From NCBI GenBank assembly GCA_030737835.1, contig CM060847.1, positions 20,123,727-20,187,726 on the forward strand: DNA of 64,000 bases, read 5' to 3'. A program made the translations under genes and the position numbers. Origin of the DNA: Acorus gramineus (lineage: Eukaryota; Streptophyta; Magnoliopsida; Acorales; Acoraceae). A model generated the notes under the pieces. The model was not told the DNA's origin and did not search any database. It saw nothing but the letters and a program-made list of their open reading frames with translations. Position 1 is the stretch's first letter; each line of letters begins with the position of its first letter. Shown here piece after piece: positions 1 through 64,000 of the stretch.

Positions 1-1533
1 AGGCAATATATTGGCGGTGAAAGCACATTAATTCATACTCATGGATTTTAGTCCAGAGAGTATCTGGAATGACAATGACATGGCACATTCCCTAAAAGGA
101 TAGAAAAGATTGAAACAACCCTTATTGTTCGCTTTGGTGAATTTCTATATCCTTGACCTATATTTTGAACGAGTCAAAAGATTAATGGCACGATCTCAAA
201 AGAGTACAGATTTCCCTATGATTGAAGATTGGGATGACCAGATAGATTAAATTGCCCACAATCCTACCTCCATAACAAATCTCAATCAGGTTTCATATTT
301 CCATTGTCGTTTATTCCAATCTCAACAATGCATATACAATATTTTCACCAATAAATATAGTGGCGCTCGCTCCATGCAGGTAACAAAGCAATTCTCAGCT
401 CATAGGTTCCACAAATTTTTGATACAAAGAAACAATTAATTTATGATGCCACATCAAACTTTTGTTATGTCAAAATTCTGTACTCTCAAAAGTGTAATGA
501 GAAAGAATCAGTTACCTTCTGAGCCTTTGATATTTTACAGGAAGATGAGGCAAAAGAGCCTGAAAAAAGACCAGAAAATAGATCAGTAATAAAATATAAT
601 TTAAAAGATCAATAATAAATTGCTAAGCTAGACATGAGCTTGGAATTGTTTTTGGCTACAGCAATAGAAAATAGATCCTAAGATTCATGGATGGCTAGCA
701 GTCACCAAATATCAGATACAGTTTTCCTTTAGTTTTTTTAAATAGTTTATCTTAACATGTTAAAGAACTTACACATCTCAGAAACAAGTCAGAAACTTAA
801 ATTTTCCTCCCAGAAGCTGAACTTAGTGAGAAAAAAAAAATTTGAAGTGGGGGGGGGGGAGTAAAAGATGTTCATTATAGAACAAAAAAAGAGTGGCTGG
901 TAGAATTCAACCACAAAAAAAGGTCACAAGATCCATCTGAAGCTGTTAATCTGCTGGCAAGAAACTGTAAGAATAGACTGCTTTTGCAAGCATAAATACA
1001 TGATCTTACTCTCTGCACATATATTTCATTGAAAATTAGAAAATGATGGAAGGCCAGCGGCAGATATCACGTGAAAGATATGAGTATCATCATTTAAGCA
1101 TAAAATATAAATTAACCATTTGACGATTTTATTTTTCAAACATGCAAGTCCTTTTCCACGTAAAGTATCAAAATAACCATCACAGAGTTGTTGGAGTAAT
1201 TGTGATTTGTAAAGTGCTAATTTATAAAGAATATTGTTAACTCAAACACCCTGAATATCAGACATATGTAACTCCACACTCAGAGACCCAATTCTTGCAA
1301 CTTGATATGTGTTTTGCCTGCAATATAACTCTCTTCCTCATGTATAAATTCGCCAAATCTTTTTTATACACCTATCGATTCTCATTTCGTCCTTGTATCA
1401 TAAAATACAAGGACTTCGCAGATCCACATTAAATATTGGAAGATTTTCAGGTATACCTTACACCTTACATTATGAATTTGAAGCCAATATTCTGCAGCAA
1501 TACCCTTTAAATTACATGAAAAGGAAAGTATAC
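1..1533. other. Intron sequence of the minus-strand methyltransferase gene; no exon found
   Basis: No further coding exon of the minus-strand gene could be found here, so its second intron appears to run off the left edge. Positions 100-249 (+) hold about 49 open codons ending in a stop, followed in the same frame by more open codons to about 300. The translation is non-repetitive (it contains YFERVKRLMARSQKSTDF) and looks like a decayed coding fragment, but I do not recognise the family. The rest is AT-rich with a G run near 850. Confidence 0.35.
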
Positions 1534-3640
1534 CTTGTGTGCAGGTAAAAGCTTGTCATACGATCTTTCATATCTTCTAACATCCTCTTCTGCGGCATCA
1601 GGATAACTGGTTGAAAATCACAAATTAGTCATGTACAAGTAAAAAAAAGCAGTTTAAATACATTATGAATTTGGGCCACTTCCTTTATCTAATTGAAGGG
1701 CGTAGGCCTACACACACACAAGTAAAAAAGAGCTGTTTAAATTTTTCATAGGGTTCCTCTCAAGTATCATTTTTGCAAATTCTAACACTCCAAAAGGCAC
1801 AAGGGCAAATCCACATCTGCCATCATGTTTGACATGATAGAAAATTGAACTTTTAAAACAAAACTCCAATAGCCCGTATCCAAGAAATAAGTCCCTAACA
1901 TCATTCAATTAAAGCCGGCCAAGGAGACAAAGTTCATGAGAACAGTCTAATGACAAAATAATTCGATGATAATCGACTTCACACATTGTCATATTCAACA
2001 ATAACCACTAAAACTCTCCTCCTCCTTCACAACAGATAAAATTATAAAAAAGCCATTGCCAGCTTGAGAGTGATGTGGTCAATTGACCACATCAAATTTT
2101 TTTTATTTTTTTTTATAAATAAAAATAGGCCGCCAGTATGGTTTGACCAATAGTTTGACCCATTATGTTTTTTTGAGGGAAAAAGATACACACAGCCCCA
2201 ATTGCAGTCCATCTCGTTTTTCTTTTTTTTTTAAATCATACACTCACCTTTTGAAGTGTATGCTATATGAAATGAAGTATATACTTAGATATATTAGTGT
2301 ATTTTTTTCATAATGAAAAAATGAAAAAAAGATTGGGTCATACACTATGATAATGCAGTATATACTACATTATCATAGCGTATGAGGCTGCAAAACGGGT
2401 TGCAAAAAGGACTGCGTGTACTAACGCTCTTTTTTAAACAAACCAGCCCATGAATTTTTTGAAACAAACCAGCCCATGGAGCCATTAAAAATCCTACACC
2501 CACTTCCAATGAAAAAAGAGTACTGTTACACAGTTTTTTTCCAATCTTAATTTTAGTCTCATATGCGTCAATAGAAAACTATCGGAGTATATACTTACAT
2601 TAATGAGGTTTACGTTTCGATAGAAAATTTTCACATTTTTTATAAATGCATCAATTCAATTCATTGAAGCATATACTTCATTTTTTATAAAAGCATGTAC
2701 CTCATTAGATGAGATATACTATTTTAAAAAAAATTCAAAATACATGTAGACTGGAATTGGGGCTGGAAAAGGGGCTGGACGTAAATAGTGGGACCACTAC
2801 TCCATTTTTAAAGAATATGGTAATTGGTTGGAATACAACATTGAAAAGGATGCAGTTTTTTGCTTATGTTATTGTTATTTATTTAGGTCTGATACCAATT
2901 TTCAAGTGGGAAGTGATGCTTTTGTTACGAGAGGATTCACAACTTAGAATAAAAAAGAAAGGTTGGGAGTTCATGTTAGGGGGTCAAATAGTGCTCATAA
3001 CCAAGCTTGGAAATGTAAAAATCTAATGAATCAAAAGCAACTTATTCAAAGTTATTTTTCTAAACAATCAGAACAAATGAAGATTCAATATCGAACTCGT
3101 TTTAAATGCTTCGATTGTCATTTTGCTTCAAGGGTTAGCTTTTCGTGGTAAGATTTTTTGAAATTTTCATAAAATTTATTTTTTTAATGACCCCATCAAT
3201 GAAAATTTATGGAGCCGCCACTGATTGCCACCACAAACTTCCACAGCAAACCCAAATGAATTCTAATAATTTTTATCATATTCTCCACAGAATTACAAAC
3301 TTTCAAACAATTTCAGCAGATCCTCCAAAAACCCAACATTAAAAAACAATTAATTCGAGACCAATAACAAGAAACCATCCAATCAAAACTTACCAACAAA
3401 CGATGGTAACCCAAAAACCTAATAAATCAAAATCAATCCAATGAGCACATATTGTTAAAATAAACAAACCCCTCTGGAACTTAGGATTATAAACCAGAAA
3501 ACATGAATATAAAAAATCTTTTTTTGAATGATTCAAATGTTATGATGGATTTTTTTTCTTGCTTACTTAAGATAGGCACTGATGATTCTGCGGAGGGACT
3601 TGATTTCGAGCGCCTCCTCTAACTTGCTGTGTTGGCGCTC

Positions 3641-3643
<3 letters not shown>
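1534..3643 (-). CDS. Carnosine N-methyltransferase (N2227/UPF0586) homologue, first two coding exons only
   Basis: Two minus-strand exons are visible: 3643-3567 (ATG at 3643-3641, 25 codons plus two bases, donor GTAAGC) and 1606-1534 (acceptor CAG, donor GTATAC). Together they encode 50 residues starting MERQHSKLEEALEIKSL. The run ISAYLNYPDAAEEDVRRYER, completed across the splice junction, resembles the N-terminus of plant N2227-like proteins, S-adenosylmethionine-dependent methyltransferases related to animal carnosine N-methyltransferase. The exons join in frame with good splice sites. The methyltransferase domain would be encoded left of the window. Intron 1 (3566-1607) carries MITEs and a broken hAT gene. 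A CT microsatellite lies immediately before the start codon and a degraded hAT element begins roughly 100 bp further upstream. The family call rests on remembered similarity over 50 residues. Plant substrate is not inferred. Confidence 0.68.
2071..2094. repeat. 24-bp perfect palindrome
   Basis: The 24 bases read identically on both strands, centred on GGTCAATTGACC, so each arm carries a TTGACC (W-box-like) core. It lies in intron 1 of the minus-strand methyltransferase gene, just outside a MITE. It may be a decayed transposon end or chance. Confidence 0.6.
2185..2437 (+). mobile_element. MITE-like element, family M1, copy 1
   Basis: This AT-rich block of about 250 bp begins AGATACACACAGCCCCAATTG and ends CTGCGTGTACTAACGCTCTT. 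It matches the block at 31347-31637 nearly throughout, including the internal CATACACTATGATAATGCAG region. More diverged relatives lie at 2560-2790, 7204-7500, 14889-15165, 17075-17283 and 35430-35690. The ends are imperfect inverted repeats sharing TACAC and GCAGTC words. No coding capacity and no clear target duplication were seen. Confidence 0.6.
2560..2790 (+). mobile_element. Truncated M1-family MITE-like copy
   Basis: The block contains the family core words TATACTTCATTTTTTATAAA and ATGTACCTCATTAGATGAGA and the tail GTAGACTG...GGGGCTGGAC. Its left end is not recognisable and it abuts the hAT fragment at about 2788. Confidence 0.4.
2788..3165 (+). pseudogene. hAT-type TTF zinc-finger/DUF4371 transposase fragment
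   Basis: One reading frame, broken by a stop near 2948 and small shifts, gives peptides such as YGNWLEYNIEKDAVFC, LFRSDTNFQVGSDAFVTRGF and SNSAHNQAWKCKNLMNQKQ. These resemble the N-terminal TTF-type zinc finger of plant ZMYM1-like/DUF4371 domesticated or mobile hAT transposases. Only about the first 120 residues remain and the catalytic part is absent. It lies in the first intron of the minus-strand methyltransferase gene. Confidence 0.7.

Positions 3644-3682
<39 letters not shown>
3644..3682. repeat. (CT)n microsatellite in the 5' leader of the methyltransferase gene
   Basis: About 19 CT units directly precede the minus-strand ATG, so the transcript leader would read (GA)n. Confidence 0.9.
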
Positions 3683-3688
<6 letters not shown>

Positions 3689-3749
3689 GGGGGCGAAGAA
3701 CCGATTTAGTGGAGAATCAACACGTTGAGACCAGAAGAAGAAACAGACG

Positions 3750-4504
3750 TGGGTAGGGCTAGGCCCGTTAACGGGTCGCGGGCCGACCCTATCCGACTCC
3801 GGCCCAACCTGATAAAAGGCGTCAAATACCTTATCAGACCAGAAACCTGATATGGACTTGACTCAAAGGACCCAGACCTTAAAATGAGCAGGTCCTAGTC
3901 TACCCCGACTCAGTCCTATGGACCCGTAGACCCAATCTTATATAAAATTTAAAAAATTGGACTATCACTTAAAAATAATCAGCTCATCCCTTATTTTGAA
4001 TTGAGCCTAGGACTATGAGTACATAATCATTACAACCCAACCCAAAATTATGAGTATAGGGTTACTTTAGTCTTTACCTTTTATTTTTCATTTCATTGAA
4101 AACCCTAACAAGCCTCCAACCCTAACAAGCCGCCACCACCATTCCATTGAAAACCCTAACAAGCTGACAGCTCGTCAATCCCATCTCCCCGAACCCCGGT
4201 GCCAATCTCCCTTTTCTTCCCCGATGCTGACTCATTCTCCCCCCCCCCCCCCCCCCCTCTCTTTCTCCCTTTTCATTCGATGCCCGACGCCACCGTTGTT
4301 GCCCGTAAGGTCGCAACCTGATGCTCTCCCCCTCTTTGGTGAAGAATCTCTTTAAAGAATTGGGTATCTTTGAATGTGATATATGCTTTGATTTCTTGTA
4401 CTGTTTAGATTGAAAACTTCTTTTCATAACATGTTTTTTTATTTTAAACTCATGTAATGTTTGTGTGCAAAAAATCTTGTTCATGTTTAGGTTGAAATCT
4501 TGAA
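3750..4504 (+). mobile_element. Left part of a degraded hAT element
   Basis: GC-rich words such as CTAGGCCCGTTAACGGGTCG, then GGCCGACCC and GGCCCAACC, are typical of subterminal arrays of plant hAT elements. They are followed by an AT-rich stretch, a poly-C run near 4240-4257 and a leader to the transposase gene at 4505. No terminal inverted repeat or target duplication could be fixed, so the left edge is approximate. The element begins close to the start of the divergent methyltransferase gene. Confidence 0.4.
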
Positions 4505-6434
4505 ATGTCTGAACCTACAAATGATGATTTTGGCGAGGGTGAGATCCTTGAGCAGGATGTTGAGTTGTCATCTTCCTCCAAAAATAGGAAGTTGACATCT
4601 GTAATTTGGAATGAATTTGATAAAGTTATCAAACCTAATGGTTTAGAAATTGCTATCTATAAATATTGCAAGGAGTTAACTGGATCAAATGCTAGTGACA
4701 CTTCACATCTGAAGAAACATTTGAATAGATGTAATGATCGAACATATAGAATCATGGGCCAACAGATTTTACAATTAGCAAATAGTGCTGCTGATACATC
4801 CATCAGAGTAAAAACTTTCAAGTTTGACCAAGAAAGAAGTTGTATGGACTTTGCAAAAATGATTGCGAAGCACAATTATCCATTTAACATTGTCGAACAT
4901 GAGTTTTTTTTTATATCTTTTTGAACAATCTTCAGCTATAATTTAATCTTTTTTCCCAAAATTCAGTGAAAGGTGATGTTATTAAATTACACAAGGAAGA
5001 AAATGATAAATTGTATATAAAAAAAAAATTACAAGCGTTCTTCTAGAATCAGCCTTACTACTGATATGTGGACCTCAAATCAGAGCATTGGGTATTGTTG
5101 TTTGATGTCCTATTATATAGATGATGCTTAGCAGTTACATCATAATATTATTGGTTTTCCAACAATTGAATGTCCTCATGATGCTGAAACCCTTCATAGA
5201 ATTGTTCTAGACTTGATTTTGAAGTGGAACAGTGATAAAAAAAAAAAAAAAAAACTATTCTCATTGACTCTTGATAATGCTTCCACTAATGATGCCATGG
5301 TTAGAATGTTGAAGCCTTCGTTGACAAATAAATGGTTGTTACCATTGAATGGAGAGTTGTTTCATGTTCATTGTAGCACACATATTTTGAATTTAATTGT
5401 GCAAGATGGGCTTGAAGAGATAAAAGGGATGATTCAAAAGATTCGTAATAGTGCAAAGTATGTAAAAAGAACAACTGCTTCCAAATTACAAAAGTTTCAA
5501 AATGCAATCAATGAAGTGAAGGGGTTGAGTCAAGATGTCCCAACTAGATGGAACTCCACATTCTTAATGTTGGAATCTGCTTTAGAACTAAAAGAAGCAT
5601 TTTCTTGCTTAGAGGAAATAGATTGATAGTACAAATTTTGCCCTACGAATGAAGAGTGGGAGATGACCCAAATTATCTGTAATTGCTTGAAAGCGCTCTA
5701 TGAAGCAACAAAAAAATTTTATGGATCTAATTTTCCAACATCAAACTTGTTCTTTGCTGATATTTTTGATATTCAATTGCATTTGAATGAATGGGAGGAC
5801 AGTGAGCATGAGTTTCTTCGTTTATTGGCGGCTCCAATGAAAGAAAAATTCAATAAATATTGAGATGAATGCAGCTTAACATTGGCCATTGCAGCGGTTT
5901 TTGATATGAGGTTTAAGCTTACTTTGGTTTCATACTACTATGCACAATTATGTGGTGATGAAGCTCATCAATACATCATGAGGATTCGTTCTGCCCTTAT
6001 TGATCTTTATACAGAGTATGAGACAGTTAATCCTTATACCTTGACTGCATCTTCTAGTGCTTCTTCCTCCACTCCTTGTTCTTCATCTCTTGGTGACAAG
6101 CTTAGTAAATATGAGCAGTGGGTCATGAGATCCAATTCAACCAAATATCATTCCAAAATCAGAGTTGGAACAGTACATGAAGGAGCCAGTATTCCCTATA
6201 ATTGAAGAATTTAACATATTACATTGGTGAAAAATCAATAGTCCTAAACTTCCAACTCTTGGAAGGATGGCTTGAGATATTTTGGCTATACATGTGACCT
6301 CAGTTGCATCAGAAGCAGCTTTAAGTGTTGGAGGGAGGATTCTTATGACTCTTGTTCTTTAAGTCCCGATGTTGAAGAAGCATTGGTCACTTTGCAAGAT
6401 TGGGTGGAATCACATAAAAACAAAAGTAATTAAG
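4505..6434 (+). pseudogene. hAT transposase (zf-BED / RICESLEEPER-like), inactivated
   Basis: The order of domains is that of a plant hAT transposase. A BED-like zinc finger (SHLKKHLNRC) lies near 4700, with one expected cysteine replaced by tyrosine. The catalytic-core region follows with LTLDNASTNDAM, HCSTHILNLIVQDGL and DVPTRWNSTFLMLESA. A hAT C-terminal dimerisation region lies near 6290-6425 (DVEEALVTLQDWVESHKN). The reading frame is broken by a run of shifts and stops at 4920-5210, an A-rich slippage tract near 5238, stops at 5624 and 5861, and shifts after 6200. It cannot encode a working enzyme. Confidence 0.85.
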
Positions 6435-7203
6435 CGTGTCTCATTATTATTTGATTCATACAATTTTGATCTGTCTGTTTGGATGTGAAATCCCTAAATG
6501 GTTATGTTGTAAAGTCATATTGACCTGTAAGTAGTTTTTTGTATTCATGTGTTGAGACCTGGCCCATTTCATTATGTATCAAAACAATAGCTTATTCATG
6601 TAAGAAGCCAAATTCAATCGGATCCGAGTGGTGTCCCGGTTATTAGGTATTGCATCAATTAAATATTGCATCAACAAGGGGTGGCTCAATTTGAGCCCCC
6701 ATAAATTGTAAGTAAGCCCCTCTTGTAAGTTAGCCACTCAACATTTTAATCACTTAATGTACAAGCCTGGAACCCCTCATTTATTAATCTCGTATGCAAA
6801 CAATGAGCCCTTCTTCTCACACCAAAAACCTCTCCCACCTGTTCGTCTCCCCCACAAAACCCTCACATCCTAGTCTTTCGACGCTCGATCGGTTTTGTTC
6901 ATCATGAAGTCGCCATCACCACTTTGTTTCCCCTCACTGTAGGTCGTCTCCCCTCACAAGTGGTGGTTGAAGCAGAAAAAAAGAAGTCTTTAAAGTCAAA
7001 GAAAGTGATCGAGGAGGAAGTTGTGAAAGTAGAGTAGAGTGAGAAGAAGAAAAGGAAGAAAAAAGATAAGGGGGAGTTGATAGGATAATCTGATGTAGAG
7101 AAGAAGGCTGAGAAGGAGAAGAAAAAGGAAAGTAGTGAGGCTGACGGTGCCGTGGTCATTATTCGTCTCTCTCTTTCTTGTTAGGTCATCTCCAGCTAAC
7201 ATT
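6435..7203. other. Downstream flank of the hAT pseudogene; Lys/Glu-rich coding-like remnant
   Basis: No gene is supported. At about 6965-7155 the plus strand reads as a Lys/Glu-rich peptide interrupted by two stops (EKKKSLKSKKVIEEEVVKV, then KKKRKKKDKGELIG). It could be a scrap of a nucleolar-type tail or simply GA-rich DNA. The right end of the hAT element should fall in 6435-6700 but was not identified. Confidence 0.25.
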
Positions 7204-7500
7204 TAAACTTAGGGCACTATTACACTCAGTTTGTTTTATAGACCAAAATACAGTCAATCATATATACCTTGTTAGAAATTCAGTGAAACATATACATCAT
7301 TAGACAATGTATATATCTTGTTAAAAAATTTCTTATACTAATTAAAAATGTGTCCATTCAATTCGAAATGGAGCAATATACACTTTTGATCAAAACATGT
7401 ACCTCATTAGATGATGCTTACTAATTTTTTAAAAATAAAAACATGTGTGATCTGAGTTGTAGACTGTAAAATTAACTGAGTCTAATCTTTTCCTAAAACT
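7204..7500. mobile_element. M1-family MITE-like copy
   Basis: The left end AGGGCACTATTACACTCAG matches the family end (AGCGCTATTACAC). The core holds ATGTACCTCATTAGATGATG and the right end holds GTTGTAGACTGTAAAATT. It has no coding capacity. Confidence 0.45.
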
Positions 7501-7583
7501 TATACCTAAATTTAGAGGTGTAAAACGGGTCATGGCGGGCTGACCTAGCCATTGAGTTTTTTTTTTCTTTGCTATTCAAACTA

Positions 7584-8454
7584 GGGTGCGTCTATCCCCA
7601 CCAAGGGATTCCCTTAACCCACCATCGGAAGAAAAAAAAAACAATGTTTTTCTGTTCCCACCGATCTAGCCAGGTTGACCAAACTTGGTCGGCACTTTAG
7701 GTTTTAGGCACTGAATTGGGTCGCCATTTTAGATTTTAGGCAACTGAACTTGGTCGTCATTTTAGGTTTTGGGCGATCGAAATTGGTCTAACAGTGCTCG
7801 TGATAAAATTTATAATTTTTTTCTTAGAAACCTAATCCCATTACGTGTATCCTCCTTGAATCCTTCATGTAACTCAAAGTTTGAGTTCTAATATAGGGAG
7901 AATCAATCATTATTCTTAAATGTAGAATATAGGACATTTTTTTACATAAGTGAGAGACAAATTTTCAAAAGCCAAATATAAAATGTGTTTCGATCAACTG
8001 GTAGGATTTTTTTATTATTTTCAAACAAAGAATCCGCTTAACCACGAATTCAAATGAAGCTTAAAAATGATATATATTTGTCTAATAAGATATTTTTCTA
8101 TAAAAAAATTGAATTAATTGAAAGTATACCTATTTACATTTTTTCAATCCATTAGCTGCTATTTGGATAAAAGAATAAATGTAGATATGATGATAAACCC
8201 AAAAATTTATTTGTTTACAAAGAATAGGTAGATAGAGTTCTGGACCCTGTTCGACCAATTTTGGTCGCTTAAAACCTGAAATGGTGATTAAGTTCGGTCG
8301 CCCAAAAACTGAAATGGCGACTAAGTCCGGTCGTCCAAAACCTGAAATGGTGATCAAGTTTGGTCAACCTGAATTGGTGGGAACAGCCAAACATCGTTTT
8401 TTTTTTTTTTCAATGGTGGGTTAAGGGAAACCCTTGGTGGGGATAGATGCGCCC
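7584..8454. mobile_element. Non-autonomous Mutator-like element with long TIRs
   Basis: The element starts GGGTGCGTCTATCCCCACCA and ends in the inverted counterpart (GGGCGCATC read from the right). The inverted arms extend more than 200 bp on each side. Each arm includes two to three units of a roughly 33-bp repeat containing TTGGTCGCCATTTTAGGTTT. The flanks are TTCAAACTA (7575-7583) and TTTAAACTA (8455-8463), a 9-bp target duplication with one mismatch. This length is characteristic of Mutator-superfamily transposition. The roughly 430-bp interior has no coding capacity. Confidence 0.75.
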
Positions 8455-8624
8455 TTTAAACTAACTACCAGATTTTGAAATTTAAAATAAAAAAGTAGAA
8501 GTTTTTTTTTAACTTATTTTCAATTTTAAAAGATTCTCAACAATCATATTTTTAACTCATATTTTTATGGTTTTACTTTTCACGGTTTCATTTTCAATGG
8601 TCCTTTTTAAAAAATCTAGTTGTT

Positions 8625-9600
8625 ATGAAAAATGAGCAACTCAATAGCAGAAGACATCTGAGTTTATATGGTGGCTCCATCCAAGGCCACAAAGTTAATA
8701 TCGTGGTCTTGTTGAAGGCATCAAAAGTTTCTTATCATGACTATTTTGCTAAAACTCCAGTATATCCTCTCAATCTATTTTGGAGGAGCTTCCGCATGAA
8801 TAATTCTCGTTTTCTTCGTATTCAAATGCGGTGGAAATCTATTATCCATATTTTGTTCAAATCTTTGATCGGTATATCTTCTCTTCAGAAGATAACATCT
8901 ATAATGAGGATTCTCTCTTATAGAGTGACAACAGATTGTGTGGATGATTACGTGAGGATTGACAAAAGCACCGCAATTGAAAGTGCAAAAAAAAATTTCA
9001 AGGCGATTGCTGGATTTTTTTTTCAAAATGCATACATGCTTGAGATCACCAAACATCCATTGACATTGCTAGATTATTAGATGTTGGTAAAAATAGTGGG
9101 TTTTCAGGGATACTGCGTGCATTAGAAGTGAAAGGATTGCACAACAGCATAGAAAGGTATGTATTCCGATGACATCCATGAACCCACCATGGAAGGTGTG
9201 TCTTCATATGATTTTTGGATTGACATGTTTTTGGGATAGTTGAGATCCCACTCTTATATATTTATTGATCTTGTTGAAAAGTGTGCTACTGCAATCAATT
9301 ATGTGGTCAACAACAATTACTATGCAATGGGATACTATCTCGCTAATAGTATATACCCACAATGGTTACATTGTTAAAATAATTACTTCTCCACAAGGAA
9401 ATAAGTAAAAATATCTTGCAGCAAGAGTCGACAAAAAAGGTGTAGAGCGAACATTTGGAATACTCCAAACATGTTTTGCAATTTTGTATGGACTTGCATG
9501 TTTTTGGAAACATGAAATGCTAAAGATATAATGACAACATGCATAATATTGAATAACATGATCATCGAGGATGATCATAAGCAAATCCCTGTTGCATTTG
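8625..9600 (+). pseudogene. PIF/Harbinger transposase (HARBI1/ALP1-like DDE_Tnp_4), inactivated
   Basis: The first 151 codons (8625-9077) match the N-terminal half of plant HARBI1-like nucleases, with FAKTPVYPLNLFWRSFRMN, ISSLQKITSIMRILSYRV and DCVDDYVRIDKSTAIES. After a stop the homology continues in broken pieces: VNYVVNNNYYAMGYYLANS near 9300, then a remnant of the terminal NNMIIEDD motif near 9551. The segment expected to hold the first catalytic aspartates (about 9100-9290) is mostly lost. No terminal repeats were identified. Confidence 0.8.
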
Positions 9601-10148
9601 AAGATATGTTTTTCCAAATATTTTCATTTTCTAGCTTCTCATTCATTTACATTTCCCTTTATTCATCTTATGCAATATTATTGCAAGAGGCAAACTCATA
9701 CTTTCATTTTCACCATCTTTGCTCTTTCATTTATTTAGATGAATATTTTCAGCCTTCCTACCTAATGGTCTCTCCAAATCGATGAAGTTTTCATGTGAAC
9801 TATTGTCATCTCCTAGGCTTAACAAATATAGAGTAGAAGGAGAACTGATTCGAGTAACGGTTTTACATTTTTTTTCCTTCTTTTTCCTGACCATTCTCCA
9901 TTCTTTTTGGCTAGTATCTCAACTCATTTCAACAATGTTTAATTTGAAATGATTTTTTGTGTAGTGTTTGATACAAAAGTTTTGCACGAGCGCTCTAAAA
10001 TTTGAAAAAATAATACTAGTTATCAAGAAATAATAATAATTATTATAAATGAATAAATAGTATTGCTAATTAAAATTTCTTGTCTATTTCATTTACACCG
10101 CTTTGATTCATCGATCAATTCAATATGAGCAAAACAACCCATAAAATG
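9601..10148. other. AT-rich spacer, no feature recognised
   Basis: I see no coding, RNA or transposon signature in this stretch. Confidence 0.5.
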
Positions 10149-10876
10149 TAAGGAAAATACCCAACTTCTAAGTATTGAAATGCCTAAATCAACCATTTTA
10201 AAAAATTATACATAAAAATGGTCTTATTTCAGAATTTTAGAAAATACAATAACTTAATTGCCCCTATGTTATTTACTATTTAAATATCATCAAATATATT
10301 TAATTGTTTAACACCCCAATTAATTTTTTTAATAATAATAATAAAATATTCTTTTATTTATGCATAAAGTTTATTATTATTTTTGTATATCTAAATACAC
10401 TATTAAGATTAAATCGTAAAAAATTGAAAATTTTCAAAACTTTCTAAAGTCTTTGAGGCACTTATATATGTTTAATAATATATTAAAAAATCATTATGCA
10501 AGACATTTATAAAATTTAAATAACAAAAAAGTGGAAAAAAAAATTTAAAAGTTAGGAAATATCCAAAAAAATCTTATAAATTTATGAATGACAATTTTGA
10601 CAATTTTAAAATTTTTAATAGCATAGTTAAAAAATTTAATAACATGTAAAATCACTCTCAAATAAAAATCATTTCTTATATTAAGATTAATTTTCAATTA
10701 GATGATGGTTATAAAAAGTTTTGAATATGATAAGAAAGTTTAAAAATTGCATAAGGGTATGTTAGTCTTTTTAATTTCTAAAATAATGAAATGATACCTT
10801 TTTTTGTATAATTTTAAAAAGTGACTGATTTGAGTATTTCAAACTTTTAAAAGATTTTTTTTTGTATTTTCCCTAA
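10149..10876. mobile_element. AT-rich TIR element (MITE-like), about 730 bp
   Basis: The left edge TAAGGAAAATACCC and the right edge (reverse strand TTTAGGGAAAATACA) begin inverted arms of roughly 120 bp. Both arms contain AAATCAxxxA...TTAAAAxATTATACA. The interior is AT-rich and noncoding. A possible 8-bp target duplication (AAAATGTA / AAAATTTA) is imperfect. Confidence 0.5.
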
Positions 10877-12006
10877 AATTTATTTATGACGAGTTGAATC
10901 ATTGACCAACAATGCATTAGAGAATTTTGATTACAATGATATGTAATGTTCTTGTATTTGTGGAAGTACTACCCCACTCTTAACCAATATGCCTTGTGCT
11001 TTTTCTCATTCTTTTCACTTCATGCCGGTGCATTAAGATTGCCTTCTTTTAAGGTGAAATTGTTGGATTGTTGTGATATTTTGGTAGTAAATCCCACTTC
11101 ACTAGAGATTTGAGATGGTTGGCCCTCTTATCTTAAGACTCCATATTTGATATCCTCAAGGTTTGATCTTCATAATGAAGATTAGTGTAACAGACAACTC
11201 CATAAACATCCATTTGTGATAAATAAATAAAAAAATGGATGGGAAAAAGGAATTCATAAAATAAAGATTGAGAAAAAAATTCTAAATGAATGTCAAGATA
11301 CAAATTTTAACTGACTCTATAAGAATATGACTAAATCAACTTGATTAAAATTTTGACAAACAATGACTTGGCATTAAAATAAAATAGAACAGACACATAC
11401 CATTATTCTTGACTACTCTACCTCATTACATGGATTCTGTGCATAAATTAAAGTAAAACCAATCAAGTTTTTTCACCAACCTCACCTCCAATCTATGATT
11501 CCATCCCCACTTTCCAAAGGGCACCGATATTTCCACCCACATGGTTATTCACTTCACCCCACCGATATTCCCACCCACATAGTTATTCACCCACCCCTCC
11601 CAACATTATTCTATAAATAAATTACAACCACAATACAATGTGTGAGATCAAACGCATTCAAACAAAGGGAATATATTAAACACCAACCCAAAATCTAGGG
11701 TAGTTTTGTTAAAAAATAAAAACCTAGGGCTTCTAAGAACATGAATGATTCGTGAGATCAAATACATTCTAATATAGGAAACTTAAGCTACAAATACAAT
11801 CAAATAAATGCAAGAAATTAAATAGAATTTAACAAATCAAATACATTAAAAGGAATGGAATGAAGATTTACCCCATCCTTGTGGGGGACTATGGAGACCT
11901 CCACATGGGAGACATCGACAGCAACTGGGAGACACCGACGACAACGGACGTTGGGGGTCATCGGACCGGACCGGAGGTTGGAGAAGAAAAGAAGAAGAAG
12001 AGAGGA

Positions 12007-12048
<42 letters not shown>

Positions 12049-12387
12049 GCTCAAAAACGAAAGGGGTGGGTTCTCAAGGTGACATGCCATCCTTTTATAG
12101 TGGGGGTGGGTTTGCAGGTTTTAAAAAACTAAAGGGATGTGTCAGATAATGGGGTGAGGTGAATAGCTTAAAGGGTGAAAATAACGATGCCCCGTTCCCA
12201 AAAGAACCCAAACCCTATAAGAAGAAACCTTCTCATTGTCTCCTTCCCCAATAATCACAACTCATCTTTTTCATTTTTTTAATCAACACAAAAGACAAAT
12301 TAAGGGAAAGAGAAAAACAATGACCTTCACAAGTACCTCAAAAAAATAATAATTTGGCAACACATATTTATGAGATGAGCGGACGCA
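10877..12387. other. Intergenic region with a GA microsatellite
   Basis: No gene is supported. There is a GA tract at 12012-12041 and a short direct duplication near 11520-11595 (CACCGATATTxCCACCCACAT twice). Words such as GTGAGATCAAAxxCATTC recur at 11642 and 11754. Open frames over 11818-12132 are produced by the microsatellite. Confidence 0.4.
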
Positions 12388-14504
12388 TGTGAAGGGCAAT
12401 TTCATAATTTCACGGAATCCATAGGTATAACAGAAGGTGAAGTTAGTGGCTAATATTCATTTACAGAGGGTCACTTGAGGCTTCCGTACGTGATGAAGGA
12501 AAAGAAAAATGTGGAAGCTTTGTGAAGCAATTTTCACATAGCACTAGGTAAAGATTCTCATTCTTTTATCGTTGTTCTTCGTTTAGGATTGTTCTATTTC
12601 AATTTTAAATCAAAATTGTGATTTGGGGTTGAAATATGAATATGTTTTTGAGATTGAATAAATATGAATTAGAGAGTTATTTTTTTTTAACAATTTAGGG
12701 TTTGTAGTGGGGATGTCCTGTTTGTTATGGAGATTTGAGAATTGCTTGAATAATGGGGTATGGTTTGGTATCTGATTGAGATTATATTTTTATCAGTGGG
12801 TTTCCCTCTGCGTCATTTAGAAGCTAGATTAGGGTGAGTTCAGCTTGAGATTGTGAATTTCTAGGTAAGTTACCCGACATTTGCTTGTTCCATTCCATTC
12901 CACGCTTTATTGTTATTATTACTGTTTGGTTGCTATTTGGAAATTCAGATTAATTATGTTGTTATGCTTCTTGAGATATGTCTATTGTGAAGACGTGCTT
13001 CATTATTGTTGTGATCATGTAATTATTCGAGATTCTGAAATATTCATATCATTGTCCTATTTATTTCTTGAAAATGTTCATTATTGGAACTTGTTCTTTA
13101 TTAATCACTATTATTATTATTTTGAGTTTTCAGGTTATTCCTTATTTTATTATCGCTTGATATTTTTTATCATTGATTCTCGTGAATCTATAATTGATTT
13201 GTGAGCATTGTGAGCCTTCTTTGATCTTATTCTCTACATCCTAGTTATTCAATATTTTCCTATGATCAACATGGTTGTACAATCTGACCATGGAGCCTTG
13301 TGGTGTGTTTGGTATTGTCACTTTTTAATTACCTTTTGTGTGCTTGGAGATGGATGACCATATACTATACATCATTGGTTGAGGATTACCTCCCCAGCGG
13401 GCATGAGTACATACGGGGCCTGTAGGGGGACTTGGAGATATACCTTACCATGCCTGGACATTTGGAGGGCTAGGTATCGATCCTGTGGTGGACGTGCGAA
13501 GGGCCACAAACGAGGTATATATATTGTGGACATCTCAGATGATGGGGATCGAGATGGGGGTCAAGATGGTCATCCTTGCGCTCTGGATGTTAAGGGGCCA
13601 GAGTTGCGATTCCTTATCATTCTTAGCATTGCGGACGTTTCGAGGGCCACAACGTGTGTTATTGATATTATTGGCATTATTCAAATTGGTGTGATTAAAT
13701 ATTAGGTGTGATTTTAGAGTATCTACTCTCAGTCCATGGGTGATGCACCTTGATGATATTTATTGACATTATTGATTGTGACGTGTTAGTCTGAGCCATT
13801 TGTTTCCTATTTCGTTGGTGTTTACATATCAGCGATGTTATTGTTCTCCGCTATTCAAATTGGTGTGATTAAATATTAGGTGTGATTTTAGAGTATATAC
13901 TCTCAGTCCATGGGTGATGCATCTTGATGATATTTATTGACATTATTGATTGTGACGTGTTAGTCTGAGCCATTTGTTTCCTATTTCGTTGGTGTTTACA
14001 TATCAGCGATGTTATTGTTCTCCGCTGATGATCATATAGTGATTTTATTTGCTATTCATGCTTCGGCTTGGTGTTTATTGAGATTATTGAGCTTAATTGA
14101 TTATGTTTTACTTTGTGGTTCCGTATGCGTAGAATGTTTGGGTTACTTACCGAGTACATTTCGCTCATTCCATTCTCTTTCTTCCTATTTTTGTAGAATA
14201 GAGGCTGGGGTTTCTAGGCTTTGGATTTGGTCTTCTTTTGGTGTCATGTCCAGCTGCTGATCGGTATATATTTTGATGTTGTGGATATATACATGATCAT
14301 TTAGGTAGAGGTGGTCTAGCAAACCATGTTTGTGTTATAGTGCTTTAGATGTATGGATAACTATATATGAGATGTGTTAGATGCTCTATTGACTGCTTAA
14401 ACTTTTCTGGGTGTTGTGATATTGTGATTATAGATATCTAGTCGATTATATTTTATCAGGCGGGTGACGTGCACTCGCCAGGGTTTTGGGCGCGGGCCAT
14501 CACA
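12388..14504 (-). mobile_element. Probable solo LTR of a Ty3/Gypsy (Tekay/Del-like) retrotransposon
   Basis: Read on the minus strand the block starts TGTGATGGCCCGCGCCCAAA and ends GGCAATTGCCCTTCACA-like at 12388, giving TG...CA ends. Internally it carries the short GC-rich modules (GCGGGCATGAGTAC, GGACATTTGGAGGGCTAGGT, GGACGTGCGAAGGGCCAC) that I associate with long LTRs of this lineage. No gag-pol lies on either side, so a solo LTR is likely. A 5-bp target duplication was not found, so the ends are tentative. It contains a 174-bp tandem duplication. Confidence 0.5.
13679..14026. repeat. 174-bp tandem duplication
   Basis: Copy 1 is 13679-13852 and copy 2 is 13853-14026. They differ at about two positions (ATCTACTC versus ATATACTC, CACCTT versus CATCTT), so the duplication is recent relative to the surrounding decay. 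Confidence 0.9.
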
Positions 14505-14888
14505 AGATAAGTAGATGAAAAGATTGTACCTGTGATGCAAAAATATTGTTAGATGAATAAATATGAATCAAATTGTCTTTGTTTTTGGGGCTTCACTAAA
14601 AATGAAAATTTATAAACAGAGAATGAAAGAAACAAATAAAGAAGAAGAAAGTTTACCGAGCAAAAAAAATAAAAATAAAGAAGTAATTTGTCCCAATGGT
14701 TTTATTACCATTTGAAATTTTTTACAAAGGAAAAAAAGAGAATGATGAGCATTGGACACTCCTTGGGGGAGTCAAATTTGCACCCCCAAAATAGGGATCT
14801 AGTTACAAAGTCTATTAGAGAAGGATTTGAGGGGGGTGCTTTTTATTTTGATGAAGGAATGAATATAAAGAGGTTGTTGGATATGCTC
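14505..14888. other. Spacer, no feature recognised
   Basis: AT-rich sequence without a supported gene. The region near 14765-14885 (GAGTCAAATTTGCACCCCC) may be a MITE fragment. Confidence 0.3.
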
Positions 14889-15165
14889 TAAAGAGCGCTA
14901 TTACATTCGACCCATTTTATAGCGTCTTTTATAGTCCCATATATCTTGGCCACATGCGCTCACTATAACGAGATACATATCTTATTTAAATTTTTTTACA
15001 CATTCTATGAATGAGTCCATACAATTTATAGAGTTTATACTTCATTATTTATAAAAATATATACCTCATTATATGAGATATGCCATTTAAAAAAAATAAA
15101 ACAAAAGTGTGCGGACTTCATTTGCGGTTGAAAATGGGGTTGTGTCTAACATTTTCTTAAAACTA
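14889..15165. mobile_element. M1-family MITE-like copy
   Basis: The left end AAGAGCGCTATTACATTCG and the right end GGGGTTGTGTCTAACATTTT are the two family termini. The core has TATACCTCATTATATGAGAT. The reverse orientation of its right end matches the GATATACACAACCCC start of the 31347 copy. Confidence 0.55.
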
Positions 15166-17074
15166 AATCAGTTTGCACATCACCATTTGCATATCTCACA
15201 TTCTATTGTTGCTGCTGCATCAACTTTGCATACTCACCTTATATACATCGCACCTCCACTTTGCACACTCCTGCATATCTCTCCCTACCTCTATACATGC
15301 TATTTTTATTCATGATTTAAACTCACCACTTGACGCAAGATAAGATGATGAGGAGCGGGCAAACTTGACCATCGTTATCCCTCTCCCACCACATCCGCTT
15401 CCCTCTCCTTCTTACTCGTGGCTCAGGTTGTTTGGGTTGAACATTGTCGTTGCTTGAGAAAAGATTTGAACATTGTTATAGCTCGAGAGAAGATTTGAAT
15501 ATTGTCACGACTCAGGTTTGTTGAGGTAACATATATTAGATGGTACTAAAAAACGAACTGACGATATTGTGAAGATCATCGAAAGAGTTGCCGGAGAGCA
15601 GGAAATGATCGCCTCAGATGGAGAAGAAGGACATGATTTTGACACCGATGTGATGCTTGTTAAAAATGCTCTAGTCAGAAATTTTACTCTTCTTGGAAAA
15701 GAAAGAAAGATTAATTAAAAAAAAAAATCAGAGAATGAATCTCATGCTTCAATTTTGGGGTATAGATATCTATTTATAGATGAATTTTGGCATGTCAAGT
15801 ACTTTGATAACGTGATCATATTTTCATTTGTCTTGTTACGGTGAAGTCACATGTACAAAATCTGGAGATTAATTAAACACATGTCAAAAGATGGGGTCCA
15901 CCATACTTTAGGACTTCTTCACCCAAGTAATTTTTGTCCACCATCCAGGAATTGTAAAACAATAGATTTAATTTTGGATTGATATCTAGTATATGTTTTT
16001 TTCATTGGTTTTTGTTGTCACATAATATGTTTTATTTTTTTGTGTTATAATTGGTATGAAAATTGTTTGAAAAAAATAAAAAATATATTGTGTGATTTCT
16101 AAATGAAAAAATTGTCTAGATTTAGGATTATGTTCAAATATTTATAGATGATGCATGCAAACAAATTTATGGTGGTTATTTTCTACTTAAAATGATAAAT
16201 CTTGTTTTAGTGTTTAGTTCTAGCTACAAATGAGGATGAAAAACTTGTTTCAATAGTTGGTCGACACAGTCGAGCTATATACCACATCTATTGTAAGGAT
16301 TATTTTTCCTCTTGTTGTTTTTTTAAATAATGTTAGACAGTAATGCGTAGATATTCAATTGTTGTGAGAAAATGATTGTGTGATTTTCTAATTCAACAAA
16401 TATATTTCCACAACTTATGCAATCACTAGGATGTGAAAGAAAGAAGAGAGGTTAATTCTTTTCTTTTGCAACTTCTAATATCTATTGATGTAATGTTTAG
16501 TGAGAAAAGATATCTATGATTTGTTATGAAAGTCTACAAAGAAGTAGCGAGACATGCTCAGGATATCAAAGTATTAAAAGCTATCTTTTAATTGAATAAG
16601 TTCCAATAATGCAATATTTTGTTATTGTAATTCCTAAAAGAAATTAAGATCTTGATTTCAATACTGCAAAAAATCTTTTATATCCTTCTTCTCCACAAAA
16701 CTAAATGCAATTCATTAACAATAATCATACAAGTAAATTCTCAATGACATACATCTTGATCAAATTTTTAACTTGCAACATGACCCTGAATAATATATAT
16801 TTTTTTTGTTTGGCCTATGCTTCTATATAAATGTTTATTTTGCTTTTTCAAATGTTTGTTAAATGTTTTTGTTCTCATATAATATTTACATTTTGCATGA
16901 GAAGCTTTAGGTTTGTATCGCATTGTGTAATCCGACCCTCAACCCGAACTCATTTTGAATTGGGTTTGAGTTTTACGTTTGAATTGAATAGACATTTAAT
17001 TACTAAAATCAGAAACCCTCTATAAAATAAGTCAAGTTATGATCATAATCTATAGAAAAATGATGCATCCAACC
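15166..17074. other. Intergenic AT-rich region, one unidentified open stretch
   Basis: No gene is supported. An ATG-less open stretch of about 60 codons at 15541-15717 (+) reads GTKKRTDDIVKIIERVAGEQ and so on to a stop, with normal-looking composition. It may be a pseudogene scrap, but I do not recognise it. Confidence 0.25.
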
Positions 17075-17283
17075 TTATGCAGCTCCATCTACAACTCACA
17101 ACTATTTTAGTTTTTTTTTTTTAAATATATATATATTTGTCTAATAAAATATACACCGTCATTAAATGTATATGATTTTTTTTTCTAAAAAATAATTTTT
17201 TAATATTTATACATTGTATTAAAACAATATACATTTATACAAGTGACTGGAAGATGATAAAACAGATTGAGTGTATCAGCAAA
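17075..17283. mobile_element. Diverged M1-family MITE-like copy
   Basis: The core GTCTAATAAAATATACACC and the right end GATTGAGTGTATCAGC match the family end GTGTATCAGCGCTCTT. The left end is degraded. It lies about 170 bp upstream of the likely leader of the MEE22 homologue. Confidence 0.4.
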
Positions 17284-17573
17284 GTAGCCCATGTCAAAAG
17301 AGTTGGGTTGAGCCAGTTTGAACCCACCCCAACACTATCCCGCACGTGCAGCGCACGTGCGAGAACCGACCCTTTTTGAGTGTCACCATAAACCCTAGTT
17401 TGAACCGAAAAGACGGACAGAAATCTCAAAAATAAGAACAAAAATCAGGTTTTCAATGTCGTCATCGGGAGCCGTCGCTGCTTCACTGCCGGCAACACAC
17501 GCAAAACCCTAACCCTAGATTCTCAACCCCTTAGAACCCTAACACCGACGCTTTCCCAGTAGTCCTCCAAATC
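17284..17573 (+). promoter_or_regulatory. Promoter/5' leader of the MEE22 homologue: telo-box and uORF
   Basis: An AAACCCTAA telo-box lies at 17504-17512, embedded in AAAACCCTAACCCTAG, a common element of promoters active in dividing cells. An 18-codon upstream ORF starts at ATG 17456 and its TAA stop (17510-17512) is the end of the telo-box. There is no convincing TATA box near it. The transcription start is not determined. Confidence 0.5.
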
Positions 17574-18850
17574 ATGGCGGCCGATGTGGTCTCCGATGTC
17601 TCCCAAACGAAATGCTGTTGCGACGCGGTACCTCCTCTCGATTCCTTTCGATTCGAACTTTTTCTTTGATGCTTTTATTACTCATGATTCTCGGTTCTGA
17701 CGCTTTCTTGGTGTCTGTGTCACCAGTTGAAGAAGAAGTGCGCGGAGCTTAATAAGGGGAGGGGTTACTTGAGGGATGCCATTAGACTCCTCGAAGAGCA
17801 AGTCAAAGTGAAGGACGATGAGATTGCCGTTCTCAAGAAAGGTAAGCGATGCCTCCTATGGAGAGATTTTTCTAAAGCTGTATTTGATCGGTGACTGGTT
17901 CATTCAGATTTCTTCCTCTTTCAAACATTGAATTGTAAGTGTGATAAAAAAAGTTTGCTTTTTCGTAGGAAATATGGACTATCCTTAAAATTCTGTGTTG
18001 ATTTGTTGTTTTGATAGGATTATCTGTTCGTGTTTTCAGTTGCTATGTTTTATTGCAAGGAAAAAGCTGCTTTTCCCCAGATCTATAACTGAAGTTAATA
18101 CCCAAAAGCTATAAGCCAAAAATCTCAAAACATATGTACAGCTGATTTTTTGGCCAAATGTTATTCTGCCCATTAATTGGTACCAAACAAGCATAGGAGA
18201 ATTTCTCAGTTTTTTTTAATTTATTTTTTTTATTTTTTTTACAGATTTTTTGATTTCTTAGTGGTGGTTAATAAGCAAATTGCTTTCAATATTCCATGGT
18301 TCGAAGGTTTCTATTTCATGAAATACTGTGAATTTTATGAATGGTGGCAGGTTTTCCTGATGGTTGCTTTATGGATCCCTTTTTAGGTTATAGAATAACA
18401 TTTAAAGCCACTGCCATAAATAAGGGCCTCCCTTGTGTCTACTCCCAGCTTCATTCTTCAGTTTAGTGATTTGTTTTCCAGCCTTCAAGATATGCTTGCA
18501 CCAGTCTTTCAGTAAGTAGCCTAGATGAAACAATGTGTTGGCAACATTACAGTTCTTTATACAATGCTTATTTTGTACAAAAGCTTTTTATTTGTAGTTT
18601 TCCAGATAGCCCAACAAACAGCTTGTGTTATAATGGTGATGAACTTATATTATACGCTTCTGTCATCCTTTTTTACTGAGTTGAAAAACTTTTCATCATA
18701 CAATTAATAGAGGTAAGGCTGATTGGTTTCCCCTGTTCTCTGCATCATAACCTAAATACTTCTGATGAAGATGCTGTCACAAACAGATGCTCATTTGATT
18801 CAAAATTTGATTGAGACAACAACATTCACTCATTGCTACTTTAATTAATC

Positions 18851-18932
<82 letters not shown>

Positions 18933-21900
18933 ACACCCCCCCCCCCCCCTTTCACCACACCCCCACCCCCCCCCCTCCCCCCCCCCCCACCCCATGTTCA
19001 AGGCTAGTTTTTAGCTGCCCGATCTGTGGTTATAGCTGGATAAACTAAATGTCATATGCGACATATAAGAATCCAATTCCTTTTTTTTTCTCTCATTTAT
19101 GCGGTTTCTCTTGCTTCTCTTCAAGTGTGGAGCTCAACAAAAACAATGGAAATGTGTTCAGCATTTGTCAAGGTGATATTGTATTACAAACGAATGTTAT
19201 TTTCTTTATATCATTTGATCATGAAGCCGATTCGTTAGAAATTGTTAATAATATGCTTTGATAGTTTTTGTTTGAAATAAAGGTGGGTGACTACCAGCAC
19301 ACCACCTGAAGTTATAGTAATCAGATGATAGGATCCAAACACGTAAAGGGCAGTAAAGACCCAAATCCTCCAAAGCAACAAACAGAAAAAATGGAATAAG
19401 AAAAGGTTGGAGTTGGAGTTGAGCAGTCTTCAAAAAAAAAAAAAAAAAAAAAAAACTGAATTGAAAAATAAAATCATTAGAAGATGCTTTGATGATGTTA
19501 ATAATGGTGATCAACAAGGTGATTCCTGTTCTTTTTTTATTTATTAATTGCTATTGCTTCTTGTGATTTATTTTGTTTTGTCCCTATGCAGTATGTTTGA
19601 AGCATATCTGACTTCTGTTGGTGCATGTTTTTCCCAGCTTATGAGGAGCAGCTTGCACGGGCGAAACTAGAGAAAGAAAGCAGGCAGTATGACTTCAACA
19701 GAAAATCTGAGATGGAGAAGGAGATCTCTGACCTGAAGGCAGAGATTACTTCAATGAAGAGTAGTGTGGTCTCAGGAGGGGAGGCTGAAGTAAACAGACT
19801 TAAAAATCTTCTGGAGAAAGAGAAAAATAGGGCAGAGGCTGAGAGGAGGAAGGCTGAGGAAGAGAAGAAGGAAGTTGTTAAAGCATTGGAGCTGGTGAAG
19901 TTGCAACAGAACAAGGTGGAAGAAAAATCTTGGACGGAATCTGATAGGAGGGAAATTGAGGCAGAAGTAAAAGGACTCAAAGAACTTCTTGAGAAAGAGA
20001 AAAAGAGAGGAGATTCTAATAGGAAAAAAGCTGAGCTGGAGAAGAAGAAGAAAGCTTCTGAAGCTTTGAAGCTAGTTGAAATTGAGAAGATCAAGGCTGT
20101 CGAAGAGAAGAAGCTTCTGGATACGGAGAGGAGGGGCGCTGAGGAGTGCAGGGTTTTATTGGAAAAAATGAAGGCTGAAGCCAGTGAAAGTAGAGAACAT
20201 ATGGCTATTGAGAAATTGAAAGTGGAAAATGCAGAAAGAAAATTTAAAACTGAAAGACAGAGGGCTGATAGAGAAAAGAAGCGTGCAGATTTGGAGATGA
20301 CTAAAGCAGGAGAACAGAGGAGGCTTGCAGAAGCTGCCAAGAAGAAAGAATTGGATGAAAAATCCCGTGCTGGTGATCTCTCTCAACAATTGGAAGTGGA
20401 GAGGCAAAGGAGAAAGGAACTGGAGAAGGAAATTCAGAAAATTTCACCTGGGAAAATGGACAAGGATCGTTCATGTGAATTTAAGAAGTGTCAACCTAAT
20501 GGTGACGTGAATATTAACTCTGATGATACAAAAGTTTTGAAAAAGCTACTGAAGCTGGAAAAGAGAAAAGGGAAGCATGCCAGGAGCTTGGCTAAGCTAG
20601 AGAAAGCACAGAAGTGTTTGTTAAAGAAAGAGATACTTCTCATAAAGCAGGATTTCCTGAATCTCTCAAACCGCTTAAGTATGCTTGACTGCTGTTGGTC
20701 TATGGATGTTGAAGGTATAGACGGTATGAAGGTTGGTATTGGATTTCCAAAATTTTGAATCAAATATATTTCACTTGATAATATTTTCCTCTGTGATCTT
20801 AATTATTTTGTATCTTTTTCTTCTGTCATCCTAATTTTTTTAGATGCATTTCGTGGTGGAAAGTTATTTGTGTTCCTTTTCTGTATCTTACAATTATAAC
20901 ATTTTTATTTTGCAGATTGGCAGCTTATCAAAGGTTGGCGCCTTGAGTGCTAGAAACAACCCATGCATTGTTGAAGCATTCGATCTTAAGCATCAAAGTG
21001 AGAATGGATTATTGAAAAGTCATAATGCTTCCTTGGATGCTCTTGACTTTTCAGGCGCGGCAAGAGCACTTATTCAGCCTTCATTTGCACTTCCTGGAGG
21101 GACCTGCGCCAAGGCAACATCAGGTATTAGTTTTGAATCAGAGTCTCTGGTTGGAGGTTCTACCAGAAACAAGTCACAAAATTCTGCCAAATGTTCAACT
21201 AGCGCATCTTTTTCTGATAGACAGTTGGTGGACTCACAGGGAAGGGGTAGTTTCTCTGTTACCACATCAACCACATTGGTAGAAGATAACTCAAACAAGA
21301 AGCCAGATTTCATACATTCTTTGCGTAAAATGGATGTACTAGCCCAGAGTGAAAATATTGGGTTGGCACCTGATATTGTCGACAAAGGTCCTGTTGATGG
21401 AAACCTGGGGACTCCATTCCGGAATTCTACTCTTTTTGATAAAAATGAAGTTGCAGACAAATTGCTTGCACGTAGTAGGAAAAGAAAGAGAGTTCAAAGT
21501 GTTCCAGATACTGGAGTGCAGTTGCAATTAAAGGATCACGATTTGCGTTCAGAGATAGAAAGGAAACTCCATGAACGGAATTGTCTTTTAGATTGTAATG
21601 ATGGCGCTACAAATATAGTTTCTGAAGAATGTGATAAAGTATATGGCAAGAAATGTGGATCAAGGGGGTCGAGAAAGGTGGCTAATGAACAGATATATGC
21701 CAGTCTGCCACATTCTAGGATAAATGACACGCAAAGAGGAGATGGATGGGAAATTGAGGACTGCCAAGCTGCACCCATCCATAGTGGAACATGGCCACCT
21801 GTGAAACAGATGATAGGAAACACATATGTTAGTGATGCAGCTGGATTTGATAGGATTACCCATGATGCGAGCTTTGAGGACTTAGTTAATGGGCATTATA

Positions 21901-22987
21901 TGAAGTTGCTGGAGTTCAATAATGAAGCTGATGAGGAGAAGTATAGGATGGCAATGGAAATGCCCCTTTCACCTACTTTGCCTATAATAGACTCCCCTAG
22001 CCATCAAATATTTGAGGACAAATCTCATTATATGATAGAGGGGTCTTTTGGTAATGAAATGCAATTAGACAGAATCAAGCCTTTAAATGCCTTTGATGTG
22101 ATTGATTTGGAGATTGATTCCAACAAGTCAAAATTAGAAGTATCCAACACCATTGATAATCCATTAATGCCTGAGAGCAAATGTGTCATTCAATCACCAC
22201 ATTGCTTCTGTGATGGTGTTGACGAACAACATGAGCGATATGACAATCCGTCTCCTCTTCCTGTGGATGTTACACCTCTAGCTACTGACAGTATGCATGG
22301 TGTTGGGAGTGATGTGCAAAATGCACATCACACACCCTGCATCTTGCAGTTAAAAGCACTAGGAAGTCAACCGGAGGTGATTCAACATTGCTTGGTGGGT
22401 TCTAAAGGAACGTATTTTGTGCCTGACAACTCTGTTTTAAGGGAAACTAGCATTCCTGGGTTTTCAGGGGATTTGAGCTTTCAATGTCCTACCAGTCCAA
22501 GAGGTACAAGGCCAAAAGAAAGCCTTGTAGCTCCTCAGATGACTGTCCTTTCCTTGCCTCAGAATCAGATTCAAATTGGAGAAAATGAGTTTGACTGTCC
22601 AATTGTTTCTCAATTCACAAGAGTGTGTCCACATGATGAGGACAAGAAATTAGGTATAAAGTTTTGCACTTTTTTATGATGATTTATTTGCTAATCTATA
22701 TCCTTGACTAATTCATTGAAATGGGCAAATTTTTCATAAGTTGCAGAGAGCATCCCCTTATCAACAATTGAGGAGTTGGAAAAAAATTCATGTGATGGCA
22801 TTAATGCGGGCTACTGTGTTGTTTTTCCTTATATGAAGGGAACACAGAGTATAGGGAGGATACTTCAAGCTCTTGACGCCTATACTTGTGGAAACTCTTC
22901 TATTTGTCAGGCCGATTGCCTTGTTACAAATCTTCTGCAGTTTCTTGAGAAAATAGATCTTCTGCCTGAGTAAGTGATTTCATGCAA

Positions 22988-23048
<61 letters not shown>

Positions 23049-23429
23049 AAATGAACTCTGCTGTTTCTTTTCTATCTTGGAAATCTAGTTATACTTTGAC
23101 AAGTAATCTAATTCCATAATTTTACTTGGTTTCAAAGTTTACTCTTTTTGCTTGAGTTATGGGAAAAGGCTGACCTTAATAATTATTTTAAAAAATTTCA
23201 GAGAGAAGGCTTGTATCTTCTTTTCATTGATGCTCTGCAACCTTCTTGCTGTTGCCACTGAAAGTTTCCTTGATGCTGTAATTGAAGATGCTTTCCATAG
23301 CCTCGAGGGCTCCATTTCAGAAATATGCAGTGGTCTGGTCAAAGGTATAGTTTTTTAACATTGTTTATTTTTTTTGTTGATGTATGGGATAATGCTCCCG
23401 TGCCTTTTGCCCTCATGAATGTGTGTTGT

Positions 23430-23461
<32 letters not shown>

Positions 23462-26400
23462 ATATTGAATGGTCATAGTTTAAAAACATGTGCGGACCCC
23501 ATACGTGGTTGTGTGCACATATGGTACATGCAGCCGCACATTGTGCATTTTATTTATTTTAAATTTTTGTTAGTATATGGACCGGGAGTTTGAACAAGGT
23601 TCAAACGCATGAAGTGCTCTTTCGGAATGAACCCCGTTCGAACGGGGTTTGAACATTTGAAGCCTAGAACAAACGCTGTTCAAACGGGTTTCAATGCCTA
23701 AAGGCTGGAATGAACCCCGTTTGAACACATGGGCGCACATGACCGCACATTGATGGCACATGCGGATGCCTGGGCGCACATTGATATGTGTGGCCAAACT
23801 AATAGTTGTCTATTTCTACCAAACATGAAGGATGCTAATATCCGTTTGGAGGAAGTGGTTTAGGTTAATTGTAATTAATCCTGCCATAATGAATTTGATT
23901 CTGCATGTTATCTCCTGTTCTTGTATGGAGTTCATCACATTGAACATTTTTTTTCGAGAATGGCTTTTGCACATGTATGTTTTCCATTTTTATGTTTCTA
24001 AACAGTCTGACATATCAGTGTTTTCTGATCCAGGGATGAAATGCTCTTTCATTAAAGTTTGCTGGCTAGATGTCCTCCTCAGCCTTATTGAAGATTTCCT
24101 GGTTGAGAAGGAAGTTGTATTTTATAATTACATGTCAAGCTTGACAGTGGATTCTGTTGATTCAGACCATAGGGCTTCTATTTCTGATGGGCTGGATGTT
24201 TGCTTCTCATCAAAGGTGGCCAAATTTGAGCATTTGGTGGCTGGAAGCAATATTCTTGCATCCATCTGTTTAGCCATCAACCGAACTGGTTTTCTTTGGG
24301 AGATTTCTTATAAAATGTTGCGACTATGCAGAAGTGATTGTTCTTGGATATTGAAAATATTGCATGTTTTTGCTTCAGCATGTGGACAGAATTTTCTTTC
24401 TTTGAGTAACTTGAGTTATGTTAGAGCTTCCATAAAGTCCATTGTTTTCCTCCTCGAGAAGGGGGATGAGTCTTGCTTCTCTCTATGTCATCTTCATTCA
24501 ACAAATGAGAGAGCTTACAGTTTTCCTCCCTGTGAGCAATGTCCATTTGCCGAAGATACAGTTTGCATTGATGAACTTGTGTCAATGCTTTTGGGAGAGT
24601 TGCAGGGTTATACTGTGTCTGGGATCCAACCTGTTCGTCCGAGACGTATGATTGCTACACCAGTATCTACAGAGTCATCCTCAATCAGAGGTGCGGAACA
24701 ACTTTTGAAAGATCTTGAAATTTATAGTCCCGGCTGCCAGGATGCTTGTTCATTTATTTTTGAGGAGCTGACTGTGCAGCAATCTGATCAAGCAGTTGGC
24801 GAAATTTTCTTTAAGTTCATGGATATTGTTTCCTTATTAGAGCTGGTTGGATGTTACAAGGTATGCAGTTTTCCTTATTTTGTTAACATATCATTTGCAG
24901 TTTGTTAATCAGGTTATCTTATTTGGTTCCAATCTTCTTAAAAATGATAACAGTCATTTTCTTTTGAATTTTATCATGATAAGATGTATTAAATTTGCCT
25001 TTCCATATAATCCATCTCAATATAGGTAATTCTGGTGCTAAAGATCTTATTTTGTTTGTACTCAGAGTTGGAGCTGGACGTATAACAATATTGTTTCCCC
25101 TGTTGTGAACTTGCTTAAACATTGTCCTTTGGAAGACGTTTCGTCTGTGCTGCTTATGCTGGTCGGTCAGCTGGGAAGGTATGATTACTTAGTTACTGCA
25201 ATAAATATTTGTGTGGTTTTTTTCTTCTTAGGAGTTGAATTTTGTTCTTCATTGACATCTGTATTTTGTAAATTAGTGGGCCCTTCTACTATTGTTAATG
25301 ACTTATTGCTGTGTATTTGCAGTAAGTATTTAAACCAGGAATGATTATTTTCAGCTCCACATATCATCTTATCTCTTTTTTGAAGTACATTACTATGATT
25401 GAAGGGTCTTTCTCAAAATGTCCTACCTTTTGAATTACTTATGTTTTATGTCACAAGGCATGTGATTTTATATGGACAACTTGATATAACTCAACCCAAT
25501 TAGCACATGTACAGGATAATAATGGATCTTGAATTGCCATTTGAGATCTTACATATAGTTTCACTTCTTAAGGACAGGGCAAGCATAGTGTCACTTCTTA
25601 AGATTTGGGTAATATTCTTTGTGGGGGAGGATGCATCTACAAGTATCATTGGGGCAGGTGGGGATTATTATAACATTGCTTTCTCTGTTTGGACGTGTGG
25701 GGTTAGTTCGTTTTGTTTAGGGTTTTGTTGGTTTAATTTAGTTGGAGATCCTTGTCTCCATTGTTTGAGGGGCTTTTCTGAATTGATCTCATCAGGGGAG
25801 CTCCTAACTTTCGGAAAAAATCTCTTTCATATGTGGTTAATTATGAAATTTTTATGTATTTTGTTTTCTTTCTTTGACAAATTCACTAGGATGTACAGGA
25901 GGCACTCAGTGTCGTGCCTGCTAAACTTTGACAATTATGTATGATACATGTATTAAGATCGTATTACAACTCCTTTGTTTATACTAATTTTTCTTGCTAT
26001 TTTTTTTGTAAGCAATAACCACTTCTATTGATTATGCTATATACACATTAATACTTTCTCAACTCTCACGTTGTATACCTAAAACATTAATGATACTGTT
26101 GTTGGAACTGCTTATTCAGATTTATAGACATGTATTTATGCTGTATGGATGTGTGCCAAACGTACAATATAATGTAATTGTTTTAAAATGCTTAGAGATT
26201 TGCTCAACTTCTTTTTCTTTTCATTTATTCAGAATAGGAATTGATTCTGGTGGGGAACGAGCAGGGCTTTCTGAGCTGGAATCTTGCCTTTTGTCATACC
26301 TGGACATAGAGAATAGAGGGAAAAACAGATATGCAATTGAATTCGCTGCTTTCAGTGCTTTGGTTGGTCTCCTCCCATTAAAATTTCAAGAAATCGTCGA

Positions 26401-26488
26401 GAGTAATTTGGAATCATCAGTTGATTATTCCTCTCATGCCAACATCGTTAAGAATTGGTTTTCTCATCTGAGCAGAGAGCAACAGTGA
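17574..26488 (+). CDS. MEE22: MEE22/EMB1611-like protein (maternal effect embryo arrest 22), nine exons
   Basis: The inferred exons are 17574-17627, 17727-17841, 19638-20731, 20916-22653, 22747-22969, 23202-23344, 24034-24860, 25066-25178 and 26233-26488. All junctions are GT-AG and in phase, giving 1520 residues. The N-terminus is MAADVVSDVSQTKCCCDA. Residues 57-420 are a long Lys/Glu/Arg-rich coiled coil beginning AYEEQLARAKLEKESRQ. Residues about 421-1000 are low-similarity and Ser-rich, and include KRKR near 640. The C-terminal 500 residues are a leucine-rich helical region (LLMLVGQLGR, then ending WFSHLSREQQ). Order and end motifs match plant MEE22/EMB1611, required for embryo and shoot-meristem development in Arabidopsis. 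The biochemical role is unclear. The exon 6/7 choice uses the acceptor at 24033 because the upstream AG at 24005 would give an immediate stop. No inactivating change was seen. Confidence 0.85.
18851..18992. repeat. Long poly-C tract in intron 2
   Basis: About 80 consecutive C residues are followed by C runs broken by A or T. The tract lies in intron 2 of the MEE22 homologue. Homopolymers of this length are uncommon in plant DNA and prone to sequencing or polishing error, so the true length is doubtful. Confidence 0.9.
19432..19455. repeat. Poly-A tract in intron 2
   Basis: A run of about 24 A residues follows a short segment of ordinary composition (19270-19431). It might be the tail of a short retroposed sequence, but no target duplication was seen. 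Confidence 0.6.
22991..23044. repeat. (CA)n microsatellite in intron 5
   Basis: About 27 CA units lie 20 bases after the exon 5 donor of the MEE22 homologue. Confidence 0.95.
23431..23800. repeat. Fold-back-like cluster in intron 6 (AT repeat plus GTTTGAAC/GTTCAAAC palindromes)
   Basis: After an AT dinucleotide tract (23431-23455) the intron holds alternating GTTTGAAC and GTTCAAAC words. It includes a perfect 20-bp palindrome at 23630-23649 (AACCCCGTTCGAACGGGGTT). The cluster is flanked on both sides by CGCACAT/CACATGCGGA-type words in inverted relation. It has no coding capacity and may be an unclassified fold-back element. Confidence 0.5.
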
Positions 26489-27110
26489 GCAACAGTCCTT
26501 GCTGTTGAACCATTTTCCAACATGCTGATGTACATAAAATCGATGTGCTTTAGTGGCGTGGTTGGCTCCAATATTTCAAGGTTAAACTTCCATGCAGACA
26601 AATGTCATGCTTGTAGTTGGTTAGACCGATGATATGCCAAGACAATGCGAGGGAATTGTTTCTGAAGTTTTCTAGCAGGATCTTTCAGCAGACAACATGA
26701 GATTATTGATAATGAGTTCGATTTGTTGTCATATGCACTGAAGGTTTGTTTAATTCTATGCTACATTTTTTTATCCGCTCAGTGTTTTACTGATTTGAAT
26801 CAGACCCTTGTTTCATAGTTGCTTAATATGTTTAATGATTGAAACAACAGGTCCTTGAATCAAAGATCAGTGAGGTTTAATGGAAGATGGGTTGTCAGGT
26901 TGGTACTATGTTTTTTTTTTTTTTGGGTGGAATTTATGGTTCATTCAGTTATAGATGGGTATTCAGGTAAATGCCACTTTGAGGAGATGCATTTGAGTTG
27001 AAGAGAAACCTGGACGTAAGATTCTCTGTGGGACCGCAAGAGAGTAAATGTGTGTATGTATTTGATGCTGTGAGGGAAGTGTTCTTTTGTATGTTAATAT
27101 ATATGTAACG
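26489..27110 (+). other. Likely 3' UTR and downstream flank of the MEE22 homologue
   Basis: No other gene begins here. A possible UTR intron (GTTTGT at 26744 to CAG near 26850) is suggested by good splice-like ends. No strong AATAAA was identified, so the transcript end is not fixed. Confidence 0.3.
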
Positions 27111-28200
27111 TGGTCAAATGGCAGCTGATAGATCTTTGGATGAGATTTTTAAGCACTCACATTTTTGTTAATTACAGTGAGTGATAAACTTCCCTCTACT
27201 GGTGACTTAATTGTACCAATTACATAACTGATCCCTCTCAACTTTCAGAATCTCTACTCCAATATCCGATTTGGATGCAATCAGAAAATCTGCAAGCACT
27301 TCCAAACTTCCAGGGGATTTGTATACACTTAGTGGGTGATATTTTTGGTGATAGATTGTAGATCTCTTAAAAAATGACTTGTATTTACTTGGAGGTCATT
27401 TTTTTTCTCCAACATTTGAAGGGTAGTCTCCATAGAGTGCGCGGGGACAGTCTCGCAGACAATCTATATTCCTTAATGGTCATGTAGTGAAGTATACATC
27501 TCTTTAGCAAAATTTTCATGCTTTTAATTCAATGACACGGTAATGTATATAATTTATTTCATAAAAATATATATTTTATTAAATTAAGTTTACTATTTTA
27601 GAACAAAAGTAAATATTATGTCGAACTGTTTGCGGGACAGCCCCGTACTGGCCCTCACATTGTTCCCCTATATGTTAAGATTTGCATTTCTTATAGGTTT
27701 GTCTTTTGTTTTAAATAACTAAATGGGAAATCACATGTTTGAAATTAAAAAAAGGAAAATGATTGACAAGTCCAATTCATATGCCCACATAGTAGTGTTC
27801 ATGTTACTCAAAATATCCTTTGCATGTATTTGACTTCGTAATTAATGGCGTAGTTAGGATAATGAGAAGGTAATTAATAACATAATTCATGCGCATGGGG
27901 TAATTAATTCTGTTTTTTCTTTTTTTAAATTTGAACATTTGAACCGTCTCATTCATTCTCTTGAAAAAATTTGTTTTTTTTTTGTTCAGGCCATTCAGAG
28001 TAGGTTATAAGCTTTTTTATCTGATCCTCATTAAATCATTGAATAATTTTGGACACTTGTCTGTCGATTCAGGTTTGATGCATGTTTATTGTATTTGTTT
28101 TCAATTATTTCACTATTTTTTTCAATTTTTATATGTTAATTATTTTTTTTTGAACAATATGTGAAACGTGGTTCTCAACATGGTATATCAGTTGCTTAAC
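27111..28200. other. Intergenic; possible MITE fragment
   Basis: At 27440-27650 a stretch begins CAGTCTCGCAGACAATC and ends AACTGTTTGCGGGACAG. These ends are partly inverted and flank AT-rich DNA containing GTATACATCTCTTTAGC. It may be a short TIR element. Nothing else was recognised. Confidence 0.3.
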
Positions 28201-28204
28201 ATTT

Positions 28205-29065
28205 TGAATGTTAGTTACATATTTAACCCATTATTTGATTTTTTTCTTTTCCACTTATTTTTTTGGTTTGGCTTTTTTTTTGTAAAATGTAACTAAATTA
28301 TTAAATGTTTTTCTAAGTAATACTAGTTACATTGACAAATGTATAGTAACTACCTCGCGGGGCAACCTAATTGTGAAACAAAGTTTCATTCCAAAATATT
28401 TAGTGGAACTATGAGTTTTATTATTCCATTTTTTGTTTTTATGTTTTTCTTTTTTTAAGTTATTGTAACAGTACATTAGCTTTATTTGATAATTATTTGC
28501 ATTTTAATCTCGGAAATGCTGTGGAATCAGTTACATTTTTTGCGGATGGCAGTGTGCAGAAAGATATCATTGTTGAAGTTGAGAAGCAATGTGCAGAAGC
28601 ATTTGCTCAAAGTGTTGAAATGACATTTGATACAGAAGAAGATGTACAGAAGCATTTACTCTAAATGTTGGAATGACATTTTTGAATAGTTAGATACAAA
28701 TGAGTACGAAGATATTTCCTTTGTAACATAAAATAGTTACATAGTATATAAGTTAGTTACATTTGCTTAACAGTAACAACAACAAACACGTAATGATTAA
28801 GGAAATATAAATCACGAGATAGATAGGCACAAACTAAACAAATGTAGAGGATAATATCACATTGTCAATTAAGTTACATTTAGAATGTCATTATCATTAT
28901 ACAACTCAATAAACATAATTCTTTCTACTAGTTAGTTACATTCTTTCTAACAATAGTTAGTTACATTTCAAATAAAATTATATTTCCCAGCACACTGTCA
29001 TAGTCAGTTACATTTGTTGAACATTTATATACACCAGAACAACTTATAGTTAGTTACATTTACTA
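28205..29065 (+). repeat. Cluster of ten same-strand AGTTACAT motifs
   Basis: The word AGTTACAT occurs at 28213, 28325, 28529, 28735, 28755, 28872, 28934, 28959, 29006 and 29052 on the plus strand, and once inverted (28288). Five are extended to GTTAGTTACAT. Spacing is irregular, so this is not a simple tandem repeat. Inside it, 28545-28665 reads as a coding-like fragment (VEVEKQCAEAFAQSVEMTF) that I cannot place. Confidence 0.7.
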
Positions 29066-29214
29066 CAAGGTTTGATTATGCATAGCAGTACTGTTAAGAA
29101 AAATCAAAATATATGTTGCTGATTGATAAGCATATTAATTATACATTAAAACCCCTTAATCTAATTTTTTATATCCTTATTTATGTATAATAATAACTAA
29201 TATTAAGAATTCAT

Positions 29215-29466
29215 GTGTTATTGCAGGTAATTGACTTAAATGATGATTATCAATACAAGATATGCTACAAATCAATTAAAGATGTGAAGGAGAATCAAGA
29301 GTTTCTAGAAGATTCTTATGGAAAAAAGATTTGGTTAAGATTGAATAAAAATCAATCCAATCAAATATATTCTTCAAAATCTTATCCCACTGTTTTGATT
29401 ATCACTTTTGCCTCAAGTAAGATAATTTCAAGATCTACAAATCACTATTTCATGAAGATTTCATAA
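29215..29466 (+). other. Unidentified 83-codon open frame
   Basis: The frame starts MLLQVIDLNDDYQYKICYKS and has a fairly even amino-acid composition, preceded by a plausible splice acceptor (TTGCAG at 29221). No family is recognised and no partner exon was found. It may be a pseudogene fragment. Confidence 0.2.
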
Positions 29467-29499
29467 TTCCATCTTATTACGGGTCAAAAAGCCATCTGA

Positions 29500-30720
29500 A
29501 GATTCTGCAAAAAATCAATGACGGAAATTAAATCTAAACTTCATATGAAGAAGGTTGAGGCCAATCTTAACTACCCAATCTTAACCACCCAATATATTAC
29601 AAATAAGTGGTTGAGATTCAAGAGCTGGAGGCTATAAAAAGAAGACATGTGAATAGAAAATAGGGGGAAAGGAGGCACAAAGACAATCAAAGGAGAAGAA
29701 GGATTTAGTGAAATTCAAATGTCTCAATTCCCGAGCCATCGCACCAAAAACTCGAGTTCCTTTTGGATTCCCTTCTTGAAAGAGTTTTGCTTTGTTTTTG
29801 TTTTTCTTTTCATCTCATATATTTTGATTCTTGTATTCTATTAGATCTGAATTTTAATATTAATTTTGTGTTTTTATTTTCAAGAACTTTTTAATAATAT
29901 GATGTCTTTTATTTTTCTTTTCTTTCATTTGATCATGTCTTCTAGTAGCTAAATCTTCAACTAGGGTTGAAGATGAAATCATGCAATGCTAGTTTAGGAT
30001 TTTATATTTAGATCTGAATTCTCCATATTATTTGTTTTATTGAGTATCAATATCTCCTTCAATTCTCTTTTGAAACCTTTTATGTGAATTTCTTATTACC
30101 TTCTTCAAAAATCTCTTTTATTTGATTTGATAAAATATGCTTTGATTGAGTTCTATGATATTTTATGCTCTTCTTAACATGTTGAATATTGAGTTGGTAG
30201 ATTTTATAAAGGGAAGGGAGATAGATCATTCTATTGGGTTTTCATAAATCAAGGTTTTTAATCATAGAATCAACTTCAAGGATCTCGATCTTGTTTAGGG
30301 TTTGATATGGTATGCTTGGTTAACTATTTGATATCTTATTCTCTTCCTAATATGTGAATATTGAGATGATTGTTTTGATTTCAAATATGATTTTATGAAA
30401 TAATTAATATGATTTTAAATATATATTTTCCGATTGGTATTTGATTAACGTCAATATTGATTGAGTTATATGGTGGAGTTTCATAATTGAATATAATCCC
30501 TAAATTGGTATTGCATGGTGGATTCTAAAACCCTAGTTATCTTTTCATATTAATATTCTCTTTTTAATAATAATAATAATAATAAAAACTTCATCAATCT
30601 TTCTTTCTAGTTCGATTAGTTAAATTGATTAATAATCTGATTTGAACAATTCTATGTGGGTTTGACCTGTATTTGTTAGATCTATACTTCTGTAACGATC
30701 CGTGCACTTGCGGTAATTAA
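29500..30720 (+). mobile_element. LTR/leader remnant of an LTR retrotransposon
   Basis: A TATA-like CTATAAAAAG at 29634 is followed by a long T-rich region with GTAGCTAAATCTTCAACTAG, GGGTTGAAGATGAAATCATG and, near the end, GATCCGTGCACTTGCGGTAA. This series resembles the R-U5 part of large plant LTR retrotransposons. No gag-pol follows and no ends or target duplication were found. A (TAA)n run lies at 30566-30588. Confidence 0.4.
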
Positions 30721-31346
30721 TAACAACTCAAAAAATTCAATCACTGATGAAATTTGAAAACACTCATCTGATTTTTTCAGCTACATTTCAATAACAAACA
30801 TAAAAAAAAAAATTTAATCATCCATTTTAGATTTCTGTAAAAAAAAATAAAATACTTTTGTTAATATTAAAAAAAAAACCGTAAAAAAAAAATCCATGTA
30901 ATCAACACCATCATCAAATACAACATATACGTTTTGTGAAATAGCAAAAAAAGGTTTCACACCCATTTTTTGGCCGTAGAAGAACCTTCAGATGAAATGT
31001 TTTGTTTCAAATCGATTCTTCAATGATATAATAGGTCTTCTTCGACGTTTTACATAAGAGGGTTTTTTTTTTCACTTATATTTTCAATTCAAATTTTATA
31101 TTTGAAAACCAACAAATCTTTTAATCAGATTCGAAACGCTGAGAAGAACAGTTGTCAGTGGGAAAAAAACGGAAAAAGAGGGGAAAACATGGAAACCAGA
31201 GTAGGTATTAATTAGGGGTATTTTAGTATTTAGCTTTTTTGTCATTTTGTAAAAAACAACTACACAGCCAATAAAATGTTGACACATCAAGGGGCCTGTG
31301 GGAGAGGCCTATATGTTGGGGCCTGTGTAGCAAAGCTGTTAGAAAA
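30721..31346. other. AT-rich spacer
   Basis: No gene or repeat structure was recognised. Confidence 0.4.
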
Positions 31347-31637
31347 AAGATATACACAACCCCAATCGCAGTCTATCCAGTTTTTCTTTTTTTTAAAAAA
31401 ATTCATACACTTACCTTTTGAAGTGCATGCTGTTATATGAAATGAAGTATATACTGAGATACATTATAATATTTTTTTTTCATAATGAAAAAATAAAAAA
31501 TTAATTTGGGCCATATATTATGATAGGACTCATACGCTATGATAATGCAATATATATTATGTTATACTGCATTATCATAGCTTATGTGGCTGCAAAACGG
31601 ACTGCAAAAAAAGACTGCGTGTATCAGCGCTCTTCAA
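31347..31637 (+). mobile_element. M1-family MITE-like element, best-preserved copy
   Basis: The block starts AGATATACACAACCCCAATC and ends GACTGCGTGTATCAGCGCTC. It aligns along its length with 2185-2437. It contains a nested inverted repeat around CATACGCTATGATAATGCAA ... TGCATTATCATAGC that could fold as a hairpin. It has no coding capacity. Confidence 0.65.
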
Positions 31638-32326
31638 ATTATATTGCAGGGACATTGATATTGAGTGTTGTTGGTGCGTGCTGTTTAGACAACTATATTA
31701 AGTGCACCTGATCAGGGTGTTAAAGAAGGCAATTAACATGCATGCTGAACTTGAATTCCAACAATTAGCACATATATTGCATGCTAAGTTTTGTTGGTGC
31801 ATGTTGTTTGTACAACTAAATATTAAGTGCACCTGATCAGGGTGTTATAAAAGTCAATAAACATGTATGCTGAACCGAACAATGCAACAACTCCTCGAAG
31901 GATCAAGATAGTTGAATTCTCCCTCTCACTAGAAAACCAGCTCAGACAAAAAGGCCCAAATCTTTCAAAGTTGCTTAACAGACTGAACAACCAGAACTGA
32001 TAAGATTATGATAATTTCAATGGAGTGTCTGAATTATATCAACTCAAGTCAGAAACTTCACTACAGCCAGCCAATCACTTTCAAGAGAGACTCGCTTCCA
32101 GCCACAGAACTAGATTATGTGGCCAGCCAAATAGCTTCTAGGCATTCAGCTAGATATCGAGAGGTGGGGAGACCACATAAACAAAGTCCAGAGAGCATGA
32201 GCGACTGTGTGCTATCCAAATTGTCTGTCTGTCCAATAACACTAAAGAATGGTTAATTTGGGTTTGTTTTTATTTTATTTTTTCTGTGTGAGACAAATTC
32301 CGACTGAGTGTTTTAACACCTTCCCC

Positions 32327-32364
<38 letters not shown>

Positions 32365-32940
32365 ACGCAGCAAGGCACAATAGAGAACACACAAAATAGA
32401 CCCCCACATGACTTGAACACTCACTTGCCTCCAAAGAAAAGAAGAATATGGAATATGGTCACATTTTATTCCTCTCTCAGTTCAAGTGCATCAATTGTGA
32501 AGGTGTAATGCATAGATGAAGCTGACCCCATTCAGCCGGGTGATGTGATCCAGAGAATCTGTGGGCCAATGAATATGTGTCACATAAGATGATACAAAAT
32601 TATTTAAGATGAATATACATGGATTACTTTCATGTAATTTTAATTAAAATAAGAGAAATGTTTTAAAAAAATAATTTTGTGTCATGTACTTGTCACTCGC
32701 TTATTGGCCTACGTAAGAATTATCTGTACATGTATACGAGGATATGAACTCACCAACCAGGCATCCATCACACGTACAACAGTATAAGCGTTGTGATGAT
32801 ACTAACTCCGTAGTCCAACTTTATCAATACTGAATTAATAAAGGAAGTGTTTTCAATTGATTATACTGGAATGATTGATGATATGATCACATGTAGTGTA
32901 GTGGATGGATCAGCTCTTCCAAGAAGGTAAAGGAAAGCAC
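31638..32940 (+). repeat. Segmental repeat, copy A (upstream DNA of a former thaumatin-like gene)
   Basis: Parts of this segment recur at 42028-42437, 47611-47725 plus 63051-63830, and (inverted) 43444-43870. Landmarks are GCACCTGATCAGGGTGTTA, GACTCGCTTCCAGCC and CACATGACTTGAAC. It holds an internal duplication (31668-31750 and 31793-31876) and a CT tract (32332-32362). Positions 32590-32935 match, inverted, the DNA beyond the truncated thaumatin-like promoter copy, so the segment probably once lay upstream of such a gene. Confidence 0.75.
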
Positions 32941-33352
32941 ACAATCACACAATTTCTGGATCCCTTTTCTTACATGAGTTGGCTAGCAGGCAGGAAAATC
33001 TGGTATTGTTGCCATAGCAAACAATATTAGAAATGTAGAATTCATGCAAGGGCCGTAACAAACACCATACTGTAGCACTGGTGATTTCTTGTGCCACTGA
33101 GATTGCATTTCGAAAATGAGTTTAGATAGAATTTGAAGATTCTAATTTTATTCCAAATGCTCCCAGCGTTCACAGCTTTTGCAGAAAGTGAAAAACATAT
33201 TTTAGTTATAAAAATATGCTCAAGCGAAAAGTTATTTTTTAAATCTGTTTTCATATGCTACCTAAACCTAGCTTGAGAATTGAGCCTAATGCACACCATC
33301 ATGAGGCAAAACTCATGCTATCAATGTTTGATTTTTGTTGCCGGGCAAATGT
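32941..33352. other. Spacer
   Basis: No gene recognised. The homology to the other segment copies ends here. Confidence 0.4.
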
Positions 33353-33590
33353 CACTACAAGAAAAATCATTTTTTGCGACGAATTATTTGCGACGTATTA
33401 CACAAACCGTCGCAAAAGATCATAATTTTGACGGTGAATTTTGGGAGTCGCAAATACCTTTCTGCTTTTGCGGTGATCGAGTTGAGCCGCTGTTAAAAAA
33501 TTTATTTGCGACGGGTTTGTTATGCCATCGCGAGAAATGTATTAGTTGCGACAGAATACTATCCGTTGCAAATACCTAATTTTTTTATCC
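33353..33590. mobile_element. CACTA (En/Spm) element terminus with subterminal repeats
   Basis: The sequence begins CACTACAAGAAAAATCA, the diagnostic plant CACTA terminus. It continues with TTTGCGACG / CGTCGCAAA subterminal words in both orientations up to about 33560. The opposite terminus is not clear: a degenerate TTTTTTTCACTTGTG near 33603 may be its relic. If so, this is a non-autonomous element of about 260 bp. Confidence 0.7.
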
Positions 33591-33691
33591 AACCATTCAT
33601 TTTTTTCACTTGTGATTAGAGCCATCTGATCTTCCTGTATATGTATTAAAACAAAGAGACTGAAATGGGAGAGAGAGAGAGAGAGGCGGAG

Positions 33692-34040
33692 ATGGTTCAC
33701 AGTGCTTTCGACACGGCAGAGCTCATACGGGGCTGCTCGTCCCGGATCGACTGCGTCTCCATGTACGGCTCCAAGATCCTCCTCGGCACCTACTCCAGCT
33801 ACCTCCGCATCTTCGCCTCTTCCACCTCCTTCGACGCCTCTGACGGCTCCAACGACGGCGACGTCCGGGGGGCGCCGTATGTTGTGGATCAGGAGGCCGC
33901 CCCGTACGTCGTGGATCGGGGTTCTGGAGGAGGTCTGTGGGCGGAGGGAGCTCCTCTTGTCGCTGTCGGAGTCCGTCGCCTTCTACCCCCTCCCGAATCT
34001 CGAGGCGTTCGCGGCGATCGCAAAGACGAAAGGGGCGAAC
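33692..34040 (+). pseudogene. VPS39-like (vacuolar sorting protein 39) first-exon fragment, frameshifted
   Basis: The frame from ATG 33692 gives MVHSAFDTAELIRGC and IDCVSMYGSKILLGTYSSYL, the N-terminus of the citron-homology/beta-propeller domain of plant VPS39, a HOPS-complex subunit that acts in vacuole fusion. Near 33890-33930 the homology moves to another frame, which continues CGRRELLLSLSESVAFYPL and NLEAFAAIAKTKGANV up to a donor-like GTAATT at 34041. A near-duplicated PYVVD-coding segment (33878-33920) marks the break. No later VPS39 exons follow. The sequence is GC-rich and little decayed, suggesting a recent partial gene copy. A GA repeat precedes the ATG. Confidence 0.75.
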
Positions 34041-35429
34041 GTAATTGTTTCAACTTTTTTTTTTCTCCGAGACTTGTCAATTTGTTGCCTGTCTTTAGAT
34101 TCTTTGTTTATCCTCTGTTGTTTTTGGGGTTTTGAAGAGGGAACTGAGTGGAATCAGATCTTTAAAAGTCTCTATGTGATGTGGCTCATTGAAACGATTC
34201 AATGATTGTCATTAAACAATTTAGGTGAAATTTTGATTCTATGTGAAATTTGTGTGTCCATAGGGGTTCAGTTTGAGGGAAAAAAACACTAATTTTTTTA
34301 GTTTAATGGGAGAGCTATTTTTCAATTTTATGATATTTTTCAGTATGTTTTTTATTCATACATTCACTTGTATATGTTGGGAAAAAGTGACAAATAGAAT
34401 AACTGTTCTTTTTCAGAATACTCGAATTGATTGCTAAGGAACAAGAGATGGAGGAGCTAAAGGCACTTGAGGCCCGCAGGGCGCGTTGAGTTGGAGGAAG
34501 AGCAGAAGAAAGCTGCAAGGAGAAAGTAACTTGTTCTTCTTTCATTCTTACACTGATATTTCTTTTATGTGATATTGTTTGTATTTGTTGTTTATGAATC
34601 ATGATGATGCCCTTCCTTTAGACAAAGTCTTATATCGCAGTAGTCCTGGAATTGCATACATGTTTCTATTTTAAATAGGTGCAGTTTTGGAGTGATTTTG
34701 GTTTATTGAATGCTTGGATAAACAAATAAAAAAAAACTGGATAAAAAGAAAAAGAATGTAACTGTCCCCATTTCCAATGAGAGTTGTTAATTATTCATGT
34801 ACCATTCTTGTATGAGTAATGTTATGGATCACTTCATGTTTCTTTGTTGTTCTTATATATCTAGAGATCAAGAGATCTATATATGACTTCTCTGTTAATG
34901 GGAGAGCTATGTCCTATGACTTTCCTCACATGGTACTGGTTGGTGCATTTTCCTCTGCCATTCTCTACATGTTTTATTTGAACAAAGTACCTTTGCCATT
35001 CTCTACATGTTAGTGAGTTATCCAACGTGGGTTTGATGGGCATTGAGTAAAAAGAGAGCGGTCCATGTTTGAGTCTTTATCATAAGGTTGCTATTCCACA
35101 AGCAATTTGATTTCTCATTGGGCAGATTATTAGATCCCCTTTGACAACAGATTACGATTTCTGGTTAAGAATAGAATATTGTAATACCCATTAATTTACC
35201 TAACTTTTATCTTTGTAAATTTGATAGGTTAGTCTTGTAATATGAAACACTTCCTGCTTTAATTAGTTGTTCTTTAACATAATCATACTCTTCTTTTAAA
35301 TATCAAATTTATCTTAAAAGAAAATGTTTAGTAATATAAAAGAGATTAGAGGGGTAATTGATGCAGTTATTTTATGGGCCTTGGGTTTGAGAAACTAGAC
35401 ATTGAGAAGGGATGTTGATATACTCAATC
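34041..35429. other. Intergenic; two short coding-like fragments
   Basis: At 34420-34488 (+) the peptide LIAKEQEMEELKALEARRAR follows a splice-acceptor-like TTTTTCAG and ends at a stop. The next frame continues VELEEEQKKAARRK. At 34864-34985 (+) another open piece reads IKRSIYDFSVNGRAMSYDF and a hydrophobic helix, then a short duplication (CCATTCTCTACATGTT twice). They may be exons of one decayed gene, but I do not recognise the family. Confidence 0.3.
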
Positions 35430-35690
35430 TTTTTTGCAGTCTCGTCTGCAATCTTATACACTATTATAGCGTAGCATGTACGGCTCTATTACAGTGTATG
35501 TGATTTTATCAATGTATGGCGATTTTTTTAAATTTTTTCACAATGAACAAAATATATTATTGTATCTCAATATATACTTTATTTTATATAACATATACTT
35601 TAATATGAGAGTGTATGGTTTTAAAAAAAATAAAAAATGGTGTAGACTGTAGATAGGATTGCACAGGGGCTAGACATATCATTTTTCTTG
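35430..35690 (-). mobile_element. M1-family MITE-like copy, reverse orientation
   Basis: The left end has TTTTTTGCAGTCTCGTCTGC and the CACTATTATAGCGTA block. The right part has ATAACATATACTTTAATATG and GTGTAGACTGTAGATAGG. This is the family order seen in reverse. Confidence 0.45.
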
Positions 35691-35870
35691 AGAAGGATAT
35701 TTATATTTTTTGAGTGGGGCAGCTGCCCTTACTAAAGTTTTGTTTGAAAACTTTGGAGATGGTCTGGCTAATGCATCCTCAAAGATCGTCATAATTGACA
35801 AATATTCACTATGTGATTGTTTGGATACATGCATAAGTTATTCTGGGGTATATAATTATTTCAGGAATCA

Positions 35871-36258
35871 ATGTTGTAAAAAGCGCTAGGCGCTAGTCGT
35901 CGGGGAGGTTCAAAGAGACTAGAGATTGATCGGCTAGACAGAGATTAATCAGAGATTAATAAATCACTTTTTAGAATAATAAATATCATACATATGCATA
36001 TAAATATTATATATAAGATATTTTTAGATCATAAAATAATAAAAAGTAACATCAAAATAACACTAATAATATAAGCATAATAGGAATAGAATAAAAAATT
36101 AATTAATAGATAAATAATATATAAGATAATTTATTAGCTTATTAGTCAACTAGGGATTAATCAGAAAAACGGCTAGGTGCTAAGCGTTACCTGTTAGGTC
36201 CGCCTAGGCCTAGGCAGGGGATTAATGGGGGGCCTAAAAGGTTTTTTAAAACACTGCG
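35871..36258. mobile_element. MITE with GCGCTAGGCGCTAG ends (hAT-like)
   Basis: The left end AATGTTGTAAAAAGCGCTAG and the right end (reverse strand GCAGTGTTTTAAAAAACC) are inverted. Internal words include GCGCTAGGCGCTAGTCG, GATTAATCAGAGATTAATAA and GTCCGCCTAGGCCTAGGC. This arrangement is widespread in plant genomes. The AT-rich middle is noncoding. Confidence 0.6.
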
Positions 36259-36977
36259 AGAAACATATCATTGCACCAGTGGAAATTTTGTTTGGTTGTG
36301 ATTTTAGTTATTCTCGTTGACAATCGTAATTATTCACGTTGTGTTGTTAGGTTGATGAAGACTAAAATGTTGTTAGCTTCCTTCAGATCAGCTCGCGGTG
36401 AAACAATCCTTTTTTACTATGATGTATGGCCAGATTTAAGGACAGCGATCTAAGCAGACAAGATAGGGCTTCCTTATATTCGCAAAAGCAAACTTCTGTA
36501 GCCCTTTCTATTTTGTTCTTTTTTGTACTTGATTTCTAAGGGAAGTTCAATCTATCCCCCATGAACTCAAGGTTGTGTATCCTTTCATCTCTCTTTATAT
36601 TTCTTTTTCATATAGAAATACAAAATTGATTTAACCATAAAAAAAAAAGAAAAAAAAGAAGACTAAATGTAGATAGAAGATAAATAACGCGGGGATAATG
36701 ATTTATACATTTTAAAACGATTATATTACCCTCAATTAACATGTGTTATAGCTATGCATTCCAGGGCATGTGTCTCCACCAAAATCATGGGAAAACATAC
36801 TGTTCCTACTTGTGAATAATGTGGACCGTTCAAATACTGGTCCGTTTTGTGTTTGCACCTTTTTTTCTCTCCAGATAACAGACTTCTGGGTCTACAATTT
36901 GATGAAACGAACATGGAAAAAATACACTAAACATCACAGAATGAACCGACTAAAGAGTGATGAGTATATCATGATAT
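36259..36977. other. Spacer, no feature recognised
   Basis: Short open frames here (for example 36271-36450 and 36770-36997) have no recognisable domain, splice context or homologue that I can name. Confidence 0.35.
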
Positions 36978-38068
36978 TGTTGGAAAAACTTTGGTTTTGA
37001 ACATTTTTTGGTTAAAACGAGTTTGGGTTCCACTAATTATTTTTAGTGGAAACCTATTGGAGTGCGTTCCTCTCGTCGAGGAGATGAACATAGTATATTT
37101 ACATTCTCAAAATCATTTTTGGGTGAATGATAAAATTGGGTCCAAAGTTCTTCCAATAACATGATGAAATTGATTGGTGGTTAGGGAAAAAAATGCTGTA
37201 GTCTCATATCGGTTGTTGGGAAAAGACATTGAGGATTTATAAGATAGACTCATTGTACTCTAATGATTGCTTTTGATGGTCGCCCTATGGTGGACCTTTC
37301 TATGTGGAGTACCACCACGCGTGTCGTGCGCGTGCACTTTTGAGAGGCGCACTATGCACGTACACATCGTCACTAGGACCTGTAGCCTTTTCTTTTTGGA
37401 CTTTTTGTTAGATCGGATGGTGGAGATCATTTTGATCAGATAAAATTTGGGACGTTGATAGGAAAAATCCTCAAATGCAATATGGGCCATCGGATCAACG
37501 ATTGCGATTGGACCATTGGATGTTTGAAGAGGGGGGTGCCTTAGACTCTGTTTCAGTGAAAACTGAAACAAAGAAAAAGACTACTCCAAGGGCCTCTTCA
37601 ACTAACATTCTCCTCTATAATTACCACACATTCTCTGCATTTTAGATCATCTAACAATACAATGCATAGGCATTTCAGTCTTTGAGAGTCTGCATTCGAG
37701 TCTCCATTACATTCAAGTTAGAGAGAGTTCGAAATACACAAAAGAAAATTGCTGGTTCTTTGGTTTGAAGTGCTGCTACTAGATGACGATCCAATCATTG
37801 TATCCTTGGAGACTCTCGCCGGAACCTGTGAGCAGCAGTGCGGGACGAACAAAGTCTTAAAGGACATAGAATCTAATTCTACCCTCGATCTTCATCATTC
37901 GACAGAACAAATTCACCAAATCAATACATTTCTATTTCGTTCTAACACTGCTTTGTATACTGTCTCGATAACAAATTTAAGACTTTGTTTCAGTTTACAT
38001 CATAGTAGTTGTTTTTTAATGTTCTATTAAGATATCCTGTCATTAATTTCAGTGTTATACTTTGGTGA

Positions 38069-39232
38069 TATGGCCAACAACACTTCCACTGAGACCAACC
38101 AGTTCCTTATGACTGTTCATGTGTGCCTGTCACGGTTCCAACCCATGTCACCCATGGAGAGAAACTAGACAAGTTCAATGGGCCAGACTTCAAGAGATGG
38201 CAACAAAAAATGTTGTTCTATCTCACCACGTTGAACTTGGCCAGGTGTTTGACGGAGGAGGCTCCAAAATTGAAGGACAAAGAAACTGACGAACAATTGA
38301 TTTGTGCTGCGGATGCATGGAAACATGCAGATTTCTTGTGTAGGAATTATATCCTCAACGGATTGGACAATATATTGTACAACGTGTATAGCCCGGTCAA
38401 AACTTCTAAATAACTTTGGGAGTCTTTGGAAAAGAAGTACAAGATAGAAGATGTCGGAATGAAAAAATTCATTGTCAGCCGATTTCTTGACTTCAAAATG
38501 ATTGATTCAAAGACTGTCATAAGTCAAGTCCAAGCGCAAGGAGATGGGGTTCGAAGACTTGATAGTTCGATTGAGGATCGAGGAGGACAATCATACTTTT
38601 GAAAAGGGGACGGTGAATCACTCCATGGAGTCCAATGCCAACATTGTAGAGGATGGTGGACAGAAAACCAACAAAAAGAGGAAGCACCCTGGAAAAGGGC
38701 CAAATCAGAATGGAGGGCTTAACAAAAAGTTCAAGGGGAATTGCTACACAAGCAAAAAAGTCGGTCACCGTTTTAAGGCCCAAGAGAACGCAAAGAAGAA
38801 GAAGACCGATCAAGTGCACGTGACCGAAGCGGAGAAACTTGCAACCAAAATTTTTGACATCAAACTCTCAACTGTGGTATCTGAAGTGAACTCGGTGGTA
38901 AACACCAAGGAATGGTGGGTGGACACTGGTGCTACTCGCCACATATGTTCGGATAAGAAGATGTTCTCTTCATACGTTGAAGTGAAGAATGGTGTGCAAA
39001 CTGTTCATGGGAAACTCTTCTTCATCCAAAGTCGAAGGCATGGGAAAAGTTGTGTTGAAGATGACAGGGAAGGAACTCACACTTAACGATGTACTGCATG
39101 TAACATACATCTCGAAGAACTTAGTCTCCGGATCACTGTTAAGCAAGAATGGGTTCAAGTTGGTTTTTGAATTTGACAAATTTGTACTCACCAAGAATAG
39201 GGTGTATGTGGGCAAAGAGTATCTTAGCAATG
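38069..39232 (+). pseudogene. Copia gag and protease remnant
   Basis: Broken frames encode a Copia gag ([19 protein letters not shown], then [14 protein letters not shown] after a stop at 38411). A zinc-knuckle relic follows (GNCYTSKKVGHRF, one cysteine lost), then an aspartic protease (EWWVDTGATRHIC at 38911-38949). The region [20 protein letters not shown] leads into the pre-integrase part. At least one stop near 38411 and frame changes near 38110, 38520 and 38990 make it nonfunctional. The frame at 39232 is cut by the solo LTR and resumes at 40463. Confidence 0.8.
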
Positions 39233-39894
39233 TGTAGATACCCCAATTTTGACCATCCAAAGAGAAGAAAATTACTTCAAGTAAAATTTAGAAATGATCA
39301 CATTTGGAATATAAAAGAAAACACATTTAGAAAAGAAACCAGAAGAAGAAACCCTGGCTCCAAACACTTAGAAAATTCAAGGGGGCAGAACCTGGACGGC
39401 TAGTTTAAAGTAGCCGCCCCTCCTCCGGCTAGTTTAAAGTAGCCGCCCCTCCTCGGGCAGCTAGATTGAATTAGCCGCCCCCCAACCGCTTCCCATACAT
39501 GGGACATAAAGTTAGCATTTATAATGTTGATGAATGTGGTGGTTTCTCATATTTAGCCACCCCTTCTCTGACGGCTTACTCCTAGTAGCCGCCCCAAGCC
39601 ACTGCTTGTCAGATATTGGACATTTGACAGGTCATCATAGGAGTGGCTTCTTACAAGTAGCCGCCCCCCTTTGGGCGGCTAATCACAACATGCCACCCCT
39701 CACCTGGACATTGTTAGAAACACAAAGATTTAATGAGGGTCAAATAAAAAACCCTTGTATCCAATTTGATCTATTGTCCAGTGGATACTCTTTTGCCCAT
39801 TTTTTTACTATAAATAGGGGGTATCCAACACTTCTTCAACTCACAACAAATCATAAAATCACTTGCAATCACATACCCACCAATTCCATACCCA

Positions 39895-39929
<35 letters not shown>

Positions 39930-40462
39930 AATTTTGAGAGAAGGAAAATCATTCCCACTAAATTCCACTCTCCCAAAACCCTCTCCAAAACCCTGTTTAA
40001 ACCTGGTTTAACCTCAGCTAAAATCCAAATCAAATCCTACCCAAGTTCTGCCCAAATAGAGCCAGGTACCAGGCGGCTAATCCACAGTAGCCGTCCCCCT
40101 TCAGGCGGCTAAACTCTACTAGCCGACCCCCACTTCCACCCTGCCTTTTAAAAACTCCCTTTGTCAAGTCCTGGAAGTAGAAAATGATTTCCCGTTTTCA
40201 CCTCTATGTACGGCTAGCCATGTCTTAGAGCAGAGAATCCACAATCTACCTCCGCGAAGGCGATCAACAACAACACCAACTTTTCCTGCTTTTGAATAAA
40301 GTAGGTGGCGATCGCAACAACCCCTGAATCCTCCTGAGTAGCTGTCGGGTGTCTCAGCAAGGAACCGACCACACACACACCCCATTTTCCGAGTGGCGAT
40401 CTGACCAAAAGCCCGCAAGGCGGATCAGAACCATCGAAACTCGCTGAAAATCAATACCGACA
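39233..40462 (+). mobile_element. Solo LTR of a Ty3/Gypsy element with exact 5-bp target duplication
   Basis: The 1230-bp unit starts TGTAGATACCCCAATTTTGA and ends AATACCGACA. It is flanked by CAATG at 39228-39232 and 40463-40467. Removing it and one CAATG restores the Copia reading frame across the site (LSN joined to GLFKMDVV). A TATA-like CTATAAATAGGGG lies at 39810 and a GA microsatellite at 39898-39925. It holds about eight short palindromic modules of the form GGCGGCTA-spacer-TAGCCGCCCC, located at 39398-39480, 39560-39600, 39640-39700 and 40070-40130. Confidence 0.92.
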
Positions 40463-40826
40463 CAATGGTTTATTCAAAATGGATGTAGTAACTGTAATGC
40501 CTATGATTATTAATAAAGTAAATGCTTTTGCTTGTTTTCTTGAGTCATGTGATATGTGGCATGATAGATTAGGACATGTTAATTTTGGTACTTTGTGTAG
40601 ATTAATTAACATGGAATTGTTGTCTAGTTTAATATTGATTCAAATCATAAATGTGAAATATGTGTGGGATCAAAATTAGCAAAAACCCTTTTCATATCTA
40701 TAGCAAGAAGTTTTGAACTTCTAGAATTGATTCATAGTGATGTACGTGATTTGCAATTTGTGCAATCTAGAGGTGGTAAAAAGTATTTCATTACTTTCAT
40801 TAATAATTGCACTAAATGTAACAATA
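40463..40826 (+). pseudogene. Copia pre-integrase/integrase start
   Basis: The peptides WHDRLGHVNFGTLCRLINM, NHKCEICVGSKLAKT and LELIHSDVRDLQFVQSRGGK are the pre-integrase HHCC region and the beginning of the integrase core of a Copia polyprotein. The frame shifts near 40625. Homology stops abruptly at about 40826 after [10 protein letters not shown]. Confidence 0.8.
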
Positions 40827-40831
40827 GCCAA

Positions 40832-41800
40832 AAAGAATTCTAATATACACAAATTTAGCCACAAGAGAATATGTGTCTATATAATCAACACATTCAATTT
40901 GGGTAAAACCTTTAGTTACCAATCTAGATTTAAATTTGTCTATTGAACCGTCATTTAAGTTTCTTTTTAAATATCCATTCAAAACCTATTTCTTTTCTAT
41001 CTATCAGTAAAGATGTAAGCTCTCAAACTTGATTTTTATCAATAGATTCAAGCTCTTCGTTCATTGCTTTGATTCATTATTCATTATAAGAAAATGAATC
41101 ATCTATTCTTCCATTACTTCTGAAACTAATGCATTATAATCTTTCATACTGAGAAGTGTGGATGCCTTTATAGCCATAGTGTTTTGGTGGTTGTATAATT
41201 TTTTAAATGTTATTAGGAGAATTATCTTTTTTGTTTTTCAATTTCAAATTATTCTATAAGATTCTTAGGATTCCTAAATTCAATATCATCTTCTAAAAAT
41301 CTTACATGCATCTCTACTTTCAATGGCACTTACACTACCACTAGAATGATGAAAGATACATATTCTTTCGAATCTGAATGTCCAATAAAAGTACATTTTA
41401 TCCTTTTACTATCCAATTTTTTGCTTTGTTGATTAGGAATTTGAGCTGAAGAGCCTTGAAATTTTAATTTACTTATATAAGGTTTTCTACAATTCCAAAT
41501 TTCATGGGGAGTTACATTTTTTGTTTTGTAGAAACTCTATCTAAAATGTATATTGTAGTAGAAAATGCTTCTCCTCACTATATATTTCCTAAGTTTGAAT
41601 GAGCAAATATAGATCTAATATAATCATATCTAATAGTCATATTTATTCTTTCAGCTACTCCATTATTTTGTTGAGGTACAAAAATTATTCTTGATTGATA
41701 AATAATGCCATTTTCTTTACAACAATTTTTGAAAAGTTCATATGTATATTCATTATTATCTTTGTCACTTTCTAAATTTTTATATGTCCTCCTAATTTAT
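40832..41800 (-). pseudogene. Inverted Copia integrase and reverse transcriptase segment
   Basis: Read on the minus strand from 41800, broken frames give GGHIKI, then YTYELFKNCCKENGIIYQSR and VPQQNNGVAERIN (integrase core). Near 40990-40860 they give [19 protein letters not shown] and [13 protein letters not shown] (reverse transcriptase fingers/palm). The order on the minus strand is collinear with a Copia pol. The segment begins close to where the plus-strand integrase stops, so it is an inversion within one element rather than an unrelated insertion. Confidence 0.7.
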
Positions 41801-41810
41801 TTTGAGCTAA

Positions 41811-42027
41811 GGCTCCGTTTGGAAGTACGTCTTGGGCCGCTGCATCCGTTGAAGCAGGGGTGTAATGCGGAAGCGGTTTTTCTGAGCGTTGGTGAAGACG
41901 TCGAAAAATACACACTAACCGCGCAAAACAGGATCAAGCGCAGAAGCTGCCATATCTGTTTGTTTGAGCGTCTGGGTCCACCTGTGTCCGTCGACACAAA
42001 CTTGGGGCAAACGCCCTACCAAATGGA
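41811..42027. mobile_element. Short TIR element (hAT-like MITE)
   Basis: The left end GGCTCCGTTTGGAAGTACG and the right end (reverse strand GTTCCATTTGGTAGGGC) are typical inverted ends of plant hAT-like MITEs. The interior of about 190 bp is noncoding. A target duplication was not resolved. Confidence 0.55.
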
Positions 42028-42437
42028 ACATAAATTTTTAAATGTCTTATTAGAAAACCAGCCCAGACAAAAAGACCCGAATCTTTCAAAGTTGCTTAAC
42101 AGACTGAACGACCAGTGTCTGTGTTATATCAACTCAAGTCAGAAAGCTTCACCACAGCCAGCAAATCACTTTAAAAAGGGACTCGCTTCCAGCCCCAGGA
42201 CGAGATAATGTGGCCAGCCAAATAGTTTATAGGCTCAGCAATATATGGAGAGGTGAGTGACTCTACGTGCCTTCCAAATGCCACTAGGGTGGTTTTGTTT
42301 TTATTTTATTTTTTTCTGTGTCAGACAAACTCGGGCTGAAAAAGAAAAAAAAAAGCACTAAAAAAAAAAAATATTATCTCATTTTTATTCATCTCCCTGA
42401 GTTTGAGTGCATCAATCATGGTAGTGCACTGCATAGA
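42028..42437 (+). repeat. Segmental repeat, copy B (truncated)
   Basis: It matches copy A at 31919-32520 and copy D at 63206-63800 (AACCAGCCCAGACAAAAAG, TCGCTTCCAGCCCCAGGA, GAGTTTGAGTGCATCAATCA). It is cut off at GCATAGATGA where a Gypsy LTR begins at 42438. Confidence 0.8.
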
Positions 42438-43073
42438 TGATGCAGCGTGCGATCACGCTCTTCAATCGATGATGCGAATTCGCAAGCTCCAGCGGCTATG
42501 TTGATTCTTCAGAAAAATGTCAGGGACGTTGGACTTCAATGACTTGTTGATTTATGATGAAATACCAGGTTATTGGGAACTCTATATAGATGTTAATCCT
42601 CCTAGGATAACAAATATAATAGAATAAATAAAGAAACTTTGATAATTCATAAACTGCATAATGAAATAGTTTACATACCTATTTATAGAAGAGAATCCAT
42701 AACAAATTGGATCTCAACTGATTATTCTAATATAAAATAACAGCTACATTCTTATTTAATCCTAACTAATATTCAAATTTGAATTCAAATCATTATTTGA
42801 AATTCAAATCTAAATATAGTAAAATCCTAATAAATGCATAAAATCCTAACAAACTAAAAACTGTCAAAAATAGTAAAAATAACTTTCAATTGTCGATTTG
42901 ACCCCCTAGACGATCTCAGAACGCTCCAAAAATTGGCTTAATGTAATAGCAACTACTCCTGTAGGGCTCGTCGATACAAACGCATAGACATATTATAATA
43001 GCGATTCTGATCTACGGTTTAAAAGTTATGGCAGTTTGAAGTCACTGTGCTCCCGATCGATCAAGATGTACAT
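42438..43073 (-). mobile_element. Gypsy LTR fragment, left piece
   Basis: The plus-strand left edge is TGATGCAGCGTGCGATCAC, closely similar in type to the LTR edge TGATGTAGCG at 59531 and 60964. The AT-rich body (TATTTATAGAAGAGAATCC, repeated AAATTCAAAT words) also matches those LTRs. The last 109 bp (42963-43071) are repeated at 43898-44006. The piece stops where the inverted thaumatin-like fragment begins. Confidence 0.65.
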
Positions 43074-43186
43074 CCACACTGTGTAGGAGCATTTGTTGAC
43101 TATGTTGAAGGTGGCGGCGTTGGTGAGGGGGAGGAGGAGGGGGAGGAGGAGGAGGAGTGAAGAGAGATGGAAGGCTTGTGTGGCCA
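43074..43186 (-). pseudogene. Truncated inverted copy of the thaumatin-like gene (signal peptide only)
   Basis: The minus strand has an ATG at 43186 and 37 codons encoding [15 protein letters not shown], two extra leucine/proline codons, then [14 protein letters not shown], ending abruptly at 43074. It differs from the intact gene by a small in-frame insertion in the signal peptide and one substitution (Val to Ile). Its promoter copy, including the TATTTATA box, is retained upstream (43187-43443). It cannot make a folded thaumatin-like protein. Confidence 0.92.
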
Positions 43187-43443
43187 TTTTTGGGAAATGG
43201 TGTTGGAATGAGGTTTGTGTTATGTGTGATGTTGGAATTGGGATTGGTTTGTATGTATTTATAGATGGGGCAGAACCTTCTAAATTTATTGAATTCTAGT
43301 TTTCAGTGTTTGTCACTGAAAAAAAGGAAACTTTAATGAGTGATCCCTCATGAGATAGGAAGAAATTTATAAACAACTGGTCATGAATATGAAATAATGG
43401 GGGTGGGGAATTATGGACATGGAAGTCTAGGCATTGGTTGACT

Positions 43444-43870
43444 ATTATAACAAGAAGGAATTTTAAACACAAGTAAACCCTAAAAAGATCTTGAGTTTAT
43501 CTAGGCATCCGTTTTCAGTGATTAATTCTAGTTCACATTTATTTTGATCCTAAATACAGTATAATGTTTGTCTTTATTTTCTTGACCTTTACTTTCTTGA
43601 CCTTCTTGGCCGAGCTAATCCATCCACTACACTTCATGACATCATTATCATGATGCATACCCATCTAATTATGTGTGATGGATGTCTAGTTGGCGAGATC
43701 ATATCTTTAGATATGTGTGCAGAGAATTGCAGTGTAGATTAATAAGTGAGCTGACACAAAACTATTTTTTAGAGAAAATGCTTTTATTTAATTAAAATTA
43801 CATGAAAATAAATCTTGTGTGATATCTTAACATCTATGTGACGTGTATTCGTGTACTCGTTGGAATTTCT
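43444..43870 (-). repeat. Inverted segmental-repeat piece adjoining the truncated thaumatin-like copy
   Basis: Read on the minus strand it matches 32590-32935 of copy A. Shared words are TTTTCATGTAATTTTAATTA, a form of CATCCATCACAC, and GTGTAGTGGATGGAT. It therefore represents the original DNA upstream of this promoter. Confidence 0.65.
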
Positions 43871-43894
43871 CTATTGTCTACTGATGCAGACGTC

Positions 43895-44192
43895 ATAGCA
43901 GGGCTCGTCGATACAAACGCGTGGACGTATTATAATAGCGATTCTGATCTGCGATCTAAAAGTTATGGCAGTTTGAAGTCATAGTGCTCCGGATCGATCA
44001 AGATGTCTTCTCTTTTTTCTGGCTCATCTGATCTCGACCATCCATGTAATGTGTGGCTATGATGTCTGCATCATCCTCCTCAGGTTGGAGAGAATTCGCC
44101 CTCGAATTCAGATCGTCATCACTGGAACTGTCACCTGTATATGGAACGAGGTGCTTGACATTGAAGACATCAGCTGTGCGAAAGTCAACCAA
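43895..44192 (-). mobile_element. Gypsy LTR edge plus polyprotein C-terminal tail
   Basis: On the minus strand, 44192-43998 encodes TADVFNVKHLVPYTG and NSLQPEEDDAD, the characteristic end of a Ty3/Gypsy integrase. A purine-rich CTGAGGAGGA and a candidate LTR start TGATGCAGACATCATAG (44073 leftwards) follow. The 109-bp block 43898-44006 duplicates 42963-43071. The coding tail stops at about 44183, exactly where thaumatin-like promoter DNA begins. Confidence 0.75.
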
Positions 44193-44439
44193 TGCCTAGA
44201 CTTCCATGTCCATAATTCCCCACCCCCCATTATTTCATATTCATGACCAATTGTTTATAAATTTCTTCCTATCTCATGAGGGATCACTCATTAAAGTTTC
44301 CTTTTTTTCAGTGACAAACACTGAAAACTAGAATTCAATAAATTTAGAAGGTTCTGCCCCATCTATAAATACATACAAACCAATCCCAATTCCAACATCA
44401 CACATAACACAAACCTCATTCCAACACCATTTCCCAAAA
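44183..44439 (+). promoter_or_regulatory. Promoter of the thaumatin-like gene
   Basis: A TATA box (TATAAATA) at 44364-44371 lies 69 bp before the ATG. The distal edge contains GTCAACC (W-box core TTGAC on the minus strand, 44185-44191). Only about 257 bp of native upstream sequence remains before Gypsy coding sequence. Confidence 0.75.
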
Positions 44440-45108
44440 ATGGCCACACAAGCCTTCCATCTCTCTTCACTCCTCCTCCTCCTCCTCCCCCTCACCAACG
44501 CCGCCACCTTCAACGTAGTCAACAAATGCTCCTACACAGTGTGGGCCGCAGCCGTCCCAGGTGGCGGCCGACAGCTCAACCCGGGCCAGTCCTGGTCCAT
44601 CAACGTCCCCGCCGGCACCAAAAGCGCGCGCGTGTGGGCCCGCACGGGCTGCTCCTTCGATGGCTCGGGCCACGGCCACTGCCAGACTGGTGACTGCTTC
44701 GGAGTCCTTGCCTGCACCGCCTATGGTTCCCCGCCGAACACGCTCGCTGAGTACTCACTGAACCAGTTCAACAACCTCGACTTCTACGACATCTCCCTCG
44801 TCGACGGTTTCAACGTGCCCATGGACTTCAGCCCAACGAACAGGAATGGGTGTCACGACATACGGTGTACCGCGGACGTTAACGGGCAGTGCCCAGGCGT
44901 GCTACGCGCGCCTGGGGGCTGCAACAACCTGTGCACGGTTTTCAAGACGGATCAGTACTGCTGCAACTCGGGAAGCTGCGGTCCGACGGACTACTCGAGG
45001 TACTTCAAGGGGCTGTGCCCGGACGCTTATAGCTATCCCAAGGACGACGCCACCAGCACCTTCACTTGCCCCGGTGGGTCTAACTATCAGGTTATCTTCT
45101 GCCCTTAG
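44440..45108 (+). CDS. Thaumatin-like protein, PR-5/osmotin type
   Basis: The single exon encodes 222 residues. A hydrophobic signal peptide (1-21) precedes mature ATFNVVNKC, so the protein should enter the secretory pathway. All 16 conserved cysteines are present (C30 to C221, eight disulfides). The thaumatin signature [16 protein letters not shown] spans residues 77-92. The acidic-cleft set of PR-5 proteins appears intact (R68, E104, D117, D122, D195). There is no long C-terminal extension of the vacuolar type. Such proteins are pathogen- and stress-induced and many bind beta-1,3-glucan or inhibit fungi; activity here is inferred from family only. The gene is markedly GC-rich in third codon positions compared with the MEE22 homologue. 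It is the intact member of a rearranged locus. Confidence 0.96.
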
Positions 45109-45240
45109 AGGGAGCGAGAGAGATTTCTACTGATAATAATGTAATAATGAATAAGATTGTGATCCTTGCTATGGTGGTCACATGAATAAATGGGGACTTG
45201 TATGGTTCCAATACAAACTTCTGTGATGTGTGTTGAGATT
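45109..45240 (+). terminator. 3' UTR with polyadenylation signal
   Basis: AATAAA lies at 45185-45190, about 80 bp after the stop codon, with TGTGATGTGTGTTGAG (GU-rich) shortly downstream. Confidence 0.6.
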
Positions 45241-45748
45241 ATTACGTACGCCACTGCTCGTTGGTGAAATCAAATTGCATGTGGAATATCTTCATTCCAC
45301 TTATTCGTGGAATATCTTTGAATTCTTTTGCTTTGTATTTTGTTGGGAGGGTGGGTTGTTGTCCACATCTTATGAGAGCAAACTTTTCTCCATTTTCTTT
45401 ATGTCATATCTAAATATCTATGATCATCATTTCTCTTTGCTTTGAGGCAAGATTGAGACTTGTAATCTACTTCTGAGTTATATAGTCTACCATTTTCTCA
45501 AAAAAGAAGAAGCATGGACCGCTATCTCGTTAGAACAGCTGTCATGTGGAATATCTTCATTCTACTTATTCGTGATCTTTGAACAAGACCGATATTAATG
45601 GCCTAAGTTTGGTGAGTTTTGGTTCAAGGTCAAGGTCAAGCAGAGGATTAAAGTCAGGGTTGAAATTTTCCTCTGTATGGGGTGGCAGACCTTCATCTAG
45701 AGCGGGTGCAACTCTACCACCTTCCTCTGTATCTTTTCAAACTATGGC
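45241..45748. repeat. Downstream flank with a short direct repeat
   Basis: CATGTGGAATATCTTCATTC with following CACTTATTCGTG-type sequence occurs at 45279 and 45544. Between them is T-rich DNA without a gene. Another short homology links 45957-46035 with 35165-35245 (TTTTATCTTTGTAAATTT). Confidence 0.6.
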
Positions 45749-45751
45749 TAA

Positions 45752-45950
45752 GGGGGCGTTTCGATATGGGTTTGGAAAGATTATGCATTTGCAGGAATCG
45801 GATTTCCCCAAAACTCATTTTCAAACAGAGAAAAAGCTGTGGCAAAAAGCTGCAGACATATTTTTACAAATAAGTGCATGTGAAGATATTCAATTTTAAA
45901 CTCAGATTTTGATGAAAAGCTAATTCCTGAACCCACATTTAAACACACCC
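45752..45950. mobile_element. Tourist-like MITE, 199 bp
   Basis: The ends GGGGGCGTTTCGATATGGG and (reverse strand) GGGTGTGTTTAAATGTGGG are inverted. TAA flanks both sides (45749-45751 and 45951-45953), the 3-bp target typical of PIF/Harbinger-derived MITEs. It is noncoding. Confidence 0.75.
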
Positions 45951-46612
45951 TAAGAATAGGATATGGTAATACTCATTAATATAGCTTACTTTTATCTTTG
46001 TAAATTTTATAAGTTAGTTTTGTTATAAATTTACTCACTTATTCTTCGCAAACAAATAGTTTTTTTGGGTTATTCACTCTTATTCCACCCTATTCCCCAC
46101 CTATTGCGCTATCCAAACTTGGGCTTAAATTTTGTTCGGGCATTAGGTTTACTTCTCAGCTTAATTTAGGTAGCCTTTAAAAAAAATTTAAAAATTGACT
46201 TTTCACTTAAAAATGGTTATTCAAATAGTTTTTCAGATAGGAAATTTTTGTTAGATTTCTAGAAAAATAAAGACTATTTCTTATAACTAGAATTATTTCT
46301 CTTAAAATGTTTTTTAAATTACTTTTTTAAATAAATATATTTTTGTTATAAGGAAATTATTTTTTTATAACTAAAATATGTTTTTCACTTTTAGGACGCT
46401 TATCTATCAAACTGATCAGTTTTCAAATATGGGACACAATACTGGATTTTCCTTCCCTTGTAAGAAAAGGAATTCAAAGCTTCCATTGCCATTGCTACAT
46501 GTCATTTTTTTTTTTTTGCTAGAATGGCCCCACAAGGGGCAAAAACAATACAACAGGGGCATAAGGCCCATAGCCCAGCAATACTGGGAATACTTCCCAC
46601 CAGGGGTATGCG
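45951..46612. other. AT-rich spacer
   Basis: No gene recognised. The flank around 46520-46612 joins directly to 47495 when the hAT insertion is removed. Confidence 0.4.
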
Positions 46613-47494
46613 TAGAGGTGTCAAACGGGACAGGCCGGCCCAGCACGGCCCACGGCATGGCTCGCTAAGGGCCCGTGCCGACACGGCACGGCACGACACG
46701 GGCCGTGGGCCGGCCCGTTTGGGTGGCGACGCGGGCTGGGCTTGCCCCCCCAGCCCGCGTGCCGTTTTTGGCACGGCCCGCTAGGCCCACCGTGCCGAAA
46801 CGGCACGGCCCGTTAGGCCCGCTGCACGATTTGTGCCGCGGGCCCCACCTCCACTAACGGCTAGTCCAATTAGTGATTGATAGTTTTAATAGGTGTCAAT
46901 CTAGTTGAGATGTATTAAAAACTATAGTGATCCAATTATTACTAGCCTTTTATGTTATATTAATTTTTTATATTTGTCAATGTATTTTTTTATAATTGTA
47001 TAATTTATTTTATTCATCAATGTATTATTTGTGTATTTTTTATTCATTTTATCATTTATTTAATTAATGTTCAATTGTTCATGTACTCAAGAAATTCAAT
47101 ATTCAACAAAATAAATATTTGTATTCTTAATTCCTTTTAGTTTTCAATTTTGATGAATGATTTATGTATATTTTTTTTTATTTTTAACTTAAAGGAACTA
47201 GTAAATTAAATATGAAATTAAATATTGCACTTTAAATTTTTTTTAAAAATGGGCATTTAAATGGGCCGGCCCGTTGGCCCCTCAATGGGCCGGGCCCGTT
47301 TGGCCCGCTAGGCTAGCACGGCACGGCACGGCGGCCCGCCGGGCTGGCACGGAGGGCCGTGCTGGGCCGGCCCCCTGCCGCCCGTGCCATGCCGACACGG
47401 TACGGTAACATGAAACGGGCCGTGCCATGCCGGCCCGTTAGTCTGGTTGGCTAGCGGGTCGGGCCGGTATGACATGGACCGTTTTACACCTCTA
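46613..47494. mobile_element. Non-autonomous hAT element, 882 bp, exact 8-bp target duplication
   Basis: The ends TAGAGGTGTCAAACGGG and (reverse strand) TAGAGGTGTAAAACGG are inverted. GGTATGCG flanks both sides (46605-46612 and 47495-47502). About 240 bp at each end are dense arrays of GGCCCG, CACGGC and GCCGGCCC words, while the middle (46870-47240) is very AT-rich. It has no transposase. The open frames in the GC-rich ends are compositional. Confidence 0.92.
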
Positions 47495-47610
47495 GGTATG
47501 CGGATTGAATACAGATACTTATTTAATTTAAATATTCATCGGATATCGAATACATATATTTTTCAGATACAAATTTGGATATGAATATGTCCGATCCGTA
47601 CCGCATCCTT

Positions 47611-47725
47611 GACAAGCTGGGACATTGGTATTGAGTGATGTTACCGCATGTTGTTTATAAAACTAAATATTAAGGGCACCTGATCATGGTGTTAAAAAAA
47701 GGCAATTAACATGTGTGCTGAAATT
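47611..47725 (+). repeat. Segmental repeat, copy D, left part (before the LINE-A insertion)
   Basis: It matches copy A near 31640-31755 (GGCACCTGATCATGGTGTTA, GGCAATTAACATG). It breaks after ATGTGTGCTGAAATT (47711-47725) and resumes at 63051 with ATGTATGCTGAAATT. Confidence 0.85.
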
Positions 47726-48047
47726 TGGAGAGCTCTCGAAATGTCTGCAAAAAACCAGGCCCACTTTAACTCGCAAATCACCCCTCTTTTCCATCGCTGG
47801 CTGCGGGTCGATCGAATCCCTTCAAACCCGGGATTCAGGCACCTTCAGCGGACAAAGGAAAGACCATTGAACGGGTGGAAATGATGATGTATCTCTTCCG
47901 AATGCAATGCCATCTCCACCTCCGCCAGATGGACACTCGAGCTGGATTGAAGTAGTCACGACTCACCAGAGCAGGAGGCCCTGAAATTCCGTTTGACGTT
48001 CCGCAGGTCTCCTCCAAACAATCAGATGTTCACAGGATTGCGTCTAT

Positions 48048-49350
48048 ATGCCAAATCAACAACATCTTCAAGAAAACCGCTGTAGATGGAAGCATACCTT
48101 GTATGGTAGGTTCTTGGGACCTCGCTTTCTTGTCCATTACCTTCGCCGTGGACTAGCGAGCCTTTGGCCAGCCAAATCCCCATATTTCGTGGATGATTTA
48201 GAAAATGGATTTTGCGTATTCAAATTCGCTAATGAAGATGACCTTATAGCGGTGCTGACCGGTGGTGCATGGGTCATCCAAGACCACCTTCTCAGCCTAC
48301 AGAAATGGAAGGACAATTTCGACCCATCCATGGCGCCCTTTGAAATTACACCGGTATGGGTAGCTTTCCAAATCTTCCGCTGGAGCCTGGTTGGGCAGCT
48401 GGAGCCGGGTCGGGCAGCTGGTCCGGGCCCGAGCGGGTGCTGGGCCGGGCGCAAGCGGGTGCTGGGCCGGGCGCGCGCGGGCGTGAAGCACTGGATCTCG
48501 GGACGAATTCCAGGGAGATCCGGGATGCTGTCAGTGACTGAGTCCGAGACAGGATTCCAGGAAATCCGGGTTGATCGGCGCGGATCTTGCGCTGATCACG
48601 CAACTCCGAGACGACGCGCAGGCAGACGCGGACGGTGCACGAACGGTGTGCGGGCACGGTGTGGATGGGGCGCGGGCACGGCGCGGACGGGGCGCGGGCA
48701 CAGTGCTCGACGGCGCGGCAGGGTGGCACAACAGCGCGAGGCGGTGCGGCAGGGCTGCACAGGGCGGCGCAGCAGGGTGGCACAGCAGCGGCAGGGCGGC
48801 GTGAGGCGGCGCGAGAGGGCGGCGCGGGGCGGCACAGCGGCGGCACGACGGCGGCACAACGGTGCAGATGCGGCAGATCTGTGTGGGGCAGCGACAAAGC
48901 GGCACGGGAGCGACGGACGTCGACGATCAAAGAAAAAAATTGGATTCAAGTTCTGATACTATGTTAGAATATGAAAAGAATGAATCAATCATATTATTAG
49001 GATTTGTATCCTATATTTATAGTACAAAAAGGGAAATAAGGAAAAGACTAATCTACCCTTAACCCTAACATATATATACATTTAACAATGGCATTACCTT
49101 TACTAAGATCGCGGCATTCGTGGACACACCGATCAGAGTGGAAACTACGCTGGAGGAAATCAGCCGATGCCGCTATGCCCGAGCCTTGGTTGAGGTCGAT
49201 TTGCGGGCACCGCTGTGTCCAGGAGTCTGGATTGGGGAGGAACAAAGATGGCAGCGTTTTGCATATGAACTTATTCCACGTATTTACCAAAATTGTGGAC
49301 GTATATCCCATGTTACGGATGGACGGGGTCGGCCTCCGAATTGATATGTA
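48048..49350 (+). pseudogene. LINE-A ORF1 (DUF4283), split
   Basis: The left part encodes the DUF4283 domain (LRRGLASLWPAKSPYFVDDL, FKFANEDDLIAVLTGGAWV, HLLSLQKWKDNFDPS). It shifts frame near 48360 (FPNLPLE) and is cut by GC-rich DNA from about 48380. Homology resumes near 49094 with FVDTPIRVETTLEEISRCRY and RFAYELIPRIYQNCGRISH, the beginning of a zinc knuckle. A further ORF1-like piece (HWHTVPPRRRPLSIRL) lies at 49751-49799. Confidence 0.75.
48380..49090 (-). mobile_element. GC-rich insertion with a 109-bp TRIM-like LTR and PBS
   Basis: On the minus strand an LTR-like unit starts TGTTAGGGTTAAGGGTAG at 49070, contains ACTATAAATATAGG and ends CTAACA at 48962. A primer-site-like TAGTATCAGAAC follows directly. 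The next 580 bp are extremely GC-rich, with imperfect GCGGGCACGG / GGCGGCACAGC repeats. No second LTR was found, so the element is incomplete or chimeric. Confidence 0.55.
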
Positions 49351-50403
49351 ATCCCCTCTGGCGTGTGATTTTTTGGCCATCCGACGAAAAGCCAGGTTGG
49401 TTTATGTAGTTTTTCCTTTTAAGTTTTATTTATATCGGAAAGGTGGGTGTCCAGGTGTTTGGTGATGTTGTTAGGGGGTCACACGTGCTGATTTCTATCA
49501 GCACTGCTTGCATTTCACCCCCTCTTTTCATTTTATCCATCCCTTCTCTCCTTTGTCTCTTTTGCGAGGCTTCAAACTAACTGTAACTTTGTTTGGATTA
49601 TAAAAAGTCTACCGTTTTCTAAAAAAAATAAAATTTACCCGGACTCTACCATGAAAATTCAAAATGAACCTACATTGTCATCAACAGTCAAAGACAATTT
49701 TAAGGGGATAGTGGAACCCATGTCTACAACAGGGGAGACAACATTAATAGAGGAACATTGGCATACTGTTCCTCCTCGTCGTCGACCACTGTCAATCAGA
49801 CTAAACCCAGGCCAACAGGAGAATATTAAAACCCAAAACTCCCCAAATGGGAATTCTAATATGCCGGCAAAGTCTTCCGAGAGAAGGTCAAAGGATACAC
49901 CATCTATTGCAGGGAAAACCTCAGACAAATCCACAGAGTCTGTTAAACCTGTGCCCTCCACAGGCTCAGTCATAGTGACACAAGGCCCAATGTCACTACG
50001 ATAGGAGAATACTCACACATCGACACCAGGTAGATGGTTTACCCAGTGACCTTGCTCGTCTCCTATTGTGCAACCGACACATATGTTTGACAATAGTAAT
50101 TCATTGTCTGAAGACATGAATGCTACAATGAATAAGGGGAAGTGTTTTTGCTTCCATCCCCTTCAATTGATGCCCAGAACAATACCAAAGGAACGAAAAG
50201 GCCGACACCACTTCCCCTTCCTCAGCCTAAAACCCAGACAGGGGAGCAATGATGGTGGTGGAACTAGCCATGGACAGAGCACCCAAGAAACGTGGCATTG
50301 AGTCCATAGGACCACATCAAAACTCCAAAAAAAGGTTCCAAACCTACTCAAACCCAGACCAAAATAGAGTATCAGCTCTCTTCAATCGTTCATGGGTTCA
50401 GAG

Positions 50404-50789
50404 TGTTATATATTGTGGAGCCTGATGATGTGCGCAGAGGATTGTTGGCGCTACGCAGGGTCGGACGGGGGTCGAGCTGCCCGGTCAGCTCGCGGGGTCT
50501 GGGGGCAGCGCCCCGAGAAATTTTTTTTTTGGGTGTCTTTCGTGTATTGACTTTTTTGCCCTTAATGAGATGTCAGTATAAAAGGGTATCTCATATTTTT
50601 CATTAGGCTCTAGGGTTTTTATCTTCGGTGTGACCATTGTAAAAACTTCTCATTGATAGTGGATTGATCTCTGGTGTACTCCGTGGACGTAGGCAAGATT
50701 TGTCGAACCACGTAAATTTTTTGTATTTTTGCTTCGATTTGTTTTTTTTTTTTTTTATTAATTGCATCCCAAGATCCGAAATCGTAACA
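50404..50789 (+). mobile_element. Solo LTR (Copia-like), 386 bp, inside LINE-A
   Basis: The unit starts TGTTATATATTGTGGAGCC and ends CCGAAATCGTAACA. It has CTCTGGTGTACTCCGTGGAC and ACCACGTAAATTTTTTG, as in U5 regions of plant Copia LTRs, and a TATA-like AGTATAAAAGG. The flanks are CAGAG (50399-50403) and TAGAG (50790-50794), a 5-bp target duplication with one mismatch. Confidence 0.8.
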
Positions 50790-50899
50790 TAGAGTACTTT
50801 GGGTGAGAATGCTATCCATAATCAAATTATGGAATGTGACACATATGACCAACCCAAGGACCAAGTTAGTCATGGTCCTCACTCTTCTGCATAATAGTA

Positions 50900-53085
50900 T
50901 CTATGAAAATAGTTTTTAGAATTGTCGAGGTCTTCGAAATAAAGCGTAAAGACCCATTATAAATATTTTTTGAGGTCCTATGGCCTCGACGTTCTGTTTC
51001 TTTTAGAAACATATGTACAAATGTCAGGATTGAAAGATTTTGAATGATGGCTGGGAAAGCAATATAAATGTACAGGTATACCAGGTACGGAACACGTCGG
51101 GGGCATTATCGCTTCCTGGAGATCAAGTTTCCAAAATATATCATTTTGTGTTGGAGAGGGCCAAGCACTCTATTTGATTGTTCAATCAGAAGAGCAGCAC
51201 CCATGGGTGCTTACACGGGTATATGCAAATCCTGATTCAGGGGTACGTGGAAGGCTATGGAAAGAAACATCTGAAGTCCTCTTGGAAGGTCTTCCCATGT
51301 TACTAGTTGGTGACTTTAACACCCTATTGGAGGCTACGGACAAAAAAGGAAGACAACCTTTTCACTGTACCGGCTGCAGTTAAACAATTCCGGGAGTGGG
51401 TTATCCACCATTAGAAGACATTGTAGCTCAAACTTGGAAGTCCAACACCAGTGCTTCACCCACAGGGAGGATTCATAAAAAAATGTGTATCCTCCAACAG
51501 AGACGAAGGTAATGGAACAAAAATTGGGTGGGGAATATATCTCAACGTGTCGAAAGGGATCATAAAGAGCTTCAACAGATAATGTGCTGGGATCAACTGT
51601 GGCTCTTGGATAATGAGGGCCAAATTCGTCTTCAAGCAGCCTCCAACCAATTAATGGCGCATGAGCATCATTTGGAACTGTTCTGGGCACAGCGTGGTCG
51701 TAATGAGTGGATCCATCATAGTGACCGAAATACTCCCTTTTTTCAGGTGTCGATTCATCGATGCAGGGCTCGAAATAGAATTACATCATTATGCACAATG
51801 GAAGGTAATGAATTGACTGAACAAGAGGATATTAGGCACTATATTCAGGAACACTGCTGTGAACATTGGAAATCAAGAGGGGTAGTGAATCAAATCCCTT
51901 CGGAGGTGTATCAATGTAGACACACAGGAAATGACTGAGAAACTTATACAGCCGTTCTCAGAAAAGGAGATAGAAGAAGTGGTTGTATCATTGCCGAATC
52001 GTAAAGCAGATGGTTATCAAAGCGAAATCTACAAAAACTTCTGGCCAACTATGAAGGCAGATATGGTGAAAGCCCTTAATCACTTCTCCAACTCTGCTAG
52101 TTTACCAAGATCATAGGGGTCTACTTATATTGTTCTAATACCAAAATCAGCCCAACCTTGACGCTTAAATGATTTCAGGCCTATAAGTATTTGTGGTACA
52201 AAATACAAAATGATTGCCAAGTTGCTTGTACAGAGAATGAAAGAGGTGCTTCTGCATACTATCAGAAATGAACAGGCGGCCTTTGTGCAAGGACGATCTA
52301 TCCATGTACATACGCTGCCAGTTCAAGATATTTTACACTCCCTTAAACACAGGAAGGGGAAATCAGCTTTTATGGCCATCAAGATGGATCTACAGAGCGC
52401 ATACGACTCTGTGGAATGGGAGAGTTATAACGGTGATGCACCTTTTGGGGTTTCCACCACTTTGGATCCAATGGGTCCTTGAATCCATGACCAAAGTATG
52501 CATGCCAGTGCTTGTTAATGGAAGTCCGACGCCATGGTTTAACATTGAAAGAGGGCTAAGCCCACTATCTCCTTACCTGTTCCTATTAGTGGTAGAGGTA
52601 GTGTCGGGCCTACTACAAAAGGAAAGGGACATAGGTCAGTTTATTGGTTATCAGGCATATGCACAATTAAATGGTAATACCATACCCCAGCTTTAACACA
52701 TACTTTATTTGCGGACGATTTGCTTATAATAAGCACTGCTACACTGGAACAGGGACAAATAATACGGCGGATAATGTCTCATGTTTAGGAATTCACTGGA
52801 TTAGTAGTTAATCCACAAAAAAGTTCAGTCGTTTCTTCCCCTTTGGTTCATCATCGGGTCCGGAGATGGATCACAAGGATACTGAAGATACGAAGGTTTG
52901 AAAGCTCATGGTGTTACCTTGGGATCTATATCTAGGAGAACAGAACTTATACAAACAATCGAAAGAGCATCCTTCAAGTCGATGCGAGACTCCAACCAGG
53001 GCGGGCAAAATATTTAACACTAGCTGGTCAGATGGTGCTTATCTAGTATGTTCTTCAAGCTATCCGGTAGGTTCTTCAACCTACC
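50900..53085 (+). pseudogene. LINE-A ORF2: endonuclease and reverse transcriptase
   Basis: An APE-type endonuclease relic includes EEQHPWVLTRVYANPDSG and MLLVGDFNTLLEATDKKG; its C-terminal third is deleted near 51383. The linker carries RGRNEWIHHSDRNTPFFQ. The reverse transcriptase follows with KADGYQSEIYKNFWP, NDFRPISICGTKYKMIAKLL, AIKMDLQSAYDSVEWE, GLSPLSPYLFLLVVE and an intact FADD box at 52708-52719. Several stops and shifts interrupt it (for example 52114, 52160 and around 52430). It stops at about 53085 where LINE-B begins and resumes at 61421. Confidence 0.85.
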
Positions 53086-53151
53086 ACCCGTGACTCACCT
53101 ACCACCACCCTCAGCGGCCTTTCTTTCCGCCTTCCGGCGGCCACTCCGGCT

Positions 53152-55110
53152 ATGCCGGATAAGCCGTTCAGGAAGGAGGGATCACTACCCTCTTCCCCTC
53201 CTCTCCTCCATATCCCAGGATCTGGTCCCCCCCTTCCATTCCCTCTGCACCTCCTCAATCCTCCTTTGGTTTCTCTTCCCCTTGCTCTGGCCCTATCCGG
53301 GGTGATCTCCTCTCACACCCCCTCGAAGTATTTTTCCCCTACATCAATTCAGAATGGTACTGTGGCTTCTGCTCTGTCACCTCTTGATAATGGTGCTAAG
53401 GTTGATACAGCTGTTGGAGCTCCCTCCTCCTCTGTGGCTACTCAACTAGGTGAATCAACAAAGGTGTCTTCCACTGATGTATGTGTGCCCAGGTCTCCCT
53501 CTGCTATTGTGGCTTCTATTCCTCCTTCAAGTAAAGGTATTCTTCCTACTCCCCTTGTCAAAAGAAAGGACGTGGAGACAGCTAAGGTCCCAAAATCTGG
53601 ACTGATTTTGGCTCCTAGACCTAAACAAAACAGAGTAAATGTTCCTAGCCCCGAAGTTAATGTTGTCTCAAAGGACTGGGCTAGTTTATTTTCCACATCA
53701 GCCACCAAGCAACATCAAACTGGTATGGAGTTCTTTCCACCTGAAAAGGATTGCTCACAAAAGTTTGTTGTCTTAGAAGAAGAGGAAGTTAAGGAAGCTG
53801 AAGAAGCTTGGGGATTCATCTTGGTGGGCTATGTCTGGGGAAAATCTCCAGTGTATACTCCTTTTCTACAATTTATAAAGAAGTTGTGCAAATCAAAAGC
53901 TGAGATCAAATTGAGCTTGCAAGGAAATGGTTTCTTCATGGTCACTTTTGATTTGGAGGAAAATCTTATCCGTGTGCTTGAAGGTGGCCCTTGGTCTATG
54001 GACAATTGCCCCTTTGTTATTCAAAAATGGAATCGGAACACAAGAATGGAGTTCGAAAGACTCAAATCTATTCCCTTATGGATCAAATTCCCTAGTCTTC
54101 CCCTCCATTTTTGGTCTCGTACCTATATTGGGAAAATAGCAAGCTTGATAGGTACACCACTCTATATGGACACACCAACTGCAACTCGTTCTCGTACTAC
54201 CTTAGCTAGGGTGTGTGTTGAATTTGTAGCGGGAGAGGAGCTGCCGGATGAGGTTTTCGTCCAAATTTGAAATGGTGATCGAAAAGTGGTTAAAGTTACT
54301 TATTATTGGAAGCCGGAAGCATGTAAACATTGCAACACTTTTGGACATCATGAGGCCATTTGTTGCAAAAAGGCCCGTGTCCCCTTGACTTTCTCCACAA
54401 GTACACTTTCAAAGGACAGTCCGGAGGGGGCCCCTGAAGAGATTCTCTTTGAGGAAGTTCGACGTACCAAAGGCAACAAGGATGGAAATTCTACACCCCA
54501 AGAAGTGGGTACCTTAGTCTCACAACCTGATCAGGTTACAAAGGCTCAAGTATTTTCTCAATCTGGAGAGGCAGCAATGCTTTCCTTGCAAACTAATCAA
54601 GCAGGAAAATATCAGTCGGGTCAGGCAGCATTATCTCAGTCTGAACAGGCAGCACATCTTCAGGCAGAAGCCTCACAATCTGAGCATCAAGCAGAAAAAT
54701 CTCAGTTGGGTCAGGTAGCACGATCTCAGTCTGAACAAGCAGTAATTCCTCATGTAATATCCTTTCCAGCTGGGCAGCCCTCCTCTGAATCTGATGTAGA
54801 AATTCAAGCTCATTTTTCTCAGAAGTCTACCACTCCGGTGGTAAAGGCTAATGCCAATCAAGGTAGTCAGCCACTTCAAATGCAAACACCACTTGCTGGG
54901 AATAACCCCAATGATCCTATCTTGCAAGTGGTTCTTCATCCAGAATTTATAAATAAAGCTCCTGCAGGAAAACAAAAAAGGGTAAAAAAATCTGCTGCTA
55001 AAGGGGAGCATTTAGAAGGCAAGCATTCTTTGCCTTCTAATCCAGAAACAAAGAAAAATAAAAAGAAGAAACATGGTCCCCTCTCTGGACCTTCTAAGGC
55101 TGAAGCCTAG
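53152..55110 (+). pseudogene. LINE-B ORF1 protein (DUF4283 plus CCHC zinc knuckle), one internal stop
   Basis: The frame runs from ATG 53152 through a Pro/Ser-rich N-terminus and a DUF4283 domain (LVGYVWGKSPVYTPFLQF, LEGGPWSMDNCPFVIQKW, LKSIPLWIKFPSLPLHFW). A TGA lies at 54268-54270. The same frame continues with VVKVTYYWKPEACKHC and the zinc knuckle CKHCNTFGHHEAIC (CX2CX4HX4C). A Gln/Ser-rich repetitive stretch (SQSEQAAHLQ-type units, 54560-54740) and a Lys-rich tail ending at TAG 55110 follow. ORF1 proteins of this type bind LINE RNA. The single nonsense codon is the only visible defect. Confidence 0.85.
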
Positions 55111-58100
55111 ATGCATTTACTCTATCCAATCCAATTTTGTTTTATGGATTGTGTTTTTTGGAACATCCGAGGGATCAATAGCAAGGAGAAACAGATGGAT
55201 GTAAAAAACTTTTTGCAGAAAATTTCTTATCCTCTTATAGCTTTGGTAGAAACAAAAGTGGAGGACCACAATGCTTTCAAGGTTAGTAGGAGGATTCTTC
55301 CTCATTACAAGCTACTTAATCCAATTGCTAGAGGTTGTATTTGGCTATTATGGAACAGCTCATTGGTGAACGTGGAGCTTCTATCATTTTCTAATTAGTA
55401 TATTCACTGCAAGATCATCCCTGCCGACAGGGACGCCCCAAGCTATTTTATAACAGTGATCTATGCATCAAATTCCTCTAGTGAACGGAACTCTCTCTGG
55501 GGTGATCTAGAAATCCTGGCAGGTTCTGCTAACTTGTCCAAATGGATGGTTGGGGGGGATTTTAATGAGGTTCGTTATGCCCTTGAAAAATTGGGAGGTC
55601 ATCCTCCTCACACTCGAAGGCTTTCCAGGTTTAATAATTGTATTGAAGCTGGTCATCTCCAGGATCTATGGGGCAGTGGCAGTTCATTTTCTTGGTGTAA
55701 TAATCAGGATGCAAGGATTGCTTGTAAATTGGATCGGGTCTTGGTCAACCTTCAATGGATGTTGGAGCACACTGATAGTTTCTATCATGCTCTCCCTCCT
55801 GGGCTTTCTGATCATGCGGTTCTCCAAGTCACAGTATGTCCAGCATTTCCCTCGGGGCCCTGACCTTTCAAATACATCTCTGCATGGGAAGCTCATCCTC
55901 AGTTTGAGCAGGTCATCAGACACACTTGGGATAGAAGCTTCAATGGTTCCCCAATGTTTGTACTAGTAAAAAAGCTGCAGTATTTAAAAAGTGTTCTTAA
56001 GGCATGGAATAGGGACTCTTTTGGGAATATCAATGACCTTCTTTTCACCTGCAGGAAAAGGCTGGAAAGAGCCTAGGAGGCCTCCCTCTCTGACCCATTA
56101 AATGTTGTGCTTATTCAGCAGGAATTTGAAGCTAAGGAGGAATATCTTCATATCTTAAAAAGGGATGAAAGTCTTCTAAGACAAAAGTCTAGGCAGTTAT
56201 GGCTTCTTGAGGGAGACAAAAACTCTAAATTTTTCTATTCCTCATTAAAAGCCAAGGCAGCGAGCAACACCATTCGCAAAGTAAAACTGGAGGATGGGTC
56301 TTTCTCCAATGATCCAGATTTGATTAAGGCACATGCAAAAGAGTATTTTTTCTCACTCTTAAACAAGGAAAGTACTGACCCGATTCCTGTTCTTCAGTCA
56401 TCTGTGAGACTTTCGATTGATGATTGTCAGACTCTTTGTGAACCAATCATGGAACAAGAAATAAAAGAGGCTCTTTTTTTTGCTAAATCCCTTGGTAGCC
56501 CGGGGCCTGATGGTTTTCCTGCAAGTTTCATCCAACATTTCTGGGATGTGGTAAAAAAAGTCTTCATCAAAGCTATTGGTTATTTCTTCCAATCCGGGTA
56601 TCTTCTACGCCAATTGAATCATTCTTTTATATCTCTCATCCTGAAGACAAAACATGCAGATTGTTTTGAACACTTTAGACCCATATCACTTTGTAACACG
56701 CTGTACAAGACAATTACAACGATATTTGCAGTTCGGCTTCAAAGTGTACTACCTAAACTAATCCTCCCACATCAATAATCAGCTTTTGTGAAAGGAAGGA
56801 ATATTGTCCATAGTACTATGTTAGCGCATGAACTGGTTCGGTACATGAATTCTTCTTCCCCAAAAGGACGTGCATGTATCAAAGTAGACTTACGCAAGGC
56901 CTTTGACAACGTAAGATGAGACTTTTTAAAGGAAGTCTTAAGGAGTCTTAACTTTCCGGCCTCTTGGATTCATTTGATTCTTTAGTGTGTTCAGACAGCC
57001 TCATTCTCAGCCTTGGTTAATGGTTCTCCGGTTGGTTTCTTCCAATCCAAATGTGGCTTGCGGCAGGGAGATCCCCTATCTCCTCTTCTATTTGTACTTG
57101 TCATGAATGCCCTTTCCTATTCCATTGAAACATCGGTGCAGGAAAACAAGTTGGGGCGATTCATCAAGTCTTCCAACAACATTTCTCACCTAATATTTGC
57201 AGATAACCTTATTATATTCACGGACTGCTCATTATCATCAGCAATGGAACTTCAATCTCTGCTTTCATCCTTCTCAAAGGCTTCAGGGCTCCATCTTAAC
57301 TCTGAGAAAAGCCAACTATTTTGTACTTCAAACTCGGAAGCACTGGTTGAAGGCTTGGGAATTCCTCTCTGCATTCTCCCAGTTCATCATCTTGGGCTCC
57401 CATTGCAATCAAGCTCTCTCTCCAACACTTCATGCCTTCCATTGATTGACAAGATGAGAAAGAGGCTTCAGTCCTGGACTGGTTTATATCTTGCAAAAGC
57501 TGGAAGGTTGGAACTTCTGCACTCTGTATTGTTAAGCCTCAGTTATTACTGGACTTCTGGATTCGCATTGCCTAAAAAAACCATTAAAACCATGGAAAAA
57601 ATCTGTCGAAATTTTCTATGGGCTGGAGAGGAAGGCAAGAAAAAAATAAATGCAATCTCTTGGGCAGATGTTTGTCTTCCCAAGGAAGAAGGAGGACTTG
57701 GCCTCTAAAGGATTGGGGAGTGGAACAAGGCTATAATGGGGACTAGACTTTGGGAGATAGCTTCCAATCATTGCTCACTTTGGGCATCGTGGATGAATGC
57801 CAGGTATTGCAGAGGAACCTCAGTGTCGCAATGCTAAATTCCCATCCTCTGGATCAGCTTCCCATCCTCTGGATCAGCTCTATGGCAAAAGATTCTAAAA
57901 TCTACTGAGTGGATTCGTGAACAACTACAATTTTTAATCTTTGAGGGAAAATCTATCAAGCTTTGGGATGACCCATGGCTAAATGGGTTTGGTCTTAAGC
58001 ACCATTTCAACAACCAGACTCTTCTTCTTTTGGGTCTTCCAGATGAGACAACAGTTGATTGTCTTATAACAAATGGCAAATGGCACAAACCGGGGAGGTG

Positions 58101-59294
58101 GCCCCCGAATTTGATCCTATATGGGAGGATATCTCTCAGCTGGAGGTAGGAAGAAAGGGTCCTGATATTCTGGTATGGACGGGAAACAAAAAAAGGGACT
58201 GTTACTTGCTCATCCGCATGGCAAAAAGTTAAAGAAAAAAGGCCGATATTGATTGGCCTAAAGCGGTTTGGGGGCCTGTCATTCCTCCTCGCTGGAGCTT
58301 TCTTTGTTGGCAAGCGGAACTTCACAAGCTTCCTACATTAGACCGGCTCCATAGATGGGGGATTGTGATGTCGGACAGGTGCACTCTCTGCTCTTTATTT
58401 GAAGAAAATTCGACGCATCTTTTCTTGGAATGCCCTTTCTCGAGCTCCATATGGCAGTCCCTCCTATTTTCTTTAAAAATAAGGAGGGAAAATATCCCAT
58501 CCTTGGAAGAATTTTTTATTTGGTTCCTCAAGAGAGCCTCCACTGTGGATGAGAAGAAGATCCTCCAATTTATTCTGCTGTTTACGATATGGTCCCTATG
58601 GCAAGCCCGAAATGACTGCATTTTCAATCATATTGCACCAGACAAGGATGCTTTGATTAGGAAAATCCTTCAATGCACTAAATTCAGGTTCAAAGGTTGC
58701 GAATTGGAAGACTCAAACTCACCTTTGGCTGAGGCATGTAAAATTTTGTTTGGTATCTCTTTGAAATCCAAAAGTTCCCACCCCATAAAAGTGCGTTGGA
58801 TTCATCCTTTGGAGGATTGGGTCAAAGTAAACTCAGATGGAGCTCTTGGTGATGATAGATTTGCTTTTGGAGCTGTTGTTAGGGACACCCATGGGGAATG
58901 TTTGTCTGCAATGGCTGCTAGAACCAGGGCTGCCTCCATCAACATTCTGGAACTACAAGGAATCCTAGCGGGTCTCAGATTATGCCGAGGCTTCCATAAC
59001 AAAGTGTGGTCAGAGTCTAACTCCTCGACGGCGGTGGCTTGGGCGATGGGGAGAGGGACTATACCATGGACCGCATTCCGCTACCTCAAAGAAATCAAAG
59101 AGATTGCCAACACATTCAGCGAATGGAAGATTACACATATCTATAGAGAAGGCAATCGTGTGGCAGACGCATTAGCGGCCTTGCAATCCACAATGGGCTC
59201 CACATTATTCTCTCCCTCGCAGCTCAATAATGAAATCCAGGTACTTCTTGTTGAAGAGAAAGATGGCATCACTCAAATCAGAGTTTCGAAATGA
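55111..59294 (+). pseudogene. LINE-B ORF2: endonuclease, reverse transcriptase, zf-RVT, RNase H; inactivated
   Basis: The endonuclease has WNIRGINSKEKQ, ALVETKVED, GGDFNEV and the terminal SDHAVL motif. The reverse transcriptase has SPGPDGFPASF, HFRPISLCNTLYKTI, KVDLRKAFDNV, LRQGDPLSPLLFVLVMNAL and FADN at 57196-57207, where FADD is expected. In-frame stops lie at 55396, 55861, 56074, 56776, 56917 and 56983. A 20-bp tandem duplication (57839-57858 / 57859-57878) shifts the frame. In the new frame 58365-59294 encodes zf-RVT (CTLCSLFEENSTHLFLECPF) and RNase H (VNSDGALGDDRFAFGAV, HIYREGNRVADALAAL). The RNase H aspartate usually in ESDS is also Asn (SESNSS). Confidence 0.9.
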
Positions 59295-59530
59295 ATTGTC
59301 ATTACCAAATCAATCTTCCTCTTGTTCACTGGTTTTAGCTACATCATAGTAGTACTTTAGTCTCACTCTTAGAGATGGGATAGCCCAATCCCATTCCCTC
59401 TTCTTGTATTTCTCTTATGATTGACATTGATGTACACTTGTAAATCCTTTTTGTTATGATAGAATGAAATTATTTACCAAGCAAAAAAAAAAAAAAAAAA
59501 AAAAATAAGAAAAAGAAAAGTGTGGCTGAG

Positions 59531-61420
59531 TGATGTAGCGTCGATTATGGATCGTTCGATCGCCATTGAGGACTATCAAATGAATGATGATGATTGATTC
59601 ACAATTTTAATAATTTTTAAGTTTGTTAGGATTTCTTTTCTTGTTTTAGGATTTATATTTAAATTCGAATTTAAATTTTTGTTGATTCATAAAAATACCA
59701 GAAACGATGGAAATGTGTAATCTTGTAGGATAACAAAATAATAAAAAAAATAAATTTTATTAACTAAATCTTAATTCATTATGTGATTACAAGCCTACTT
59801 ATAGAGCAAAAATTCTAACAAACTAAGATATCAACAAATCACTCTAAATCTTTAAAATCACAAATAAATCTTGATTCGATCCTAGCTAATATGTAAATTC
59901 CAATTCAAATTTAAAATTTAAATTCAAATCCAAATATAAATCCTAAAACAAGGAAAGAAATACTAACAAACATAAAAATAATTAAAATTGTGAATAAATC
60001 ATTATCATCCATTTGGTAGTCCTCAATGTCGATCGAATGATCCATGATTGTGCTACATCATTCCCTCCCTCCTGAGAAAGCTCACCCTCAAGTTTGGTTA
60101 AAGGAGTTGGTGATGTAATCCAAACATATAATGATGTCATTCACCTCTGACTTGTGTGCAACTAAGGTCCACCTTGAGTGTCTATGACCAATGCTCCTTA
60201 TATAATTTTGATGTAGATAATCGGTGAGTTGTAACCATGATTTTAGAAAAGAATGAATCCTCAAAATGATGGAAGTGTGGGTGAAATGCTTCTTGTGATG
60301 ACTTTTTAGATGGTGAAAAGGTATGAGTGAATTGAAATGGGTCAAATATTTGAGGGGGAGCTCTTGGACTTAATCTCCTCCATTTCTTTATCGAAGATAG
60401 GTGGAAGGTCTATTTCCTTGATCACTTGATCAATGATTTGTGGAAGGTCCGTATCCTCAATCTCTTCATCGAAGATAGGTGGAAGGTTCACCTCTTCAAT
60501 ATCCTCATCGAAGATAAGTGAAAGCTTCGCCTCTTCAATCTCTTCATCGAAAATAGGTGGAAGGTTCACATCTTCAATCTCTTCATTGAAGATAGGTGGA
60601 AGGTTCACCTCTTTGAACGGGTTGTTGAAATCACTATCAATTGACTCCTCTACCACATATCATGGGGTTGGTGATCGTGGGGTTGGTTGCTCCTGATGTT
60701 GCATAAACGTTATCATTGCCTCCATCTGTTTTTTTAGCGCATCGAATCGCTAATTCACTGCATCGGCGATGAACTATTGGGCTTCATCACGACTGTAAGC
60801 TTCACTAAGAGGATGTCTTCTCGACAACTTCTTTTTGTTTTTGGCTGGGGTTTGGAGGATAATGGACGGATGATAGAGACGGTGGCGGCGGTGCTCAGAG
60901 GCAGCAGCTCTCGACAGCAGCGGTAGCTCGCGGTGGTGGTCGAACCATGTCTCTGATACCAACTGATGTAGCGTAAGATTATGCACTTCTGTTGACCCGA
61001 TCAACTTTCAAGGATGCGAGATTTGCAGGCTCCAACAACAGTATTGATTCTTAATTTTACCAGAAACAATGGAAAATCTATGTAGTTCTAATCCTTCTAG
61101 GACAACAAAATACAATAGAGAAAATAAATAAATTCTATTAACCAAATATTAATTAATTATGTGATTAATAGTCTATTTATAGAGTAGCAATCCTAACAAA
61201 CTAGGATCTCAACAAATGTCTCAAAATCTCTCAAATCACAAATGAATCTTGATTAAATTTGAATTCAAATTTCAAAATTAAATTCAAATCCAAATATAAA
61301 TATTAAAAAAAAGAAAGAAATCATAACAAACTTAAAAATTATTAAAATTATAAATGAATCATCATCATCCATTTGGTAGTCCTCAATGTCGATCGAACAG
61401 TCTATGATTGCGCTACATCA
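59531..61420 (-). mobile_element. Gag-only non-autonomous LTR retrotransposon, exact CTGAG target duplication
   Basis: CTGAG flanks the 1890-bp element (59526-59530 and 61421-61425). On the minus strand the 5' LTR is 61420-60964 (TGATGTAGCG...CGCTACATCA), followed by a methionine-tRNA-type primer site TTGGTATCAGAG (60962-60951). The interior is 60963-60061, the purine tract CTCAGGAGGGAGGGAA is at 60076-60061, and the 3' LTR is 60060-59531. No pol is present. The interior near 60770-60680 resembles a Gypsy gag start (RFDALKKQMEAMITFMQ), followed by a repeat-containing tail. The 3' LTR differs structurally from the 5' LTR. Confidence 0.93.
60342..60656 (-). CDS. Repeat-containing open frame of the gag-only element
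   Basis: The 104-codon frame holds six copies of a 13-residue acidic repeat, consensus LPPIFDEEIEEVN (60602 down to 60369, 39-bp period). The remaining residues are low complexity. An upstream gag-like stretch lies in a separate frame. Whether it is translated is unknown. It has no recognised enzymatic domain and belongs to the LTR element, not to a host gene. Confidence 0.5.
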   Translation of the reverse strand: MVEESIDSDFNNPFKEVNLPPIFNEEIEDVNLPPIFDEEIEEAKLSLIFDEDIEEVNLPPIFDEEIEDTDLPQIIDQVIKEIDLPPIFDKEMEEIKSKSSPSNI

Positions 61421-63034
61421 CTGAGCAAATAGACAAGATTGCTCGATCATTTTTGTGGGGCGGAGAGAATAAAACGAAACTATGGACAGTGAGGAGCTCT
61501 GCTTCATCATCCCCAGTTTGGCGAGCTTTTGCATGCGCTTGAGGAATATTCGCCAATCATTAGTAATACAATCAGGGGATCCATCTGACATCGATATTCT
61601 AGCTGACCCATGGTTCCTACCGATCCCATTCTCCAGGATACCCACAATGATTAACATGGACATTGAAATACTTGGTTTTTGATTATCAAATGTCATAAAA
61701 GAGGACCAATGGAATGAGGAGATGCTTAGGTCTCTCTTCCCACCATATTGGAAGAACAAGATAATCGAGACGACTCCCCCATTGAAGAATTCAGATTTCA
61801 GACCAATACACATGGAGTTGGATAGGTTCAACTGTTATAAAGCCTCAGCTTTCTGAAATTTATCAAGCCATGGTAAATGTAATACCAGCTCGAAGTGAGG
61901 TGAAATGGAAAACCATATGGAAACTTTTAGGGGCCTTAAATTCAAAACTATCTTATGGTTGTTACAGTGGAATAAATTGCCTACAAGGGAACACCTTGAT
62001 CGAATAGGGCTAACAATGGATCGACAGTGTCCGTGGTGTCTAAACAGCTATTGAATTAGCCAACCATTTGTTTATGCAATGTCACTTTGTTGAAGAATGT
62101 TGGCGAGAATTACCGGCAGATAAATGACCTCCTATAGAGATATGGTCTGCAAATAGCGGGGAGGATAGATTGACTCACTCAAAATGGAGTCAGGTTAAGG
62201 ATGGGCCTTTTAAAAGAACATTGCCTGTCTCAATGTTATGGCATCAGTGGAAAGCCAGAAACAACCTCATCTTTAGAGGATTACAACTAAAAGCAAGGAG
62301 TGTAGTTGCTCATGCTATGGCATATATATGCTCAGGAATGCTTTGTAAGACTGATCGACGATCCTCAAGGTAAGGCCCCCGATGCATTTATGCAACAAAA
62401 CAGAAGGTGTGATGTACTATCACCACACAATTGTAGTGAACCTGTGAGTGGAATTGTCAAAGAACAGGTCCTGATACTTAGTGATGGAAGTGTAGATGTA
62501 CAATCCCATGTTGCAGGGGCAGGTTTTGTACTGATCCTAGTTAATATGGGACAAGTACTGGGGGAAAGATATAATCATTGGCCGTGGGCTTCACCAGTCA
62601 TAGCAGAAGCGGAAGGGATCCGAGCTGAATTGGATTTTGCAAGCAAAAGTGGTTTTTCTGATATTATTGTTGGGATGGATGCAGCTCAACTTGTGAAATT
62701 ATTAAGCTCATCTGTTCCAGAACCACTGCATCTACTCAGTCTAATAACAAAGGCCCATCAATTGATACAAAGTGGCTCTCGACTTCAAATAATGAAGGTG
62801 GATTGTTGCCATGTTCGAGGACCCAAGGTCCTAGCACAATACGCTCAGAAGGTACAATATCTAAAACCAACTGATCTTTTGGTCGACAAGAATATTTGTC
62901 GCTTACTAAAACCGTATGTACACGTTATTAGCCGGGACGCTATGAAAATATTACAAGAGTCCAAGGTGTATAATGTACAGTTATATGAGTTTTGATAGTT
63001 AGTGGATATGCTCTGCTAACATAGCCTTTTCACC
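61421..63034 (+). pseudogene. LINE-A ORF2 C-terminal part (zf-RVT and RNase H)
   Basis: It resumes right after the LTR element with EQIDKIARSFLWGGENKTKL, the end of the reverse transcriptase region. Broken zf-RVT pieces follow (LWWNKLPTREHLDRIGL-like, about 61950-62010). An RNase H domain lies at 62462-62870 (LILSDGSVDVQSHVAGAGF, EAEGIRAELDFASKSG, VGMDAAQLVKLL, VDCCHVRGPKVLAQYAQK). Stops and shifts are frequent. The 3' UTR and poly-A follow. Confidence 0.8.
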
Positions 63035-63050
63035 AAAAAAAAAAAAAAAA

Positions 63051-63830
63051 ATGTATGCTGAAATTGAATTCCAACAATTAGCATATAAATAGCAAACTAA
63101 GTACTTTTGTCACCCAACTGTATCTTTTCTGAGCCACTTAGAGCAAAGACAATCAGAGATGAGAGAGCTACCCAAATTGAACTAAAAATAATGGTTGAAT
63201 TTTTCCTCTCACTAGAAAACCAGACCAGACAAAAAGGCCCAAATCTTTCAAAGTTGATTAACAGACGGAACAACCAGTAATAAGATTCTGAAAATTTCCA
63301 TGGAGTGTCTGTATTATATGAACTCAAGTCAGAAAGCTTCACCACAGCCAGCAAATCACTTTCAAAAGCGACTCGCTTCCAGCCCCAGGACAAGATTATG
63401 TGGCAAGCCAAATAGTTTCTAGGCTCCGCAACATATGGAGAGGTGGGGAGACCACATAACAAGGTGATCAAGAGAGCATCACTGACTCTGTGCCTTCCAA
63501 ATGAAGTGTCTGACCAATAACACTAAATAATGGTTTTGGTTTTGTTTTTATTTTATTTTTTTCTCTGTGTGAGACAAATTCCGGCTAAAATTACATCAGT
63601 GTTTTAACACCTTCTCCTGTGATCTCTCTCTCATGCGCGTGCGCAATGCAACATGGCAGAATAAAGCACACACAATAGACTCCCACATGACTTGAACTCT
63701 CACTTGCATCCAAAAGGAATGAATAATATGGTCACAGCTTTACTTTTCTCTCAGTTTGAGTGCATCAATTGTGAAGGTGTGCCGCATAGATGAGTTGGGT
63801 GATGTGATCCAGAGAATCAGTGTGGGCCAA
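63051..63830 (+). repeat. Segmental repeat, copy D, right part
   Basis: It continues the copy broken at 47725 and matches copy A from about 31740 to 32575 (GAATTCCAACAATTAGCA, GACTCGCTTCCAGCCCCAGG, ATGACTTGAACTCTCACTTG). It breaks at 63831, where another LTR starts. Confidence 0.88.
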
Positions 63831-64000
63831 TGATAACGCAGCGAAAAACTGATAAAAAGATCCACCCAGCGTTGAGAACTCATAAGCTCCTTGAATCCAC
63901 AAGGAAGAAAACCCAAAATGGAGATAATTGTATTAATTGATCAGAAGGTGTCTCTTACAAAAAATGGTGGCACTCCTTATATTGGTCACAAATATTAAAA
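63831..64000. mobile_element. Probable LTR fragment continuing beyond the window
   Basis: TGATAACGCAGCGAAAAACT begins where copy D homology stops. The following CATAAGCTCCTTGAATCC and TCCTTATATTGGTCAC are LTR-like in style. Only 170 bp are visible. Confidence 0.4.

Follow-up and report, generated by a model that had tools for sequence, protein, structure and literature searches.

The DNA upstream of a thaumatin-like protein (TLP) gene in Acorus gramineus probably carries the scar of a recent small inversion, preceded by a flip between long terminal repeats (LTRs), which duplicated the start of the gene and left the gene itself beside Gypsy DNA. The rearrangement is of a known kind and a neat example of it, a clear but fairly ordinary genome scar. 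The stretch of 64,000 nucleotides that was analyzed (the window) is C1:20123727-20187726 of the A. gramineus assembly (398.6 Mb, with 32,950,433 bases in C1), and positions given here without a contig name are those of the window.

The gene (44440..45108, forward strand) is an intact thaumatin-like (PR-5) gene with a single open frame of 222 amino acids, as judged from its domain, structural match and cysteine count. PF00314 spans the mature protein (E 1.5e-62, profile 1-209 of 209), the best PDB match is 1z3q, which we take to be a banana TLP, and the mature protein contains 16 cysteines, a feature of the thaumatin-like family. The set of protein homologues, 120 listed of 2,050 found and the window protein among them, includes the A. 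gramineus entries QJS04_geneDACA023004 and QJS04_geneDACA023001. A protein search of the plant's own genome gave 39 matches, eight with loci, one of which is the window gene. Two others are near copies, both at 97%: C2:26455485-26456159 over the whole protein, and C1:19738188-19738829 over residues 9-222. The latter has a frameshift, caused by a 7-bp insertion in the leucine-coding CTC repeat of its signal peptide, which may be genuine damage to that gene or a mistake in its sequence. A 57-bp direct repeat (45253-45309 and 45518-45574, 77% alike) lies in the 3′ flank of the window gene, and a 175-bp tandem duplication, 98.9% identical, is found elsewhere in the window at 13678-14026.

The beginning of the gene is present twice, in two inverted arms at 43074-43443 and 44183-44544 that are 96.8% identical over 371 columns (E 4e-176); the earlier note on this DNA had described such arms, with promoter and first codons, and was right to do so. 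The right arm (44183..44544, forward strand) comprises 257 bp of native upstream DNA and codons 1-35 of the intact gene, while the left arm (43074..43443, reverse strand) is an inverted copy of the promoter, the 5′ UTR and the first 38 codons, the additional codons being explained by a loss of 9 bp from the leucine-rich signal peptide of the gene. The inverted copy has its promoter, 5′ UTR, ATG and signal peptide undamaged and in frame, and its chimeric open frame (43026..43187, reverse strand) joins 38 TLP codons, encoding the signal peptide and the start of the mature part, to 15 codons from filler and LTR before reaching a stop. The arms differ from each other by two substitutions in 361 compared bases, a 1-bp indel and a 9-bp indel, as against 5/361 and 5/370 differences from the C1 copy and 6/361 and 6/370 from the C2 copy. 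Being mutually closer than either is to these copies, the arms point to a recent event. Taking a substitution rate of 6.5e-9 per site per year, two changes correspond to an age near 0.4 million years, within broad limits of about 0.05-1.5. The title of PMC9300462 suggests that evolution in Acorus could be slower than this.

The native upstream DNA of the gene (43444..43881, reverse strand) now adjoins the inverted copy only. That the inverted copy holds the ancestral upstream DNA, as had been proposed, is confirmed by the C1 and C2 copies, in which the same DNA lies directly upstream of the gene; over 43444-43796 it differs from them at 1 and 5 of 338 positions, respectively. The companion claim, that the intact gene abuts Gypsy DNA after about 257 bp of native sequence, also holds, with a blunt join at 44182/44183. 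Part of what was separated from the gene is conserved in more distant TLP paralogues: the block at 43428..43509 (reverse strand) has counterparts kept at 79-82% in five such loci (L004-L008), a comparison that leaves aside C116:116129, another full-length close match that came without a locus. Just 16 bp of this block (44183-44198) are retained at the intact gene, the remainder lying only beside the inverted start. What remains of native DNA upstream of the intact gene is 257 bp, and most of the paralogue-conserved block is gone. A W-box-like AGTCAA opens the retained 16 bp, exactly at the junction, and the upstream piece carries two more W-box-like sites, all of them consensus matches only; one of the two lies within a 15-bp duplication that the C1 and C2 copies lack.

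The Gypsy DNA on both sides could be delimited with the help of a better preserved relative on C4. This element has a 714-bp LTR (TGATGCAG...CTGCATCA), its LTR pair is 96% identical over 716 columns, and the 5-bp target duplication CTATC lies on either side. On the basis of this LTR, the window contains a left LTR copy (42438..43069, reverse strand) cut at 43069 by the rearrangement, a second, internally rearranged LTR piece (43882..44073, reverse strand) whose orientation is opposite in both ancestral-type copies, and a polyprotein C-terminal tail (44074..44182, reverse strand) that is bluntly joined to the right arm. The labels of LTR and polyprotein tail had therefore been assigned correctly, with their boundary at 44073/44074 rather than at 44006/44007; likewise, the LTR block said to flank the inverted piece is real, and it measures 107 bp, not 109 (42963-43069 and 43900-44006, 91.6%). 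At least 45 genome-wide matches to 42272-43110 were found, 40 of 629 candidates having been scored. C4 DNA running from inside the LTR into the element matches 44000-44182 at 95%, and a 2-kb inner piece of the relative encodes RNase H, integrase zinc-binding and SH3_Tf2-1 domains. RNase H precedes integrase in its polyprotein, as read in three pieces, with rve itself scoring under its Pfam cut-off. Direct LTRs of the TG..CA type and a target duplication, features of Ty3/Gypsy elements, are present in the C4 relative, and the window holds remnants only.

The direction of change emerges from comparison with the C1 and C2 copies, each taken with 8-11 kb of flank per side (stretches of about 20 kb). 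In each of these copies the two window arms align to a single place, and there is accordingly one gene start, preceded directly by DNA of the 43444-43881 type and, beyond it, by a Gypsy remnant in the order left LTR, polyprotein tail, 133 bp more of polyprotein, and a shortened LTR piece in opposite orientation. In both, this second LTR piece sits between 18-bp inverted ends (identified by eye), suggesting an earlier inversion there. Relative to the C1 copy, window 39426-43069 corresponds to 6321-9945, 43074-44072 to 11251-10254 in reverse, 43900-44182 to 9839-10120, and 44183-46612 to 10875-13350. The two copies are collinear with each other here, except for a 957-bp insertion upstream of the C2 gene (L009 7934-8890) with terminal inverted repeats GGGTTAAAGACATCTAAG... 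and the 9-bp target duplication TTTAATTAA. The C2 copy (C2:26452143-26458550) is moreover rotated relative to the C1 copies, in that C1-copy 15152-15547 precedes 9149-14199 with a TT overlap at the joint, an order to be expected if a circular DNA intermediate or a tandem duplicate had been involved.

An older state still is provided by copy A (31908..32936, forward strand), a diverged copy of the upstream region that serves as an empty-site witness. Its alignment spans the Gypsy insertion point without any Gypsy, the joint being at GCATAGA, and is loose just to the right of the joint and firmer further in; the bases flanking the Gypsy DNA, ATAGA and GTAGA, are alike at four of five positions. 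The match between copy A and the DNA outside the left arm, as described earlier, does exist and is weak (43593-43830 against 32604-32935, two blocks at 71% and 79%, opposite strand). Because the C1 and C2 copies have the other order with one gene start, and copy A has no Gypsy, the window order is the derived one, in agreement with the proposal that the change occurred in the window lineage. Read from these sequences, the history would run from intact upstream DNA, through Gypsy insertion and decay, to a rearrangement in the window lineage only.

Both witnesses to the uninverted state come from this one assembly; they may be paralogues, or the C1 copy may be an allele. Divergence between the window and the C1 copy is patchy, at 1/338 (0.3%) in the upstream piece, 5/361 in the gene arm and 8/564 from codon 36 to the stop (1.4% in arms and coding part), 32/1,498 (2.1%) in the 3′ flank and 27/690 (3.9%) at 42272-42962, and conversion between copies may therefore have contributed. 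Whether selection on the window protein relaxed after the loss of promoter DNA was also considered, and the private codon changes in codons 36-222, counted by eye, are too few to decide this: two silent and two replacing in the window gene, three silent and none replacing in the C1 copy, two silent and three replacing in the C2 copy. F87 and L164 of the window protein occur in 0/119 and 0/117 other homologues among the matches listed with a residue at that position, and are not decisive, since private amino-acid changes are no fewer in the C2 copy.

The junctions can be placed to the base. On the left, Gypsy LTR extends to 43069 and the arm begins at 43074 (...GATCAAGATGT, ACAT, CCACACTG), separated by the 4-nt filler ACAT (43070..43073, no strand assigned), which is the reverse complement of the adjacent ATGT and forms with it the palindrome GATGTACATC. 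On the right, Gypsy DNA extends to 44182 (...GTGCGAA, then AGTCAACC), with no filler and no base in common with either donor continuation. Both junctions, one blunt and one with filler, are without long homology. Blunt junctions and short fillers that match the flank in reverse are typical of end joining.

A model of the product was built from the C1 copy by joining the left flank, ACAT, the reversed gene start, upstream DNA and second LTR piece, the tail running on from the first LTR, and the gene. Of 2,487 bases aligned between this two-step model and the window, 2,435 match and 52 do not, and there are 55 gap columns, compared with 1,948 matches, 235 mismatches and 481 gap columns for the unrearranged C1 copy; the best C2-based model gives 2,426 matches, 61 mismatches and 51 gap columns. 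A simple inversion of the C1 order without the LTR flip fits worse (2,420 matches, 62 mismatches, 264 gap columns as opposed to 55) and was rejected. The reversed orientation holds for 43444-44073, whereas the tail at 44074-44182 fits only after an LTR-mediated flip, which is needed to account for its direct orientation and was observed at no third locus. Switch points were sampled every 6 bp and only within the region of LTR homology, where three tied for best at C1-copy 9931-9943; the switch is located only roughly, as all scores fell between 4585 and 4615. We also rejected a simple insertion of the gene start into an LTR, since native upstream DNA and part of an LTR travelled with the inverted piece, and the gene is missing that DNA. 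The earlier idea of a break-and-copy event that placed an inverted gene start into a Gypsy LTR is best recast as a small inversion with a duplicated end inside pre-existing Gypsy DNA, in place of a one-way insertion.

The starting point was probably a truncated Ty3/Gypsy element with inverted LTR pieces about 690 bp upstream of the gene ATG, as in the C1 copy. In this model, recombination between the inverted LTR pieces would first have flipped the short stretch between them. Breaks in the LTR, together with strand cuts some 370 nt apart across the promoter and first codons, would then have released the intervening segment, which would have rejoined backwards by end joining, and fill-in of single strands would have left each end of the inverted segment with a gene start. 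Template switching during replication would give an identical product. The remainder of the promoter would drive, if anything, a truncated leftward transcript encoding a 53-residue fragment with the TLP signal peptide. We would expect expression of the gene to be altered or reduced, and the inverted piece to have no evolved function.

An origin of the inverted gene start in assembly, through a chimeric or fold-back PacBio read or a mis-joined haplotig, has to be weighed against this, and we consider it unlikely. The accessible part of PMC10282084, a paper on an A. gramineus assembly, describes PacBio reads averaging 13 kb, very high heterozygosity, 6.07% duplicated BUSCO genes, and genome sizes of 362 Mb by flow cytometry and 409.7 Mb by k-mers, the former to be compared with the 398.6 Mb assembled. 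Furthermore, the scaffold carries a second, related version of the region, collinear with it in inverted orientation: C1:19645459-19789999 and 20130217-20240546 are mutually inverted over more than 100 kb and mostly 94-99.5% alike, with blocks of at least 500 bp from 6491 to 116820 of the 124-kb stretch. Both carry series of TLP genes and fragments, the window gene and its C1 partner are 430 kb apart, and parts of the partner region also match a third stretch, C1:19630000-19640873. A 10-kb sample at C1:19955000, near the expected center, had no match of at least 300 bp to either side. The region at 19.63-19.79 Mb may be the other haplotype on the same scaffold or a large segmental duplication; if the former, the C1 comparison is one between alleles, and the C2 copy still backs the direction of change. 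Against an artefact, the arms carry private changes (two substitutions, the 1-bp and the 9-bp indel), three joins within about 1.2 kb, one with filler, would be needed inside reads of such length, and there is not one N in the 160 kb and 124 kb checked.

Functional readings of the inverted start are less probable again. The inverted transcript had been suggested to pair with the 5′ end of the real mRNA, which it cannot do, having the same sense as that end, because in the inverted copy the promoter was turned round along with the 5′ end. Antisense or hairpin RNA would come only from rightward read-through that starts left of 43074 and continues through 43074-44544. With such read-through the locus might act in silencing or as a young hairpin of the miRNA type, its stem measuring about 365 bp and its small RNAs directed against the TLP 5′ end, which we regard as very unlikely. 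The 1,471-nt stretch does fold into one near-perfect long stem (MFE -860.9 kcal/mol, calculated without a shuffle comparison), and the available text of PMC3237417 presents the proposal that plant miRNA genes originate when part of a gene is duplicated in inverted orientation. Conversely, both window LTR pieces point left and are therefore not expected to supply a rightward promoter, the promoter of the second gene start faces left, away from the gene, and Rfam gave no match at gathering scores in 42000-46000. That the inverted start functions, whether as an alternative promoter or as a chimeric mini-gene whose secreted 53-residue peptide is kept by selection, is extremely improbable: its start is intact and in frame, as described above, yet it is young and single-copy, and the peptide as query returned no candidate homologue with three common 5-residue words. 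It is highly unlikely that one inversion step produced a truncated promoter, a back-to-back promoter for a mini-protein and a 365-bp repeat silencing the TLP family in trans; were this so, a new silencing locus would have been caught near birth, with unrearranged copies still there for comparison.

The inversion that we favor has published counterparts. Inverted duplications at inversion ends are attributed to staggered breaks in PMC7584159, the available part of which also allows for the same duplications from repair alone. As in the case described there, the segment between the arms here, 739 bp long, lies between inverted copies of a sequence that is single when uninverted, with end-joining junctions, and a 2,026-bp microinversion in that paper has such ends too. 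The Acorus case differs in coming from a plant, in duplicating a promoter and start codons at one end only, in the small loss that the model implies at the other end, and in its need for a prior LTR flip. Inversions that break promoters and alter expression are known, for example maize Tu1 / Zmm19 in the accessible text of PMC9300462. The breakpoint is likewise in a promoter beside an otherwise intact gene; unlike in the maize case, any effect on expression at the Acorus locus is a prediction, and its upstream part is kept with a second gene start. Adjacent, divergent inverted copies of a gene piece also recall the miRNA inverted-duplication model of PMC3237417, with the difference that here the intact gene itself is one arm, and any hairpin transcript or small RNA is hypothetical. 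Among the Acorus and thaumatin-like literature retrieved no title concerned this locus, and "thaumatin" has no occurrence in the available text of PMC9300462 and PMC10282084.

The main steps at this locus are readable, because the junctions are known to the base, two copies preserve the unrearranged state and a third the state before the transposon. If the C1 copies are alleles, the same plant allows a direct allele-specific comparison of expression. The locus illustrates how promoter loss and an inverted gene start can come about where inverted LTR remnants lie close to a defence-type gene, and such a product is regarded as raw material for silencing loci.
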